Below are positions 1-64,000 of a stretch of DNA of 64,000 nucleotides, piece after piece (positions within the stretch are counted from its first letter, which is position 1; each line of letters starts with the position of its first letter). A program made the translations under genes and the position numbers. Under the pieces are notes generated by a model. The model did no database searches. It was not told the origin of the DNA and saw only the letters and a program-made list of their open reading frames with translations. Source of the stretch: Marinilabiliales bacterium (GTDB lineage Bacteria; Bacteroidota; Bacteroidia; Bacteroidales; PUMT01); assembly GCA_007695015.1 (NCBI GenBank), contig REEN01000058.1, positions 1 to 64,000 of the forward strand. Direction: 5' to 3'.

Positions 1-137
1 ACGGTGGCATTGGGTGTGGTCTGCCCGTTCTCGTAATTGTTCAGGGTGCTGCGTTTTAGTCCCAGTACAAAAGCCACATCCTCCTGGGTCTTCTTCCTCC
101 TTTTGCGGAGGTGCTTTATGTTTGATGAAAAGTTCAT
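1..137 (-). CDS. XRE-family HTH transcriptional regulator (N-terminal part, runs off window)
   Basis: Only the first 45 codons are visible. The reverse strand opens at an ATG and reads MNFSSNIKHLRKRRKKTQED, then VAFVLGLKRSTLNNYENGQ, a typical Cro/CI-type helix-turn-helix: TQEDVA is the first helix of the motif and LKRSTLNNYENG the recognition helix. It is transcribed away from dinB-dnaE and shares a 336-base control region with them that is full of inverted ACTAT/ATAGT half-sites. Regulators at such dinB/dnaE loci in Bacteroidota often carry a C-terminal LexA-like S24 peptidase domain; that part is outside the window, so SOS-type self-cleavage is inference. The HTH identification is firm. Confidence 0.85.
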   Translation of the reverse strand, partial: MNFSSNIKHLRKRRKKTQEDVAFVLGLKRSTLNNYENGQTTPNAT

Positions 138-244
138 CCTGAATGTTTTTATGTTATCGCATACCTGACTGCCCGGGTATTGCATGTGCTCCTCTCCTGC
201 CCCTGACTTTTCGCCTGGAATATTCTGATCCGGATTTTTCCCTT

Positions 245-273
245 TTGTAAATAAAGTTACTATATTATAGTCG
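245..273 (+). promoter_or_regulatory. Weak candidate promoter toward dinB
   Basis: TTG at 245-247, an 18-base spacer, then TATAGTCG at 266-273, which keeps four of the six fixed positions of TAnnTTTG. It would be masked by the ATAGTC half-site. It would leave a leader of about 200 bases before dinB. The rest of the 138-473 gap shows no gene. Confidence 0.3.
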
Positions 274-304
274 CTAACATGACTATTTAATAGTCAAATA
301 TAGT
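259..304. promoter_or_regulatory. Operator array: five alternating ACTAT/ATAGT half-sites
   Basis: ACTATA-T-TATAGT at 259-271 is a perfect 6-1-6 palindrome. ATAGTC (267-272) and GACTAT (281-286) form a perfect inverted repeat with an 8-base spacer, and GACTAT (281-286) with ATAGTC (290-295) another with a 3-base spacer. A fifth ATAGT lies at 300-304. The array sits between the divergent regulator and dinB and overlaps the regulator's -7 element and a weaker candidate for dinB. The natural ligand is the adjacent HTH protein (inference). Confidence 0.65.
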
Positions 305-325
305 TTATTTTTATTAAAAATCAAA
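295..325 (-). promoter_or_regulatory. Promoter of the XRE regulator (TTTG-N19-TATATTTG)
   Basis: On the reverse strand a TTTG at 322-325 is followed after 19 bases by TATATTTG at 295-302, a full match to the Bacteroidota -33/-7 consensus with standard spacing. The transcript would start near 288, about 150 bases before the regulator ATG. The -7 element touches an ATAGTC operator half-site. Confidence 0.65.
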
Positions 326-473
326 TTCTTAACCCGTCAAAGCGATGATTGCAAAGTATCATCGTAAACCGGATCAGTAAGGATCATCGGGAATATTACG
401 GATAGGCAAGATTTTAAAGTGGCCTGAGTATAGACTGGGTTGTCCTGAGTGGCAAAAGCTAAAGAAGTAAAAA

Positions 474-1649
474 ATGGATATTACAAACCGCGACATAGTG
501 CACATGGACCTCGACAGCTTCTTCGTGTCGGTCGAGCGGCTGCAGAACAGCAGTCTGCAAGGCAAACCGATACTCATAGGCGGGACATCCGACCGTGCCG
601 TCGTGTCAAGCTGCAGCTATGAGGCCCGCAAATTCGGAGTGCATTCGGCAATGCCGATGAAGATGGCCAGGATGCTCTGCCCCGACGCGGTAGTAATAAG
701 GGGCGACATGGAAAATTACAGCAGATACTCGAATACCGTTACTGATATCATTGCTGAAAGCGCTCCCGTGTACGAAAAGGCATCGATCGATGAGCACTAT
801 ATAGATATAAGCGGGATGGACCGCTTCTTCGGGTGCTACAGGTGGACCCACGAGTTGCGGCAAAGGATCATAAAAGAGAGCGGGTTGCCGATATCGTTCG
901 GACTGTCGGTTAACAAGACGGTAGCGAAGATAGCTACCGGCGAGGCCAAGCCTGCGGGCGGGCTGCATGTGCAGAAGCCGGGGGTACCGCTGTTCCTGGC
1001 ACCCCTTTCGATCAAAAAGATCCCGATGGTAGGCGAAAAGACCTTCCGTATGCTGCGGGCAATGGGTGTTGATACCATATCAACACTGCGACAGATGCCG
1101 CCGGAGCTTATGGAAAGGGTAATGGGGAAGAACGGGACGGAAATATGGAGAAGGGCCAACGGCATTGATAACACCCCTGTGGAGCCTTACTGGGAGCAGA
1201 AATCGGTCAGCACCGAACGCACTTTTGAGCAGGATACCACCGACGTTAAGATGCTGAGGGCGCTGCTGGCGGGAATGGTCGAAAAACTGTGCTATGAGCT
1301 GCGGTCGCAGCATAAGCTCACCTCCTGTGTTACCGTAAAACTGCGATACGCCAATTTCGATACCCACACCTTGCAAAAGCGTATCCCCTACACCTCGTTT
1401 GATCATACGCTGATTGAAATCTCGCGGGGACTGTTTGACAGGTTATATAACAGGCGACTGCTGATACGGCTTATAGGGGTACGCTTCACCCACCTGGTAC
1501 AGGGGACCCAGCAGCTCAACCTGTTTGAGGACACCCCCGAGATGGTGAACCTCTACATGACGGTTGACCGGCTGAAAAGGAGGTTTGGGAAGATGGCGGT
1601 GGTAAGAGCGGTTAATGCAGGGGTGGCGCCCGGCAAACTGCCAGCCTGA
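474..1649 (+). CDS. dinB: Y-family translesion DNA polymerase (DinB/Pol IV type)
   Basis: Error-prone polymerase that copies damaged templates. The catalytic carboxylates are visible: D12 in HMDLDSFFVSVE and D106-E107 in SIDEHYIDISG (the usual Ala after SIDE is His here). The finger motif SYEARKFGVHSAMP and the helix-hairpin-helix region around IPMVGEKTFRMLRAMGVDT follow. Near the C-terminus QLNLF matches the beta-clamp-binding pentamer QL(S/D)LF, followed by a UmuC/ImuB-like tail DRLKRRFGKMAVVRA. At 391 residues it is slightly longer than E. coli Pol IV. dnaE follows 95 bases downstream on the same strand, so the pair likely acts as a mutasome. Base composition is visibly G+C-richer than the genes to the right. 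No imuA-like gene is present in the visible part of the cassette. Confidence 0.93.
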   Translation: MDITNRDIVHMDLDSFFVSVERLQNSSLQGKPILIGGTSDRAVVSSCSYEARKFGVHSAMPMKMARMLCPDAVVIRGDMENYSRYSNTVTDIIAESAPVYEKASIDEHYIDISGMDRFFGCYRWTHELRQRIIKESGLPISFGLSVNKTVAKIATGEAKPAGGLHVQKPGVPLFLAPLSIKKIPMVGEKTFRMLRAMGVDTISTLRQMPPELMERVMGKNGTEIWRRANGIDNTPVEPYWEQKSVSTERTFEQDTTDVKMLRALLAGMVEKLCYELRSQHKLTSCVTVKLRYANFDTHTLQKRIPYTSFDHTLIEISRGLFDRLYNRRLLIRLIGVRFTHLVQGTQQLNLFEDTPEMVNLYMTVDRLKRRFGKMAVVRAVNAGVAPGKLPA

Positions 1650-1744
1650 CAAATAAAACCGCCGGCCGGACACCGGGCGGCATAAATGATCCGGTTTGAG
1701 GTGGTACTCCGGGAAGAAACCGCCGAATATTAATAATACGTAAA

Positions 1745-4700
1745 ATGCTCTATACCGCACGTTCATATTACAGCCTGCGTTACGGCACCATGCCCGTCGA
1801 AAAGCTGGTGGAAGAAGCCGGGAAGAGAAATATCGGCGCCCTGGCGCTTACCGATATAAACAACAGCACCGCATGCTTCGACTTTACAGAGCTGTGCATC
1901 AAGAGCAACATACAGCCGGTATGCGGCATGGAGTTCAGGTCGGGCGGCCATTACCTCTACACCTGCATCGCGGCCGATGAACGCGGCATGGAGGAGATCA
2001 ACCGGCATCTGACCAGACACAACCTTGACAACAACCCCCTCTCCTCATCTGCCCCGCCGTTCGACCACGTCTACGTTCTATATGCCCCGGGCAGCGTCCC
2101 CGTTTCCCGCCTCAGGGAGAACGAGTACATAGGCATCCGCCCCTGGGAGGCCGGTAAGCTGTGGCCCGCCGAATATCACAAATACAGCAGTAAATTACTG
2201 GCTCATTGCCCGGTTGCTTTCGCTTCCGCGGAAGATTACGAATTTCACAGGCACCTGAGGGCAATTGACCGGAACACGCTGCTGGACAAGCTTGAGTCCA
2301 GGCACACGGCTAACCGGATGGAGTACTTCCTTTCGCCCAAAGAGCTTAAAAAGATATATGCCAGCAACCCCTCCCTGCTGCTGAACGCTTCTGCCCTGCT
2401 TGCACAATGCAGCTTCTCTTTCAATAAATCAACGCCCAAAAACAAACGGACCTTTACGGGAAGCCGTTACGACGACAAGCTGCTGCTGGAGAAACTGGCT
2501 CTTGACGGACTAAAATACCGGTACGGAAACGATAAGAAGGCGCTTCAAAGGATACAGGGTGAGCTGGAGGTGATCGACAGGCTCGGCTTCTCGTCATATT
2601 TCCTTATCACATGGGATATAATCCGGTATGCCATGTACCGCGGCTTTTACCACGTAGGCAGGGGCAGCGGCGGAAACAGCATCGTGGCCTACTGCCTCAG
2701 GATAACCGATATCGACCCGGTGGAGCTGAACCTCTACTTTGAGCGGTTCATAAATCCGCAGAGAACGAGTCCCCCGGACTTCGACATAGATTTTTCGTGG
2801 AAAGAGCGTGACGAGGTGCTGGACTACATATTCAAGCGGTACGGCAGGGAGCACACCGCCCTGCTGGGCACGATCAACACCTTCCGCGACAGCTCCATAA
2901 TACGTGAACTGGGGAAGGTTTACGGGATTCCGAAGAGCGATATTGACCAGCTTGTGGACAGGCCAGGGGATCCGCTGCTGCAGAATGACCTGACAAAGAA
3001 GATCTTTGACTACGGACGGCGGATCATCGATTTTCCCAATTACCGGAGCATCCATGCCGGCGGGGTTCTGATATCGGAGGAGCCGATCACCTGCTACACC
3101 GCCCTGGATATGCCGCCCAAGGGTTTTCCGACGACGCAATGGGACATGTACGTGGCCGAGGAGATCGGCTTTGAAAAGCTCGACATACTTAGTCAGAGAG
3201 GTATAGCGCATATCGGCGAGTGTGTCGATATCGTAAGGGAGAACCGCAACCAGAAGATCGACGTGCACAGGGTAAATGATTTCAAAAAAGATCCGGAAAT
3301 AAACGAAAGGCTCTACAGGGGCGAAGCGATCGGGTGCTTTTATATCGAGTCGCCGGCCATGAGGGGGTTGCTCAAGAAGCTCAGGTGCAGGGATTATCTG
3401 AGACTGGTGGCGGCAAGTTCCATCATCAGGCCGGGGGTGGCAAAGAGCGGGATGATGAAGGAGTATATACACCGTTTTCATAACCCGGATTCGTTCAGCT
3501 ACCTCCACCCGGTATTTGAGCAGCAGCTTGGCGAGACCTTCGGTATAATGGTGTACCAGGAGGATGTGATTAAGATAGCGCACCATTTCGCGGGACTCGA
3601 CCTGGCCGATGCCGACATACTGCGCCGGGCCATGTCGGGCAAGTTCCGCTCGCGAAAGGAGTTTGAGCGGATAGAGAACAGCTTTTTCGACAACTGCCGT
3701 GAAAGAGGTTACCCCATAGAGCTGACAGCCGAGGTGTGGAGGCAGATAGCCTCCTTCTCCGGCTACGCCTTCTGCAAGGCGCATTCAGCCTCCTACGCGG
3801 TGGAGAGCTACCAGAGCCTTTACCTGAAGACCCACTTCCCTCACGAGTTCCATGTGGCGGTGATCAACAACTTCGGGGGGTTCTACCGGACATGGGTATA
3901 CGTGAACGAGGCCCGGCGGTACGGGGCCACCATAGAACTGCCATGCGTGAACAGGGGGAGGTATATGACGAGCATTAAGGGTGATGTTATTTACCTGGGA
4001 TTTGTGCACCTCAAAAGTTTGGAGGCACAGGTTGGCAGGCACGTTGAGGCCGAAAGGGAACGGTATGGAGAGTTTCGTGGACTGGCCGGTTTTATGGAGC
4101 GGGTGCCGGCAGGCATCGAGCAGGTGAAGATACTGATCCGCTGCGGGGCGTTCCGGTTTACAGGCAAAACCAAAAAGGAGCTGCTGTGGGAGGCTCACTT
4201 CCTGACCTCCAGGGAGAAAAAGGTTCAGTTTGGCAGGAAGCTTTTTGACGGGGCCGTAAAAACTTACAGCCTTCCTCCTATGGATGACACCTCTATTGAA
4301 GATGCATGGGATGAGACCGAGCTGCTGGGCTTCCCCGTCACCATGTCACGTTTTGATATGCTGCAGACATCCTACAGGGGCAATACCGTGGCGGCCGATC
4401 TTCACACCGGTAACGGCGGGGATGCACAAACGGCAGCCAGTAACGTGGCCGGTACCGGCAGGACTTCGCGAAGGGCAGCCAATGCCCCGGCGGGTAAAGG
4501 CAGAATAGTGCGAATAGTGGGTGACCTGGTGGCAACCAAGTATGTTCGCACAGTGAGGAAGGAGATCATGCAGTTCGGATGTTTCCTCGATGAGAAGGGC
4601 GAATTCTTTGATACTGTGAATTTCCCGCCGGTACTGAAAAAGTACCCCTTTACCGGGCCGGGTGTTTACCTTATCGAGGGACGGGTAACCGAAGAGTTTG

Positions 4701-4768
4701 ACTTTCCCTCCGTCGAGGTAAGCAAGATGGCGCGCCTTCCCTCCCGCCCCGATCCGAGGGCAGGATAA
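1745..4768 (+). CDS. dnaE2: DNA polymerase III alpha subunit, short DnaE (DnaE2/ImuC-like)
   Basis: C-family replicative-type polymerase, 1007 residues, shorter than the roughly 1160 of housekeeping DnaE and close to error-prone DnaE2/ImuC. Order: PHP domain (1-about 215), palm/fingers with GRGSGGNSIVAYCL and the catalytic aspartates D345 and D347 in PDFDIDF, FCKAHSASYA in the fingers, a Gly/Ala/Thr-rich low-complexity linker, and a C-terminal OB fold (GRIVRIVGDLVATKYV). The PHP metal ligands are degraded: the first motif reads TARSYYS instead of HxHxxYS and ALTDIN instead of ALTDH. Proofreading by PHP is therefore unlikely. It follows dinB and shares its high G+C. Choice of the 2-suffix rests on size and context, not on phylogeny. 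Confidence 0.85.
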   Translation: MLYTARSYYSLRYGTMPVEKLVEEAGKRNIGALALTDINNSTACFDFTELCIKSNIQPVCGMEFRSGGHYLYTCIAADERGMEEINRHLTRHNLDNNPLSSSAPPFDHVYVLYAPGSVPVSRLRENEYIGIRPWEAGKLWPAEYHKYSSKLLAHCPVAFASAEDYEFHRHLRAIDRNTLLDKLESRHTANRMEYFLSPKELKKIYASNPSLLLNASALLAQCSFSFNKSTPKNKRTFTGSRYDDKLLLEKLALDGLKYRYGNDKKALQRIQGELEVIDRLGFSSYFLITWDIIRYAMYRGFYHVGRGSGGNSIVAYCLRITDIDPVELNLYFERFINPQRTSPPDFDIDFSWKERDEVLDYIFKRYGREHTALLGTINTFRDSSIIRELGKVYGIPKSDIDQLVDRPGDPLLQNDLTKKIFDYGRRIIDFPNYRSIHAGGVLISEEPITCYTALDMPPKGFPTTQWDMYVAEEIGFEKLDILSQRGIAHIGECVDIVRENRNQKIDVHRVNDFKKDPEINERLYRGEAIGCFYIESPAMRGLLKKLRCRDYLRLVAASSIIRPGVAKSGMMKEYIHRFHNPDSFSYLHPVFEQQLGETFGIMVYQEDVIKIAHHFAGLDLADADILRRAMSGKFRSRKEFERIENSFFDNCRERGYPIELTAEVWRQIASFSGYAFCKAHSASYAVESYQSLYLKTHFPHEFHVAVINNFGGFYRTWVYVNEARRYGATIELPCVNRGRYMTSIKGDVIYLGFVHLKSLEAQVGRHVEAERERYGEFRGLAGFMERVPAGIEQVKILIRCGAFRFTGKTKKELLWEAHFLTSREKKVQFGRKLFDGAVKTYSLPPMDDTSIEDAWDETELLGFPVTMSRFDMLQTSYRGNTVAADLHTGNGGDAQTAASNVAGTGRTSRRAANAPAGKGRIVRIVGDLVATKYVRTVRKEIMQFGCFLDEKGEFFDTVNFPPVLKKYPFTGPGVYLIEGRVTEEFDFPSVEVSKMARLPSRPDPRAG

Positions 4769-4861
4769 AGATGCGGTTAATCAGCAATCGCCTGCACCCA
4801 AAACTCATATATCATTTCGTGGTTCATGCCTGCTCCGGTAGATGAAAGGATATCTGGTGTT

Positions 4862-5596
4862 TCAGGAAACCCGGCCGTTCCATTTCTTCCTCACTTTAGG
4901 CAGTTTCCACCATTGCACATAGGGAAACTCATGGTGTTCCAGATGGTATCCGAAATGGTAGCATGTTATAAAAGATAATAAAACCGGGTAATCATTACTT
5001 GTAGCGTTGTGGCGGTTGGTGTATCCCCCATTGGGTTCCCTGTGCGGAAGGTAGGTGCCGAAATAAAACAGCTGCAGGGTGCTGGCGAGGGCCGGAAAGG
5101 CCCAGAAAAGCATAAGGTTGGCCACAGGAATATTCAGTCCCAGGTGAAGGATATTGAAGATAATTGCCATGCCCAGGACCTGCCACCAGCTCAGGTAGGT
5201 TCTCATAAACTTAAGATACCAGCTGAAGAACCCGGGCTGTTTCCCGTCGTGATAATCCGGATCCTTCTCACTACCCGGATATTTATGATGGTCCCAGTGT
5301 TTTGTGTGAAGCTTTTTGTAGGGGAACAGCGCGTATAACAGTACGGCAACAGTGCCTGTTAATTTATTGATACTTAGATTTTGAGGAAAAACCAGGCCAT
5401 GCATGGCATCGTGGGCAGTGATGAACAGTCCCACATAAAGAAACATCTGTACAACCATAGCTGGTATGATAATGTAGACGGGGACTACCGACAGGTCCAT
5501 CTGCAGAAATATTACAAGTCCCGCCAGCCAGAGGCCCATAACAGCCAGTCCGGCAGCAAGCCCCATGTATCCATCCTTTTTTGTCGGGTTGTACAT
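4862..5596 (-). CDS. crtW: Beta-carotene ketolase (CrtW-type membrane di-iron oxygenase)
   Basis: Integral membrane fatty-acid-desaturase-fold enzyme of 244 residues. The three His clusters that bind two irons have the CrtW form: HDAMHG, HWDHHKYPGSEKDPDYHDG and FGYHLEHHEFP followed by QWWKLP. GLFITAHDAMHG and FGTYLPHR also match CrtW ketolases, which add keto groups at C4 of beta-ionone rings (canthaxanthin, astaxanthin). Several hydrophobic spans cover residues about 10-75 and 130-185. No other carotenoid gene is nearby, so the substrate must come from elsewhere in the genome. A generic desaturase or hydroxylase is the alternative but fits the motifs less well. Confidence 0.83.
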   Translation of the reverse strand: MYNPTKKDGYMGLAAGLAVMGLWLAGLVIFLQMDLSVVPVYIIIPAMVVQMFLYVGLFITAHDAMHGLVFPQNLSINKLTGTVAVLLYALFPYKKLHTKHWDHHKYPGSEKDPDYHDGKQPGFFSWYLKFMRTYLSWWQVLGMAIIFNILHLGLNIPVANLMLFWAFPALASTLQLFYFGTYLPHREPNGGYTNRHNATSNDYPVLLSFITCYHFGYHLEHHEFPYVQWWKLPKVRKKWNGRVS

Positions 5597-5635
5597 AATG
5601 AAAAATTATTGCCGGTGGTTTTGGGTAATAAACAA

Positions 5636-5668
5636 CAGGAACTCCCTTAAGAACTGAGGAAGTTCCTG
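5636..5668 (-). terminator. Hairpin between slyD and crtW
   Basis: CAGGAACTCCCT and AGGAAGTTCCTG pair over 11 of 12 positions with a 9-base loop. On the reverse strand it is followed by TTGTTTATTA. It lies after slyD and before crtW, so it probably limits read-through; the T-run is poor. Confidence 0.45.
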
Positions 5669-5720
5669 TAAAAACTAATGTCATGCAGAACCGGAACCGG
5701 TATATTCCGGCAGTAATTTT

Positions 5721-6236
5721 TTATCCGCCGCATGGATGGGTCCCGCCACCCTGGTGCACATGTCCGTGACTGACCTCTTCCTCGGTTGCATCCCTGATAT
5801 TGCAGACCTCGCCTTCAAAATAGAGAGTGTCGCCTGCAAGAGGATGGTTGAAATCCATCTTTACCGTCTCGCCTCCAATTTCAAGCACTATTCCATTCAG
5901 CCTGTTTCCGCTGTTATCCTGCATCGGTATATTGTTTCCGACCTTAAGGAGATTATCGTCAATCTTACCATCCACTTCAAAAATGTTCTTGGGGAGGTCG
6001 ACGATTGCCTCTTCTGAAACCTGTCCGTATGCCTTTTCAGGTTCAAGCATGAAGCTGAAAGGATCTCCCTTTTTCAAGCCGTCAATGTTGGCCTCAAAAT
6101 CGGGCAACAGATTTCCGCGGCCAAAAAGAAATGTAAGAGGTGCGTTCTTTTCAACTTTTTCGACGATCTCACCCTTTTGATCATCAACCCTGAGTTCATA
6201 AGTAAGCGATACAACCTTGTTCTCTTTAATAGTCAT
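5721..6236 (-). CDS. slyD: FKBP-type peptidyl-prolyl isomerase, SlyD family
   Basis: Cytoplasmic proline isomerase and folding helper, 171 residues, no signal peptide. The FKBP core (residues about 1-70 and 130-155) is split by the insert-in-flap domain typical of SlyD; PLTFLFGRGNLLPDFEANID and GLKKGD are the core strand/helix signature and EPEKAYG the flap entry. The C-terminus ends in a short metal-binding-type tail with four His and one Cys (HGHVHQGGGTHPCGG), as in E. coli SlyD though shorter. It stands alone, unlike the exported FKBP group at 14.7-18.2 kb, and has a hairpin in its own leader. Confidence 0.92.
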   Translation of the reverse strand: MTIKENKVVSLTYELRVDDQKGEIVEKVEKNAPLTFLFGRGNLLPDFEANIDGLKKGDPFSFMLEPEKAYGQVSEEAIVDLPKNIFEVDGKIDDNLLKVGNNIPMQDNSGNRLNGIVLEIGGETVKMDFNHPLAGDTLYFEGEVCNIRDATEEEVSHGHVHQGGGTHPCGG

Positions 6237-6260
6237 TATAAATATATTTTAATTTAAATA

Positions 6261-6279
6261 AAGCGGGGCAATCCCGCTT
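6261..6279 (-). promoter_or_regulatory. Hairpin in the slyD 5' leader
   Basis: AAGCGGG and CCCGCTT form a perfect 7-bp stem with a 5-base loop, 24 bases before the slyD start. On the reverse strand it is followed by TATTTAAATT, so it resembles an attenuator, but the T-run is broken. A possible promoter (TTTG-N17-TTCCTTTG on the reverse strand, 6344-6372) lies upstream of it. Confidence 0.35.
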
Positions 6280-6580
6280 CGGGCAACCTTGTGCCTTATA
6301 ATTAAGGATTCCCCCTGATTTTAAATCTGGTTTCAGGATACAAAGGAAGTGATAATAAAGTGAATAACCAAATCAGTAACTGACAAACCGGGTACTCAAA
6401 CATACCTCATCCGGATACATCTTACGAACATTTTAAGCCCATTGTTTGTTAAAAAGAGGTAGCAGATTAAAAAAAAAACGTGAGATTGGTTATGAATGCA
6501 ACCTGCCGCTTTGACGATATAATCTGCTTTATACAGGGTCGTTCTAAAATATATAATTATGTTGATTTATTATAAAATAA

Positions 6581-6611
6581 TTGATAAGCTAAAAAAAAAA
6601 TCTGATATTTG
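6581..6611 (+). promoter_or_regulatory. Promoter of the cold shock gene (TTG-N20-GATATTTG)
   Basis: TTG at 6581-6583 and GATATTTG at 6604-6611 match the Bacteroidota -33/-7 pair except for the first base of the -7 element, with a 20-base spacer. The start of transcription near 6618 gives a very T-rich leader of about 40 bases, without the long structured leader of E. coli cspA. Confidence 0.5.
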
Positions 6612-6656
6612 TAAGGTTTTTCACTATTAACTATTTTTTAATTTAATTTTTTTATC

Positions 6657-6857
6657 ATGAAAGGCAAAGTTAAATGGTTTGATTCAGCCAAAGGCTACGG
6701 GTTCATTCAAACCGAAGAAGGTAACGACGTATTTGTTCATTACACAGGTATTGAGCGTGAAGGCTTCAGGGTTCTGGAGGAAGGCCAGGAGGTTGAGTTC
6801 GAAATATCTGAAGGTAAAAGAGGCCCCCAGGCCACTAACGTTAAAACTGCTGAATAG
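6657..6857 (+). CDS. cspA: Cold shock protein, CspA family
   Basis: Single-stranded nucleic-acid-binding RNA chaperone of 66 residues, a complete OB-fold cold shock domain. RNP1 is KGYGFI and RNP2 is VFVHY, both intact, and the start [17 protein letters not shown] is standard. It has its own promoter and a strong terminator directly after it, so it is monocistronic. The region before the ATG has no Shine-Dalgarno but a run of A and T, typical of highly expressed Bacteroidota genes. Confidence 0.97.
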
Positions 6858-6890
6858 AAAATTTCAACTATAATCCATATCAGCATTTAC

Positions 6891-6920
6891 AGAGCCCCTT
6901 TGACAGGGGCTCTTTCATTA
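6891..6920 (+). terminator. Rho-independent terminator of the cold shock gene
   Basis: AGAGCCCCT at 6891-6899 pairs perfectly with AGGGGCTCT at 6905-6913 over 9 bp with a 5-base loop, followed by TTCATTATAT. Confidence 0.8.
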
Positions 6921-6960
6921 TATATACATAAGCAGACACTGTATTTCCCTTCCATTTGTT

Positions 6961-7551
6961 TCAGAACATGAATCCAATTCTTACAGCCGGGTTTGCATAT
7001 ATTTTACGTTCATGGCCTGATAAGTCAATAATTATCATTATGTTCAAATTTCTACCGGTATCGCTAACGGAACGCAGTCCGGCACCTGCAATCCATGATG
7101 GTCTGAAAAAACGATTCTGCCCGGAGAAACGGTTTTCAGTATCAAAATAGCTGACCGGCAAGCTGAAAAGGTCTACTTCTCCGTGAATATACAACCCGGC
7201 TTCAAGGAATCTGAAAGGCAGCAGGTCATTGATATTGGAAACAGGTACAATATCGGTAAACAGAATTGGTCCGAAAATATGGGAACTGAATACACTGCCA
7301 ACCTGTTTATTATGGTAATACTGGTACTTGGCTCCGGCCCCTGCATTCAGCCACGGTGTTATCCTGTAGCCTGCCAGGGGCGATATCTCATACTGATTGA
7401 TAAGACCGAGATCAACACCTAAATATCCGCCATAATAAATCCGGTTGCCATAAGCTGAATAAGCCCTGACTTCCGACCCGCCAATCATTGCAAGTAATGC
7501 AATGATCAGTAAAGGTCTCTTAAATAAAGAGAAGAAATTTATGTTCATCAT
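6961..7551 (-). CDS. Small outer membrane protein, unknown function
   Basis: 196 residues with an N-terminal signal peptide (hydrophobic core about residues 12-24, cleavage likely after VRA). The remainder alternates polar and hydrophobic residues with many Gly, Tyr and Phe, as in an 8-10-strand beta-barrel, and ends in RIGFMF, a terminal aromatic typical of barrel assembly signals. YYGGYLGVDLGLINQYEISP and a conserved pattern of AGAG turns fit an OmpA/OmpW-like barrel. I do not recognise the family. It lies alone, convergent with the cold shock gene. Confidence 0.6.
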   Translation of the reverse strand: MMNINFFSLFKRPLLIIALLAMIGGSEVRAYSAYGNRIYYGGYLGVDLGLINQYEISPLAGYRITPWLNAGAGAKYQYYHNKQVGSVFSSHIFGPILFTDIVPVSNINDLLPFRFLEAGLYIHGEVDLFSLPVSYFDTENRFSGQNRFFRPSWIAGAGLRSVSDTGRNLNIMIIIDLSGHERKIYANPAVRIGFMF

Positions 7552-7615
7552 TATAAGAAATCATTATCAAAGCTGAATATACCACACCTGCCTGCATGTG
7601 TTAGTGCATTATTTT

Positions 7616-8692
7616 TCAGCTGTATACCTTTGGTTTGATTTTACCTGTCATAACCATGAGCGCATTCATAGCCAGAGCTTTCATCTCATCCTCACCAGGA
7701 TAAATAATCACAGGTGCAATATAAGAAACCATATCCTTGATGTATGACACAAGGGTTGGGTTATGAGCCATACCACCGGTGAGGATGATTGCGTGCACCC
7801 TCCCCTTGAGTACGGCTGACATAGCTCCTATCTCCTTTCCTGTCTGGTAGGCCATTGCATTCTGAATCAGAACAGCTTTAGGATCTCCGTCCCCTGCCCT
7901 GATTTCAATTTCATAGGCGTCATTGGTATTGAAATAGGCCATCAATCCACCGTGGCCGGTAATCATCTTCTTTACGTCATCGTGGGTGTAGTTATCATCA
8001 AAGCAGGTCCTGGCAAGGCATCCGGCCGGCAACGTGCCTGTTCTTTCCGGCGAAAAAGGCCCCTCTCCGTCAAGGGCATTATTGACATCAATCACCCTTC
8101 CCTGCTTATGAGCGCCCACAGATATTCCGCCACCAAGGTGAGCGATTATGAGATTTAATTTATCGTATTCGCTGTCGATCGATTCGGCATGTATTCTCCC
8201 TATTGCCTTGTGGTTTAAGGCGTGAAAGATGGACCGGCGTTCAAACAGGGGGTGACCTGTTATCCTGGCAACATCCTGCATCTCATCGACCACGACCGGG
8301 TCGGCAATAAAGGAGCGGGCAGCCGGTATTGTCATGGCGATATCATTTGCTATCAATCCGCCCAGGTTACTTGCATGTTCTCCCTGAATCCCCTTTTTCA
8401 GGTCCCTGATCATCGCCTTGTTAACCTCATATACCCCCGATGGTATCGGCTTTATCAGTCCGCCACGGCCAATCACTGCATTCAGGCTTTCAATTTCAAT
8501 CCCGGCATCATCTAATTCATCCAGTATATGTTTTTTCCTGAATTCAAACTGGCTGGCGATATTCCTGAAACTTCCAAGATCAGAAGCTGAATGCTTGATG
8601 TTTTTCAGGAACGCAGATTTAGTATTATTATAAACTGCTATCTTGGTTGATGTTGACCCCGGATTTATAGCCAGTATCCTGATGTTTTCCAT
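7616..8692 (-). CDS. buk: Butyrate kinase
   Basis: Converts butyryl phosphate (or branched-chain acyl phosphates) plus ADP to the free acid and ATP; ASKHA-fold kinase, 358 residues. The first phosphate loop NPGSTSTKIAVY, the central HLGGGISVGAHKQGRVIDVN segment and GEGPFSPERTGTLP are the butyrate-kinase signatures, and ILTGGMAHNP is the adenosine motif. It is the last gene of the pta-hbd-ackA-ptb-buk operon, 34 bases after ptb, its pathway partner. Buk enzymes often also take isobutyrate and isovalerate, so amino acid fermentation is as possible as true butyrate formation. Confidence 0.93.
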   Translation of the reverse strand: MENIRILAINPGSTSTKIAVYNNTKSAFLKNIKHSASDLGSFRNIASQFEFRKKHILDELDDAGIEIESLNAVIGRGGLIKPIPSGVYEVNKAMIRDLKKGIQGEHASNLGGLIANDIAMTIPAARSFIADPVVVDEMQDVARITGHPLFERRSIFHALNHKAIGRIHAESIDSEYDKLNLIIAHLGGGISVGAHKQGRVIDVNNALDGEGPFSPERTGTLPAGCLARTCFDDNYTHDDVKKMITGHGGLMAYFNTNDAYEIEIRAGDGDPKAVLIQNAMAYQTGKEIGAMSAVLKGRVHAIILTGGMAHNPTLVSYIKDMVSYIAPVIIYPGEDEMKALAMNALMVMTGKIKPKVYS

Positions 8693-8726
8693 TTAAGGTT
8701 AGTTTCCTGGTTAGCACACCTTAGAA

Positions 8727-9632
8727 TCACTTTGCAAGAGTTGCAGCAAGGGCTATTGAATAAAGTTTTGTTTTTGTGCTGTCACCTCTTGAAGAGAGGA
8801 CGGCAGGAACTCTTGCACCAACAAGCATGGCTGCCTGCCCGGCAGAACCGGCCAGGGCATTGAGCTTATAAAAAACATTACCCGATTCGATGTTGGGGAA
8901 AAGTATGCAATCCGCATCACCGGCAACTTCACTTTCTACGCCCTTTATCCTGGCTGCCTCACTGCTTATTGCCAGGTCCATGGAAAGCGGGCCGTCAACA
9001 ACGGCACCTCTGATCTGTCCCCTCTCTGCCATTTTGCTTAATAATGCAGCATCTGTACATGCCTGCATTCCTGGCAATACCTGCTCTGTTGCCGCAAGAA
9101 CTGCAAGTTTGGGATTATCTGTACCCAAAGCATGTGCTGTCCTGATAAGATAATTTGCAATTGCCACTTTCTGCTTCAGATCCGGTAAGGGTATAATGGC
9201 AACATCTCCAATTACAAGAAGCTTATGGTAATTTACCATTTTAAGAACGGTAACATGGCTGAGTACTGCACCGGGATTCATCAGCCCCTTTTCCTTGTTC
9301 AGTATGGCGCGCATATACTTGTCGGTGCTGAGGTTGCCTTTCATCAAAAAGCTGCCCTGCTGCCTGTTAATAAGATCAACAGCCTCATTCATGGAAGATG
9401 TTTCATCGGGATTGTCGATTATACTGAGATCATTTGCCTCTATGCCATTTTCATGGCAGACTTTCTCAATGGTCCTTTTATCACCGACAACAGTTGCGTC
9501 GACAACCCCCATGCTTAAAGCCTGGCTGATGGCTGACAAGGAATGCTCGTCTATTGCCCAGGCTGCAACAAGGTGCTGTCTTGAACCTGACCTGGCGAGA
9601 TTCAGGATCTGTTCCGGACTTGCAATTGACAT
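8727..9632 (-). CDS. ptb: Phosphate butyryltransferase
   Basis: Exchanges CoA for phosphate on butyryl-CoA or related short acyl-CoAs, feeding Buk. At 301 residues it has the Ptb length and belongs to the PTA/PTB fold; the family segment LNKEKGLMNPGAVLSHVTVL, GPLSMDLAISSEAARIKGV and NIESGNVFYKLNALAGSA are visible. The last of these is the counterpart of the phosphate/CoA-site stretch in Pta (NLECGNIAYKL in the neighbouring paralogue). It begins 4 bases after the ackA stop and precedes buk, so translation is likely coupled. Confidence 0.92.
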   Translation of the reverse strand: MSIASPEQILNLARSGSRQHLVAAWAIDEHSLSAISQALSMGVVDATVVGDKRTIEKVCHENGIEANDLSIIDNPDETSSMNEAVDLINRQQGSFLMKGNLSTDKYMRAILNKEKGLMNPGAVLSHVTVLKMVNYHKLLVIGDVAIIPLPDLKQKVAIANYLIRTAHALGTDNPKLAVLAATEQVLPGMQACTDAALLSKMAERGQIRGAVVDGPLSMDLAISSEAARIKGVESEVAGDADCILFPNIESGNVFYKLNALAGSAGQAAMLVGARVPAVLSSRGDSTKTKLYSIALAATLAK

Positions 9633-9636
9633 ATTC

Positions 9637-10842
9637 TTAACTAATCTCGTTTATGATACGCTGCGTGTCTTCAGCGATGACAAGCTCTTCGTCGGTAGTT
9701 ACAACTATAATCGTTCCTTTAGAATCCTTGGTACTGATAACTTTGGTTGTTTCACGCAAACCGGTATTGATTGCATCATCCAGTTCAAGTCCCAGAAACC
9801 CAAGATCCGATGCAACTCCCCTCCTTGTTGTGTCTGCATTTTCACCTATACCTCCTGTGAATATTAGTATGTCAACACCACCCAGCGCGGCTGCGTAGGC
9901 TCCAATATATTTTCTGACCCTGTAATCATACATCTGCAGTCCGAGAATGGCTCTTTTGTTTCCTTTATCAGCTTCAAGCTCGATTTCGCGCATATCTGAT
10001 GATATCCCTGTTACACCAAGCATTCCGCTCTGCTTGTTGATTATCGTATTTATAGAACTAAGAGGTACCGCCTCCTTGTCGAGAATATATGTCAGAACAC
10101 CAAGGTCAAGATCCCCGGTACGGGTTCCCATGATCAAACCTTCAACAGGCGTAAACCCCATTGAGGTATCAACTGACTTCCCTTTGTCGATAGCGGTTAC
10201 AGATGCACCGTTTCCAAGATGGCAAGATATGATCTTCCTGGTCTTTATGTCAACTCCCAGGAAGTCACAGGCCTTCTTTGCAACGAACCGGTGACTTGTA
10301 CCATGGTATCCATATCGCCTTATACCGTATTTCGTATAGAGTGAATAAGGTATCCCGTACATATAAGCATAATCGGGCATTGTTTGATGGAAGGACGTAT
10401 CAAATACTGCAACCTGCCGTATGCCGGGAATAAGTGTTTTCATTGCAACAATACCCTTTATGTTCGCCGGATTGTGCAATGGTGCAAGGTCGCAGTATTT
10501 CTCTATTTCTCCGAAAACCATGTCGTCAATAAAAACGCTGTCAGTGAACTTCTCTCCGCCCTGTACAACCCTGTGCCCAACGGCTTCAATCTCATCAAGG
10601 TTTTTAAGGCACCCATGCTTTTTACTTGTAAGAACACCCAGTACATATTCAATACCGATCTGATGATCGAGGATTTCACCCTCGAATCTGCATTTTTCGC
10701 CGGACTGCTTCTCGAGTTTCATGAAAGACCCTTTGAGTCCTATCTTTTCAACAATCCCCTTTGCCAGAACGTCTTTGCTTTCCATATTGAAAAGCTGGTA
10801 TTTGATCGATGAACTTCCGCAGTTCAGAACCATTATCTTCAT
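9637..10842 (-). CDS. ackA: Acetate kinase
   Basis: Makes ATP and acetate from acetyl phosphate. The 401-residue protein has all the family signatures: NCGSSSIKYQLF at the N-terminus, VAVFDTSFHQTMP, YGIRRYGYHGTSHRFV, HLGNGASVTAI, and MGTRTGDLDLGVL. Its partner pta is two genes upstream in the same operon, with the hbd-like gene inserted between them, an unusual arrangement since ackA and pta are normally adjacent. Confidence 0.96.
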   Translation of the reverse strand: MKIMVLNCGSSSIKYQLFNMESKDVLAKGIVEKIGLKGSFMKLEKQSGEKCRFEGEILDHQIGIEYVLGVLTSKKHGCLKNLDEIEAVGHRVVQGGEKFTDSVFIDDMVFGEIEKYCDLAPLHNPANIKGIVAMKTLIPGIRQVAVFDTSFHQTMPDYAYMYGIPYSLYTKYGIRRYGYHGTSHRFVAKKACDFLGVDIKTRKIISCHLGNGASVTAIDKGKSVDTSMGFTPVEGLIMGTRTGDLDLGVLTYILDKEAVPLSSINTIINKQSGMLGVTGISSDMREIELEADKGNKRAILGLQMYDYRVRKYIGAYAAALGGVDILIFTGGIGENADTTRRGVASDLGFLGLELDDAINTGLRETTKVISTKDSKGTIIVVTTDEELVIAEDTQRIINEIS

Positions 10843-10926
10843 TTGGTATATCGTTTAAATTTTTAAAATTTCATTAATTGAGAGGCAAAATGCAGAACCG
10901 GCCATTTAGTAGCCGCTAAAATAAAA

Positions 10927-11880
10927 TCATGTTTTTATCCTGTTCCCGTTCTCATCATATCCATAAAATCCTCTACCTGTCTTTCTTCCAAGCTGGTTAG
11001 CCCTGACAAGCCTCTTTATGATCGGATTTGCCTTATACTTTATATCACCGAACTCACTGTATAAGTTGTCCATGTATCTCAGAACCCGGTCCAGGCCAAT
11101 GCGGTCGGCCATCTCAAACGGGCCCTGTTTGGTGTCTAAGCTACTGCTAAGTGTCAGATCGATATCCTCTTTTGCAGCAACATTTTCTGAAAGTATCTGG
11201 CATGCCTCATTGATCAGAACAACCAGAAGCCGTACCGAAATAAGTCCGGGAGATTCCTCAACCGGAATTACAACTTTGCTGAGGAGTTTTCCAAAAGTCA
11301 GGACCTTTTCGTATGCTTCGTCTGAGGTATGGAGCCCCCTTGCAACTTCGAGTATTCCCGAGTCCGGCGAAGTGGTCGAAAAATGGAGGCTTACACAGCG
11401 TTCATTATGTTCAAGCTCGGCTGACAATTCAGTTATAACCAGGGTGGTTGAATTTGTTGCAATGATGGTTTCCGGACTTACATGCTTTTCTATCTTCCTG
11501 AAAACCTCTTTTCTCATTCCCACGCTGCTGTCCCTTGATTTAGATAATATTGCTTCTATTACCAGATCACAGTCCGATAACTCTCCATAATCCATTGTGC
11601 CTTTAATACGGGACATTATGCTGCGCTTTTCCCCTGGCGTCATTCCCCAGCGCTGGATCATCCTGTCCAGTTGGCAGCTGATGGAATCGATCGCCTGCCT
11701 GATGAGTTCTTCGGAAAGCTCAATAAAAACCACCTCAATACCCCGGCAGCTGATTATCCTTGCAATGGCCTGGCCAACGCTTCCACAGCCAACAATACCA
11801 ACCTTCGAGAAAAGGGTTTTTGGTCTGTCTTTTTTACTTAGACCGTATTGTTCTATTGGTTCTATCTTAGTTTCAGCCAT
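10927..11880 (-). CDS. 3-hydroxyacyl-CoA dehydrogenase-like protein, divergent
   Basis: Two-domain 3-hydroxybutyryl-CoA dehydrogenase family protein, 317 residues. The NAD loop GCGSVGQAIA (31-40), the acyl-site His H166, Glu E178 and the C-terminal QGPFEMADRIGLD are kept. Several otherwise fixed positions differ: the Asn of the family's PGFIVNR motif is V216 (SPGLISVR), HFFNP reads HFSTT, and NTSS reads NSTT. The family normally oxidises or reduces 3-hydroxybutyryl-CoA; with the Asn gone, activity or substrate may have changed. It lies between pta (31 bases upstream) and ackA (84 bases downstream), with no thiolase, crotonase or acyl-CoA dehydrogenase in the operon. Confidence 0.8.
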   Translation of the reverse strand: MAETKIEPIEQYGLSKKDRPKTLFSKVGIVGCGSVGQAIARIISCRGIEVVFIELSEELIRQAIDSISCQLDRMIQRWGMTPGEKRSIMSRIKGTMDYGELSDCDLVIEAILSKSRDSSVGMRKEVFRKIEKHVSPETIIATNSTTLVITELSAELEHNERCVSLHFSTTSPDSGILEVARGLHTSDEAYEKVLTFGKLLSKVVIPVEESPGLISVRLLVVLINEACQILSENVAAKEDIDLTLSSSLDTKQGPFEMADRIGLDRVLRYMDNLYSEFGDIKYKANPIIKRLVRANQLGRKTGRGFYGYDENGNRIKT

Positions 11881-11911
11881 TTGTATAGTTTATTATTTTA
11901 GTTTGATTTGA

Positions 11912-12913
11912 TTAATTTCCTGCTGCCTGGTTTGCGGTAATTGCAACCAGATTAACAATATCACTTACTGAACATCCCCTTGAGAGATCGTTTATGGGTG
12001 CTGCCATACCCTGGAGTACCGGACCAATTGCTTCAGCACCGGCGAGTCTCTGGACAAGCTTGTAGGCTATATTGCCGCACTCCAGATTTGGGAATATCAG
12101 CACATTGGCATTGCCGGCTATTTTGCTGCCCGGAGCCTTGCTCTTCCCGATCGCATCAACAATCGCGGCATCAGCCTGTAACTCGCCTTCAATCTGAAGA
12201 TCCGGGGCCATTTCTGAGGCAATCCGGGTTGCATTCACTACTTTGTCAACCATCGGATGACTGGCGCTCCCCTTGGTACTAAAACTCAGCATTGCTATTC
12301 TGGGCTCAATTCCGACGATCGCCCTGGTAGTTCCGGCAGTGGCAACGGCTATCTCGGCAAGTTCTTTCTCAGTCGGATCGGGATGAACTGCACAGTCGGC
12401 AAATACCAGCAACCCTTCCTCACCATACTCCTTGTCTTTCAATATCATGATAAACGCTCCTGAAACCACGCTAATACCAGGACGGGTTTTTACAAACTGG
12501 AAAGCCGGCCTCAATACATCGCCGGTTGAGTTTGCAGCACCGGCCACCTCACCGTCTGCATCGCCAGCTTTTATCATCATGGTTGCCAAATAGAGGGGGT
12601 CTTCTATAAGCTTTCCGGCTTCAGCTTCTGTAAGACCCTTATTTTTCCTTAATTCAACCATCATTGCAATGTAACGGTCCTTGTCAGGATGGTTGAGAGG
12701 ATCAATAATCGTTGATTTTTCAATATTATCTAGTCCCAGTTCACGTGCTTCAGCTTTTATTTTATCAGGGTTGCCCAGGATTGTTATCTGTGCTATCTGT
12801 TCGGACAGTAAAACGTCAGCCGCCTTGAGGGTTCTTTCATCAAAACCTTCCGGTAAAACTATTCGCTTGTTATGTTTTTTGGCTCCAAGCTTGATTCTTT
12901 CAAGTAAATTCAT
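11912..12913 (-). CDS. pta: Phosphate acetyltransferase (short form)
   Basis: Converts acetyl-CoA and phosphate to acetyl phosphate. It is the compact 333-residue form lacking the N-terminal DRTGG/P-loop domains of E. coli Pta. Family motifs: KRIVLPEGFDERTLKAA, GAANSTGDVLRPAFQ, SFSTKGSASHPMVDKV and NVLIFPNLECGNIAYKL. It opens the five-gene operon. Upstream on the reverse strand TATCTTTA (12952-12959) matches 5 of the 6 fixed bases of the -7 element, a plausible but unproven operon promoter. Confidence 0.95.
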   Translation of the reverse strand: MNLLERIKLGAKKHNKRIVLPEGFDERTLKAADVLLSEQIAQITILGNPDKIKAEARELGLDNIEKSTIIDPLNHPDKDRYIAMMVELRKNKGLTEAEAGKLIEDPLYLATMMIKAGDADGEVAGAANSTGDVLRPAFQFVKTRPGISVVSGAFIMILKDKEYGEEGLLVFADCAVHPDPTEKELAEIAVATAGTTRAIVGIEPRIAMLSFSTKGSASHPMVDKVVNATRIASEMAPDLQIEGELQADAAIVDAIGKSKAPGSKIAGNANVLIFPNLECGNIAYKLVQRLAGAEAIGPVLQGMAAPINDLSRGCSVSDIVNLVAITANQAAGN

Positions 12914-13030
12914 TGTAAAGCAGTATTTTAAATGATGTTATATTTTCCGTATAAAGATATGTAAATTTGACTTTTCCGGCTGAAAATTTTAATGATATTA
13001 ATCACCATTTAATATGGTATTCGGACCTTG

Positions 13031-13792
13031 CTATACTTCAAAGCTCATATTATCATATGCCAGGAAGATATTTGGCGGCAATTCATGCTGAACCTCTTCG
13101 TGAAGGCCCATCTGGTGACTAATATGGGTTATAAATCCTCTGCGGGGACCAAATTCATTGATAAGCTTCACTGCTTCAGAAAGAGTAAAGTGAGAAATAT
13201 GTTTCTGCTTTCTAAGCGCATTTAAAACAATATAGCTGCTACCGATAATTTTCTCCTTTTCCTCTTCAGGTATATAATTTGCATCTGTAATATACGTAAA
13301 ATCACCAATTCTGAAACCCACTACAGGCAGCCTGTAATGAAATGCCCTAATAGGCATTATCATATGCCCGGCAGCCTCAAAACTATAATTGTCAATCGTG
13401 TGAAGATTAATCTGGGGAACTCCAGGGTATTTATTCTCTGCAAATATATACGAGAACTCCCTCTTTATTGCCGGAATGACCCTGTCTTCCAGGTACACAT
13501 CAATCGCCCGTTGGTTAACGAAATTAAATGCCCTTACATCGTCAAGGCCTGCAATATGGTCTTTATGTTCATGAGTGTAAAGAATAGCATTGAGATCTTT
13601 AACCTTTGCAGTAAGCATCTGTTGCCTGAAATCAGGTCCGGTATCAATAACTATGGTTTTACCATCAGTCTCGATAAGGACCGAAGTTCTCAGCCTTTTG
13701 TCCCGTGGGTCATCAGACTGGCAAACCCGGCAGGGACAGGCAATTACCGGCACCCCCTGTGATGTTCCTGTTCCTAAGAATGTTATTCTCAA
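13031..13792 (-). CDS. MBL-fold metal-dependent hydrolase, PhnP-like phosphodiesterase
   Basis: Metallo-beta-lactamase fold protein of 253 residues. ITFLGTGTSQGVPVIACPC at the start, the Cys pair in CPCRVC, the metal motif THEHKDHIAGLDD and the later GFITHISHQMG match the PhnP/phosphoribosyl cyclic phosphodiesterase branch. The start codon is TTG: the frame is open upstream but holds no ATG, and family proteins begin exactly with MKITFLGTG-like residues. No phn genes are nearby, so a general cyclic-phosphate or nucleotide phosphodiesterase role is all that can be claimed. Confidence 0.85.
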   Translation of the reverse strand: MRITFLGTGTSQGVPVIACPCRVCQSDDPRDKRLRTSVLIETDGKTIVIDTGPDFRQQMLTAKVKDLNAILYTHEHKDHIAGLDDVRAFNFVNQRAIDVYLEDRVIPAIKREFSYIFAENKYPGVPQINLHTIDNYSFEAAGHMIMPIRAFHYRLPVVGFRIGDFTYITDANYIPEEEKEKIIGSSYIVLNALRKQKHISHFTLSEAVKLINEFGPRRGFITHISHQMGLHEEVQHELPPNIFLAYDNMSFEV

Positions 13793-13990
13793 TCTATTGA
13801 ATTTATTGTAAATTTTAAAGTTAAATGAATTGCACAGAAAAGCAAAACACGGTGCTGTATGTTGTTATGCCAACAGAAACCAGATGCGCAAATTTGCACA
13901 ATTTTGAATAAATCCCGCAGTTTGAGAAGAATTTAGTAATTGATTTGGGTACTTTTACAACAGGATTGAATTAATACAAACCTGGTTTTT

Positions 13991-14731
13991 ATGTGTGCAA
14001 AAGTAATGAACAAAGAGACTAAGGCTGGCAGGCTTTATCTTATCCCGACACTTCTGGGCGATGTTGCTCCGGCCAGTGTGCTGCCGGCATCTGTATTCAA
14101 TGTGGTTAACAGAGTGCGCCATTATATTGCTGAAGATTTACGCTCAGCAAGAAGATTTTTAAAAAAAGCCGGTATCCCCGTTCAGTTCGATAATGTAAAG
14201 TTCTATTTACTTAATAAGTATACAGATGATGAAGAGTTGCAGAATTTTCTGTCCGGTGCAGCCAGGGGTTATGATACAGGATTGCTTTCCGAAGCGGGAA
14301 TGCCCTGCATTGCTGATCCCGGATCGCGTATTGTTGCGATGGCACATGATTCCGGGATCAGGGTTGTCCCGCTTACCGGTCCTTCATCAATAATGCTGGC
14401 ACTTATGTCATCGGGCCTGACAGGCCAGTCCTTTGTATTTCACGGGTATCTTCCTGTAAAACCGGACGGAAGAAATCAGGCAATCAGGAAGCTGGAGGCA
14501 GATTCTATTGAGCACAGCCAGTCGCAAATCTTTATGGAGACCCCTTACAGGAACAAAAAAGTGCTTGAAAGCGTCATTTCCGTATGTAAACCTTCAACCC
14601 GCCTCTGCATCGCATGCGACATAACGCTGGCATCAGAGTATATTCTGACCCGCAGGGTATCGGACTGGCAGAAAGATATTCCTGATATTCATAAGAGGCC
14701 GGCGATATTTATAATACAAGGCGAAAGATAA
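13991..14731 (+). CDS. SAM-dependent methyltransferase, RsmI-like
   Basis: Tetrapyrrole-methylase-fold protein of 246 residues related to RsmI, which methylates the 2'-OH of C1402 in 16S rRNA. The signatures are recognisable but diverged: GRLYLIPTLLGD (RsmI has LYVVPTPIGN), YIAEDLRSARRFLKKAGI (RsmI AEDTRHS), LLSEAGMPCIADPGSRIV and PLTGPSSIMLALMSSGL. This is the Bacteroidota side branch of the family, often annotated only as SAM-dependent methyltransferase. A second possible start lies six codons downstream. It ends 3 bases before the convergent FKBP gene. Confidence 0.82.
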   Translation: MCAKVMNKETKAGRLYLIPTLLGDVAPASVLPASVFNVVNRVRHYIAEDLRSARRFLKKAGIPVQFDNVKFYLLNKYTDDEELQNFLSGAARGYDTGLLSEAGMPCIADPGSRIVAMAHDSGIRVVPLTGPSSIMLALMSSGLTGQSFVFHGYLPVKPDGRNQAIRKLEADSIEHSQSQIFMETPYRNKKVLESVISVCKPSTRLCIACDITLASEYILTRRVSDWQKDIPDIHKRPAIFIIQGER

Positions 14732-14751
14732 ATATCAGGGTGTCCTGATAT
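14732..14751. terminator. Hairpin between convergent rsmI-like and FKBP genes
   Basis: ATATCAGG and CCTGATAT pair perfectly over 8 bp with a 4-base loop right at the two stop codons. On the plus strand it is followed by CAAAAA, on the minus strand by TTATC, so termination efficiency is uncertain in either direction. Confidence 0.4.
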
Positions 14752-15667
14752 CAAAAAGCTCAATATCGAAAACCAGAGGAGTGTAGCCCGGTATCTTTTC
14801 TCCTGATCCATGCTCTCCATATGCAAGCACGGAAGGAACAATGATCCTTGATCTGCCTCCCGGCTTCATGAGCATGACACCCTCTTCAAATCCCGGTATG
14901 GCTGCTTCCGCCCCTATGGGGAAACTGAATAAGGAGCCTCCGATATTTGTATCAAATACCCGGCCGTCAGTAAATGTACCAAGATAATAAACATCAACCC
15001 TGTCTTCCTCTTCAGGATGATTGTTGCCTGTTCCCTCAACTAACTCTATATAATACAGACCGCTTTCTCTTGCGGTAACTACCAGGTGGGTAGAATCGGT
15101 GTAGGATTCAAGGTATTTTTCAATCAGCTCTTCTTCATATGCGGCCGGATCATCAATAACCTTAACCAGTTCAAAATCATAAATGAGTGTGGTATACGGA
15201 GCAACGACACCTGTGCCCTTGCTGCCAAAACCAAGGTGGGAGGGTACTATTAGTGTTGCCGCACCCCCTTCCCGTGTCATTTTTAAACCCTCCTTTAGCC
15301 CTGAAACCATTATGGCATCAAGTTCCAGCCGCCTGTCGCCATAGATCTGGTTCGAAGAATGAATATTATTCCTTATCGCGACATCTTCGTCAGTAGTATC
15401 AAATACCTGGTTGAATAATGTCCTGGCTGTATAACTTATTATCAACCAGTCACCGGCTGAAGGTTTTGCACCCTGTCCTGCGTGTACGGGAATATAGTAC
15501 AGTCCGCTTCTTTCCGGCTCAACATCAATATCATTTTCACTTATATACTGTCGGAGATACCGCATCTCCTTCTCTTTATGAAGATCAGAACTGTCGTCAT
15601 TGCATGAAAGAAAAATGCCGGTGAATAAAAGCGGGAATATTATCCCGCAAATAATAAATCTTGTCAT
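14735..15667 (-). CDS. FKBP lipoprotein A, two FKBP domains
   Basis: Exported proline isomerase of 310 residues. A lipobox ends at C22 (GIFLSC) and is followed by NDDSS, an acidic stretch like the lipoprotein export signal that sends Bacteroidota lipoproteins to the surface. Two FKBP modules each begin with a SGLYYI strand (about residues 58 and 203). The second is well kept, with DGRVFDTN, IPGFEEGVMLMKPGG and YTPLVFDIEL; the first has weaker pocket residues. Last gene of the nrnA-FKBP group, 53 bases after FKBP lipoprotein B. Related to GldI of gliding bacteria, but no gliding gene is visible here. Confidence 0.88.
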   Translation of the reverse strand: MTRFIICGIIFPLLFTGIFLSCNDDSSDLHKEKEMRYLRQYISENDIDVEPERSGLYYIPVHAGQGAKPSAGDWLIISYTARTLFNQVFDTTDEDVAIRNNIHSSNQIYGDRRLELDAIMVSGLKEGLKMTREGGAATLIVPSHLGFGSKGTGVVAPYTTLIYDFELVKVIDDPAAYEEELIEKYLESYTDSTHLVVTARESGLYYIELVEGTGNNHPEEEDRVDVYYLGTFTDGRVFDTNIGGSLFSFPIGAEAAIPGFEEGVMLMKPGGRSRIIVPSVLAYGEHGSGEKIPGYTPLVFDIELFDIRTP

Positions 15668-15720
15668 CTGAAATGATAGCTTTATTAACAGTGTGATTTA
15701 AGTATGTCCTGATAAAAAGG

Positions 15721-16638
15721 TCAACCGATTTCGATCAATTCCACGTCAAAGATCAATGTTGAATAGGGAGGAATTATCCCATCCAGTGAGCCACCGGCCC
15801 CATAGCCAATATTCCATGGTATTATGAACCTGGCTTTACCACCTTTTCTCATAAGACGTATGCCTTCAATAAAACCGGGTATTATGTCAGTTGCAGAAGT
15901 GTTTAAGACCACGGGATTCGCCGCGCTGCTCTTGTCGAAAAGCCTGCCGTCGAGCAGGTAGCCCTTGAAATTTATTGTAACACTTTTATTATCACCGGGA
16001 AGGTTCCCCTCTCCCGGCTCCTTCTCTATATAATAGAGGCCACTCTGGGTAGGAGATACGTCAATATCATTATCTTCGATGAATTGTTCAAGCAAATTCT
16101 TTTCGTGCTCAGCTGGATCAGCTATGACATCAAGAAGGTCTACGTCATAGATCAGTGTAGAATATGGAGGTATGATACCGAGGTCGGCTGAACCGAATGC
16201 AAGATTTGAGGGTATTATCAGCCGGGATGATCCCCCTTCTTTCATAAGCATGATACCCTCCCTTAGTCCTTGAATGCCAAGCTGCTCAAGATTGAACTTG
16301 GCCGGGCCATAAAGCTTGTCTGCCCGCAAGATGTTGTGTTGTGAGGCAACATCTTCATCGCTTGTTTCAAAAACGGTACCATCAACCAGTTTCGCCACAA
16401 ATTCAATATTGACAAAGTCAGACCTTGATGGTATTTCACCTGTTCCGTCTTCAATGACAACATGGTATAAACCACTACTGGTTGGCTCAATGCCGGTATA
16501 CCCCTGTTCCTGAAGGTATTGCTCGAGCTTAACCCTTTCTTCTTCAATTCTGCTGTCTTCCCTGCTGCAACTTATAGCAAGTAAGCCTGTAAAAAGAATA
16601 ATAACAACACCGTAATTAAATAATGAATTTATTTGCAT
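15721..16638 (-). CDS. FKBP lipoprotein B, two FKBP domains
   Basis: 305 residues, same architecture as its downstream neighbour: signal peptide with lipobox LLAISC, an acidic and basic stretch (REDSRIEEER) after the Cys, then two FKBP modules that start at TSSGLYHV and TQSGLYYI. Each has a DGxxF(D/E) loop (DGTVFETS, DGRLFDKS) and a flap/exit strand YSTLIYDVDL or YSTLIFDVEL. The two modules of A and B align end to end, so one gene probably arose by duplication of the other. A 130-base gap to gene C may hold a separate promoter, but no full consensus was found there. Confidence 0.88.
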   Translation of the reverse strand: MQINSLFNYGVVIILFTGLLAISCSREDSRIEEERVKLEQYLQEQGYTGIEPTSSGLYHVVIEDGTGEIPSRSDFVNIEFVAKLVDGTVFETSDEDVASQHNILRADKLYGPAKFNLEQLGIQGLREGIMLMKEGGSSRLIIPSNLAFGSADLGIIPPYSTLIYDVDLLDVIADPAEHEKNLLEQFIEDNDIDVSPTQSGLYYIEKEPGEGNLPGDNKSVTINFKGYLLDGRLFDKSSAANPVVLNTSATDIIPGFIEGIRLMRKGGKARFIIPWNIGYGAGGSLDGIIPPYSTLIFDVELIEIG

Positions 16639-16768
16639 GGTATTATATGTTTTTAATTAAATATTCTGGTTTAATTAAGGGATTTGATTCCTCCGGTAAA
16701 AATAGTCTAAATAATTGTTTTTATAGGAATATGCTGTTCAACCATTGCCACAAACATTGTGCCTGTTT

Positions 16769-17668
16769 TTATTTTACTGATACAATCTCGACCTCATAGA
16801 CCATAGGGGTATACGGGGGTACTAACCCTGTTGATGAACCATGTTGACCATATGCAAACAGCGAGGGTATAAGAACACGTGCTCGCTCTCCTTCACGCAT
16901 CCGGCCAACAATGATTTCCAACCCTTTTATAAGCTGGTACTCATTCCCGAATACAAAACGGAATGTTTCATTCCTTTCATATGTAGAATCAAATATATCT
17001 CCGTCCAGGAACCTGCCTTCATAATTAAGTTCCACAATGTCTCCGGCCTTGACTGCTTTACCGGAACCCGGACTAAGCTGCAAAAAATAGATTCCGTTTT
17101 CATCAGGGGCCGCGCCATTCATCATTGAAGCAGCGAAATCATGCAGAGCTCTTTGTTCATTCAGAGGCATTACCTCATTCATTTCCGGATACCGGTAACC
17201 CGACCCGGAAAATTCATTCTCTCTCCTAATATCAAGCATTTTTACCGAGACTATGATATTATCACCTATTCTCAGGAATCCGGGCATGACCGTGTCAAGA
17301 GTTTTCATAAAAAAATTGGCGGCATCAATTATGAACTCAGCTTCGTCTCCCCTGGCAAGCATTGCAAAACACTCTTCAACTGAACCGTTATATGAAGGCG
17401 AATCCAGCCTGAACTCCCTGCGTGCATTGAAAAAAACAGAATCATCTGTAGTTCTGTAGGTAATGTCAGCTGTTATAATGTCACCTGGCACAGCCATTCT
17501 TTCTCCTTCACCAGTGACAATGAGCCGGTAATGGATTCCCGATACTGACCTGCTGAAACCAGGATACTCGCTGTCCATACCACAGCCGGCAACAATACTC
17601 AGTACTGTTAATAAAAGAACTGCGAAAAGCGGTTTTTGTTTCAGGTAATGTATAAGCGTTTTCATCAT
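16769..17668 (-). CDS. FKBP lipoprotein C, one degenerate and one intact FKBP domain
   Basis: 299 residues with lipobox SIVAGC followed by GMDSE. The N-terminal module (VSGIHYRLIVTGEGERM onward) keeps the fold outline but has lost the DGxxFD loop (it reads TTDDSVFFNA) and most pocket residues, so it is probably a binding or spacer domain. The C-terminal module is canonical: NGIYFLQLSPGSG, DGDIFDST, KGLEIIVGRMREGERARVLI and YTPMVYEVEI. It starts 6 bases after gene D ends, so they are co-translated. Confidence 0.85.
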   Translation of the reverse strand: MMKTLIHYLKQKPLFAVLLLTVLSIVAGCGMDSEYPGFSRSVSGIHYRLIVTGEGERMAVPGDIITADITYRTTDDSVFFNARREFRLDSPSYNGSVEECFAMLARGDEAEFIIDAANFFMKTLDTVMPGFLRIGDNIIVSVKMLDIRRENEFSGSGYRYPEMNEVMPLNEQRALHDFAASMMNGAAPDENGIYFLQLSPGSGKAVKAGDIVELNYEGRFLDGDIFDSTYERNETFRFVFGNEYQLIKGLEIIVGRMREGERARVLIPSLFAYGQHGSSTGLVPPYTPMVYEVEIVSVK

Positions 17669-17674
17669 CGTATT

Positions 17675-18223
17675 TCACCTGGGGATTACTTCCAGTACTT
17701 CAACCTCATATATCAAAACAGCCCGGGGAGGTATCCTGTTCTGATCACCAATCAGTCCGTGAGCAAGAAATGGCGGCAATATGAACCTTGCTTTATCTCC
17801 AACCCTGAGCATTAAAACACCCTCCTCAAGGCCGGATTCCACTCCCCCCTGTCCGACACGGAATGATTTTGGTCCGTTTCCATCCGAACTGTAGCAGACC
17901 CTGCCATCAAGCAGGCTGGAAGTGTAATTTATAGTTATTTGATGCCCTCTTTCAACCCGTTGCCCCTCTCCAGCCTGGTAGATCTGGAAGCCCAGTCCCG
18001 TTCCGGTAAACTCTATATCCCAGTTTCTGCGGCTAATATAGGCGTTTATAAGTTCCATATCCTTTCCGGCGAGGAACTGGTTTACCCTTATCATTTCCTC
18101 CCTTGTTAGTTCGTGGCTGTAACCGGGTTCAGGTTCTTTTCCGGTGCAGCCACTCATCAAACTGAATATGCAAACCGACAGGCCTATTAAAAACATATTT
18201 CTGAGAGCACAGGCAATGTTCAT
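17675..18223 (-). CDS. FKBP lipoprotein D, single FKBP domain (GldI-like)
   Basis: 182 residues: signal peptide with lipobox SLMSGC, an acidic spacer (TGKEPEPGYSHEL), a helical stretch, and one C-terminal FKBP domain with DGRVCYSS, ESGLEEGVLMLRVGD and RAVLIYEVEVLEV. The usual Asp of the DGxxFD loop is replaced (DGRVCYS), which may lower isomerase activity. Size and position next to nrnA fit GldI, the PPIase lipoprotein needed for gliding and type IX secretion in Flavobacteria. It starts the FKBP series, 12 bases after nrnA. Confidence 0.83.
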   Translation of the reverse strand: MNIACALRNMFLIGLSVCIFSLMSGCTGKEPEPGYSHELTREEMIRVNQFLAGKDMELINAYISRRNWDIEFTGTGLGFQIYQAGEGQRVERGHQITINYTSSLLDGRVCYSSDGNGPKSFRVGQGGVESGLEEGVLMLRVGDKARFILPPFLAHGLIGDQNRIPPRAVLIYEVEVLEVIPR

Positions 18224-18235
18224 CTATACCAGAAA

Positions 18236-19243
18236 TTATTCCGTTTTTATATAAGAAGGTAACAGTGAAATAAATTTATTTATTGTGTCCTGCAAACCAA
18301 GCTCTGATTCTCCACCGGATGCATTCTTATGCCCCCCTCCGTTAAAATTTTCCAGGGCAAACTTGCTGGCATCAAAGTGGTCTTTTGAACGGAATGATAT
18401 TTTTACATGACCATCATTCTCCATGAAAAAGGCTGCAAAACTTATTCCCTTAATGGAAAGCGGATAATTAACAAAACCCTCAGCGTCTCCTCTTACATAT
18501 TTATACATTCGTTTTTCCGAAAGGCTTAAGCTCATATATGCTGCCCTGAATTTTGGAAGCACGACCATTTTTTTATCGAGACAAAATCCAAGAAGACGCA
18601 TCCTGTTTTCAGAAAAATTATCGTAAACCCTTGAGAATATCTTATCCTTGTCGACACCCAGGCGGAGAAGTTCCGACAATACCCGGTAAGTTTCCGGCTC
18701 CGATGAATTATAGGAGAATGATCCGGTATCTGACATTATGCCGGCATAAATGCATGTAGCTACATTATTGTCAATGTATTTCAGTTTGCCTGTCATTTCA
18801 ATTAGGCGGTAAACCAATTCCGCAGTTGAGCTTGATCTTGTATCTGAAATTGTGATATCTGCAAAATGTCCGGGGTCAGGATGATGATCAATCAGAACCT
18901 TGCAAGCTTTTGATGCATTAATATGCGTTTGCGCTTCTCCGGCACGATCGGGTGAATTAAAATCCAGCATGAATAACATATCAGCTTCTTCTATAGCCAT
19001 TATTGCCTTCTTGCTTTCCTTGCTCATTATAGATATATGGCCGGTGCCGGGCAGCCATTTCAGGAAATCAGGATACTCATTCGGCATAACAACTGATGTG
19101 TTGATCTTTCCGGTATTTATAAGAACCTGGCAAAGAGCCAGTGAAGATCCTACAGCATCACCATCGGGATTGACATGACTCAGGATAACTATATTTTTGG
19201 AGGATTTTAATATGCTTTCCACTTTATCTGCAAGATCAGTCAT
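18236..19243 (-). CDS. nrnA: DHH/DHHA1 phosphoesterase, NrnA-type oligoribonuclease/pAp phosphatase
   Basis: Degrades short RNA oligonucleotides and 3'-phosphoadenosine 5'-phosphate in the cytoplasm. The DHH domain ligands are in place: SHVNPDGDAVGSSLAL, LDFNSPDRAGEA and VDHHPDPG, plus SDTGSFSYNSSEPETYRV. The C-terminal DHHA1 domain carries the GGGHKNASGG signature. 335 residues, the normal length. It leads the FKBP series and diverges from ndk across 109 bases, an association that I recall as common around gldI in Bacteroidota. Confidence 0.92.
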   Translation of the reverse strand: MTDLADKVESILKSSKNIVILSHVNPDGDAVGSSLALCQVLINTGKINTSVVMPNEYPDFLKWLPGTGHISIMSKESKKAIMAIEEADMLFMLDFNSPDRAGEAQTHINASKACKVLIDHHPDPGHFADITISDTRSSSTAELVYRLIEMTGKLKYIDNNVATCIYAGIMSDTGSFSYNSSEPETYRVLSELLRLGVDKDKIFSRVYDNFSENRMRLLGFCLDKKMVVLPKFRAAYMSLSLSEKRMYKYVRGDAEGFVNYPLSIKGISFAAFFMENDGHVKISFRSKDHFDASKFALENFNGGGHKNASGGESELGLQDTINKFISLLPSYIKTE

Positions 19244-19352
19244 GCTTCTATTTTAATTTTTATTATTTTTATCAGAACCATTATCCTGTATATGACAATG
19301 CGAAAATACGCTTTTTAGGTGAAATGCGCACAGAAACATAAATCATACCCTT

Positions 19353-19781
19353 ATGGCTGGAAAACAGACACTGTTACTGATAAAACCACATGCAGTAAGA
19401 GATAACAAGGCAGGTGAGATATTATCGATGCTGTGTAATGCAGGCTTCAGGATAATCGCACTTAAAATGACCCGGTTGAATGGTCGCGAGAGTGAAGAGT
19501 TTTACAATGAGCACACAGGCAAGTACTTTTTTGAGCCTCTTGTTGAAATGATGTCGGGCGGTCCAATAATTGCTGCAATCCTTTTCAGGAATGATGCAGT
19601 AGCCGAACTCAGGAGTGTAGTCGGCAAAACAAATCCTGAAGAGGCAGCTCCAGGGACAGTCAGAAAAATATTTGGCATTTCAATGCGCGAAAACGCCGTG
19701 CACGCATCAGATTGTGATGCCAATGCACAAAGAGAATGTTCATTCTTTTTCTCTGACGATGATATATACCATCATATATAG
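19353..19781 (+). CDS. ndk: Nucleoside diphosphate kinase
   Basis: Transfers the gamma phosphate between nucleoside triphosphates and diphosphates via a phosphohistidine. The active-site His is H117 in RENAVHASD; LLIKPHAVRD at the start and GKTNPEEAAPGTVRKIFG are typical. 142 residues is normal for the hexameric family. Monocistronic, divergent from nrnA and convergent with the PlsC-like gene. Confidence 0.96.
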   Translation: MAGKQTLLLIKPHAVRDNKAGEILSMLCNAGFRIIALKMTRLNGRESEEFYNEHTGKYFFEPLVEMMSGGPIIAAILFRNDAVAELRSVVGKTNPEEAAPGTVRKIFGISMRENAVHASDCDANAQRECSFFFSDDDIYHHI

Positions 19782-19803
19782 CCGGCAGTATCCCGCTGGC
19801 AGT

Positions 19804-20355
19804 CTAATCCGGTCCTGTGGTGAAATTTTCAGGATATTTTGGAGAAAACTTCCGGTAATACTCCTTTACTCTTTTCAGATCAGAATCAGGATCATCTGAA
19901 AGAGTTATAAAGTCTCCGACTCCTATAATTTTTCTTCTGTAATCCAGAAAACCCCGAAGCACAGGTACGCCTGCCCCTGAAGCTATCCTGTGGAACCCCG
20001 TCTTCCATTCTGATACTCTCTTTCGCGTTCCTTCCGGGGCAATTGTAAGTACAAAATTGTCCTGCTCATGAAAATGCTTTATCATATCGTCCACGATATC
20101 GGTTTTCCTGTGCCTGTCCACCGGAATTCCACCTAGAGCCCTGAGCAGATTGCCCAGTGGAAACCAGAAAAGCTCTTTCTTGACAAGAATTGACGGCCTG
20201 ACACCTGACGCAAAACAATATAACTGGCCGACCACATAATCCCAATTGCTTGTGTGTGGTGCTACAATAAGAACATACTTTTTCTCAGAGGGCAGCACAC
20301 CTGACCTTTCCCATCCCATAAGCCTTAATATACATCTGCTTATTGCCCCCTTCAT
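19804..20355 (-). CDS. 1-acyl-glycerol-3-phosphate acyltransferase family protein
   Basis: PlsC-fold acyltransferase of 183 residues, shorter than PlsC proper (about 240). The catalytic HX4D box is H34-TSNW-D39, and the glycerol-phosphate-binding motif is PEGTRKR. It lacks a clear N-terminal membrane helix, as in the family of short acyltransferases with unknown acceptor in Bacteroidota. It follows the M48 peptidase gene by 26 bases in the same direction. The substrate is not predictable. Confidence 0.85.
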   Translation of the reverse strand: MKGAISRCILRLMGWERSGVLPSEKKYVLIVAPHTSNWDYVVGQLYCFASGVRPSILVKKELFWFPLGNLLRALGGIPVDRHRKTDIVDDMIKHFHEQDNFVLTIAPEGTRKRVSEWKTGFHRIASGAGVPVLRGFLDYRRKIIGVGDFITLSDDPDSDLKRVKEYYRKFSPKYPENFTTGPD

Positions 20356-20381
20356 TAAACGGCATCAAATAATTAGCAAAA

Positions 20382-21206
20382 TCAAAGGCCGCCATGAGGC
20401 CTGTAGTATTTCATTGCCTCAGGAAGGAAATTCTTCATGTCCCTTATCCTGGAAGCCGAACTGGGATGGGTGCTCAGAAACTCGGGAGGCGCACCGCCAC
20501 CCGAAAGGTTTTCCATTCTTTCCCAGAAGGTGACGGCCTCTTCCGGATTATATCCGGCCATAGCCATAAATATCAGTCCCAGCCTGTCGGCCTCTCTTTC
20601 ATGAGCCCTGGAGTAAGGAAGAATGACACCGATGGCAGATCCCGCACCGTATGCTGCCAGAAACATGTTTTTTGTTTCCTCCGGCCTTTCCCTCAAAGCA
20701 ACTGCCAGCGCGAGGCCTCCGGTCTGCACAATCAGTTGCTGGCTCATTCTTTCATTACCATGTTGTGCGACCACGTGTGCTATTTCGTGTCCCATGACAA
20801 CAGCAGCTCCTGCTTCTGTCCTGGTGACAGGTAAAATGCCAGTATAAAACACAATTTTGCCTCCCGGCATAGCCCAGGCATTGACAGCATCATCCTGGAC
20901 AAGATTAAACTCCCACTGAAAATTCTGAATGCGTGATTCAAGGTTCTGATCCCTGAGATAATCTTCAACTGCGCCGGAAATCCTGGTACCCACATTTTTG
21001 ATCATCTGGGTTTGTACAGGGTCTGCTGATAAATTATGATTTGCCAGGAAATCATTGTAGCTTGTCAGGCTCATATTGACAAGCATTGATTCAGGCAGCA
21101 GGGCTACCTGCCTCCTTCCGCTTACCGGCACAGTCCGACAGGAATAGACGGCAAGCTGCATCAGGATAACAACTGTCAGCAGCAGTAAAGATCCATGTTT
21201 TTTCAT
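20382..21206 (-). CDS. M48-family metalloprotease lipoprotein
   Basis: Zinc endopeptidase of the HtpX/BepA/LoiP type, 274 residues. Lipobox AVYSC with Cys 23; zinc site HEIAH with H140, E141 and H144, and the third ligand in EREADRLGL. It lacks transmembrane helices and the BepA TPR tail, so it resembles LoiP/YggG, periplasmic-facing outer membrane quality-control proteases. Its promoter and the PlsC-like gene downstream make a two-gene unit. Confidence 0.9.
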   Translation of the reverse strand: MKKHGSLLLLTVVILMQLAVYSCRTVPVSGRRQVALLPESMLVNMSLTSYNDFLANHNLSADPVQTQMIKNVGTRISGAVEDYLRDQNLESRIQNFQWEFNLVQDDAVNAWAMPGGKIVFYTGILPVTRTEAGAAVVMGHEIAHVVAQHGNERMSQQLIVQTGGLALAVALRERPEETKNMFLAAYGAGSAIGVILPYSRAHEREADRLGLIFMAMAGYNPEEAVTFWERMENLSGGGAPPEFLSTHPSSASRIRDMKNFLPEAMKYYRPHGGL

Positions 21207-21240
21207 ATTAAGGCGGGATTAAATAATATAATATATGCCA

Positions 21241-21248
21241 CAAATATA
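21241..21248 (-). promoter_or_regulatory. -7 element for the M48 gene
   Basis: Reverse strand TATATTTG, a full match to TAnnTTTG, 35 bases before the start codon. No TTG at the -33 position was found. Confidence 0.45.
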
Positions 21249-21446
21249 CATGACAATTTTTAAATCATATTCTGCAAATCATAAATCTAAATTGGAAAAA
21301 TGTAAATTCAATTACGGAAAATTACCTAATTATTAAAACGTAATTAACCTGTCTGATATCTATAAAACACTATTGACCAATTTAACGGCACTTCTATTAT
21401 GGGCATGCTTCAATCAAAGTCCGGGTTTAAGGCTGGTTCCTCATAT

Positions 21447-21464
21447 CTTAACAATTTCTTAACA
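21447..21464 (+). promoter_or_regulatory. PHO-box-like direct repeat upstream of the phosphate transporter
   Basis: CTTAACA-ATTT-CTTAACA: two identical 7-mers spaced by four A/T bases, 11-bp period. This is the architecture of the E. coli PHO box (CTGTCAT, 4 A/T bases, CTGTCAT) and TTAACA with 5-base spacing is the PhoP repeat of Bacillus subtilis. It lies about 75 bases upstream of the predicted start of transcription and 85 before the ATG. Confidence 0.5.
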
Positions 21465-21516
21465 TAAGCGCTGTTTTTCTTAATATGAATGTAATAACCC
21501 GCAAAAAGAAACCCGG

Positions 21517-21524
21517 TAATTTTG
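21517..21524 (+). promoter_or_regulatory. -7 element for the phosphate transporter
   Basis: TAATTTTG, a full match to TAnnTTTG, 24 bases before the chosen ATG. It covers an in-frame TTG that could otherwise be taken as the start codon, which argues for the ATG. Confidence 0.5.
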
Positions 21525-21548
21525 CAATTCGTCAACCTGGCAACTGCA

Positions 21549-23834
21549 ATGGAAAACATATACCTGGTTTTTGTAATCATTCTTTTTATTCTGGCGATTT
21601 CCGACCTGGTCGTTGGGGTTGGAAATGATGCTGTAAATTTTCTCAATTCAGCCATAGGTGCAAAAGTTGCTCCATTTCGTGTTATTCTGGGAATCGCCGG
21701 ACTGGGTGTGCTTGTGGGAGCTACCTTTTCGGGCGGTATGATGGAGATAGCCCGAAGCGGCGTTTTCCATCCGGATCAGTTTTATTTTAATGAGATAATG
21801 GTCATATTCCTGGCCGTTATGATTACAGATATAATTCTCCTTGACACATTCAACACCTTTGGCCTGCCCACGTCAACTACCGTATCGATTATTTTTGAGT
21901 TGCTCGGAGCCGCTGTTGCGGTATCTCTTTTCAAGATGTACTCGTCACCCGACAGCGTGCAGTATCTGAGTAATTATATTAATTCCGGAAAGGCCCTTGC
22001 CATCATATCGGGTATACTGCTTTCAGTTGTTATAGCCTTCACCGTTGGTACTGTAGTACAGTTCATATCAAGACTCGCGTTCACATTCAACTATGAACGT
22101 AACCTTCGTTGGTTCGGTGCCTTATGGGGAGGCATGGCCGTTACTTCAATTGTCTATTTCATTTTGGTCAAGGGTGCAAGCGGCGCCTCTTTCATGACCG
22201 GCAACATGGTTGCCTGGATAAATGAAAACACGATCATGTTGTTACTGTACTGTTTTGCAGGTTTCACGGTTCTCGGTCAGATACTTATCTCTTTTTTCAG
22301 GGTAAATATATTCAGGTTCATTGTCCTTATAGGCACTTTTTCACTTGCGATGGCTTTCGCCGGAAATGACCTTGTAAACTTTATCGGTGTGCCTCTGGCG
22401 GGCTATGATTCCTACAGATTGTTTATTGCAGATCCAACTATTGATCCGTCAACAATGACCATGGGTTCATTGCTGGAACCGGTCCGCACCCCGACCGGGT
22501 TTCTCCTGGCTGCAGGAATTATAATGGTACTGGCTCTTTTCTTTTCTAAAAAAGCCAGGTCGGTTACCAAGACCGAGGTGGATCTGGCCAGGCAGTCCGA
22601 AGGCGCTGAACGTTTCCCTTCATCACTTTTTGCGCGTACGCTTGTTAGAAAAGCTATCGATACAGGGAAATTTTTCCGAAGGATAATGCCCGGTAAACTA
22701 CTGCGTGTTATGGACAGCCGGTTTGATATGTCCCTCTACAAAAGAAGAAAGAGAATAAAAAAAGACACTGCATCATTTGATCAGCTGAGGGCCTCGGTCA
22801 ACCTGTTTGTTGCAAGTATACTAATTGCGCTTGCCACTTCCCTCAAGCTGCCTTTATCAACAACCTATGTTACATTCATGGTAGCCATGGGAACATCTTT
22901 TTCTGACGGGGCATGGGGACGCGAAAGTGCCGTTTACCGCATTACCGGGGTCATTACCGTTATAGGAGGATGGTTTTTCACTGCATTTACGGCTTTTACC
23001 GTAGCATTCCTTTTTGCACTTTTCATAAGCTGGGGCGGATTGCCGGCTACAATAGCAGCAATGATCATGGCTGTAATATTTGTTATAAGGACTTACTACA
23101 TTCACAGCAAGAGGAGCTTAAAAGAGAAATCAGCTGAGGAGAAGGAGGAAGCAGTAAAGAACGGACAGGATGTTTTTAAAGAATGCAGTGAAAATATTCA
23201 AGGTACGGTCCAGTCTGTATCAAAGCTTTATTACGCGGTAAACCAGTGTCTGATTGACGAGGACAGGAAGAAGCTGAAGAAGGTGATGAAAAGGATTGTG
23301 GAGCTGAATGACCAGACCAAAAAGCTAAAAAATGAACTCTATCGAACTCTCCGCAGGCTGGAAGAGGACGACATTGATACCGGGCATTATTACGTGCAGA
23401 CTCTTGATTATTTAAGGGAGCTATCGCACTGCCTTTCTTTTATTGCCAGTCCGGTTTATGATCATCTTGACAACAACCATCCGCCGCTTATCCCTTCACA
23501 GGCAAAAGAGATCAAACTACTTAACGGAGAAATTGCTGCGTTATACACTGATATTAATAAAATACTTAAAAGCAACCGCTTCGAAGAACTGGATCCGGTT
23601 ATTAAAATGCAGGCAGGCATCCTGGCAAAGCTTGAAATTATTAAGAAAAGGCAGATTAAGCTGATAAAGTCCGAGGAGATAGGCACCAAAAACAGCATGC
23701 TGGTACTCGGACTGCTTGCAGAAACCAAAAACCTGCTGCTCTATACGGTCAATATGGTAAAGGCACACAGGGATTTTGCAAAAACCAACAATATTCACAA
23801 CACAGCCGGAAGCACTCCTTCTTCAGAATTATAA
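21549..23834 (+). CDS. PiT-family inorganic phosphate transporter with PhoU-like C-terminal domain
   Basis: Phosphate:cation symporter of the PiT/PHO-4 family, 761 residues from the chosen ATG. The duplicated family signatures are VGVGNDAVNFLNSAIGA near the N-terminus and FAGNDLVNFIGVPLAG in the middle; about 10-12 membrane spans end near residue 525. A cytoplasmic tail (about 535-750) is helical and charged and resembles a PhoU/DUF47 domain, giving a built-in regulatory module as seen in Bacteroidota transporters of this length. An upstream in-frame TTG lies inside the promoter and was rejected. A PHO-box-like repeat upstream and a PhoB-like gene downstream suggest phosphate-starvation control. 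Confidence 0.92.
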   Translation: MENIYLVFVIILFILAISDLVVGVGNDAVNFLNSAIGAKVAPFRVILGIAGLGVLVGATFSGGMMEIARSGVFHPDQFYFNEIMVIFLAVMITDIILLDTFNTFGLPTSTTVSIIFELLGAAVAVSLFKMYSSPDSVQYLSNYINSGKALAIISGILLSVVIAFTVGTVVQFISRLAFTFNYERNLRWFGALWGGMAVTSIVYFILVKGASGASFMTGNMVAWINENTIMLLLYCFAGFTVLGQILISFFRVNIFRFIVLIGTFSLAMAFAGNDLVNFIGVPLAGYDSYRLFIADPTIDPSTMTMGSLLEPVRTPTGFLLAAGIIMVLALFFSKKARSVTKTEVDLARQSEGAERFPSSLFARTLVRKAIDTGKFFRRIMPGKLLRVMDSRFDMSLYKRRKRIKKDTASFDQLRASVNLFVASILIALATSLKLPLSTTYVTFMVAMGTSFSDGAWGRESAVYRITGVITVIGGWFFTAFTAFTVAFLFALFISWGGLPATIAAMIMAVIFVIRTYYIHSKRSLKEKSAEEKEEAVKNGQDVFKECSENIQGTVQSVSKLYYAVNQCLIDEDRKKLKKVMKRIVELNDQTKKLKNELYRTLRRLEEDDIDTGHYYVQTLDYLRELSHCLSFIASPVYDHLDNNHPPLIPSQAKEIKLLNGEIAALYTDINKILKSNRFEELDPVIKMQAGILAKLEIIKKRQIKLIKSEEIGTKNSMLVLGLLAETKNLLLYTVNMVKAHRDFAKTNNIHNTAGSTPSSEL

Positions 23835-23910
23835 CACAAGGGTAGTTTTCCGATTGCACATGGTCGTATCTGGGGAGCTTTTAATAAAGGATTCTCTATA
23901 TTTAGATTAT

Positions 23911-23940
23911 TCCCCGGGACAGGGCTCCGGGGAATTCTTT
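23911..23940 (+). terminator. Hairpin after the phosphate transporter
   Basis: ATTCCCCGG and CCGGGGAAT pair perfectly over 9 bp with a 9-base loop, followed by TCTTTTGA. It lies between convergent genes and may serve both. Confidence 0.65.
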
Positions 23941-24013
23941 TGATTGACATTTTTTTAAAGGCCGGGATAACCGTTGAGTGCAGGGGAGAATTATATCACA
24001 GGTATCAGATTGA

Positions 24014-24724
24014 TTAATCTGCTGATTTTTCGTTGTATTTATAGCCGACACCCTTAGTGGTTACTATTCTGTCTTCGCCTATCTTTTCGCGCAACTTTCG
24101 TATATGCACGTCAATTGTCCTGTCACCCACGATCACATTATCGCCCCACACCCTCAGAAATATCTCCTCCCGGGTGAATACTTTCCCCGGTCTGGATATC
24201 AGCAGTTTCAGAAGCTCAAACTCCTTTTTGGGAAGGACGATCTCATTACCCTGACTGGTAACGAGGTATCGTTCCTGGTCAATGACCAGGTCATCAACCT
24301 CAAACACTGTCAGATCTTCCCGGCTTTCTGCTTCAGTGCGTTTCCCGGCTCTTTTCAGGAGGGCGGTTATCCTGCTTGTCAGGACCTTGGGTTTTATGGG
24401 CTTGGTAAGGTAATCGTCTGCCCCGGCATCGAATCCTGCAATCTGGGAATAGTCCTCTCCCCTTGCGGTAAGAAAAACAATCAGTGTTTCATCCAGATCC
24501 TTGTTCTTCCTGATCTCTTCACAGGTTTCAATACCATCCATCCCGGGCATCATCACATCCAGCAATATAAGGTGCGGAATGATTTTCCCCGCCGTATCAA
24601 TGGCTTCCATCCCATTCAGGCATTTGTAAATTGAGTAGCCCTCCTTCTCAAGGTTATACCCCAGAAATTCCAGGATATCTTTCTCGTCATCAACCAGCAG
24701 TATCCTGAATGGCTTATTTGTCAT
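24014..24724 (-). CDS. OmpR/PhoB-type response regulator, orphan
   Basis: 236 residues: receiver domain 1-about 120 with the acidic pair VDDE, phospho-acceptor D56 in LLDVMMP and the Lys in TKPIKP, then a winged-helix Trans_reg_C domain with ELLKLLISRPGKVFTREEI and RTIDVHIRKLREKIG. The C-terminal GVGYKY is the standard beta-hairpin wing. No sensor kinase gene is adjacent, unlike most OmpR regulators. Overall the sequence resembles PhoB/PhoP-like regulators, and its neighbour is a phosphate transporter with a PHO-box-like site, so phosphate control is a reasonable guess only. Confidence 0.93.
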   Translation of the reverse strand: MTNKPFRILLVDDEKDILEFLGYNLEKEGYSIYKCLNGMEAIDTAGKIIPHLILLDVMMPGMDGIETCEEIRKNKDLDETLIVFLTARGEDYSQIAGFDAGADDYLTKPIKPKVLTSRITALLKRAGKRTEAESREDLTVFEVDDLVIDQERYLVTSQGNEIVLPKKEFELLKLLISRPGKVFTREEIFLRVWGDNVIVGDRTIDVHIRKLREKIGEDRIVTTKGVGYKYNEKSAD

Positions 24725-24754
24725 CTTCTTTTTTATTTGCCGGGATTAAGATTA

Positions 24755-24762
24755 CAAAGCTA
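24755..24762 (-). promoter_or_regulatory. -7 element for the response regulator
   Basis: Reverse strand TAGCTTTG, a full match to TAnnTTTG, 31 bases before the start codon. No -33 TTG found. Confidence 0.45.
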
Positions 24763-24951
24763 TAAAAAACTGACACTGCATATGTTAAATAATTATTAAT
24801 TATCCGACATACTGATGACCTTGCAATGATCCTTTACTCTCACCCTCATAACTCAATAATTACCATTCGACCGAGGCCGGGAGCTGCAACAATGGATATT
24901 TAAGCAATTTAACTAATATATCACCCGATTCAAACAAAGGTACCCTTTAAA

Positions 24952-24966
24952 TAACCTGTCAGGTTA
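24952..24966. promoter_or_regulatory. Perfect palindrome TAACCTG-T-CAGGTTA
   Basis: A 15-base inverted repeat with a single central base, the size of a dimeric repressor site. It lies about 230 bases before the YwqK-like gene and 230 before the response regulator. The cognate regulator is unknown. Confidence 0.35.
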
Positions 24967-25147
24967 CCCATGTTCTATAATCTATAACTAACATAATGAT
25001 AATATTTGGCTAATTCCCGGGTAATCTCCTGCTATTAGTAGTTTATCGAATGGCCTGATGAGAGACTCCAGTATGATAAAACCAGGAATGAATGGAGGTA
25101 TGATGTTGTTGGTTAATCATAAGCCTGAATATATAAATAAAATTTGA

Positions 25148-25155
25148 TATCTTTG
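25148..25155 (+). promoter_or_regulatory. -7 element for the YwqK-like gene
   Basis: TATCTTTG, a full match to TAnnTTTG, 40 bases before the start codon. Confidence 0.45.
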
Positions 25156-25195
25156 ATTTATATTCAATAATAGTACCACCATAATTTTTCCCGAA

Positions 25196-25660
25196 ATGAG
25201 AGCTTTAATATCATTACTATGTCTGGTTTTCACCCTGTCCTCGGCTGCCATTGGTCAAAATATAGTCAGGGAATCAGACGGATTATTCTATAACGAAAAC
25301 AACCGCCTTTATACCGGCACTTACAGGGAGTACCATGAAAACGGGAATATCAAACTCGAGATCCCTGTACGTCGCGGCCTTAAAAACGGAGAGGTTTTAC
25401 TTTACTTTGAAGATGGCACCAAAAATGAGATCCGTTCATACAGATCCGGAGAAATGCACGGTACCTGGATTACATGGGACAAATCGGGAAACAGGCTGGC
25501 CCAGGCGGTTTACCACCGGGGTCTTAAAGACGGAAATTGGTATATTTGGGATGATACCGGTCAGCTCAGATACGACATGAACTATAAGAGAGGCAACCGA
25601 ACCGGCACCTGGAGAATGTTTGATGAAGAAGGAACCCTGGTTATGGCACAATCCTACTGA
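25196..25660 (+). CDS. Exported MORN-repeat protein, YwqK-like
   Basis: 154 residues, signal peptide with cleavage likely after AAIGQ. The body is a run of MORN-type units: TYREYHENGNIKLEIPVRRG, LKNGEVLLYFEDG, GEMHGTWITWDKSGN, LKDGNWYIWDDTGQLRYDMN and NRTGTWRMFDEEG. Such proteins are often labelled toxin-antitoxin YwqK antitoxins, but the signal peptide argues for a periplasmic or secreted structural or binding role. Its 3' end overlaps the convergent gene by 20 bases. Confidence 0.85.
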   Translation: MRALISLLCLVFTLSSAAIGQNIVRESDGLFYNENNRLYTGTYREYHENGNIKLEIPVRRGLKNGEVLLYFEDGTKNEIRSYRSGEMHGTWITWDKSGNRLAQAVYHRGLKDGNWYIWDDTGQLRYDMNYKRGNRTGTWRMFDEEGTLVMAQSY

Positions 25661-26003
25661 TCTGACTAAGCTCAATCTTTACAGGTTCATTATTATCACC
25701 GTTCAGCTCAAGATCAAGCTTCATGCTCTCATATGAGATAAATGAGGCACTCATACTGTATCTGCCGGGTGCAACATCATTAACTTCAAACCTTCCTTCA
25801 AAATCGGTGTATATTCTTGCTTCAAAATCCTCAAAAACAACAAGCACACCGGCAAGTGCCTCACCCGATTTATGGTCAGTTACCTTACCGGTAAACGATA
25901 CGAGCGCTGCCTCTTCTTTATTTCCTGTGTCAGGCGTGGAAGATATAACAACAGGGAAATATGCCATACATAAGAGACCTGATAGTGCTACAAATTTTTT
26001 CAT
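25641..26003 (-). CDS. Exported carboxypeptidase-regulatory-like domain protein
   Basis: 120 residues: signal peptide, then a single beta-sandwich domain, FTGKVTDHKSGEALAGVLVV with a YTDFEGRFEVNDVAPGRYSM core. This is the same domain that precedes TonB receptors in Bacteroidota, here free-standing. Function unknown; such single-domain proteins can act as periplasmic binding partners. The 3' end overlaps the MORN gene. Confidence 0.82.
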   Translation of the reverse strand: MKKFVALSGLLCMAYFPVVISSTPDTGNKEEAALVSFTGKVTDHKSGEALAGVLVVFEDFEARIYTDFEGRFEVNDVAPGRYSMSASFISYESMKLDLELNGDNNEPVKIELSQISRIVP

Positions 26004-26031
26004 TGGATTTTATTTATTACATAGTTCAGTA

Positions 26032-26039
26032 CAAAAGTA
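26032..26039 (-). promoter_or_regulatory. -7 element for the small regulatory-like domain gene
   Basis: Reverse strand TACTTTTG, a full match to TAnnTTTG, 29 bases before the start codon. Confidence 0.45.
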
Positions 26040-26141
26040 CATACCGGTTATGTCCCGGGTATTAAACCAGGATGATGTTTTTATTAAATAATTGTTAAAT
26101 CAAAGGGTGGTGAATGCGAACCCTGAAAAATCAGACATTCA

Positions 26142-27671
26142 TTATTTTACCGAATGTTCAGGCCTCAGGAGATCGGTGATGGTTTTTACCGGGGTGAAGG
26201 TTGACAGTGGCACTTCCACAAAAACAGTGTTCCAGTCCGACATCGACCCGTTCCACAAACCCGGAAGTTCAAGCGCCTTAAGCTCCCTTATCCCCATTGA
26301 TTTGCGCGAAATAAAGCCTGCATTCTCATCTCTGTGCCTGACCAGGTCAAACTTCCTGCCCCGGTAATCGGTTGTGGAACAAACAATGTCAACAGGGTTA
26401 AAATGAGTAGAAGCATCAAACAGCTTTTTCATAAGAGGGTTTGACAGGTTAATCTGGGAACTTTCCAGGATCTGAAGCGATACTGAATCATCACTATTCT
26501 TTACCCAGAACGGCCCTCCTCCCGGCTCCCCGGCATTTTCTACCATGCCGCATATGCGAAGAGGTCTGTTAAGCTTGGCTACGAGATACCTTCTCAGCTG
26601 GTTGTCATCCCACTGGTCTGCGCCCCACGGAGTGACTACCGACAGCTCTTCCTGGAGAAATGTAAGGATCTCTTCGAGATGCCCCCTGTCGGTTTTCTTA
26701 TTTCCTGTCAGTTCATTAAGGTAATCAAATATCCTTCCCCGGAAAGATATGAGCATGCCTCCAAGCGCTTTCTTGTACCTTACCGATTCATCCTTCAGAT
26801 CATCAGGAACAACATTGTCGATATTCTTGATAAATATAATCCCTGCATCAAGTGTGCCCAGGTTTTCGAGCAAGGCGCCGTGCCCTCCGGGCCGGAAGAC
26901 CAGTCTCCCGTCGCTGTCCCTGAAAGGTTTGTTGTCTGCATCGGCAGCAATCGTGTCGGTCGATCTTTTCTGGGTGGAGAACTCAACCTCATACTTTGTA
27001 TCGTAATATTGACCGTATTTTCCCCTGGCATTTTCCAGGGTGCCGGAGAATGCCTTAAGATGCTCGGGCGACACGGTGAGATGAATTCTTGCAAGGCCAT
27101 TCCTGTCACGGCAGTATAAAGCAGCTTCAACAAGATGTTCTTCGAAAGCCGTACGTGGTCCGTCATCATACTTGTGAAAAAGTATCAGTCCCTTGGGAAT
27201 ACTGGCATAGTCGAGTCCGCCAGGCGACAACAACGTATTGATTATTTCTGCATATTCACCTGATTTTATAAGTAATTCAGGATCCATTCCCTTCTTTTCA
27301 AGGCTCTCTTTCAGTTTATCAAAGAAAGCAAACCTTTTAAGCCCACCTATGAACTCCTCCGGAATGCTTCCACCGGCAGCGCCTGAGCGGGAATCTTCCA
27401 AAAACGTATGCAGATCCTTGAACATCCTGGTGGCAGCGCCAGATGCAGGAACAAACTTGATTATCTTCTCACTGGCTGAAGCCGAATTATATAGCTGAAC
27501 AAAGTCGTCGAGCGTTTCGGGTCGTGGTTTCAGGATCCCGTCACCAGCAGTAGCGGGCCTTACGATAGAAAGGTACGGAAAACCATTTTGAAAATAGGTG
27601 AGCTGTTTTTCAGCATCGTTTAAAGAAATGCCTCTTTCCCTGAGCTCTTTTTTGTCCTGTTCAGTAAACAT
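26142..27671 (-). CDS. DUF4301 protein, probable sugar-1-phosphate nucleotidyltransferase
   Basis: 509-residue cytoplasmic protein of the Bacteroidota family DUF4301, whose function is not assigned to my knowledge. Three motifs look like those of UDP-sugar pyrophosphorylases: KFVPASGAATRMFKDL near residue 75 recalls the G-x-G-T-R-M nucleotide loop; FRPGGHGALLENL recalls PPGHGD; and GIIFIKNIDNVVP recalls the FVSNIDN metal-binding strand. I infer a GT-A nucleotidyltransferase fold. The gene begins 12 bases after iorB and is likely in the iorAB operon, which does not explain its role. Confidence 0.78.
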   Translation of the reverse strand: MFTEQDKKELRERGISLNDAEKQLTYFQNGFPYLSIVRPATAGDGILKPRPETLDDFVQLYNSASASEKIIKFVPASGAATRMFKDLHTFLEDSRSGAAGGSIPEEFIGGLKRFAFFDKLKESLEKKGMDPELLIKSGEYAEIINTLLSPGGLDYASIPKGLILFHKYDDGPRTAFEEHLVEAALYCRDRNGLARIHLTVSPEHLKAFSGTLENARGKYGQYYDTKYEVEFSTQKRSTDTIAADADNKPFRDSDGRLVFRPGGHGALLENLGTLDAGIIFIKNIDNVVPDDLKDESVRYKKALGGMLISFRGRIFDYLNELTGNKKTDRGHLEEILTFLQEELSVVTPWGADQWDDNQLRRYLVAKLNRPLRICGMVENAGEPGGGPFWVKNSDDSVSLQILESSQINLSNPLMKKLFDASTHFNPVDIVCSTTDYRGRKFDLVRHRDENAGFISRKSMGIRELKALELPGLWNGSMSDWNTVFVEVPLSTFTPVKTITDLLRPEHSVK

Positions 27672-27683
27672 CTGACTGGTTTT

Positions 27684-28253
27684 TTATTTATAATTTCTGC
27701 CGGCCCTCAGAGCTTCAATATTGACATCAACCACATCTTTTCCTTTCCTTTTGAAAATATCCCTCACAGCCTCTTCAAGTAGCAGGTATTCAATTCCAAT
27801 ATAAGGTGATGCCGCACCAAGCATCACCATATTTGATGAACGCGGTGAGCCGGCCCCCTTTGCAATGCTGTCGGCATCGATAATAACATGATTGCCTAAT
27901 GATCTGATCTCAGAAATGATCTCATCCGTATCAGGATAATCACTGATATTCTTTACTGGAGTTGTATTTGAAACCAGCCATCCGTCAGCGGCGAGCCAGG
28001 GCAGATAGCGAAGGCCTTCCATAGGTTCGACCGACAGGATCAGCCTGGCAGCGCCCAGGGGGATCAGATCCGAAACAATCTCCTTGTCTGATATTCGCAT
28101 ATTTGACTGAACGGCGCCGCCTCTCTGGCTCATTCCATGCACCTCTGATTGTTTAAGGTGCAGATCGCTCTTCAGGGCAGCCATTCCGATGCATGCTGCA
28201 ATTGACAGTATGCCCTGACCTCCGACTCCGGCAATAATGATGTCTGTTTGCAT
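27684..28253 (-). CDS. iorB: Indolepyruvate oxidoreductase subunit beta
   Basis: Small gamma-type subunit of the 2-oxoacid:ferredoxin oxidoreductase family, 189 residues. DIIIAGVGGQGILSIAACIG at the start and EVHGMSQRGGAVQSNMRI are the family signatures. The start was placed at the Met of MQTDIIIAG, preceded by CAGGAT and 8 bases after iorA; a frame 20 codons longer would overlap iorA and adds only charged residues. With IorA it oxidatively decarboxylates aryl pyruvates to aryl-acetyl-CoA. Confidence 0.92.
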   Translation of the reverse strand: MQTDIIIAGVGGQGILSIAACIGMAALKSDLHLKQSEVHGMSQRGGAVQSNMRISDKEIVSDLIPLGAARLILSVEPMEGLRYLPWLAADGWLVSNTTPVKNISDYPDTDEIISEIRSLGNHVIIDADSIAKGAGSPRSSNMVMLGAASPYIGIEYLLLEEAVRDIFKRKGKDVVDVNIEALRAGRNYK

Positions 28254-28261
28254 ATCCTGAA

Positions 28262-29863
28262 TTAGTTTTTTGTCTTTTCCTCTTTTTTCCTTCGCATGGC
28301 CACCTGGATGCACTCCCTCCTGGCAATGACTACCGACACCCCCTTGTATTCAAGTTCCCTGCTGATAATTTCAACATTCTCCTGATGATGTTTCTTTAAA
28401 GGGTTTATGGTCTTAATGTGTCCGGGCTCTACTCCCAGTCCGGCACAGATATCTTCTATCCTGCCGGTTGCCGAGGACTTTTGTCCGCCCGTCATCCCGG
28501 TGGTCGAGTTATCGCCTATCAGAACCGTAATTGGTGAGCCGTCATTTACTGCATCGAGCAGTCCGGTCATGCCTGAATGGGTAAAGGTTGAGTCTCCGAT
28601 AACTGATACTGCAGGATGCAGTCCGCCATCGGCAGCCCCTTTTGCCATTGTAACAGATGCGCCCATATCGACACATGAGTTAATTGCATTGAAAGGAGGA
28701 AGAGCGCCGAGGGTATAACAACCAATATCGGAGAATACCCGGCCCGGACCATAGCCTTCAATAGCTTCCAGCAGCGCGTTGAACATGTCAATATGGCCAC
28801 AACCGGAACAGAATGAAGGTGGCCTGTTTTTTACCACATCAGGTACAGGCGGTCCCTCATTAGCAGATAGTCCCAGTACCCGGGAAACAATGTCGGGATT
28901 AAGTTCACCGTCACGGGGCAGTGTACCGTCAATCCGCCCGGAAATATTCTTAACCGCCGGCAAACCCCGGAGCAGCTCTTCCACCAACGGATATCCTTCT
29001 TCGAGTACAATAACTTTTTCGCAGCCTGCGGTTAACTTTTCTACAAGCTTTTCGGGCAGCGGGTACTGTCCTATCCTTAGTACCGGGTTTGATAGTTGTT
29101 TTCCGCGATAAGCTTCAATAAGATAATTATGCGCCAGTCCGCATGCAATATAACCGACTGATTTATCTGACCCGTCTGTGAAAGTGTTCCAGCCCGAACT
29201 TTCAGATTCGGCGGCAAGATCAGGTTGCATCTCTATCAACCCCCTGTAGCGTCTTCTGGCAATGGCAGGAAGAAGCACAAACTGTACAGGATCTGCCGGC
29301 AGGGCAACCTGCTTCTGCATAATTTTTTTTGAGGGAACAACAGCCGATCTTGAGTGGGCGAGCCTGGTGGTTATTCGCAGCATTACAGGTAGCCTGTATC
29401 TTTCGGACAGCTCAAAACCATAAAAAACCATATCGTATGCCTCCTGCTGGTTAAGGGGCTCAAGGACCGGGATCATTGCAAACTTGCCGTAATACCGTGA
29501 GTCCTGCTCATTTTGCGAGGAATGCATTGACGGGTCATCTGCCACTACAATAAGGAACCCGCCGTTCACTCCTGTAATGGCGGCATTCATGAACGGATCG
29601 GCCGCTACATTGAGTCCCACATGCTTCATGCAGACCATTGACCTTTTTCCTGTGTAGGACATTCCAAGGGCTGCTTCCATGGCAGTTTTCTCGTTGGCAG
29701 ACCACTGGCAGAATATATTCTCTTTGGCCGCTCTGTGTGAATTCTGAACATATTCCATTATCTCGGTTGACGGTGTGCCCGGATATGCATAGATACCCGA
29801 CATGCCTGCATCCATTCCTGCATGGGCAATCGCTTCGTCACCGAGGAGCATAAGCTTATCCAT
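28262..29863 (-). CDS. iorA: Indolepyruvate oxidoreductase subunit alpha, lacking the ferredoxin domain
   Basis: Thiamine-diphosphate enzyme of aromatic amino acid catabolism, 533 residues. N-terminal pyrimidine-binding half with GIYAYPGTPSTEI and SANEKTAMEAALGMSYTGKR; C-terminal pyrophosphate half with CSGCGHIDMF, GDSTFTHSGMTGLLDAVNDG and IGDNSTTGMTGGQ. Archaeal IorA is about 100 residues longer and ends in a ferredoxin domain with two CxxCxxC clusters; here the protein stops at RRKKEEKTKN after a single Cys. Electron transfer would need a separate ferredoxin. Similar short forms occur in Bacteroides, so this is a lineage trait, not damage. Confidence 0.93.
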   Translation of the reverse strand: MDKLMLLGDEAIAHAGMDAGMSGIYAYPGTPSTEIMEYVQNSHRAAKENIFCQWSANEKTAMEAALGMSYTGKRSMVCMKHVGLNVAADPFMNAAITGVNGGFLIVVADDPSMHSSQNEQDSRYYGKFAMIPVLEPLNQQEAYDMVFYGFELSERYRLPVMLRITTRLAHSRSAVVPSKKIMQKQVALPADPVQFVLLPAIARRRYRGLIEMQPDLAAESESSGWNTFTDGSDKSVGYIACGLAHNYLIEAYRGKQLSNPVLRIGQYPLPEKLVEKLTAGCEKVIVLEEGYPLVEELLRGLPAVKNISGRIDGTLPRDGELNPDIVSRVLGLSANEGPPVPDVVKNRPPSFCSGCGHIDMFNALLEAIEGYGPGRVFSDIGCYTLGALPPFNAINSCVDMGASVTMAKGAADGGLHPAVSVIGDSTFTHSGMTGLLDAVNDGSPITVLIGDNSTTGMTGGQKSSATGRIEDICAGLGVEPGHIKTINPLKKHHQENVEIISRELEYKGVSVVIARRECIQVAMRRKKEEKTKN

Positions 29864-29890
29864 AGATTATTTTATCTCTTGTTTACAGAC

Positions 29891-29898
29891 CAAAATTA
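29891..29898 (-). promoter_or_regulatory. -7 element for the iorA-iorB-DUF4301 operon
   Basis: Reverse strand TAATTTTG, a full match to TAnnTTTG, 28 bases before iorA. A second match, TATCTTTG, lies at 29977-29984, so two start points are possible. No clear -33 partner for either. Confidence 0.4.
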
Positions 29899-30002
29899 GA
29901 AATAAATGGAAGCAAAAAACATGTTATATATCACATCAGGACATGTGGACGGCTACCCGGTACAATATATTCAGGACAAAGATATTGTTTAAAGAAACTA
30001 TA

Positions 30003-30413
30003 TCATGACCACACCGTTGCGGTGATTTTCCTGCTGCCTGCCCGGTTTCTGAATTCACACAGGAATATTCCCTGCCATGTACCCATGTGTAATCTCCCGT
30101 TTTTTACCGGTATTGTAACTGATACCGACAACAGGCTTGACTTGACATGCGCTGGCATGTCGTCAGGTCCCTCAATAGTATGGATATAGCCGGGGTCATT
30201 TTCCGGTACCAGCTTGTCGGTTGCATAGGCAAGGTCGCGGGGAACATCAGGATCGGCATTTTCATTTATGGTAAGGGCTGCCGATGTATGGCGGAGGAAC
30301 AGATTGACCATGCCCGATTGAGGCAGGTCGTCAAGCTTGTCCTCAATAAGGTGTGAAATTGCATGATAACCTCGTTTCAATGGTGGCAGGGTTATTTCGT
30401 ATTGTCTTATCAT
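30003..30413 (-). CDS. YjbQ family protein (UPF0047)
   Basis: 136-residue soluble protein of the conserved YjbQ family. FLRHTSAALTINENADPDV, GRLHMGTWQGIFLCEFRNR and the His at DRKxxH-equivalent positions identify it; the E. coli member has been described as having weak thiamine-phosphate-synthase activity. The real role is not known. Monocistronic, divergent from a small exported protein gene. Confidence 0.92.
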   Translation of the reverse strand: MIRQYEITLPPLKRGYHAISHLIEDKLDDLPQSGMVNLFLRHTSAALTINENADPDVPRDLAYATDKLVPENDPGYIHTIEGPDDMPAHVKSSLLSVSVTIPVKNGRLHMGTWQGIFLCEFRNRAGSRKITATVWS

Positions 30414-30490
30414 AGCATGAATATTATTTTGTTACAGGACTGCATAAATAAAAAGATCGGCCTTCATGACGGCTCCGGATGTTAATTATA

Positions 30491-30498
30491 CAAAAATA
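30491..30498 (-). promoter_or_regulatory. -7 element for the YjbQ gene
   Basis: Reverse strand TATTTTTG, a full match to TAnnTTTG, 78 bases before the start codon and 31 bases from the divergent -7 element. Confidence 0.4.
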
Positions 30499-30528
30499 GG
30501 TCTTAAATTTATTTTATTTACTTTTGTG

Positions 30529-30536
30529 ACGGCATG
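30529..30536 (+). promoter_or_regulatory. -7 element for the small regulatory-like domain gene upstream of the TonB receptor
   Basis: TACTTTTG, a full match to TAnnTTTG, 42 bases before the start codon. Confidence 0.4.
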
Positions 30537-30578
30537 GATTTTGCAGATTCATGACATTGGTTAAAAGCAACCTGATTT

Positions 30579-31223
30579 ATGCCGGAAAGCCCACGTTATA
30601 TATATATATTACTGCTTATTCTTATCACTCCCGCGCTTGCGGGACAGGATCCGCAGATATCTGAAGGGCAAAAGGATCCTGTGCAGATCAGCGGCATCAT
30701 CAGGGATGAGTTCAACGATCCCCTTCCGTATAGCCATATTATCGTTATCAACAAGGGTATGGGCAGTATAGCCGACAGGCGAGGAAGGTTTTCCTTCATT
30801 GTTCATCCCAGTGACACCCTGATATTTTCCTCCCTCGGACACAAACGCAAACAGTATGTTGTTCCCGGCGAAATTGATGTTATTCACTACTCTGTCGATA
30901 TACAGCTTGAAAGAGACACCTTTGAAATTGAAGAGGTAACTGTATGGCCGTGGGCCACCTATGAGCAGTTTTCAGAGGCTTTTATTGCACTCAATCTGCC
31001 TGAAGATGATTATGACAGGGCCATGGCCAATATTGCACTTATCCAGACATGGATGGAGCTGGAAGGCCTTCCTGCTGATCCCGGTGCCAGTTTCAGGATC
31101 GCGATGCAACAGCATCATAACAGGCAGATGTATGCCGGCCAGCCCCCCAATAACCTCCTCAATCCATTCTCCTGGGCACAATTCATTCAGGCAATCAGGG
31201 AAGGCCGTTTCAGCGGCAGGTAA
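30579..31223 (+). CDS. Exported carboxypeptidase-regulatory-like domain protein
   Basis: 214 residues with a signal peptide (LLLILITPALAGQ). Residues about 32-115 form a CarboxypepD_reg-like sandwich: VQISGIIRDEFNDPLPYSHI, GSIADRRGRFSFIVHPSDT and LIFSSLGHKRKQYVV. A helical tail follows, with EQFSEAFIALNLPEDDYDRA and MELEGLPADPGASFRIAMQQ. The domain recurs at the N-terminus of the TonB receptor 131 bases downstream, so the pair may share a ligand or assembly role; there is no sign that they form one transcript because the receptor has its own -7 element. Confidence 0.8.
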   Translation: MPESPRYIYILLLILITPALAGQDPQISEGQKDPVQISGIIRDEFNDPLPYSHIIVINKGMGSIADRRGRFSFIVHPSDTLIFSSLGHKRKQYVVPGEIDVIHYSVDIQLERDTFEIEEVTVWPWATYEQFSEAFIALNLPEDDYDRAMANIALIQTWMELEGLPADPGASFRIAMQQHHNRQMYAGQPPNNLLNPFSWAQFIQAIREGRFSGR

Positions 31224-31288
31224 TACTTTGCATAGATTTCCTGAACGCACTCACTGTGTGCATCAATCAAAAGATTCGTTTTTTAAAC

Positions 31289-31296
31289 TATATTTG
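31289..31296 (+). promoter_or_regulatory. -7 element for the TonB-dependent receptor
   Basis: TATATTTG, a full match to TAnnTTTG, 58 bases before the ATG at 31355. Confidence 0.45.
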
Positions 31297-31354
31297 GAAA
31301 TTTTCCGTTAATTAACGCAAATACCGGAGTGTTAAAGTTAACAAGCCCCTTTTG

Positions 31355-33814
31355 ATGCATATTTTCAGGATTTTAGTCATATTGTGTTTAATCAGTCTGG
31401 CTACTCTTAACCCGGTTAATTCACAGCAATCCACTTTTACAGTATATGGCACCATAACCGATGAAGATGGCGCTTTTCTGCCGCTTGCCAGCATTGCACT
31501 CTCCGGAACCCCGGTCGGCACCATAAGTGACAGCAGGGGACAGTACAGCCTAACCCTGGTGCCAGACACTCTCCACTCCATTGTTGTCACTATGCTCGGC
31601 TACAGAGCTGCCGAAAAGAACGTTTCAGGCATGGCCGGCGACAGTATGAGAATTGATTTTGTGTTACAGGTAACCTATGAAGAGATCTCAGAAGTTTATG
31701 TAACCCGGGCAAGAGAACGTGACGGAAGCCTCAGCGCGATCGACGTAAGGGACGTTGGAGTCATACCTACCGCCTCAAGTGGTATTGAAACCCTGCTGAA
31801 GACCATGCCCGGTGTTTCAGGCAGAAATGAATTCAGTTCACAGTATTCTGTGCGCGGAGGAAATTTCGATGAAAACCTGGTATATGTCAACGGCATAGAG
31901 ATATACCGGCCGGTACTTATACATGCCGGGCATAAAGAGGGGCTCAGCTTCATCAATCCCGACCTGGTTGGTTCGGTTATGTTTTCAGCCGGTGGGTTCG
32001 GGGCAAGATATGGCGACAAGATCTCTTCGGTACTTGATATTTCATACCGGGAGCCGGTTACATTTGCCTCTTCAGCATCTGCAAGTCTTCTTGGCGGCAC
32101 AGCTCACCTGGAGGGCATATCATCAGACGGAAGTCTCAGCCATATAAGCGGCCTGAGGTACAGCACAAACCAGTATCTGCTGCAAACACTCGATGAACAA
32201 GGAGATTACCTCTCATCCTTCGCCGATTTTCAGACTTATGCCAACTACAAAATCTCCAGTGATATATCGGTTTCATTCCTGGGGCATTTCTCAAGGAACA
32301 GATACGGATTTATTCCTGAATCAAGGGAAACAAGCTTCGGTACATTCGACAACCCCATGCAGCTCATGGTTTATTTTAACGGGCAGGATGCAAGTCTGTT
32401 CAGGACACTGTTCGGTGCATTGAACCTTAATTACAACCCTGTGCCTGCACTTAACCTGTCACTTAATGTTTCAGCTTTCAACACCCTTGAAGCTGAAACA
32501 TTCGACCTTCAGGGGAGATATCTTATTAACCAGCTCGAGAAACAGCTTTCATCGGAAAACCTTGGCGACAGTATAATGAATATCGGGGTTGGTGCTTTTA
32601 TGAATCATGCCAGGAACTTCCTGGACGCAAATGTTTTTTCAATCGGTCACAGGGGGAAATACTCAATTCGCAGCAACAGGCTGGAATGGGGTGTTCAGGT
32701 GAATAAAGATATGTTTGATGACAACATGAGAGAGTGGCAGCTTATTGATTCGGCCGGGTACAACCTGCCATACACTGGTTCGGAAATAACACCCTGGCAT
32801 CTGGCCGATTCGGAGAACAGGCTTGACGTGTTACGGGTTACATCATATATTCAGAACACAATAAGAATTCCGCTAAACAGGGCCACAGTTGATGCCAGCG
32901 GAGGATTAAGGGCCAGTTTCTGGGATTTCAGTGGCGATACATTTATAAGTCCCCGCGCATCACTCACACTTTTTCCGGCAGCCTACAACAATCTTGTTTT
33001 CCATCTTTCAGGAGGTTATTACTACCAGCTGCCCTTTTTCAAAGAGTTTCGCGACAGTCATGGAAACATAAACTATGAAAAGAGACCGCAGAGATCGGTA
33101 CACATTGTATTTGGAAATGATTACTTTCTGAGGATGTGGGGGCGGCCATTCAAATTATCGACCGAGATATATTACAAATGGCTGAGCGACCTTATACCCT
33201 ATACCACCGACAATATCAGGATAATTTATTCAGGCGTCAACAATGCAAAGGGATATGCAAAAGGTATTGACCTTAAGCTGCATGGTGATTTCGTAATGGG
33301 AGTGGATTCATGGGTAAGCCTCTCTTTCCTGCAAACCCGCGAAGCAATAAGGCTGAACGGCGATGACCGGAATGAAGGAGCTTTTTCAGGATATTATCCG
33401 AGACCTACTGATCAGCTTGTTAATTTTGCCCTGTTCTTTCAGGACTATCTTCCCAACAACCCTGCATACAAAGTACATCTCAAGGTGCTTTACGGTAGCC
33501 GTCTTCCCTTCAGTCCTCCCAACACACCGGCACATGAAATGTCATTCAGGATGCCTTCCTACAAGAGAGTTGATATCGGATTCTCAAAAGAGCTGTTCGG
33601 CACTCTGAAAGATCCGGGAGCGGGTCACCATCCCGGGAACTTCAGGAGCCTCAGGCTGGGCGCCGAAATTTTCAATCTTCTGGATCTGAATAATACCGGC
33701 TCCTACATGTGGGTCAAAACAATATCAAATGATCCGTCAGTGCCAGGAGAGTTTGCTGTTCCGAACTTTCTGTCAGGCCGCCGGCTGAATATCAGGCTTA
33801 CAGCCAGGTTCTGA
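31355..33814 (+). CDS. TonB-dependent outer membrane receptor
   Basis: 819 residues: signal peptide (cleavage likely after VNSQ), CarboxypepD_reg-like domain ([20 protein letters not shown]), TonB plug ([40 protein letters not shown]) and a 22-strand-type barrel ending in NIRLTARF with a terminal Phe. No SusD-like lipoprotein follows, so this is not a SusCD glycan system; a siderophore, cofactor or peptide ligand is possible. An in-frame TTG precedes the ATG by one codon. The gene ends exactly where the convergent nitroreductase gene ends. Confidence 0.93.
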
Positions 33815-34399
33815 TCAGTCCTGTTGGTCCTTCCAGTTTCCCCTGAATACAAAATCGTCCAGTGGCATGCGTGTCCTTTCGGCCAGCTCCCGTTTCTGCA
33901 ATTCGGCTGGGAGGCCTTGAGGGTCTCCCTGATAACCTGCAGCGATCATTGCAACCGGCTCATAATCACCGGGAATGCCAAACAGGCTTTTTGCTTTTTC
34001 CTTATCGTAGCCACCCATCTGATGGACTACGAGTCCCATGTCTGTTGCCTGAACCAGAAGGTTTCCAACCGCCATCCCCGTATCATGAAATGCGTAGTAA
34101 TTTTGTTTGCCGCTAAAGGAAGACCTGACCTTTGCTATACTTAGTATCATTAAGGGAACATCCTTTGCCCATATACGGTTACCTTCGGCAAGGATATCAA
34201 TCATCTTCCCAAAAACACTGTCATCATCTTTCGTGGCGTATATAAATCGCCAGGGCTGCTCATTCCTGCTGGAGGGCGCCCATCGGGCCGCCTCAAACAG
34301 ACGCATTATCTTTACCTCTTCGACGGGTTTTTTGTCAAAAGCAAGGGGACTTCGCCGTTTCTGGATAAGTTCATTGATAATTCCTTTATGTTTTTCCAT
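33815..34399 (-). CDS. Nitroreductase family protein
   Basis: FMN-dependent oxidoreductase of 194 residues. The start RRSPLAFDKKPVEEVKIMRL, the AARWAPSSRNEQPWRFIYAT loop and GYDKEKAKSLFGIPGDYEPVAMIAAGYQG near the C-terminus are the family pattern. The family reduces nitroaromatics, quinones or flavins with NAD(P)H; the real substrate is unknown. Single gene, convergent with the TonB receptor, divergent from rocD. Confidence 0.92.
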   Translation of the reverse strand: MEKHKGIINELIQKRRSPLAFDKKPVEEVKIMRLFEAARWAPSSRNEQPWRFIYATKDDDSVFGKMIDILAEGNRIWAKDVPLMILSIAKVRSSFSGKQNYYAFHDTGMAVGNLLVQATDMGLVVHQMGGYDKEKAKSLFGIPGDYEPVAMIAAGYQGDPQGLPAELQKRELAERTRMPLDDFVFRGNWKDQQD

Positions 34400-34590
34400 A
34401 GTATTAGTGTTTACTTTTATAATTCACAATTTATCAGCTTTATTTGAAAACAACAAAAAATGGATTTTGTTTCAGCACAAACGGCTGATATTTAACAAGC
34501 CATATTTTAGGTTATATGAAAAACTTCTATTAAGATTGCAGATTATCTGGCTCCGGCCTGCTAAACCAATCTTATAATAAAGTTTAACAT

Positions 34591-35802
34591 ATGACAACAC
34601 AGGATTATATTAAAAGAGAAGAAAAGTACGGTGCGCACAACTATCATCCGTTACCGGTGGTGCTGGACCGGGGTGAGGGAATATTTGTATGGGATGTTGA
34701 AGGTAAAAGGTACTTTGATTTTTTGTCCGCCTATTCGGCAGTTAACCAGGGACATTGTCACCCCAAAATTGTTGATGCACTTATTAACCAGGCAAAAAAG
34801 CTTTGCCTGACCTCACGGGCCTTCCATAATTCAAGCCTGGGGGAATATGAAGAATATATTACCAGGTATTTCGGTTATGACAAGGTCCTGCCAATGAATA
34901 CCGGAGTTGAAGGAGACGAAACCGCTATTAAGCTATGCCGTAAATGGGCCTACAAGAAAAAAGGGGTACCCGATGGCATGGCAAAGATCATAGTTTGCGA
35001 AAACAACTTCCATGGCCGCACTATAACAATTGTTTCCATATCAACAGATCCGGATGCAAGAAAGGATTACGGACCTTATACGCCGGGTTTCGTAACAGTT
35101 CCGTATAACGATATACCTTCCCTGGAAAAAGAGCTCAAAGACCCCAATGTGGCCGGGTTCCTGGTTGAACCTATCCAGGGAGAGGCCGGGGTTTATGTTC
35201 CTGATGAAGGTTATCTGAAGAAAGCATGGGAACTTTGTAAAAAGCACAATGTTCTTTTCATTGCCGATGAGGTTCAGACGGGAATTGCCCGAACCGGCAG
35301 GCCTCTCGCCTGTGATCATGAAAATGTGAAACCAGACATACTGATACTGGGCAAAGCACTTTCAGGCGGCGTCTTTCCGGTATCGGCGGTGCTTGCTGAT
35401 GATGAGATAATGCTTACCATTAAACCAGGCGAACACGGCTCAACATTCGGAGGAAATCCGGTTGCTGCCAGGGTTGCCATGGCTGCACTTGAAGTAGTCA
35501 AAGAAGAAAACCTTGCTGAAAAAGCAGATCGTCTCGGAAAAGTCTTCAGGGAGGAGATGAACAGCATCGACTCTGATATGATAGAAACCGTTCGTGGCAA
35601 AGGGCTGCTGAACGCTGTCGTGATCAGGCCCAAAAACGGAAAGACCGCAATGGATGTGTGCCTTGAAATGAAAGATAACGGTCTGCTTGCCAAGCCCACT
35701 CACGGACATATTATCAGGTTTGCCCCTCCGCTTGTGATCAATGAAGAGCAGCTCAGGGAAGCTTCAGCGATTATTGCAAAGTCAATTAAGCATTTTGACT
35801 GA
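34591..35802 (+). CDS. rocD: Ornithine--oxo-acid aminotransferase
   Basis: PLP-dependent class III aminotransferase, 403 residues, converting ornithine and 2-oxoglutarate to glutamate semialdehyde and glutamate. Family landmarks: [57 protein letters not shown], the cofactor Asp in [14 protein letters not shown] and the Schiff-base Lys in [17 protein letters not shown]. It joins arginine and proline/glutamate metabolism, which fits the arg and glt genes 12 kb downstream. A strong terminator follows. Confidence 0.95.
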
Positions 35803-35828
35803 TCATGGTTGATACCGTCATGTTTTGG

Positions 35829-35856
35829 AAAAGCGGCTCAATTGCCGCTTTTTTTT
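35829..35856 (+). terminator. Rho-independent terminator of rocD
   Basis: AAGCGGC (35831-35837) and GCCGCTT (35844-35850) form a perfect 7-bp stem with a 6-base loop, followed by six more T. Textbook form. Confidence 0.88.
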
Positions 35857-36061
35857 ATGTACTAGGCACTTTACAGACTTCTCTTTGAGTAAGCCAAAGC
35901 GGTTAAAGGCAAGGTTCTGCAGGGAGTCTGGATAAATACCGGGCTCTTGCAGGTTAAATTAAATAGGGATCCTTTGGCAAGCCCGGTCAAACAAATTAGC
36001 ACGGTGCATGTTTCTTATAATAATCTGAATGCTTATTTTTATACCATAAACAGAGAAAACC

Positions 36062-38842
36062 ATGGCTGAATTACCTTATTCAATAAAAGAGAAGCTGAAA
36101 ACGGAAATGGGTGAATTTCAATTCCTCAGTCTCAGAAAGCTTGAGAAAGATGGATATTCCGTTTCCCATTTGCCCTTTTCAATCAGGATCCTGCTGGAAA
36201 ATGCCCTGAGAAATTTTGACGGGTTTGGTATTACCGAAGACAACTTAAATACTCTCCTGGCATGGAGCCCGGAACCCAGTACCTGCGATATTCCGTTCAA
36301 GCCTGCTCGTGTCCTGATGCAGGATTTTACAGGTGTTCCCGCTGTTGTTGACATTGCCTCCCTCAGGGCAGAAATGTCACGCAATGGCAAAGATCCTGGC
36401 AGAATAAATCCACTGATCCCGGTAGATCTGGTAATAGACCATTCCGTTCAGGTGGATTATTTTGGAACAGGTAACTCCTACCGGCAAAATGTTGAGATGG
36501 AGTATGAGCGAAACAGGGAAAGGTATCAGTTCCTGAAATGGGCGCAGAAGTCGTTTGACAATTTTTCTGTTGTACCCCCGGGATTGGGTATCTGCCACCA
36601 GGTAAACCTCGAATATCTTGCCAGGGGGGTGATAGCCAGAGACGGACTGGTATTTCCTGACACCCTGGTTGGAACCGATAGCCATACTCCTATGGTTAAC
36701 GGTATCGGGGTCATTGGATGGGGAGTTGGCGGTATTGAAGCCGAAGCTGCTATTCTCGGCCAGCCAGTATATTTTATTATGCCAGAAGTCATAGGGTTGA
36801 GGCTTACCGGTAAGTTGCAGCCAGGGACAACGGCAACCGACATGGTTCTTACCATAACCAGCCTGCTGCGGTCTCACGGGGTTGTAGGGAAGTTTGTCGA
36901 GGTGTTCGGTGACGGACTTGACGGATTGTCGGTACCCGACAGGGCCACCATCGCCAACATGTCGCCCGAGTTCGGATGTACCGTGACATATTTTCCAATT
37001 GATGACCGTACCACCGAATATATGAGACAGACAAACCGGCCGGAGAAGCAGGTGAAACTGGTGGAAGAGTACTGCAGGGCGAACATGCTCTGGAGAACGG
37101 GTGATGAGAAAATCAGCTACTCTCATGTCCTGGAACTGGATCTTTCAACAGTCGAACCCACGATTGCGGGTCCCCGCCGGCCGCAGGACAAAATACTGCT
37201 CCGGGATGCTGATAAAACATTCAGGCAGCAGCTCAGCGCCGACTTCAACAGGTCATACATAAGTCCTGATGAGCGTGAGATTGACAGGTGGAAAAGTGAA
37301 GGTGGCGGTCCGCCAACGGAAAGAGAAGAGCAGGAAAGTCCTGATGTTGCTGAAGTGCTGACGCATACAGCAGAAAACGGATTGCGGACAGCAGAGATCA
37401 GGATCAATAATGAGAAATTTACGCTTAGCGACGGTTCTGTTGTAATAGCGGCCATCACTTCATGCACCAATACCTCCAATCCAAGCGTGATGGCAGGTGC
37501 CGGTATCCTGGCAAGGAAAGCCCTGAAGCGCGGATTGCAGAGCAAACCCTGGGTAAAGACCTCCCTGGCTCCCGGGTCAAAGGTGGTGACCGATTACCTT
37601 GAAAACTCGGGGTTGCTGGCTGATCTGGAAGCATTGCGCTTTCATGTGGTAGGATATGGCTGTACCAGTTGTATCGGGAATTCAGGACCCCTCCCTTCCC
37701 ATATTGCCGAAGCAGTCGATAACAATGAGCTGATAGTGGCCTCTGTGCTTTCAGGTAACCGTAACTTTGAGGCCAGGGTGCACCCACAGGTGAAGCTCAA
37801 CTACCTGATGTCACCGGTTCTTGTTGTAGCGTACGCTATTGCGGGCCGTATTGATATCGACCTGCTAAATGAACCGCTTGCCTGGGATCCCAATATGGCC
37901 CCTGTTTACCTTAAGGATATATGGCCCACTTCTGAAGAGATATCAGAGGTTCTCACCCCGGTATTGTCGAAGAAGGATTTTGAAAAAAACTACAGTGAAA
38001 TATTTGATGGCGACCAGATATGGCAGAACCTGGAAGTGCCCCGCGAGGAGGTCTACAAATGGGATGATAGTTCAACATATATCAGGGAGGCTCCCTTTTT
38101 CAGAAACCTGCCGGCAGAGCCTGCAGAACCTTCCGGTATATCAGATGCCAGGGTTCTTCTTATGCTGGGCGACAGCATTACAACCGATCACATTTCGCCG
38201 GCAGGGGCATTCAGCACAAAGACACCTGCAGGCAAATACCTTCTTGAAAAAGGTGTTGAGAGAAAGGATTTTAATTCCTATGGATCACGCAGGGGTAACG
38301 ACGAGATAATGGTGAGGGGCACCTTTGCCAATGTCCGTATAAGGAACAGGCTTGCAACATCTGAGGGCGGGTATACCAATTATCTTCCCGGGGACAGGGA
38401 AATGAGTGTGTTTGAAGCGGCTGAACTATACAAAAAGGATAATACCCCACTGATAGTGCTCGCCGGCAAGGAGTACGGAAGCGGATCGAGCAGGGACTGG
38501 GCAGCCAAGGGAACATTCCTGCTTGGCATAAAAGCTGTCATTGCCGAGAGTTATGAAAGAATTCACCGCAGCAACCTGGTTGGAATGGGTGTACTACCGC
38601 TGCAATACCTTGATGGAGAGAATGCAGAATCACATCAACTTACCGGGAAGGAGAACTTCTCCATAAAAGGCATAGAAGGAGGCCTTGAACCACTGAAAAA
38701 GCTCACAGTGGAAGTCTCGTTACAGGAGGGACAAACCAAAAGTTTTACCGTCACGGCCAGGCTCGATTCAGAGATAGAGATATCCTACTACCGGCACGGC
38801 GGAATACTCCAGTATGTTCTCAGGCAGTTCATGAATTCATAA
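36062..38842 (+). CDS. acnA: Aconitate hydratase (AcnA type)
   Basis: TCA-cycle isomerase of citrate to isocitrate with a 4Fe-4S cluster, 926 residues, close to the length of AcnA/IRP1 and not AcnB. Cluster ligands lie in AITSCTNTSNPSVMAGAG and GYGCTSCIGNSGPLP; the swivel domain has LGDSITTDHISPAGAF and EYGSGSSRDWAAKG. VGTDSHTPMVNGIGVIGWGV is also standard. The 259-base gap upstream has no recognised promoter. The next gene on the strand starts 21 bases later and may be co-transcribed. Confidence 0.96.
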   Translation: MAELPYSIKEKLKTEMGEFQFLSLRKLEKDGYSVSHLPFSIRILLENALRNFDGFGITEDNLNTLLAWSPEPSTCDIPFKPARVLMQDFTGVPAVVDIASLRAEMSRNGKDPGRINPLIPVDLVIDHSVQVDYFGTGNSYRQNVEMEYERNRERYQFLKWAQKSFDNFSVVPPGLGICHQVNLEYLARGVIARDGLVFPDTLVGTDSHTPMVNGIGVIGWGVGGIEAEAAILGQPVYFIMPEVIGLRLTGKLQPGTTATDMVLTITSLLRSHGVVGKFVEVFGDGLDGLSVPDRATIANMSPEFGCTVTYFPIDDRTTEYMRQTNRPEKQVKLVEEYCRANMLWRTGDEKISYSHVLELDLSTVEPTIAGPRRPQDKILLRDADKTFRQQLSADFNRSYISPDEREIDRWKSEGGGPPTEREEQESPDVAEVLTHTAENGLRTAEIRINNEKFTLSDGSVVIAAITSCTNTSNPSVMAGAGILARKALKRGLQSKPWVKTSLAPGSKVVTDYLENSGLLADLEALRFHVVGYGCTSCIGNSGPLPSHIAEAVDNNELIVASVLSGNRNFEARVHPQVKLNYLMSPVLVVAYAIAGRIDIDLLNEPLAWDPNMAPVYLKDIWPTSEEISEVLTPVLSKKDFEKNYSEIFDGDQIWQNLEVPREEVYKWDDSSTYIREAPFFRNLPAEPAEPSGISDARVLLMLGDSITTDHISPAGAFSTKTPAGKYLLEKGVERKDFNSYGSRRGNDEIMVRGTFANVRIRNRLATSEGGYTNYLPGDREMSVFEAAELYKKDNTPLIVLAGKEYGSGSSRDWAAKGTFLLGIKAVIAESYERIHRSNLVGMGVLPLQYLDGENAESHQLTGKENFSIKGIEGGLEPLKKLTVEVSLQEGQTKSFTVTARLDSEIEISYYRHGGILQYVLRQFMNS

Positions 38843-38863
38843 AACAACGCAAAACCAGTTTGT

Positions 38864-39814
38864 ATGAGACGAAGAAAATTCATCAGAAACAGTATCGCAG
38901 GAGGCGGCGCATTAAGCCTTTCGGTAAGTTCATTATGGTCTGCAACTAACCTGTTCGGCGACAAGCCCATCCCTCAGAGAGTTTTGGGCAGGTCAGACGA
39001 GAAGATATCGGTCATAGGTTTTGGCGGTATAATGCTGAACAATGAGGACCGGAAAACCTGTAATGATATAGTTGCAAAAGCCTGCGAAACAGGCATTAAC
39101 TATTTTGATGTAGCACCTACCTATGGTAACGCCGAAGAGATGCTCGGCCCTGCGCTTGAACCCTACCGCAGGCAGAGTTTCCTCTCCTGCAAAAGCACAC
39201 AAAGGGAGAGGGCGGGTGTTGAGAAGGAGATGCAGGAATCGTTCACCAGGCTCCGGACCGACTATTTTGATCTCTACCAGCTTCATGCACTAACAACAAT
39301 AGAAGACGTGGAACGGTCGTTTGCCTCCAACGGTGCCATGGAGGCCATACTCAGGGCCCGGGATCAGGGCAGGGTAAGACTGATCGGTTTTTCTGCCCAT
39401 AGTGAGGAAGCTGCGCTTCTGGCACTGGAATATTTTGACTTTGATACGGTGATGTTTCCCATAAACTTCGCCTGCTGGCACAACGGTAATTTCGGGCCCC
39501 GCGTTTACGAGAAAGCCGTTGAAAGAAACCTGGGTATACTCGTTCTCAAGTCACTTGCGGAAAGGGGGCTCAGACCCGGTGAAGAGAGGTTTTTTACAAA
39601 TGTCTGGTACAAACCGGTACTTGATAATGAGTTGTTTGACCAGGCACTTGCTTTTTCGCTTTCGCGGAAAATTACCTCTGTCATACCTCCGGGTAATATG
39701 AGCCTTTTCCTTAAGGCCATTGACCGCGTACACCATTTTGAACCGCTTACCGCTGAAGAAGAGGAAGCCCTCAGGAAGAGATCCCTGGAGATACCTCCCC
39801 TTTTCAGTGCCTGA
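38864..39814 (+). CDS. Aldo/keto reductase with twin-arginine signal
   Basis: 316 residues with an N-terminal RRRKFIRNSIAGGGALS, a Tat export signal, then an aldo/keto reductase TIM barrel. The catalytic tetrad positions are recognisable: Asp and Tyr in YFDVAPTYG, Lys in LSCKST, His in YQLHAL. Exported AKRs carry their folded NADPH with them, hence Tat. Substrate unknown. Follows acnA by 21 bases but is probably functionally tied to the exported sugar enzymes encoded convergently. Confidence 0.88.
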   Translation: MRRRKFIRNSIAGGGALSLSVSSLWSATNLFGDKPIPQRVLGRSDEKISVIGFGGIMLNNEDRKTCNDIVAKACETGINYFDVAPTYGNAEEMLGPALEPYRRQSFLSCKSTQRERAGVEKEMQESFTRLRTDYFDLYQLHALTTIEDVERSFASNGAMEAILRARDQGRVRLIGFSAHSEEAALLALEYFDFDTVMFPINFACWHNGNFGPRVYEKAVERNLGILVLKSLAERGLRPGEERFFTNVWYKPVLDNELFDQALAFSLSRKITSVIPPGNMSLFLKAIDRVHHFEPLTAEEEEALRKRSLEIPPLFSA

Positions 39815-39824
39815 GACCGATCCT

Positions 39825-39843
39825 TCTGGTATGTGCTACCAGA
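39825..39843. terminator. Short hairpin between convergent genes
   Basis: TCTGGTA and TACCAGA pair over 7 bp with a 5-base loop, followed by TTAATTATATTTATTG on the plus strand. Weak but well placed. Confidence 0.4.
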
Positions 39844-39853
39844 TTAATTATAT

Positions 39854-41146
39854 TTATTGTAAGGGCTTCCAGAACCGCTCATATACTTCGAGGCCCATTC
39901 TGACATTGTGATAGGGGCATGTCCATTCATCACCCTTGAGACGGCCCGGTACCGGGGTGCCGTGTTCATCAAGATCGGGATGCCATCCGCCGTGCCGGTA
40001 GTCAATCATGTGCTCTTTGATATACTCCCATACACCTGCAGCAGCTCCAAGAAAATCAGGATCCCCTGATATTTTCCAGGCATAAAGAAAGCCTACCACC
40101 GCCTCAGCCTGTACCCACCATGAGATGTTCCTGCGGTACAGGTCCTCCCCCGTCTTTTCATATATCATCGCACCCTGGTGATTTAATCCGGCAGACAACT
40201 GTTTTCCGGCAATTTCGATAGAAAGGCTGGTAACCCTTTCAAGAAGATCAGTGTCACCGAGAACCTCGGCGGCTTCGTAGAAGAGCCATGAAAATTCGAT
40301 ATCGTGTCCATAGGAATCGTACCTGCCGTCAACAGTCCAGTCCCTCCCGAAAAAAAGGTCCTGGTGGTACCTGCTGGTATCTACAATATGGTCAAAAAAG
40401 ATATCCATAAGGTGTTCAAGGCTCTCTCTGAGCTGACTGTCTGGCCAGACCCTGTATAGATTGGTGTAGGCTTCAAGAAGGTGCAGGTGGGTGTTCATTG
40501 ATTTTATCCTTCCTTCGGCCAGGCCTTTCTCCTCATTGTATTGCCAGTCGGCCGAAAATCCTTCAAGGTAACCGCCGTACTCCCTGTCTCTTGCCTTCTC
40601 TTCAAGAAGTTGGTAAATGTCAATTGCCAGCCGGAGGCTCTCGTCATCTTTTGTTGCCCGGTAGTATTCTGAGAAAGCATATATGGCAAATGACTGACCA
40701 TATGTTATTTTTGAGGGATCTGCCAGTGAGCCGTCTGCATTGAGTGTCCAGTGCATTCCTCCGTGTTCGTGGTCAATGAAATGCTCTGAGATATAATTGA
40801 ATGCCCTGTCAGACAGCCGGCGGGATTCTGTGTCGCCAAGCACCCTGTATGCAGCCGACCAGGTCCACAGGTACCTTGCAAAAAGTACGTTGTATTTTTT
40901 TGCATCACCTATCCCGGTTCCGTCATGGGCAATCCGGCCAAAAAATCCCTGCCGGGGGTCATCATGATCGACGGAACTCTTTTTCCAGAAAGGCAGGAGG
41001 TTGCCCTTCATATCTGCTGTTATTTCATGCACAAGCAGGTCCTGAACCTGACTCTCATCAGTCTGGTTGCCGGACCTGACGTTGCATGCGGCGGTAAACG
41101 CTGCAAGTGCCGCGCAAACCGCAAATATCAGGATACTCCCCCTCAT
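39854..41146 (-). CDS. AGE/cellobiose 2-epimerase family lipoprotein
   Basis: 430 residues. Lipobox FTAAC with Cys 21, then an (alpha/alpha)6 barrel of the N-acylglucosamine/cellobiose 2-epimerase family: SAAYRVLGDTESRRLSDRAF, HGGMHWTLNADG, NTHLHLLEAYTNLYRV, SYGHDIEFSWLFYEAAEV and KGDEWTCPYHNVRMGLEVYE. The His residues at those motifs are the catalytic ones in cellobiose epimerases. A lipid-anchored, hence periplasmic or surface, epimerase is unusual, since known members are cytosolic. Gene ends 39 bases from AKR; its start is 7 bases after the DUF1080 gene. Confidence 0.87.
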   Translation of the reverse strand: MRGSILIFAVCAALAAFTAACNVRSGNQTDESQVQDLLVHEITADMKGNLLPFWKKSSVDHDDPRQGFFGRIAHDGTGIGDAKKYNVLFARYLWTWSAAYRVLGDTESRRLSDRAFNYISEHFIDHEHGGMHWTLNADGSLADPSKITYGQSFAIYAFSEYYRATKDDESLRLAIDIYQLLEEKARDREYGGYLEGFSADWQYNEEKGLAEGRIKSMNTHLHLLEAYTNLYRVWPDSQLRESLEHLMDIFFDHIVDTSRYHQDLFFGRDWTVDGRYDSYGHDIEFSWLFYEAAEVLGDTDLLERVTSLSIEIAGKQLSAGLNHQGAMIYEKTGEDLYRRNISWWVQAEAVVGFLYAWKISGDPDFLGAAAGVWEYIKEHMIDYRHGGWHPDLDEHGTPVPGRLKGDEWTCPYHNVRMGLEVYERFWKPLQ

Positions 41147-41153
41147 GGCTTGC

Positions 41154-41891
41154 TTAAAGCTCTCTTACCCAAATATTCCTGAAGCTCACCAGGTCGCCGT
41201 GATCCTGGAGTCTGATGGGCAGCTTGTCCTCATGTTTTGTGTATGTGGGCAAACCGATCCACTCTGTATCACCCCATATCTCAACATTGTTCTGCACCAG
41301 CACACCATTGTGTATAACTGTAACCCTTGCGGGGTGTGTAACCCTTCCCTGTTCGTTAAACCTGGGAGCCATGAAAATTATATCATAGGTCTGCCATTCA
41401 CCAGGTTGTCTGCACGCATTTACAAGAGGAATATGCTGCTTGTAGACGGAAGCTGCCTGTCCGTTCGGATATGTCGGGTTTTCATAAGAATCTAGCACCT
41501 GGATCTCATACCGTCCCATCAGAAAAACCCCGCTATTGCCTCTTCCCTGGCCTTCACCACGGATCTCCGCAGGTGCCCGCCACTCGATGTGGAGCTGGAC
41601 ATCGCCGAATTTTTGCTTGCTCCAAATATCCCCCGTCTGTGGAACAACCGTCATTGCTCCGTTATTTACCTCCCAGGGTGGCTGGTTCCCGTCACGGTCC
41701 ACCCAGTTTGAAAGGTCCGTACCGTCAAACAATACAATTGCGTCAGACGGTGGTGCCGTGCCAACGCCTGGTGTAACAACGGGAGGTACCGGTTCATGAA
41801 CCTCCGTAACTCTGTCTCTGCCTTCCTGTGCTTCCATAGTGATTACTGTTAATAAAAAGATTGCCGTTAATAATGCGCTTTTAAGTTTCAT
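41154..41891 (-). CDS. DUF1080 (3-keto-disaccharide hydrolase-like) exported protein
   Basis: The start MKLKSALLTAIFLLTVITM was chosen because it gives a clean signal peptide; an upstream Met would add 19 charged residues. The mature protein (245 residues total) is a concanavalin-type sandwich with VLFDGTDLSNWVDRDGNQ, IEWRAPAEIRGEGQGRGNSG and FLMGRYEIQVLDSYE, the DUF1080 hallmarks. The family includes lyases/hydrolases of 3-keto-glycosides. It leads a two-gene operon with the epimerase. Confidence 0.9.
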   Translation of the reverse strand: MKLKSALLTAIFLLTVITMEAQEGRDRVTEVHEPVPPVVTPGVGTAPPSDAIVLFDGTDLSNWVDRDGNQPPWEVNNGAMTVVPQTGDIWSKQKFGDVQLHIEWRAPAEIRGEGQGRGNSGVFLMGRYEIQVLDSYENPTYPNGQAASVYKQHIPLVNACRQPGEWQTYDIIFMAPRFNEQGRVTHPARVTVIHNGVLVQNNVEIWGDTEWIGLPTYTKHEDKLPIRLQDHGDLVSFRNIWVREL

Positions 41892-42070
41892 GGTAATTTG
41901 ATTTTTAGGTTTTAACATAGTATGCCTTTCCCATCGAACCTGACACATACAAAGAAATAAAAAAAACCCGAATAGACTGCCGGTCCGGTTGCTTTAGATA
42001 TATAAATGTGCTGTTCTTGGGATTATGGCCTGATTTTCGTATTTTGTGGTCATTACAAAAATCAGCGGCT

Positions 42071-42760
42071 ATGAAGACAATCGCTTTTATTGCAATTATC
42101 ATACTTATTCCGTCATTGGTTAAGGCACAGGACTTTGACCGGTTGCGCGAGAATATGGTGCGTCGTCAGATCGCAAACAGGGGAATTGACCATGAACCGA
42201 CACTGGAGGCGATGAGAAATGTGGAGCGCCACCTTTTCGTGCCCAGGGCACAGCAGAGAAGGGCCTATGACGACGGGCCCATGCCGATAGGATACGGACA
42301 AACCATCTCCCAGCCTTATATAGTTGCCTATATGACACAGCTTGTCAATCCGGGGCCTGATGACAGGGTGCTGGAGATCGGAGCCGGATCGGGTTATCAG
42401 GCTGCCGTGCTGGCTGAGATCGTTGAAAAAGTATACACTATTGAGATAATTCCCGAACTTGGCAACCAGGCCAGTAAGGTATTGAAAGATCTTGGATATG
42501 AAAATGTTGAGGTCATTACAGGTGACGGCTACTTCGGGCACGAGGAAATGGCTCCGTTCGATGCAATTGTGGTTACGGCTGCTGCGGAATACATCCCCCC
42601 TCCCCTCATTGCCCAGCTGAAAGACGGAGGCAAGATGGTGATACCTGTGGGATCTCCGTTTCTTGTGCAGACACTCATGCTGGTTGAAAAGGAAGGAGAC
42701 AGGATAACGACTACCAACCTTATGCCTGTTCGCTTTGTACCATTTACCCGGAGAAACTGA
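42071..42760 (+). CDS. pcm: Protein-L-isoaspartate O-methyltransferase with signal peptide
   Basis: Repairs isoaspartyl residues of aged proteins with SAM. SAM motif I is VLEIGAGSGYQAAVLAE; AYDDGPMPIGYGQTISQPYI is the N-terminal family signature. The chosen start begins MKTIAFIAIIILIPSLVKAQ, a clear signal peptide, so the enzyme is predicted to be exported where SAM supply is doubtful. First gene of a three-gene unit with a membrane spermidine-synthase-like protein and a TIGR02117 lipoprotein. A further upstream start is possible but weaker. Confidence 0.9.
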   Translation: MKTIAFIAIIILIPSLVKAQDFDRLRENMVRRQIANRGIDHEPTLEAMRNVERHLFVPRAQQRRAYDDGPMPIGYGQTISQPYIVAYMTQLVNPGPDDRVLEIGAGSGYQAAVLAEIVEKVYTIEIIPELGNQASKVLKDLGYENVEVITGDGYFGHEEMAPFDAIVVTAAAEYIPPPLIAQLKDGGKMVIPVGSPFLVQTLMLVEKEGDRITTTNLMPVRFVPFTRRN

Positions 42761-42794
42761 GCCGTTAAGGCGGGAACATTAAACTGAAGGATTT

Positions 42795-45176
42795 ATGTCG
42801 AGGAGAATATACCTGGGAGTCGGACTACTTTCAGCATCAATAATTGCTTTCCAGTTGACGCTGATGCAGGTGCTTTCAATAATCCAGTGGAGTCACTTTG
42901 CATATATGGTCATCTCGGTTGCACTGCTGGGCTTCGGGGCAAGCGGCACACTCCTGGCGCTGACCAGGGATTGGTTCGTCAGGAGAATTGAACAGGCCCT
43001 GCCCCTGCTGATGGTTCTGTCGGGAGCTTCCATGTCTCTTATGATGCTTGTCTCCTCCACAGTTTTCGGAAGCTTTGATTCTTACCTTCTGTTTGTTGAC
43101 CGGAGCCAGATCATCACTCTGCTAATTACATATTTTGCTTTCTTCATTCCTTTCTTTCTGGGTGCAACAGCCATAGGACTGGTCTATATTAATTATGTTG
43201 AGAAAATTGGCACGCTCTATTTTGCCGATCTTATAGGATCGGGTATCGGGGGATTACTGATACTGCTTCTGTTCTGGATTTTTTCTCCTGCGCAGCTCCC
43301 ACCGGCAATCGGACTGCTGCCGGTTATTGCCGGGTCGGTCATAATTAGCCGTAGATTGCTAAAACGCTTTGTCCCCCTGCTGGTTGCCGCATTGATATTG
43401 CCCATTGTGCTGGTTATCAGACCTCCTTCCCTGCCTATGTCGGAGTACAAAAGCCTTTCCGGGGCACTAAACCTGCCTGACGCCGAAATTATCATTGAGA
43501 AAAGCAGTCCCTACGGTCAGCTTAATGTTGTAAGATCCCCGGCACTCAGATACGCTCCAGGCTTAAGCCTGACATTCCAGGGCATGGTTCCTGTACGTGA
43601 CGTCATATTCAACAACGGAAACTGGTTCGGCCCTGTTGTAGAATGGTCTGAAACAGACACGAGCCATTTCCTTGGCTATACCACTAACCACCTGCCGCAT
43701 ATAATCGGCAAGCCTGAAAACCTGCTGCTCCTTGATGCGGGTACGGGACTCTTTGCAGCACATGCCCTGACAGCAGGGGTTAAGAATATAACTGCCGTTG
43801 AGCAGAACAGGGTGGCAGTCGGCCTGCTGAAAAATGAACTTGCCTGGATGATCGATTCAATGTATAATCTTCCGGCGGTCAACCCGGTAAATCTTCATTC
43901 CCGGAGCTACCTGCTTGCCGACGATAATCTTTACGACCTTATTGTGCTGCCCACTTCAGAGACTTTCGGCGGAACCTCGGGCATTAACGCTCTTGAAGAA
44001 CAGTATATTATGACACTCGAGGCCCTGGGTGAAATGCGGGGAAGATTATCCGATAACGGCATGATCGCCATCACATCATGGATGGACTACCCGCCCCGGA
44101 ACACACTGAAGCTGCTTGCAACCCTTGTTGAGGCGCATGAGGCTGCAAGCAGCTCTCCTGTCACCAGCCACATTGCAGCGATCCGGGGATGGGGAACCAT
44201 AACCTTCGTGCTGAAAAAATCACCTGTCACCCCCGACGAAACCGAAAGGATCAGGGAGTTTTGCCACAGGATGTATTTCGACCCGGTGTTGCTTCCCGGA
44301 CTTGATGCAGATGAAAGGTCTGTATACAACCATCTGCAGGATGAAGATTTTTTCGTCTATATTGATAATATTATGTCGGCAGCAGAACGGCAAAATTTTT
44401 ACAGGGAATATGATTTCAACATAAGACCTGCAACCGACAACATCCCCTATTTTTCGCAGTTCCTTAAGCTGAGCCGTTACAAAAGAATGGAAGAGGTCTT
44501 CGGACAGTCCACCGTGCCCTTTCTTGAGATCGGTTACCTTGTTGTGATTATTACATTCCTGCAGATAGCAGCCGCAGCGATCATACTGATTATACTTCCG
44601 TTATTCGCAATAGGGTGGAAAGGGGGCGGCAAGGCCTACACGGTTTTGCATTTCAGTGGTATCGGACTGGGATTCATGTTTATCGAGATAACACTTATCC
44701 AGCAGTTCATCCTCTATTTTGGGAACCCAATCTATGCCGCTGCCGCAGTGCTGAGCGGGATGCTGATCTGCTCAGGCGGCGGAAGCCTTGTCTCATCCCG
44801 CATTGGAACAGGATCAAGGGATATTGCAAAGGTGCTTGCCCTGGTAATATTTTTCATACTGCTATACACTGTCTTTCTGACCCCGCTGTTAAGACTGACA
44901 ATCAGCCTGCCACTCCTGCTTAAGATATTTCTTTCGATCCTCTTTATTTCGCCTGCTGCTTTTTTCATGGGCATGCCATTCCCGCTTGGTCTCCGAAAGC
45001 TTTCAGTACATAACAGAAGCCTCATACCATGGGCGTGGGGAATTAACGGCTGCCTGTCAGTTATAAGCACCGCCCTTGCCACCATAATTGCCGTGGAAGC
45101 CGGTTACCTGGCTGTGATGCTTATTGCTGCATTCTCTTACGGACTGACCATGGCAGCTAACTTTATCAGACTATGA
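42795..45176 (+). CDS. Multi-pass membrane protein with spermidine-synthase-like methyltransferase domain
   Basis: 793 residues: about seven membrane spans (1-about 200), a cytosol- or periplasm-facing Rossmann domain (about 230-560) with LLLDAGTGLFAAHALTAGVK and VEQNRVAVGLLK, and another set of spans (about 565-790). The Rossmann half resembles spermidine synthase (Spermine_synth), but the usual catalytic Asp of the Asp-Xaa-Xaa-Asp loop is not obvious, so polyamine formation is doubtful. Fusions of this domain to transporter-like helices are common in bacteria but uncharacterised. Overlaps the downstream gene by 4 bases. Confidence 0.8.
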   Translation: MSRRIYLGVGLLSASIIAFQLTLMQVLSIIQWSHFAYMVISVALLGFGASGTLLALTRDWFVRRIEQALPLLMVLSGASMSLMMLVSSTVFGSFDSYLLFVDRSQIITLLITYFAFFIPFFLGATAIGLVYINYVEKIGTLYFADLIGSGIGGLLILLLFWIFSPAQLPPAIGLLPVIAGSVIISRRLLKRFVPLLVAALILPIVLVIRPPSLPMSEYKSLSGALNLPDAEIIIEKSSPYGQLNVVRSPALRYAPGLSLTFQGMVPVRDVIFNNGNWFGPVVEWSETDTSHFLGYTTNHLPHIIGKPENLLLLDAGTGLFAAHALTAGVKNITAVEQNRVAVGLLKNELAWMIDSMYNLPAVNPVNLHSRSYLLADDNLYDLIVLPTSETFGGTSGINALEEQYIMTLEALGEMRGRLSDNGMIAITSWMDYPPRNTLKLLATLVEAHEAASSSPVTSHIAAIRGWGTITFVLKKSPVTPDETERIREFCHRMYFDPVLLPGLDADERSVYNHLQDEDFFVYIDNIMSAAERQNFYREYDFNIRPATDNIPYFSQFLKLSRYKRMEEVFGQSTVPFLEIGYLVVIITFLQIAAAAIILIILPLFAIGWKGGGKAYTVLHFSGIGLGFMFIEITLIQQFILYFGNPIYAAAAVLSGMLICSGGGSLVSSRIGTGSRDIAKVLALVIFFILLYTVFLTPLLRLTISLPLLLKIFLSILFISPAAFFMGMPFPLGLRKLSVHNRSLIPWAWGINGCLSVISTALATIIAVEAGYLAVMLIAAFSYGLTMAANFIRL

Positions 45177-45865
45177 GCATGGACAGAAAATATTATATGA
45201 GCCATTTAAGAAGATATACATGCGTACTGGCTGCCATCTTTTTTCTGCCGGTAATATCATGCAGGGGTGAAATAAACAGAAGTGTATCCGTTTCCGGGGA
45301 AGAAGAACGGCCATATAATGTATATGTTATTCAGGAATTCTGGCATACCGGTATAGTTTTCAATATTGCCGATGTTGATCCTGATATCTGGCCCGAGATT
45401 GAGATGTACAGCGACCGCAACCATATTGACGTTGGATGGGGCGATGAAAAATTTTACCAGGCGCCGGGAATTCCGGTTCATCTTGCTGCCAGGGCGGTAC
45501 TGTGGCCTACACAAAGTGTGATGCAGATCTATGCCTTCAATCTTCCTGTAGAATCGGCATATGGAAGTGAAAGCAGGAAATTGCGCATACCACTTACCGG
45601 TGAGCAGTTCAGGGAGCTGAAACGTTACATCGCCGAAAGCTACATTCATGATGATGACGGCTTTCCTATTACCAGTGAGGCATATGGGGAAACAGACCAC
45701 TATTTCCTTGCCACAAGGAAATACCATCTCTTCAGAACCTGTAACACATGGGTGGCACGAGGTTTCAGGGAGGCCGGACTTGATACAAGGAGCTTTCTGG
45801 TGCTTAACGCCAACCAGCTCTACCGGCGGTTGTCACGGTTACCGGGAGCAGAGTTTGTTGAATAG
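45173..45865 (+). CDS. TIGR02117/DUF2459 family lipoprotein
   Basis: 230 residues, start overlapping the upstream stop in ATGA. The N-terminus has a hydrophobic stretch ending in PVISC, a likely lipobox, if translation begins at either of the first two Met residues. The conserved core NVYVIQEFWHTGIVF, HIDVGWGDEKFYQAP and the C-terminal RTCNTWVARGFREAGL identify the DUF2459 family, originally named for genes near urease. The function is not known. Cys/His in NTWVARG and WHTG look like an active site of an amidase or transpeptidase-like fold (inference). Confidence 0.8.
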   Translation: MSMDRKYYMSHLRRYTCVLAAIFFLPVISCRGEINRSVSVSGEEERPYNVYVIQEFWHTGIVFNIADVDPDIWPEIEMYSDRNHIDVGWGDEKFYQAPGIPVHLAARAVLWPTQSVMQIYAFNLPVESAYGSESRKLRIPLTGEQFRELKRYIAESYIHDDDGFPITSEAYGETDHYFLATRKYHLFRTCNTWVARGFREAGLDTRSFLVLNANQLYRRLSRLPGAEFVE

Positions 45866-45868
45866 GGC

Positions 45869-47203
45869 CTACCTTACGGGACTCAAAGGGCTGGTTTCAC
45901 GTATAAATATGAACGAGTCGTACCTTTCCGGCAGAATTGTCGGCACATAGTTGCCTGTCTCATGGCGGGGATTGTAAACAACCCCTATTGCCCGGTGTCC
46001 CCTGAATTCATTTAGTTCAGGCTTACTACGGTCCTCTTCGTCAAAAACAAGGTAGAACTGCTCATAATCAACATGTCCGAATATATATTCATAGCTCCCT
46101 TCCATTCCCCGGGGAACCGTCATTCTTTGCATATCCGACCCCCAGCTGCTTCCTGCATTGACCCTGCCGGTATAGGTACCGAAACCGTTGATGAACACAT
46201 TGTCATGGCCAAGCTCCTGCCTGCTGAGCATGCCTATATTGACCATATTCTGGTACCTCATGACAGTTGCGCGGGCATCACCGACATGTGTATTATGGGC
46301 CCAGACTACACCCCTGGCATCTTCACCGTACCAGCTGAGAAGTCTTTTCACGGTTTCCCACATATGGGTTGCCCGGCTGTTCCAGGAAGAGGTATTATCA
46401 GTCACTGCAAGCCTGAAAAAATCCTCTGCATTCTTTACCACATAAGCATTCTGTTTGGCCCTTCTGAATTCATCAATGTTTTCATCATCCACTTTTTGGG
46501 CCAGTTCCGTTAAAAGGCCGGCCACATTACGCAGGTCATCCTCACAGGAACGGTGTCCCCTTCCGACTACAGCCCTTGCATATACCCATTCATCACGGTC
46601 ATAGGCAGCAAAGCATTGCATGCTCTGGCTTATCACATCATGATGCTCACTGAGGTTTTTTTCAGAATACCTGAGAAGGTCATCCATCGCCTCCCACTGT
46701 CCGTATACGTCCATGCCATAAAACCCGACCTTATCCTCTTCCGGCAACTGATCGTTATATTGCCTCAACCATTCAGCCAATTCTTCAATATCTGTATTTC
46801 CCCACATCCATTCAGGCCACCTGTCGAAACGGCGAAGCACCCTTCTGGCCGATGATGGCGCTCCCTGACGCCCTTTAACATACTCATTCAGCCTGTAAAT
46901 AGAGGCCCAGTCACCTTCAACTGCAACAAACGAAAACCCCTTCTCCTTAATCAGGCGCCTGGTGATATCAGCCCGCCATGAATAAAACTCCGATGTGCCG
47001 TGCGAGGCCTCGCCCAACAAAACCAGCTTCCTGCCACCGGCAAGTTCAATAATGCCGTCGAGGTCGCCGGCATCCTGAACGGGAACAGCCTTGCGAGAGA
47101 AGTATTCAATCAGTCCGTCAGCTCCGCTATCCGGGGCACTGCCCGAAAGGAGAAAAAAAGATATGAAAACAGGAACAAGCTTTAATGAAGTATTAAATCT
47201 CAT
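45869..47203 (-). CDS. Erythromycin esterase family protein, exported
   Basis: 444 residues with a signal peptide (cleavage near SGSAPDSG). The family core is present: LLGEASHGTSEFYSWRADIT, VAVEGDWASIYRLNEYVKG, FYGMDVYGQW and VVWAHNTHVGDAR, with the expected catalytic Glu and His pairs. Members of this fold include Ere macrolide esterases and succinoglycan-locus proteins; most are of unknown substrate, so no resistance function is claimed. Convergent with the TIGR02117 gene, divergent from argR. Confidence 0.88.
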   Translation of the reverse strand: MRFNTSLKLVPVFISFFLLSGSAPDSGADGLIEYFSRKAVPVQDAGDLDGIIELAGGRKLVLLGEASHGTSEFYSWRADITRRLIKEKGFSFVAVEGDWASIYRLNEYVKGRQGAPSSARRVLRRFDRWPEWMWGNTDIEELAEWLRQYNDQLPEEDKVGFYGMDVYGQWEAMDDLLRYSEKNLSEHHDVISQSMQCFAAYDRDEWVYARAVVGRGHRSCEDDLRNVAGLLTELAQKVDDENIDEFRRAKQNAYVVKNAEDFFRLAVTDNTSSWNSRATHMWETVKRLLSWYGEDARGVVWAHNTHVGDARATVMRYQNMVNIGMLSRQELGHDNVFINGFGTYTGRVNAGSSWGSDMQRMTVPRGMEGSYEYIFGHVDYEQFYLVFDEEDRSKPELNEFRGHRAIGVVYNPRHETGNYVPTILPERYDSFIFIRETSPLSPVR

Positions 47204-47267
47204 AATTTTAATTTTTAAAATCTAATTTTCATAAAAGTAGGTAAAAAACGCACATTATAAAAATATA

Positions 47268-47302
47268 TGCATATATTTGCATTCAAAATGTATAAATATG
47301 CG
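47268..47302. promoter_or_regulatory. Two ARG boxes at the argR promoter
   Basis: Box 1 TGCATATATTTGCA (47268-47281) and box 2 TGTATAAATATGCG (47289-47302) fit the ArgR consensus TGMATWWWWATKCA at 13 and 12 of 14 positions. Their centres are 21 bases apart, as in paired E. coli ARG boxes that bind one ArgR hexamer. Box 1 contains the -7 element TATATTTG and box 2 ends 2 bases before the argR ATG. Confidence 0.72.
47272..47279 (+). promoter_or_regulatory. -7 element for argR
   Basis: TATATTTG, a full match to TAnnTTTG, embedded in ARG box 1 so that ArgR binding would block RNA polymerase. Leader about 20 bases. Confidence 0.5.
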
Positions 47303-47304
47303 TC

Positions 47305-47778
47305 ATGAACAGAATAGACCGGTTGCTGAAGATAAGGAAGCTTATAAAAAACAACAGCATCAGAAGTCAGGACGAACTGCTTAACATGCTAACTTATAGT
47401 GGTTACAGCTACACCCAGGCAACTCTCTCAAGAGATCTTAAACTTCTCAGGGCGGGAAAGAGACCTGATAATGAAAAGGGACTGGTATATTTCCTCCCCG
47501 ATGATGAACCATCTGATTCCGATAATGAATTATTGATGAAAGATGCAATGAACCAGGGTTATCTTTCAATCGACTATACAGGGAATATGGCTGTTATTAA
47601 AACCCTGCCCGGCTTCGCAAGCGGAATTGCATACAGGATCGACGGACTTAAGGCATTTGAGATACTCGGAACCATCGCCGGCGACGACACAATCCTTGTA
47701 ATTGCACGAGAAGGAATATCCAGGAGAGATCTTGACCAGGTTCTGAAGGCTGCAATACCAGAAGAGCGGCAGGTATAG
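47305..47778 (+). CDS. argR: Arginine repressor
   Basis: 157-residue ArgR: N-terminal winged helix (about 1-70) with SQDELLNMLTYSGYSYTQAT and LSRDLKLLRAGK, then the C-terminal trimerisation and arginine-binding domain with GDDTILVIARE. It senses arginine and represses biosynthesis genes. Two ARG boxes overlap its own promoter, so it is autoregulated, and argG, argH, gltB and gltD follow on the same strand. The N-terminal sequence is more diverged than that of E. coli ArgR. Confidence 0.92.
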   Translation: MNRIDRLLKIRKLIKNNSIRSQDELLNMLTYSGYSYTQATLSRDLKLLRAGKRPDNEKGLVYFLPDDEPSDSDNELLMKDAMNQGYLSIDYTGNMAVIKTLPGFASGIAYRIDGLKAFEILGTIAGDDTILVIAREGISRRDLDQVLKAAIPEERQV

Positions 47779-47841
47779 CCGCAATTTACCAGCAAAAATA
47801 ATTTACCAGGCTTAATTCAAACCATAAATTTATTATCTGTT

Positions 47842-49077
47842 ATGACTAAAGAAAAAATTGTTCTTGCCTATAGCGGCGGACTTGACACCTCGGTTATACT
47901 AAAGTGGCTCATTGATGAAGGATATGATGTAATTGCCTATATAGCCGATGTAGGCCAGGATGACAATTTTGACGAAGCGAGGGAGAAGGCCCTGGCTATT
48001 GGGGCGTCAAATGTATATATTGAGGATCTCAAGGAAGAGTTTGTTACAGGTTATATATTTCCGGCAATAAAGGCAAACGCTGTGTACGAGAGCCGGTACC
48101 TGCTCGGTACTGCACTGGCAAGGCCCCTTATTGCTAAAAGACAGATTGAAATAGCAGCAGCCGAAAATGCGGGTTATGTATCGCATGGTGCAACTGGCAA
48201 AGGGAATGACCAGGTAAGGTTTGAACTTACCTATTATGCACTTAACCCCCGCATAAAGGTTTTTGCACCCTGGAAAAACAAGAAATTCCTCGACCGGTTC
48301 AAGGGGAGGACTGATCTGCTGAGTTATGCCGGGGAAAAGGGAATTCCTGTAAAGGCGACCCTTAAGAAGCCATACAGTGAAGATGACAACCTGATGCACA
48401 TCAGTCATGAGGCCGGAATACTTGAAGATCCGGGATATAAGGCCGGGAAGGATATAATATCGCGCATCATGATGCCCCAGGATGCACCTGACAGCGAGAC
48501 ACACCTATCCATCACATTCAAGGACGGCGATCCGGTCAGGGTTTCAAACACCGACGACAACACAGAAAAAACGGGCGCCCTGGAACTGTTTAATTACCTT
48601 AACACATTGGGAGCTGAAAACGGCATTGGCCTCCTCGACATGGTTGAAAACAGGTATGTTGGCATTAAATCCCGCGGGGTCTATGAAACTCCGGGGGCAG
48701 AGATACTTCTGAAAGCACACATGGATATTGAAGGCATTGCAATGGACAGGGAGGTGATGCGGCTGCGAAACATGTTATCGCCTATATTTGCCGAACTCGT
48801 TTATAACGGATTCTGGTTCAGTCCGGAGATGGAGTTTCTGATGGCCGCTGTAAACAAGAGCCAGGAGCTAATTGACGGTACAGTTCACCTGACACTGTAT
48901 AAAGGCAACGTGATGATTGACGGACGGGAATCACCCAGTTCGCTTTACGACCAGGACCTTTCAAGTATGGACCTGGAGGGAGGTTTCAACCAGCAGGACA
49001 GCGAAGGGTTTATAAAGATCAACGCGATCAGGCTTATGGCCCATCACGCCATAACCGTATCAAGACAATCATCCTGA
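47842..49077 (+). CDS. argG: Argininosuccinate synthase
   Basis: Joins citrulline and aspartate using ATP, 411 residues. The PP-loop is [28 protein letters not shown] and [20 protein letters not shown] are further signatures. It starts 63 bases after argR and 2 bases before argH starts, so the three are probably one transcript under ARG-box control. Confidence 0.97.
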
Positions 49078-49079
49078 CA

Positions 49080-50411
49080 ATGAAGCTTTGGGAAAAAGGA
49101 AAGAAAACTGACAGGCTTGTAGAGGAATTTACAAGCGGACAGGACCGTCAGCTCGATCTGATGCTCGCACCCTGGGATGTATTAGGCACCATTGCCCATG
49201 TAAGGATGCTGGAAAAATCAGGCTTGCTTTCATTGAGCGAGCTCGTGAATCTGGAAAAAGAACTGAAAGCGATCTATGCCAGGGCTGTTTCAGGCGAATT
49301 CACAATTGATGAGGGTGTCGAAGATGTCCACTCCCAGGTGGAGATCCTGCTGACAGCGGCCCTTGGTGAAACTGGTAAAAAAGTCCATGCTGCAAGATCC
49401 AGAAACGACCAGGTGCTGGTTGACCTGAAACTGTTTACCAGGGCCAGGTTAAAAGAGATCTCTGAACAGATGGTTGTATTGTTCAACACCCTGCTGCGGC
49501 TCAGCAACAGGTACAAGGATGTGATGATGCCCGGATACACCCATATGCAGGTTGCCATGCCTTCATCCTTTGGCTTGTGGTTCGGTGCATGGGCAGAATG
49601 CCTTGTTGACGACATGATATTAATTGAGGCGGCATACAGGGTGGCTGATCAGAATCCGCTCGGATCGGCAGCCGGTTTTGGCTCCTCATTTCCCGTCGAC
49701 CGTGAAATGACAACATCCCTGCTGGGCTTCGGCAACATGCATGTGAATTCCGTAAATGCCCAGATGAGCCGCGGCAGGATGGAAAAAACTGTTGCATTTG
49801 CACTCGGCACAGTTGGCTCTACACTTTCAAGGATGGCCGGCGAAATATGCCTTTATAGCGGACAAAACTATAGGTTCATGGAGCTTCCTGAAGAATTCAC
49901 CACAGGTTCAAGCATCATGCCGCATAAGAAAAACCCCGACATATTTGAGCTGGTACGCGCCAGGGGAAACAGGCTGCAATCGGTACAGGCAGAGATATCC
50001 ATTATATGCACCAACCTGCCTTCAGGGTACCACAGGGATTATCAGCTTATCAAGGAGACCTACCTTCCGGCCTTCGGCCAGCTTGCAGATATTCTTTCGG
50101 TTACAAACAAGGTGGTGGATCAGATTAGGGTTAATCCTGACATACTGAACGACCCCATATACAGGGACCTCTACAGTGTGGAAGAAGTAAACAGGCTGGT
50201 AATTGGCGGAATGCCATTCAGAGATGCCTATCGTACCGTGGCTGATAATTTATCGGAAGGCGCTTCTGCCCCTGCTGACATGATCAGGCATACACATATC
50301 GGCAGCACTGGCAACCCGTGCAATGAAATGATCCAGAAGAAGATGGAAAGGATAATGGCGGGGTTTGATTTCACCGCCGCCGAAAAAGCGATAGCCGGCC
50401 TGCTTGAGTAA
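49080..50411 (+). CDS. argH: Argininosuccinate lyase
   Basis: Splits argininosuccinate into arginine and fumarate; fumarase/aspartase superfamily, 443 residues. The signature GSSIMPHKKNPD with the catalytic Ser region and HAARSRNDQV are in place; DVHSQVEILL and YTHMQVAMPSSFG also match. It follows argG by 2 bases and precedes gltB by 21. Confidence 0.97.
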   Translation: MKLWEKGKKTDRLVEEFTSGQDRQLDLMLAPWDVLGTIAHVRMLEKSGLLSLSELVNLEKELKAIYARAVSGEFTIDEGVEDVHSQVEILLTAALGETGKKVHAARSRNDQVLVDLKLFTRARLKEISEQMVVLFNTLLRLSNRYKDVMMPGYTHMQVAMPSSFGLWFGAWAECLVDDMILIEAAYRVADQNPLGSAAGFGSSFPVDREMTTSLLGFGNMHVNSVNAQMSRGRMEKTVAFALGTVGSTLSRMAGEICLYSGQNYRFMELPEEFTTGSSIMPHKKNPDIFELVRARGNRLQSVQAEISIICTNLPSGYHRDYQLIKETYLPAFGQLADILSVTNKVVDQIRVNPDILNDPIYRDLYSVEEVNRLVIGGMPFRDAYRTVADNLSEGASAPADMIRHTHIGSTGNPCNEMIQKKMERIMAGFDFTAAEKAIAGLLE

Positions 50412-50432
50412 CCGGGAGTTATTTTCTTTGAT

Positions 50433-53400
50433 ATGACAAACACCAGTATGAAAAATAACGGACTTTACTCACCTGAAAACGAACACGACAGCTGCGGAAT
50501 AGGTTTCGTTGCAAGTATCAGGGGGAAAAAAACGCATGACATTGTTGAACGGGGACTGGAGGTGCTGCTGAATATGACCCACAGGGGTGCTGAAAGTGCC
50601 GACAATGTGACCGGTGACGGTGCCGGCATCATGGTACAGGTTCCCCACGAATTTTACAGTGCACAGACAAAAAACCTTCCCCCTGCAGGCCACTACGGCA
50701 CCGGATTGATCTTCCTTCCAGGCAACAGCGCTGACCGGGAAAAGTGCGAGGAGATTCTACTCTCACAGGTGCATGAAGAAAAACTCGGGGTCATATCTCT
50801 GCGCGATGTTCCTGTGAACAACAAGGCTCTGGGCGAAACAGCCCTTGCAACAGAACCATATATTAAGCAGATTTTCATTTCCGGCAATCATGAACAGGAT
50901 GACATGGAGCGTAAGCTGTACGTCATAAGAAAGCTTGCCGAGAATACAATCAGGAACTCAGGGATCGGACAGAAAGAGTGGTTCTCTATCCCCAGCCTCT
51001 CAACAAGGGTGATCGTATACAAGGGGATGTTCACACCGGAACAGTTGAAAGCATACTATCCGGACCTTGCCGACAATCTTTTTGCAAGCGCTATCGCTCT
51101 TGTCCATTCAAGATTCAGTACAAATACATTCCCCGCCTGGGGTCTTGCCCAGCCTTTCAGGTACCTTGCCCATAATGGGGAAATCAATACAATAAGGGGG
51201 AACCGTCTGTGGATGCAAACCAGGGAATCACTGCTGAAGACAGATCTTTTCGGCAGCGACCTGCAAAAACTCTTTCCGGTCATTGAACCAGGAAAGAGCG
51301 ACTCTGCCTCGCTTGACAATGTACTGGAGTTTCTGGTGCTGACAGGGCGCTCACTTCCTCATGCCCTGTCAATGCTGGTACCTGAATCATTCAATGACAA
51401 GAATCCGATCCCGGGAAGCCTGAAAGACTATTATGAATACCACTCCACTATCATGGAGCCATGGGACGGGCCAGCGTCACTTCTGTTCTGCGACGGAAGG
51501 TATGTTGGGGGAACACTCGACCGCAACGGGCTTCGTCCTTCACGGTACCTGATAACAGATGATGATATGATAGTTATGGGTAGTGAAACCGGGGTGCAGG
51601 AATTCCCGCCTGACAGGATTAAGGAGAAGGGAAGGCTAAGGCCGGGCAAGATACTGCTTGTGGACACAAAACTTGGGGTAATAATCTCTGATGAGGAGCT
51701 GAAATCGCAGCTTTCAAAGATGAATCCATATGGTAACTGGCTACGGGATAACCGGCTTGAACTTGAGAATATTGAAATTAAGGAGAGGGTTCCATCAGGA
51801 ATGGGAAGTAACTATCCTTTATGGATGAAAACTTTCGGTTATACGAGGGAAGATATTGAGGATATGATAAAGCCAATGTGCATTGATGGCAAGGAGCCTA
51901 CCTCCTCGATGGGTAATGACACCCCTCCTGCCCTTTTGTCTGACAAGCCTCAAAGGCTCTATAATTACTTCAGACAGCAGTTCGCGCAGGTAACAAATCC
52001 GGCTATCGACCCGATAAGGGAGGGTCTTGTAATGTCACTCACCAATTACATTGGGTCACTCAACAAGAATATCCTGGATGAATCACCCAGTATCTGCAAG
52101 CTTGTCAAGTTTAAAAGCCCCGTTATCATAAATACCGACCTGAAAAAGCTCAAAGACCTTGATCAATCTGGTTTTTCACACCGGGAACTCAGTATGTTAT
52201 TTGATCCGGCAGGAGGAAGCCGTGCAATGGAATCTGCACTTGAAAAGCTTTGCGCTGATGCAGAAAAGGCAGTGGATGAAAAGGTGAATTTCTTAATACT
52301 GACTGACAGGGGAATTGGTCCTGACCTGGCACCGGTTCCTTCACTCCTTGCAGTATCGGCAGTACACCATCACCTTATCCGCTCAAAGAAGAGGATGCAG
52401 ACTGGTTTGATCGTAGAGACCGCCGAAGCCCGGGAGGTTATGCACTTTGCACTGCTGCTTGGATACGGGGCAAGTGTGGTTAACCCTTACCTGGCATTTG
52501 CCGTGATCGATGAACTGTCTAAGAAAGGAGAAACAGGGCTTGAATATAAGAAAGCCAGGGAAAACTACATATTGGCAATAGACAGCGGCATATTGAAGAT
52601 CCTCTCAAAAATGGGTATTTCAACCCTGCGGAGTTATCATGGCGCCCAGATCTTTGAGTGCCTGGGCATATCGGAAGAGGTTGTAAACCGGTACTTCAAC
52701 GGCACCGCCTCCAGTATAGGCGGTATCGGCCTTGACGGCATCGCCGCTGAAGCTGCCAAACCTCACCAGCAGGCATTCGCAGCTTCAGGGTCAGAAAACG
52801 GCTTTATGCCGGTTACCCAGGGATATTATTCTTTCAGGATGAACGGAGAGCATCACGGATGGAATCCTGAGACCATAAGCCTGCTGCAATGGGCTGCAAA
52901 AAATAATGATTATGACAAATACCGTGAATACAGCTCCCATGTGTACCTGGAAAACCGCAAACCGTCGTTTCTGAGAGGATACCTCGATATCAGGAAAAAC
53001 CCGGTGCCCATTGACGAAGTTGAACCTGAGGAGGCTATCCTGAAAAGATTTGTAACCGGTGCCATGTCATATGGCTCCATAAGCAAGGAGGCACATGAGG
53101 CCCTTGCAATCGCTATGAACCGGATTGGCGGCAGGAGCAACACCGGTGAGGGAGGTGAAGACCCTGGCCGATACAGTGCCGGATCCGGCCATGAAAACAG
53201 GAGAAGTGCCATCAAGCAGGTCGCATCAGGCAGGTTTGGCGTTACAGCCGGATACCTTGTCAATGCCGACGAGATCCAGATAAAAATATCGCAGGGGGCA
53301 AAACCTGGTGAAGGCGGACAGCTTCCCGGATTCAAGGTAAATAATATAATTGCGGGGCTCAGGAATTCAACACCGGGCATAACTCTTATCTCTCCTCCCC

Positions 53401-54968
53401 CCCATCACGACATATATTCCATTGAGGATCTGGCCCAGCTGATATTCGATTTGAAATGCATCAATCCTGCCGCGGTGATCTCGGTAAAACTGGTATCGGA
53501 ATATGGGGTGGGGACTATTGCAGCAGGGGTTGCAAAAGCTAAAGCTGACCTGATAACGATATCGGGCTGTGAAGGTGGCACGGGCGCGAGTCCTGCCAGT
53601 TCAATAAGGCATGCCGGACTTCCTGCAGAGCTTGGCATCGCCGAGACTCACCAGACTCTTGTCCTGAACAATCTGAGGGACAGGGTCAGGCTTCAAACAG
53701 ACGGACAGCTCAAGACCGGGCATGACGTTATACTTATGGGCATGCTGGGCGCCGAGGAGTTCGGCTTTTCAACCGCTGCCCTTATCGTTCTGGGTTGCGT
53801 AATGATGAGGAAGTGCCACCTTAATACTTGTCCCGTAGGAGTGGCCACCCAGGATGAGGAACTCAGGAAACGGTTCCTCGGGAAGGCAGATTATGTGGAA
53901 AATTATTTCAGGTTCGTAGCCAGGGAGGTTCGCGAGATTATGGCCGGGGCCGGATTCAGAAAGTTTGATGAACTGGTCGGGCGCGCCGATCTCCTTGAAG
54001 TGAGAAAGGATATATCCCACTGGAAAGCAAAACATGCTGATCTGTCGCGCATGCTTTTCTATCCCGAGGCAAACGGCGATTTGCCCAGATACTTTAAAAA
54101 GCCACAGGAACACAAGATTTCAGGAATAATTGACAGGGAACTGATCAGGCTGTCATCCAAAGCTGTCAGCCGTGGTGAACGGGTCTGGATATCGAAGCCT
54201 ATAAGGAACACAGACCGGGCCGCAGGAACCATGCTTTCAGGTGAGATTACCAGGAGGAGAGGCCCCGGTGCACTTCCCGAAGATACGATAAATGCCAGAT
54301 TTTATGGTTCTGCAGGTCAGAGTTTTGGTGCGTTTCTGGTTAAGGGTATACATTTTCACCTTGAAGGTGATTCAAATGATTACCTGGGCAAGGGACTCTC
54401 AGGAGGCCGGATAGTACTTACACCGCCGGCAGGGTCAAAGTTCGCACCCGAGGAGAACATTATAACCGGCAATACAGTTCTTTACGGCGCAACCAGCGGC
54501 GAGCTGTTTGTCCGGGGCATCGCAGGTGAACGCTTCGCGGTCAGGAACAGCGGCGCAATTGCTGTTGCAGAAGGAGTCGGCGACCATGGCTGTGAATACA
54601 TGACCGGCGGCCGGGTTGTGATTCTTGGTTCAACCGGACGGAATTTTGCAGCAGGCATGAGCGGAGGCGTTGCATGGGTGCTTGATTTGAAAGGTAATTT
54701 CGATTATTTCTGTAATCGCGGACTGGTTGAGCTGGAGAAACCTGAAGATATTGCAGATATAAGTGAACTGCAGGAGATAATAGGAAAACACCTCCTATAT
54801 ACCGGCAGTAAGCTTGCCGAGAAGATCCTGGTGGAATGGGACGAATATCTTCCCCGGTTCGTTAAGGTGATACCGTTTGAATACAAGAAGGTTCTGCAGG
54901 AGATGAAGCTGGAGAACCTCAGAAAGAAGCTTGAGACAACAGACGACAGACCACAGCATCATTACTGA
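50433..54968 (+). CDS. gltB: Glutamate synthase (NADPH) large subunit
   Basis: Makes glutamate from glutamine and 2-oxoglutarate, 1511 residues. The class II glutaminase domain starts at C21 in NEHDSCGIGFVAS, which follows a propeptide that must be removed. Downstream are the central domain, FMN-binding synthase domain (GGTGASPASSIRHAGLPAEL) and the 3Fe-4S ligands in CVMMRKCHLNTCP, then the GXGXG beta-helix domain (YGATSGELFVRGIAGERFAV). Another in-frame ATG, five codons down, would also leave the Cys within a short propeptide. Placed after argH with gltD 29 bases later. Confidence 0.97.
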   Translation: MTNTSMKNNGLYSPENEHDSCGIGFVASIRGKKTHDIVERGLEVLLNMTHRGAESADNVTGDGAGIMVQVPHEFYSAQTKNLPPAGHYGTGLIFLPGNSADREKCEEILLSQVHEEKLGVISLRDVPVNNKALGETALATEPYIKQIFISGNHEQDDMERKLYVIRKLAENTIRNSGIGQKEWFSIPSLSTRVIVYKGMFTPEQLKAYYPDLADNLFASAIALVHSRFSTNTFPAWGLAQPFRYLAHNGEINTIRGNRLWMQTRESLLKTDLFGSDLQKLFPVIEPGKSDSASLDNVLEFLVLTGRSLPHALSMLVPESFNDKNPIPGSLKDYYEYHSTIMEPWDGPASLLFCDGRYVGGTLDRNGLRPSRYLITDDDMIVMGSETGVQEFPPDRIKEKGRLRPGKILLVDTKLGVIISDEELKSQLSKMNPYGNWLRDNRLELENIEIKERVPSGMGSNYPLWMKTFGYTREDIEDMIKPMCIDGKEPTSSMGNDTPPALLSDKPQRLYNYFRQQFAQVTNPAIDPIREGLVMSLTNYIGSLNKNILDESPSICKLVKFKSPVIINTDLKKLKDLDQSGFSHRELSMLFDPAGGSRAMESALEKLCADAEKAVDEKVNFLILTDRGIGPDLAPVPSLLAVSAVHHHLIRSKKRMQTGLIVETAEAREVMHFALLLGYGASVVNPYLAFAVIDELSKKGETGLEYKKARENYILAIDSGILKILSKMGISTLRSYHGAQIFECLGISEEVVNRYFNGTASSIGGIGLDGIAAEAAKPHQQAFAASGSENGFMPVTQGYYSFRMNGEHHGWNPETISLLQWAAKNNDYDKYREYSSHVYLENRKPSFLRGYLDIRKNPVPIDEVEPEEAILKRFVTGAMSYGSISKEAHEALAIAMNRIGGRSNTGEGGEDPGRYSAGSGHENRRSAIKQVASGRFGVTAGYLVNADEIQIKISQGAKPGEGGQLPGFKVNNIIAGLRNSTPGITLISPPPHHDIYSIEDLAQLIFDLKCINPAAVISVKLVSEYGVGTIAAGVAKAKADLITISGCEGGTGASPASSIRHAGLPAELGIAETHQTLVLNNLRDRVRLQTDGQLKTGHDVILMGMLGAEEFGFSTAALIVLGCVMMRKCHLNTCPVGVATQDEELRKRFLGKADYVENYFRFVAREVREIMAGAGFRKFDELVGRADLLEVRKDISHWKAKHADLSRMLFYPEANGDLPRYFKKPQEHKISGIIDRELIRLSSKAVSRGERVWISKPIRNTDRAAGTMLSGEITRRRGPGALPEDTINARFYGSAGQSFGAFLVKGIHFHLEGDSNDYLGKGLSGGRIVLTPPAGSKFAPEENIITGNTVLYGATSGELFVRGIAGERFAVRNSGAIAVAEGVGDHGCEYMTGGRVVILGSTGRNFAAGMSGGVAWVLDLKGNFDYFCNRGLVELEKPEDIADISELQEIIGKHLLYTGSKLAEKILVEWDEYLPRFVKVIPFEYKKVLQEMKLENLRKKLETTDDRPQHHY

Positions 54969-54997
54969 ATGGGATAGCAATATTAAAACCTGTTAAC

Positions 54998-56419
54998 ATG
55001 GGAGATCCAAGGGGATTTATTAAGGTGGCCCGCAAAGAGGGAGGCAACAGGCCGGTACATGAACGGCTGAATGATTTCTCAGAGGTCGAACAGACACTTA
55101 ATGAGACAGATCGCAAACTGCAGGCATCAAGATGCATGGACTGCGGTGTCCCGTTCTGCCAATGGGCATGTCCGGTAATCAACAGCATGCCCGAGTGGCA
55201 GGATGCAATTTACAGGGGCGACTGGAAAGCTGCATCAGATATTCTTCATACAACCAATAATTTTCCGGAATTTACCGGCAGGGTTTGTCCTGCTCCATGT
55301 GAAAAGTCATGCGTACTGGCAATACATGAAGAACCTGTAACAATAAGGGAGAATGAAGCGGCGGTAGCTGAGAAGGCGTTTAAAAACGGATATATCACTG
55401 CAAGACCGCCTGAGAACCGCACCGGAAAGAGGGTTGCCGTGATTGGGTCGGGGCCGGCGGGACTGGCATGTGCCGACATTCTGAACAGGGATGGACACCT
55501 GGTAACTCTGTTTGAAAAGGACGATGAGCCGGGAGGTTTGCTCAGATATGGAATACCTGATTTCAAGCTGGGCAAGAATATTGTTGACCGGAGACTTGAT
55601 CTGATGAAAGAGGAAGGGGTGCTGTTCAGGACTTCTGTAGATGCGGGTAAAGATATTTCCGCCGGCGAGCTTCTTAGATCCTTTGATGCCATATGCCTTG
55701 CCACCGGCGCAATGCAACCCCGCGACCTGGATATCGATGGCAGGAAACTTGAAGGGATTCATTTTGCCATGGATTACCTGACCAGTCAGAACAGAATTGT
55801 AGCCGGCACCCCCCCCGGCAAAGATGAAATATCAGCCAAAGGGAAGGATGTTCTTGTAATCGGAGGCGGCGATACCGGATCAGACTGCGTTGGTACTGCA
55901 AACAGGCAGGGTGCAAATTCAGTTATCCAGTTGGAAATAATGCCTGAACCACCTCTGCGAAGGAGAATGGAAAATCCCTGGCCCTACTGGCCCGACACAC
56001 TTAGGTCATCCTCATCGCATGAAGAGGGCTGCGAACGTCTATGGGGAGTCAAAACAATCAGATTCAAGGGGAATGACGGCAAGGTTGAAAAAGCTGAAAT
56101 CTCTAATGTCAAATGGATCCGGTCAGATAACGGAAAGATGGAGATAAGGGAAATACCGGGCAGCAGAAGAGAGATCAAAGCCGGTCTGGTGTTGCTTGCC
56201 CTGGGTTTCCTTCACCCGGTACACGATGGACTTGTAACCGATCTCGGGTTAGGCCTTGATGAAAAGGGAAATATACTGATCGATTCCAATTACAACACGA
56301 CCAATGAAAAAGTGTTTGCCTCCGGCGACAGCGCCTCCGGGGCATCTCTTGTAGTTACTGCTATAATTTCAGGCAGAAGAGCTGCAAATTCGATCTCAGC
56401 TTATCTTACGGGGGACTGA
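54998..56419 (+). CDS. gltD: Glutamate synthase small subunit
   Basis: Flavoprotein subunit that passes electrons from NADPH to GltB, 473 residues. Two N-terminal iron-sulfur clusters are set by CMDCGVPFCQWACPV and CPAPCEKSC; the FAD loop is VIGSGPAGLACADIL and the NADPH loop VIGGGDTGSDCVGTANRQGA. The last gene of the argR-gltD series. Confidence 0.97.
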   Translation: MGDPRGFIKVARKEGGNRPVHERLNDFSEVEQTLNETDRKLQASRCMDCGVPFCQWACPVINSMPEWQDAIYRGDWKAASDILHTTNNFPEFTGRVCPAPCEKSCVLAIHEEPVTIRENEAAVAEKAFKNGYITARPPENRTGKRVAVIGSGPAGLACADILNRDGHLVTLFEKDDEPGGLLRYGIPDFKLGKNIVDRRLDLMKEEGVLFRTSVDAGKDISAGELLRSFDAICLATGAMQPRDLDIDGRKLEGIHFAMDYLTSQNRIVAGTPPGKDEISAKGKDVLVIGGGDTGSDCVGTANRQGANSVIQLEIMPEPPLRRRMENPWPYWPDTLRSSSSHEEGCERLWGVKTIRFKGNDGKVEKAEISNVKWIRSDNGKMEIREIPGSRREIKAGLVLLALGFLHPVHDGLVTDLGLGLDEKGNILIDSNYNTTNEKVFASGDSASGASLVVTAIISGRRAANSISAYLTGD

Positions 56420-56464
56420 TACCATGATGAAGATTTTTATTGCTTGACGCTTAAAGGCTCTCAA

Positions 56465-57115
56465 TTACTTGCGAAGATAGTTTTCGAAAGCCTTCTCGAA
56501 CTTTTCGACCTTGGGGGCTATTACCATCCGGCAGTAACCCTGGTTGGGATTATTCCTGAAATACTCCTGGTGGTAATCCTCTGCCTCATAAAAGCCCAAA
56601 AAGGGGGTTACTTCAGTCACTATAGGGTCGTCCCAGATATCTGAACCGTCAAGCATCGCCTTTACCTCTTCAGCTACGCGTTTCTGTCCGTCAGTGTGAT
56701 AGAAAATTGCCGACCGGTATTGTGTGCCGACATCAGCTCCCTGCCGGTTAAGGGTTGTCGGATCGTGTGTCATGAAAAATATCTCAAGCAGCCTGGCAAA
56801 GGGCAAAACTGCCGGGTCATAGGTAACCTGAACTACCTCGGCATGTCCGGTTCGCCCGGAAGTTACCTCCCTGTAGGTCGGATCAGGAATATTTCCGCCT
56901 GAGTAACCCGATTTTACATCTGTCACGCCCTCTACTCTTTCAAAGATTGCCTCAACGCACCAGAAACAACCGGCGCCGAGAGTGATTATTTCTGTGTTTT
57001 CAACCTGATCATTCATTTTTACTGAAATGTTTGATGTATAACCGGATGCCGGGTATAACAGGGTTAATATTATATAAAAAATTGTTACAATCATGATCTT
57101 TTCTATTTTAAACAA
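56465..57115 (-). CDS. msrA: Peptide-methionine (S)-S-oxide reductase, exported
   Basis: Repairs methionine sulfoxide, 216 residues. The catalytic Cys lies in GAGCFWCVEAIFERVEGV, and YSGGNIPDPTYREVTSGRTG and HAEVVQVTYDP are family signatures. An N-terminal hydrophobic stretch (IMIVTIFYIILTLLYPASGY) predicts export, so the enzyme would work in the periplasm with an external thiol donor. Convergent with gltD, divergent from the ECF sigma factor. Confidence 0.94.
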   Translation of the reverse strand: MFKIEKIMIVTIFYIILTLLYPASGYTSNISVKMNDQVENTEIITLGAGCFWCVEAIFERVEGVTDVKSGYSGGNIPDPTYREVTSGRTGHAEVVQVTYDPAVLPFARLLEIFFMTHDPTTLNRQGADVGTQYRSAIFYHTDGQKRVAEEVKAMLDGSDIWDDPIVTEVTPFLGFYEAEDYHQEYFRNNPNQGYCRMVIAPKVEKFEKAFENYLRK

Positions 57116-57279
57116 ACTATGTACCGATAATGTTCAGCTTCGTATTAACAATTTAATTCCAACCTGGTTACAAACCAAAAAGTTAAAGAATTCAAATTTT
57201 TTTGATTCAACAATTCTGCATTCAACTTGTTGTATCATATGAATTGACATCTACGGTTATATTCACAAAATCCTACCAG

Positions 57280-57870
57280 ATGGCAGAAACCGGCAATATC
57301 GACGAAAGGGAAATCTCATACTACTTAAAGGAAGCCGGCAATGGCAATAATGATGCGCTGAACAAGCTGGTATCCATTGCTTACGCTGAACTCAGGGAAA
57401 ATGCCCACAATCTGAGGGTCAGGTTTTTCGATATTGACACCCTCAATACAACCGCTATTGTACATGAGACTTATCTGAAGCTTTTACGGACAGGATCCGG
57501 CAGTTTCAAAAACCGGTCACATTTCTTTTTCGCATCAGCCAAAGCGATGCGTCAGATATTAATAAATGCCTCTTTAAAAAAGCGAACATTAAAACGTGGC
57601 GGTGGTACAAAACAGGTGGCTTTAGGCACCGGTTCCGAAGCTTCCCTGCAACTGAGCGATCAGACATCAGAACAGCTTCTGATGATAAATGATGCCCTTG
57701 AAAAACTGGAAGCCTGCAATGACAGGCAGGCAAGAATAGTAGAATGCAGGTTCTTTGGAGGTATGTCAGTTGAGGAAACGGCCGAGGTCCTTCAGATCAG
57801 CCCGGCAACGGTAAAACGTTCCTGGAGCATGGCACGTTCATGGCTTTACACCCAGTATATTGAGGGATAA
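57280..57870 (+). CDS. ECF-type RNA polymerase sigma factor (PF07638/TIGR02999 group)
   Basis: 196 residues from the chosen ATG (MAETGN...). Region 2 has NDALNKLVSIAYAELRENAH and NTTAIVHETYLKLLRTG, region 4 has RIVECRFFGGMSVEETAEVL and ISPATVKRSWSMARSWLY. This type belongs to the sigma group found next to Ser/Thr kinases in Planctomycetes, Acidobacteria and Bacteroidota. The 26 codons upstream of the chosen start begin with TTG and look like leader. The kinase gene follows 17 bases later. Confidence 0.9.
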   Translation: MAETGNIDEREISYYLKEAGNGNNDALNKLVSIAYAELRENAHNLRVRFFDIDTLNTTAIVHETYLKLLRTGSGSFKNRSHFFFASAKAMRQILINASLKKRTLKRGGGTKQVALGTGSEASLQLSDQTSEQLLMINDALEKLEACNDRQARIVECRFFGGMSVEETAEVLQISPATVKRSWSMARSWLYTQYIEG

Positions 57871-57887
57871 ACTTAACACCCCGTCTT

Positions 57888-59288
57888 ATGGCTGGTCGGT
57901 TAAAAGAATATGACAAAACATCGTATCTGTTTGAATTGTGCGAAAATGCCCTTCCGTCTGATTGGAACCGTATTATTGCTGAAAGCGGCATTGAAGAGGA
58001 AGCTGTGGTAAAGAATGTCCTGCGGCTTCTGGAGAACAGGGAAGAGGCTGAGATGTTTTTTGAGCGACTGACAGGCAGGATCGGATCAGAACTTGAGGCG
58101 GGCATAATCAGATACAGTGAAGGACAGATCATTGACAAATTCAGGATTAAGCAGCTGTTATCCGGAAGCAGGAAAGCTTCGGTATATCTTGCAGAGAGGG
58201 TTGACGGCCAGATCGAGCAGGAAGTTGCAATAAAGATTTCAGGATCACCTTCCGGCAATTCCCAGTCACAAAACAGATTCCGGACAGAACAGCAGATGCT
58301 GTCCCGCCTGAATCACCCAAATATTGCAAGATTCTTTGACGGAGGCATTACAGATGAGGGATACAGTTACCTGGTGATGGAATACATTGACGGTATTCCG
58401 GTTGATGCCTATTGCAGGGAATCAAAGTTAAAACTGGGTGAACGCCTGAAACTGTTCCTGCAGGTGTGCGATGCTGTTCAATATGCACATGACAATAAGA
58501 TCATTCATAAAGACATAAAACCCGGGAATATTCTTGTAACCTCCGACGGGGTTGTCAAACTGGTAGACTTCGGAATTTCAATACCGGTCGATGAAAACGG
58601 CGCCCATTCCAATGAAGCTGCTTTTTCTGGTACAATAGGCTATTCAGCCCCGGAACAGTTTGGCGGGGGAAGGCTTTCTACTGCAATGGATGTTTACCAG
58701 ATGGGCAAAGTATTGTATCTTTTAATTACAGGTTGTAATCACCTCTCACCAGCATCACAACCACGAGAATATGATCTGACCCCGGAAACACTGAAAAGGT
58801 TTTTAAAAGGTACATTCAAACGCCGGTTTTCCAATATGATATGCCGGGATATGGATGCCCTGTTATGCAAGGCACTTGCTGTTGATCCCCGATCCAGGTA
58901 CCTGAGTGCATTGGCATTAAGGCAGGATATCGAAAGTATTCTCTACTGTCTGCCTCTAAAGGCAAGGGAACAGACCTCAAAATACATATTTGGAAAATAT
59001 ATCAGGAAACAAAAAGAACTGGTAATCCCCATAGCTGCCATGGCAGTCAACTTAATCTCCCTTTTATCAGTTTTGGTGTGGCAGAACCATGTTAACCATG
59101 ATTCTCCTGCAGGGTCCGGTGAAACCGGCCCGGATGGCAATATAACCCGGCCATATTACAAGAATCATATTGACAGCTACAAGCCTGGCCACCTGTCACC
59201 AGGAGTATCTTTGCCCTGGCCGGGATACTTACCGGAGCATACCGGCAATCGTAGCAACTCTCCTGAAGATCAAAACCACCCGCAATAA
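57888..59288 (+). CDS. Membrane Ser/Thr protein kinase with degenerate nucleotide loop
   Basis: 466 residues. An N-terminal helical segment (1-80), kinase domain 86-about 350, one membrane helix at 379-398, and a Pro/Gly/Asn-rich extracytoplasmic tail 400-466. The catalytic elements are present: K116 in VAIKIS, HKDIKPGN (207-214, catalytic D209), VDFGIS with D227 and APEQF. The Gly-rich loop reads LLSGSRKASVY, keeping one Gly of the usual GxGxxG. Family partners usually carry long TPR or WD40 sensors here; this tail has neither. The upstream sigma factor is the expected partner. The transcript ends at a strong terminator. Confidence 0.85.
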   Translation: MAGRLKEYDKTSYLFELCENALPSDWNRIIAESGIEEEAVVKNVLRLLENREEAEMFFERLTGRIGSELEAGIIRYSEGQIIDKFRIKQLLSGSRKASVYLAERVDGQIEQEVAIKISGSPSGNSQSQNRFRTEQQMLSRLNHPNIARFFDGGITDEGYSYLVMEYIDGIPVDAYCRESKLKLGERLKLFLQVCDAVQYAHDNKIIHKDIKPGNILVTSDGVVKLVDFGISIPVDENGAHSNEAAFSGTIGYSAPEQFGGGRLSTAMDVYQMGKVLYLLITGCNHLSPASQPREYDLTPETLKRFLKGTFKRRFSNMICRDMDALLCKALAVDPRSRYLSALALRQDIESILYCLPLKAREQTSKYIFGKYIRKQKELVIPIAAMAVNLISLLSVLVWQNHVNHDSPAGSGETGPDGNITRPYYKNHIDSYKPGHLSPGVSLPWPGYLPEHTGNRSNSPEDQNHPQ

Positions 59289-59290
59289 TA

Positions 59291-59327
59291 ATTCGGGGAG
59301 GCACACTGTTGGCATACCTCCCCGAAT
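59291..59327. terminator. Bidirectional terminator after the kinase gene
   Basis: ATTCGGGGAGG (59291-59301) pairs perfectly with CCTCCCCGAAT (59317-59327) over 11 bp with a 15-base loop. It lies between convergent genes, followed by TTCATATAAC on the plus strand and TATTATTG on the minus strand. Confidence 0.75.
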
Positions 59328-59371
59328 TTCATATAACAAGGATCATCTCTCTTCATGTACCGTCTGACAGT

Positions 59372-61849
59372 CTACCTGAAGAAGCAGTTGCCGCCCTGAT
59401 TTCCTTCGAACACATTTTCAGTGCAAAGATCGTCATTGACATCAGATTCGGCGCTTATAACGATACCGTAATCACCGCTGTTTCGGAATATACTGTTGGT
59501 AACACTGACCCTTGCAGCATCAGAACCGGTACGTCCACCGATAACAAGGTTGGCAAGCTGGTTATGGGTTGACCAGTAGCTCCCTCCTCCTCCGTATTCA
59601 ATAATAACATTGTCAATTGTATTCTGTGAGCTCGGTGTATTACTTAACAACAATCCTTTCCACCAGCCTTCAACTTTTTCTGAACCTGTAAACAGTACCG
59701 GATCGTCAGATGTGCCTTCGATACTGATCACAGTGTTATCCCTGAAAGCCAGTCCGGCACCGTTTTCAAACTCAAAGACAGCACCGGCCTCAATTGTCAG
59801 TTCAGTTTCGAAAATGCGCAGTTCTTCCCTTGCCCGGTAGGGTACATCCAGTTTGTTCCATGTTATATTTCCCGATGTTTCACCTTGTCTGACAACAAGG
59901 ATATGATCATTTCCATTGTTTCCGGTAAATGATGATCCACCATCCATAAAATGCATGCCGGACTGCCCCATGAACACGGGGGCTCTCATATTGTCAGTAT
60001 AAATATTGCCCGATGATGCAGGCATTTCAGAACTGCTTGTCAGATGCAGACCATGTTCCTCACTATTCCTAAAAACACTGTTGGTCACGCGCAGTCGTGC
60101 AGCCTCGCTGGCAATTCTTCCCCCGATTACAAGATTTGCATATGTATTGTGAGTTGACCAGAATCCATTGCCTCCTGCATATTCTATGATTACATGGTCA
60201 AGAACGTTCTGGGTGCTCATCGAGCCCTGGATGTTGAAGCCTCTCCACCATCCCGGTGTGTTTTCCGTTGCAGTAAACATTACGGGATTCCCTTGTTCAC
60301 CGTGGGCACGTATGATTGCCCCATCTCTTACCTGGAAGTAAGTGTCGTTGTTAAAAGCAAACTCTGTCCCGGCTTCTATGGTAAGCTCAATTTCGGAGAT
60401 ACGGATCCTGTCATTCACGATATAAGGCACCCCGGAATTCTTCCATGTCACGTTCCGCACGTTGTAATCTCCTGAATAGATTACTATACCATCAGTTTCA
60501 TTACCGGTATAAGCGGAGCTTCCATCAAAATACTCAATTCCGGTTGCCGGTATAATGCCACTTATCTTGTTTCCGGTATAGTTGTTATTTACGGAAGCAG
60601 GTAATTCAGAAGGATCTCTCACATATATTCCGGCATCGGCACTGTGCCTGAAGATGCTGTTTGAGACAGTTACACGGGCAGCTTCGGATGAGATTCTTCC
60701 GCCAACAACCAGGTTTGCTGTTCGTGACTGTGTGGACCAGTATGTGCCACCACCACCGTATTCGATGATTACATGGTCAAGGATATTCGCAGTGCTTTGC
60801 GTCTCCCTGATCTGGACGCCTCTCCACCATCCCGGGGTCTCTTCAGTCGCTGTCAGCAGGATCTGGTCCTCTGCCGTGCCCTCTGCCGATATAATACTTC
60901 CATCCTGTACAATGAGCGAAGCATCTTCTGCAAAACTAAGCCTGGTACCTGGGGCAATTGTTAGTGTTGACTGGTTCAATATGCGCATACGGCTGGTCAC
61001 AAAATACTCGAACGGAGCCGACAAGACCAGGTCTTCGCTGAAGTCGCCCGATATCTTTAACGGCGGAAGAAGTACTGCATTAATAACATGCACGATTCCA
61101 TTTACTGCATGAATATCAGCCGAACTTATTAAGGCATTATTGTTAAGGAATATCTCCTCACCGTCGACAGTAACAATTATTTCAGCTCCCTCAAGCATGG
61201 GTTTGAGTACTGACCCGCCCGCAATATCCGAAGCCCTGAGAATAGTTTCTCCTATTACGTGGTAAAGCAGTATATCAAGGAGGATATTATCGGGTATGTC
61301 ATCCAAAGAATTGTAAGCGGATGCTGCAAACAGGTCCTCAAAAGCTTCATCGTTTGGAGCCATGAGGGTAAGTGACAAATTTTCATCTGAAAGGAATGCA
61401 ACAAGTTCAGGAAATCTTAAAACTGCCTCGGTAAGAATGGAAAAACCTTCAGTATTTTCTGCAAGTTCAAAAATGGTTGCCATGTCACTTGCATCAATGG
61501 CCAGGATATTGATTTCATCGCTGTCGGAGCCATAATCGTTCTCAACAGTAAGCCTGATTGAATACTCACCTTCAATGTCCGGGGTAAACCTGGCCGTAAT
61601 TGAGGCAGCATCAACTATTACAGCTTCGCTCCCTTCGGGAGTTGTAACAAAAGACCAGTCCGCCTGGAAGCCTTCTCCCGACTCATCAACAGTGCCGGTC
61701 CCGTCCAGAATTACCTCTTCACCCGCAAAAACCTCCCGGTCATCTCCTGCATTTGCTATTATGCCGAAATCGGGTGAAACCTCATCATCCTCGCAGGATG
61801 TAACAAAAAACAACAAAACCGTGAATATAAGTCCAAAAACCTTTTTCAT
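59372..61849 (-). CDS. PKD/fasciclin/parallel beta-helix lipoprotein
   Basis: 825 residues from the chosen start (MKKVFGLIFT, Cys 19 lipobox FFVTSC followed by EDDE). Domains in order: PKD-like 32-118, fasciclin 122-262 (SILTEAVLRFPELV, LMAPNDEAFEDL, IHAVNGIVHVINAVL), then three 194-residue repeats at about 273-475, 475-672 and 672-825, each with GWWRG/GWWKG (341, 534, 729), DHVIIEYGGGG-type, WST and NLVIGGR motifs typical of right-handed beta-helix tandem repeats. Likely surface-exposed adhesion or binding protein. The function is unknown and the combination is not one I recognise. An upstream frame of 22 codons was not taken because it lacks the signal. Confidence 0.85.
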   Translation of the reverse strand: MKKVFGLIFTVLLFFVTSCEDDEVSPDFGIIANAGDDREVFAGEEVILDGTGTVDESGEGFQADWSFVTTPEGSEAVIVDAASITARFTPDIEGEYSIRLTVENDYGSDSDEINILAIDASDMATIFELAENTEGFSILTEAVLRFPELVAFLSDENLSLTLMAPNDEAFEDLFAASAYNSLDDIPDNILLDILLYHVIGETILRASDIAGGSVLKPMLEGAEIIVTVDGEEIFLNNNALISSADIHAVNGIVHVINAVLLPPLKISGDFSEDLVLSAPFEYFVTSRMRILNQSTLTIAPGTRLSFAEDASLIVQDGSIISAEGTAEDQILLTATEETPGWWRGVQIRETQSTANILDHVIIEYGGGGTYWSTQSRTANLVVGGRISSEAARVTVSNSIFRHSADAGIYVRDPSELPASVNNNYTGNKISGIIPATGIEYFDGSSAYTGNETDGIVIYSGDYNVRNVTWKNSGVPYIVNDRIRISEIELTIEAGTEFAFNNDTYFQVRDGAIIRAHGEQGNPVMFTATENTPGWWRGFNIQGSMSTQNVLDHVIIEYAGGNGFWSTHNTYANLVIGGRIASEAARLRVTNSVFRNSEEHGLHLTSSSEMPASSGNIYTDNMRAPVFMGQSGMHFMDGGSSFTGNNGNDHILVVRQGETSGNITWNKLDVPYRAREELRIFETELTIEAGAVFEFENGAGLAFRDNTVISIEGTSDDPVLFTGSEKVEGWWKGLLLSNTPSSQNTIDNVIIEYGGGGSYWSTHNQLANLVIGGRTGSDAARVSVTNSIFRNSGDYGIVISAESDVNDDLCTENVFEGNQGGNCFFR
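59374..61032 (-). repeat. Three in-tandem coding repeats of about 580 bases
   Basis: Protein-level repeats of about 194 residues within the beta-helix lipoprotein, marked by GWWRG/GWWKG at residues 341, 534 and 729 and by repeated WST...NLV(V/I)GGR segments. The third copy is shortened at the C-terminus. Such repeats can recombine and vary in number. Confidence 0.8.
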
Positions 61850-61911
61850 GTTTATTAAGTTTAAATTTAAATAGCATCGCTTTCTATTACTACATACATG
61901 AAAAAGGCTCA

Positions 61912-61931
61912 TCACGGCTCAAAAACCGTGA
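61912..61931 (-). terminator. Hairpin between the peroxidase and beta-helix genes
   Basis: TCACGG and CCGTGA pair over 6 bp with an 8-base loop. On the reverse strand it is followed by TGAGCCTTTTTCATG, so it may weakly end the peroxidase transcript before the lipoprotein gene. Confidence 0.35.
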
Positions 61932-61959
61932 AAAATGTAGAAATTTGATTGCCGGGAGA

Positions 61960-63045
61960 TCAGTCGAAAACGGGAAGAGGCGTCGTTTCAGTTGAAGGAG
62001 GCAATACGGGAATAAGCCTGGCATATTCGGGAACTTCCCCCGAAAGGGATTCCATAAAACTTACAAGGTCGTTTAACTGGTCATCGGTAAGTTTAACATC
62101 AAGCTGAGACATGGCAACAACCCTGGTTGCCTCCCTCAGTGACCACTCGCTTCCGTCATGAAAGTAGGGGAAGGTTTCTGCAACATTTAAAAGGGAAGGC
62201 ACTTTAAAGAAATGCTTATCCTCTTCCCGGCCGGTAAATTCAAACCTTCCAAGGTCAGGTTCAGCATCGCCGGAAAGTTCCCGGGGAGTTATAGACTTTG
62301 CGAATGTATGGCCTCCAAGAGTCTCCCTGACATGGCATGTGGTACATCCGACATCAATAAATGTAACCAAACCCCGTAGTTCATCTTCGGAAAGTGCACT
62401 CATATCACCTTTCAGAAAGCTGTCAAATGGCGAAAAGGTAAGCAGTATCCGCTCAAATGCACCTATGGCGATGCCAACATTCTCATAAACCAGGGGCTCC
62501 TGCTGCTCAGGGAATGCCCTCCTGAAACGTTCAACATATTCAGGTATTGAACCAATAACTGCAAGAACATGCTCTTCCGACGAGGCCATTTCAACGGGGT
62601 CAAGGATTGGCATAAGTGCCTGTGATTCAACATCCGGCTCCCTGCCGTCAAGAAACTGTGAACTATGCAACGCTGCGTTCAGCACTGTTGGAGCATTTCT
62701 GGGACCTTTCTGCCACATGTGGCCGATTGATACAGGCAGATTATCGACACCTGCCAGGCCAAAATTATGACAGGTGTGGCAGCTGATCAGGCCGCTTTTG
62801 GAGAGTCTGGGTTCATAATAGAGCATCTTACCAAGCTCGATAAGCTCGTCACAAGCCTCTTCCCCTTCTTTGAATGCATTCTCAGGCATGGGTCGAAAAA
62901 AAACCAGTGCCTGTTCATGAATGACCTGTTCTTGACTCATTTCAGAAGGTCTTTGTCCGTTGCAATTACTGAACATGAAAATAATAAAAGCTGTCAGCGA
63001 ACCGGAAAGCACCAATGCAGGAACCAAATGCGATCTCATTTTCAA
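61960..63045 (-). CDS. MauG/cytochrome c peroxidase family di-heme lipoprotein
   Basis: 361 residues with a signal peptide that may end in a lipobox (FSNC, Cys 28). Two heme-c sites, SCHTCH (in ISCHTCHNFGLAG) and GCTTCH (GCTTCHVRE), plus GRDG-like LDGREPD and FHDGSEWSLREATRVVA are typical of bacterial di-heme peroxidases. It reduces hydrogen peroxide in the periplasm or modifies a protein partner. The beta-helix lipoprotein follows on the same strand 110 bases later. Confidence 0.9.
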   Translation of the reverse strand: MKMRSHLVPALVLSGSLTAFIIFMFSNCNGQRPSEMSQEQVIHEQALVFFRPMPENAFKEGEEACDELIELGKMLYYEPRLSKSGLISCHTCHNFGLAGVDNLPVSIGHMWQKGPRNAPTVLNAALHSSQFLDGREPDVESQALMPILDPVEMASSEEHVLAVIGSIPEYVERFRRAFPEQQEPLVYENVGIAIGAFERILLTFSPFDSFLKGDMSALSEDELRGLVTFIDVGCTTCHVRETLGGHTFAKSITPRELSGDAEPDLGRFEFTGREEDKHFFKVPSLLNVAETFPYFHDGSEWSLREATRVVAMSQLDVKLTDDQLNDLVSFMESLSGEVPEYARLIPVLPPSTETTPLPVFD

Positions 63046-63145
63046 TGATTTGTGTTTTTAATGAATGCAATATATAAAAACATAAGGCATTTTTTATAAG
63101 ATCATTCAAGGAAAGGCATCAATATATATTAAGATTAAATCCCGA

Positions 63146-63739
63146 TCAGGAGTGGCGTTCTTCAAGAACGTCAACGACGCTTTTGAGGGACTGTCCACGA
63201 TGTCGCAGGAGAACCATCAGATGATACAACAGGTCGGCAGCCTCACCAAGTAATTCCCTGTCACGGCCGCCAACAGCTTCAATCACAAGTTCAACAGCTT
63301 CTTCACCCACTTTCTGGGCAATCTTCTCCACACCCGACCTGAACAATGTTGTTGTATAGGATCCATCAGGCAACTCCCTCTTTCGCTGAGCAATCACCTC
63401 ATCCAGAACTTTAAGAAATCCGATATTCTTGTTTCTCTCTTCGCCAAAACAGGTATCACTGCCGGTATGGCATACCGGTCCGGCCGGCTCAGCCTTCAGC
63501 AACAGTGTATCACCATCGCAGTCCGTTGATATGGAGACAACCTTCAACCAGTTTCCGCTGGTTTCACCTTTAACCCATAGTTTCTTTCTTGACCTGCTGT
63601 AAAAGGTTGCCTTACCTGTTTTCTTTGTGAGGTCAAGAGCTTCCCTGTTCATCCAGGCATGCATCAGAACCTGCTTTGTCAGGGAGTCCTGGACTATGAC
63701 GGGAACCAGCCCGCCGCACTTTTCAAAATCTGTTTCCAT
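63146..63739 (-). CDS. hisI: Bifunctional phosphoribosyl-AMP cyclohydrolase/phosphoribosyl-ATP diphosphatase
   Basis: 197 residues: HisI domain 1-about 100 with [38 protein letters not shown] and the metal Cys in [11 protein letters not shown] and [11 protein letters not shown]; then the HisE domain with [20 protein letters not shown] and [11 protein letters not shown]. It catalyses steps 2 and 3 of histidine synthesis. The hisF gene precedes it by 5 bases, so this is the 3' end of a his operon. Confidence 0.96.
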
Positions 63740-63744
63740 GATAT

Positions 63745-64000
63745 TTATAATCTTACCGGTACATTGTTACTGCTTAAATATTGCTTTAAATCAGGTATTG
63801 ATATCTCATTGTAATGAAATACACTGGCAGCCAGTGCGGCATCAGCCTTCCCCTCAGTAAAGGCCTCCAGGAAATGTTCGGGTTTTCCTGCTCCTCCTGA
63901 GGCAATTACAGGCACAGGTAACTTCTCCGACATAAGTGCAAGCTCCCTGCATGCATAGCCTGTTTTCACCCCGTCATGGTCCATTGATGTAAAGAGTATC
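63745..64000 (-). CDS. hisF: Imidazole glycerol phosphate synthase subunit HisF (3' part)
   Basis: About 85 residues visible, running off the right edge. [16 protein letters not shown] recalls the SMDRDGTKNGY motif with its catalytic Asp, and [20 protein letters not shown] and [20 protein letters not shown] are HisF-specific. It uses ammonia to close the imidazole ring and releases AICAR. Followed by hisI after 5 bases. Confidence 0.95.

Follow-up and report, generated by a model that had tools for sequence, protein, structure and literature searches.

The question raised by this locus is why a Bacteroidales genome should hold a row of FKBP lipoprotein genes beside the phosphoesterase gene nrnA, and which envelope process they would serve. 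We analyzed the row within a contig stretch of 64,000 nucleotides (the window) from a 3.4 Mb source genome that is 98.5% complete. Among named relatives, Bacteroidales MAGs labelled CSSed16-5cm are the nearest. The genes are named A to D in the order of transcription on the minus strand, which reverses the letters of the initial annotation: its protein D with the motif DGRVCYS is the product of gene A, and its protein C with a degenerate first module is that of gene B.

All five genes of the row lie on the minus strand. The upstream gene nrnA (18236–19243) encodes a DHH/DHHA1 phosphoesterase (Pfam DHH 8.6e-23, DHHA1 2.3e-10; 93.8 bits with the NrnA model, under its cut-off of 350) and served as syntenic anchor, with ndk (19353–19781) facing it. 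Gene A (17675–18223; 182 aa; FKBP_C 4.1e-18) occupies the slot directly behind nrnA, termed slot 1 or the GldI slot, and encodes a lipoprotein with a single FKBP module (17684–18010). Gene B (16769–17668; 299 aa) encodes a two-module lipoprotein starting with C..YPGF, comprising B1 (17240–17551) and B2 (16772–17107), of which the carboxy-terminal module was matched by FKBP_C at 2.2e-24. Two further lipoproteins with two FKBP modules each are encoded by gene C (15721–16638; 305 aa; export signal CSREDSR; FKBP_C 9.7e-40 in two stretches), with C1 at 16123–16485 and C2 at 15724–16053, and by gene D (14735–15667; 310 aa; export signal CNDDSSD; FKBP_C 1.5e-35 in two stretches), with D1 at 15155–15517 and D2 at 14744–15073. 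The intergenic gaps measure 12 bp (nrnA–A), 6 bp (A–B), 130 bp (B–C) and 53 bp (C–D), and a terminator-like stem of 9 pairs, a consensus match only, stands where D ends and separates it from the convergent rsmI (14731–14752, minus strand). The Bacteroidota promoter pattern matched twice in the window, which is chance level, and not at the cluster; Rfam and tRNA scans returned no hits. We regard nrnA-A-B-C-D as a probable operon.

These open reading frames bear out the four FKBP lipoprotein genes with one, two, two and two modules that had been proposed beside nrnA, as well as the lipobox and acidic post-cysteine residues described for each protein, since at least two acidic residues stand within the six positions after the cysteine in all four (TGKEPE, GMDSEY, SREDSR, NDDSSD). 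The seventh module, B1, was detected by sensitive profiles only. Pfam FKBP_C (PF00254) identified one, one, two and two domains in A, B, C and D, six in total, all passing the gathering cut-off of 21.1 bits, and left B1 unmatched. A lineage-specific FKBP profile detected B1 with 26 bits, and in profile–profile comparison the B1 family matched the other FKBP families of the arrays with 98.8–99.7% probability. The AF2 model of B1 displayed an FKBP-like strand order with weak topology (pLDDT 65), and that of C (pLDDT 88.6) showed two FKBP domains of high confidence with a helix ahead of each one.

The genus of the window retains the order ndk / nrnA-A-B-C-D / rsmI, with B absent from 3 of the 11 congeners that have the locus. 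The sister genus has one C/D gene besides A and B, and two more distant Bacteroidales carry nrnA, A and one single-domain gene, named X. Related genera thus retain the gene order, which puts the array far beyond chance. C1 and D1 share a rare insertion of about 14 residues. A 97% branch of the module tree unites C1, D1 and the first module of the sister-genus gene, along with GldI as a long branch; the second modules of these genes are placed elsewhere. Module duplication within D alone, as a clade of D1 and D2, was rejected (AU p 0.035), and C1 and C2 as one clade were not (AU p 0.14). The most economical interpretation, which leans in part on the shared insertion and on synteny because the module tree has few columns, is a two-module gene as the first step, whose duplication as a whole then yielded C and D. 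Modules did duplicate, a point that the initial annotation had proposed to check by trees, with the two-module C/D gene as the best-fitting unit of duplication in this lineage in place of a run of modules.

To place the locus within the class Bacteroidia, we sampled 123 nrnA loci. Of these, 102 have one or more co-directional FKBP genes next to nrnA; at least two modules were counted at 88, at least five at 43, at least seven at 26 and ten at one. Some of the loci without a counted module nevertheless encode a BamK, which escapes the FKBP profile. Seven modules are thus not exceptional, and 18 of the 26 loci with at least seven fall outside the window's family. The types that recur are slot 1, with one FKBP module and an amino-terminal extension, B, which pairs a non-canonical with a canonical module, and genes that carry two or three modules in tandem. 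Slot 1 was present at 112 loci and BamK at 16, with no co-occurrence. The T9SS gene gldM is near universal in the class and missing almost only in one family, so that linking the whole array to the T9SS by presence and absence was uninformative.

GldI has reportedly been known as a gliding protein since 2004. Genuine GldI (TIGR03516) in eight genomes scored 187.7–263.1 bits against a cut-off of 157.6, and in the flavobacterial (Flavobacteriaceae-like) genomes checked in detail it stands directly behind nrnA, the slot that A occupies here. None of the four proteins reached this cut-off, the best being D with 68.9 bits, and A scoring 54.5. The GldI model matched all 33 slot-1 proteins scanned and gave the best E-value of all models for slot 1; likewise, the best profile–profile match of GldI was slot 1 (E 1.3e-29), followed by the next family at 2.4e-20. 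In a free quick tree GldI stood apart from the A modules on a long branch, and constraining the A modules together with GldI gave a likelihood above that of the free tree. Orthology of slot 1, including A, with GldI would be the best reading, as position and profile agree, though A lies far below the GldI cut-off. The earlier description as an expanded GldI-type locus is thereby retained for the position of A and given up for C and D, which belong to another lineage closer to BamM and BamK, and the statement that the window holds no gliding gene is amended by A as the positional counterpart of GldI.

The active site of A is remodelled, with DGRVCYS in place of ..FD, E for I56 and H for Y82. 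In slot 1 as a whole, C (69%) and Y (92%) stand in place of F36-D37, E is the usual residue at I56 (80%) and H that at Y82 (58%), and GD is present at 96–98%; none of the 97 slot-1 proteins outside the window's family carries the canonical FD. DGRVCYS does not indicate decay but typifies slot 1, a conserved family whose active site has been remodelled. The prolyl isomerase residues are largely kept in the canonical-looking B2, C2 and D2, partly kept in C1 and D1, and lost in B1, a non-canonical module that is nonetheless conserved class-wide. Decay of A and B1 was ruled out: with a mean identity among congeners of 0.73, A is the most conserved module (others 0.60–0.67), B1 equals B2 at 0.63, and the slot-1 motifs recur throughout the class. 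The sequence features behind the label of degenerate domains are real, but they mark conserved variants, and A and B1 are probably binding modules that have been kept rather than relics.

We next considered the direction of export, scoring at least two acidic residues within six positions after the cysteine that are conserved in relatives. C, D, the C/D gene of the sister genus and the single-domain X genes were compared as one group (C/D/X). The signal was present in 35 of 38 C/D/X proteins, 25 of 89 slot-1 proteins, the group of A, and 15 of 86 B proteins. The surface direction that the initial annotation had suggested for the proteins as a set is supported by a conserved predicted signal for C and D only. 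BamK, a known surface protein, carries the signal in just 2 of 15 cases, so that a missing signal is no proof that A or B is periplasmic.

The outer face of the BAM complex offers the closest parallel for C and D. BamK/BamJ and BamM are BAM subunits on this face, and BamK has been a recognized BAM surface subunit since 2025, solved as part of the surface dome (PMC12578637, PMC12611786). The BamM model (NF053691) matched 24 of 24 C/D/X proteins (best 1.2e-22) and 3 of 33 slot-1 proteins, and the BamK model (NF053690) 13 of 24 and 4 of 33. C and D remained below the cut-offs of both, with 49.1 and 70.3 bits against 315 for BamM and at best 17.6 against 120 for BamK; in D, a weak amino-terminal BamK match covers residues 9–49 (E 0.0027). 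The BamK amino-terminal region compared with C/D/X from outside the window's family gave 88% probability (E 3.2e-6), and 63% with slot 1, a weak link that favours C/D/X as putative kin of BamK without settling it. An assignment of C and D to BamJ (NF053689) was rejected: as whole proteins both pass its cut-off of 100, but only by the sum of two domains, single domains reaching at most 69.7 and 78.5 bits, and the best single BamJ-like protein is encoded elsewhere in the genome (C35). Genuine BamK, matching BAM chain 9his_J, lies directly behind nrnA in Bacteroidaceae-like genomes, where it is the only FKBP-related gene found in that position. In the window, unlike this arrangement, A and B stand between nrnA and C. 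A Bacteroides-type BamH model found no match in the source genome, and the same model misses a flavobacterium too.

A search for T9SS and gliding genes elsewhere in the genome, suggested as a check on the initial annotation, identified gldM (389.7 bits) and 28 T9SS C-terminal signals. A secretion system able to use such proteins is hence present, and the objection that the genome might have none falls away.

The explanation that we prefer, to which we assign about an even chance, is that nrnA-A-B-C-D encodes outer-membrane FKBP lipoproteins for building the cell surface, with A as a GldI-like protein, B as its companion and C and D as accessories of the BAM canopy. The shared locus and its conservation were observed directly, and the partner machines we infer. 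A would act as a GldI-like binder or holdase, and not as a fast prolyl isomerase, keeping GldK/GldJ-type ring lipoproteins of the T9SS/gliding machinery folded and stable. GldI is needed for the stability of GldJ and GldK, as known for Flavobacterium johnsoniae only (PMC9127263, PMC8444969). B, as a companion of A, would probably be periplasmic, with B1 as binding and B2 as catalytic module. C and D would be exported to the surface, with a predicted site in or close to the BAM canopy, where Bacteroides has BamK/BamJ and Flavobacterium has BamM. There they may act on outer-membrane and surface proteins that have just been inserted and emerge from BAM, at their extracellular portions. Several results weigh against this explanation: none of the four proteins reaches the cut-offs for GldI, BamK or BamM, C and D pass that of BamJ only as a sum of domains, the BamH model found no match, the link of BamK with C and D is weak, and Foldseek returned generic FKBPs only. 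In addition, BAM preparations from F. johnsoniae were free of T9SS components, and deletion of bamM had little effect in this species.

A different division of labour, in which all four genes work for the T9SS and the cargo it secretes, with A as GldI and B, C and D as SprA-translocon PPI partners or cargo-folding helpers like Fjoh_4997, appears rather unlikely to us. It draws on the T9SS of the source genome, on arrays being common in a class with near-universal gldM, and on Bacteroidaceae-like genomes without gldM, which have BamK alone or nothing behind nrnA; this gldM-negative sample, however, is close to one family, so the correlation amounts to one event. C and D also match the translocon PPI chain 6h3i_B (63.5 and 70.9 bits; TMt 0.86), yet no better than they match FkpA or Mip-like proteins, and the relation to BamM runs through all C/D/X members scanned. 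Moreover, a deletion of the PPI that binds SprA caused no notable change (PMC9127263).

A second alternative, which we hold to be slightly less probable again, is that of general envelope chaperones of the FkpA/Mip kind that lack a dedicated machine and were multiplied by duplication. In its favour, the closest solved structures of the four proteins are generic FKBPs (phmmer against the PDB; Foldseek), a Foldseek search for a specific partner structure returned generic FKBP matches only, and the active sites of B2, C2 and D2 are largely canonical. It is opposed by the class-wide link to nrnA, the recurrent order, the slot-specific signatures and the slot-specific export signals, and by an FkpA/Mip-like lipoprotein that is already encoded at C35. 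The serial holdase envisaged in the initial annotation, with tandem surface modules holding one client or passing it along the row, we consider very improbable: the two-module proteins with helical spacers and the mixture of binding-only and catalytic-looking modules would suit it, but A and B lack a conserved export signal, so that part of the array may face one side of the membrane and part the other, and the number of modules varies from 1 to 10 among loci with an array.

Beyond the preferred explanation of GldI-like and BAM-canopy proteins side by side, we tentatively propose, at clearly less than an even chance, that GldI and BamK descend from one ancient nrnA-linked FKBP array serving the T9SS and the BAM canopy, of which both kinds may have been kept here, and that slot 1 would be a non-isomerase whose C-Y-S/E/H pocket has a dedicated ligand. 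GldI is not mentioned in the main text of either BAM paper (PMC12578637, PMC12611786), and an incomplete literature search found no paper linking GldI with BamK or describing an nrnA-linked array. With GldI and BamK at one chromosomal site and the array extending across much of Bacteroidia, it becomes directly testable whether the folding accessories of T9SS and BAM go back to a common origin, and in slot 1, a conserved FKBP family, the altered pocket speaks for binding instead of catalysis.

Compared with known systems, A resembles GldI of F. johnsoniae in standing directly behind nrnA, in its single FKBP domain with an amino-terminal extension and in the absence of the canonical F36/D37, whereas the CYS motif differs in detail and the score of 54.5 bits contrasts with the cut-off of 157.6. 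C and D share the nrnA locus and the lipoprotein character with a short amino-terminal helix with BamK (NF053690/DUF4827; Bacteroides/Porphyromonas), which has one very divergent domain in contrast to their two FKBP_C modules. Genuine BamJ, unlike C and D, is not encoded near nrnA. With BamM of the F. johnsoniae BAM canopy they have in common a two-domain lipoprotein with an amino-terminal PPI fold and a surface location that is predicted for C and D, although BamM carries in second place a domain that binds calcium and is not an FKBP. Finally, the T9SS translocon PPI (Fjoh_4997, PDB 6h3i chain B) is, like the proteins of the array, an FKBP lipoprotein at an outer-membrane machine, to which the sequence match is significant but generic.

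Among the sampled nrnA loci across Bacteroidia, BamK, a BAM surface lipoprotein with one very divergent FKBP-type domain, was found alone at L061-L066, L271, L275, L294, L298, L306, L308, L310, L313, L314 and L317, where a slot-1 gene, the single-FKBP type with an N-terminal extension, is missing. At none of the sampled loci did BamK and a slot-1 gene occur together.

Elsewhere in the source genome, a profile search identified an FkpA/Mip-like FKBP lipoprotein at C35, outside the window (L001, 1483-2166), as the genome's top single-domain match to BamJ, scoring 112.2 bits and exceeding the model cut-off of 100 bits. An additional, SlyD-like FKBP without a lipobox is located at 5721-6236 of the window, outside the nrnA-linked array. 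The window further contains a close match to the beta-carotene ketolase CrtW model (4862-5596; 336.5 bits versus a cut-off of 350) as well as a protein of the erythromycin esterase family (45869-47203; 1.5e-102), separate from the FKBP array finding.

The largest array in the sample, L152, comprises 10 FKBP modules in five genes (1-2-2-2-3) behind nrnA. At the flavobacterial nrnA-gldI loci L135, L142, L156 and L181, gldI is followed by one to two additional FKBP genes (240-380 aa).
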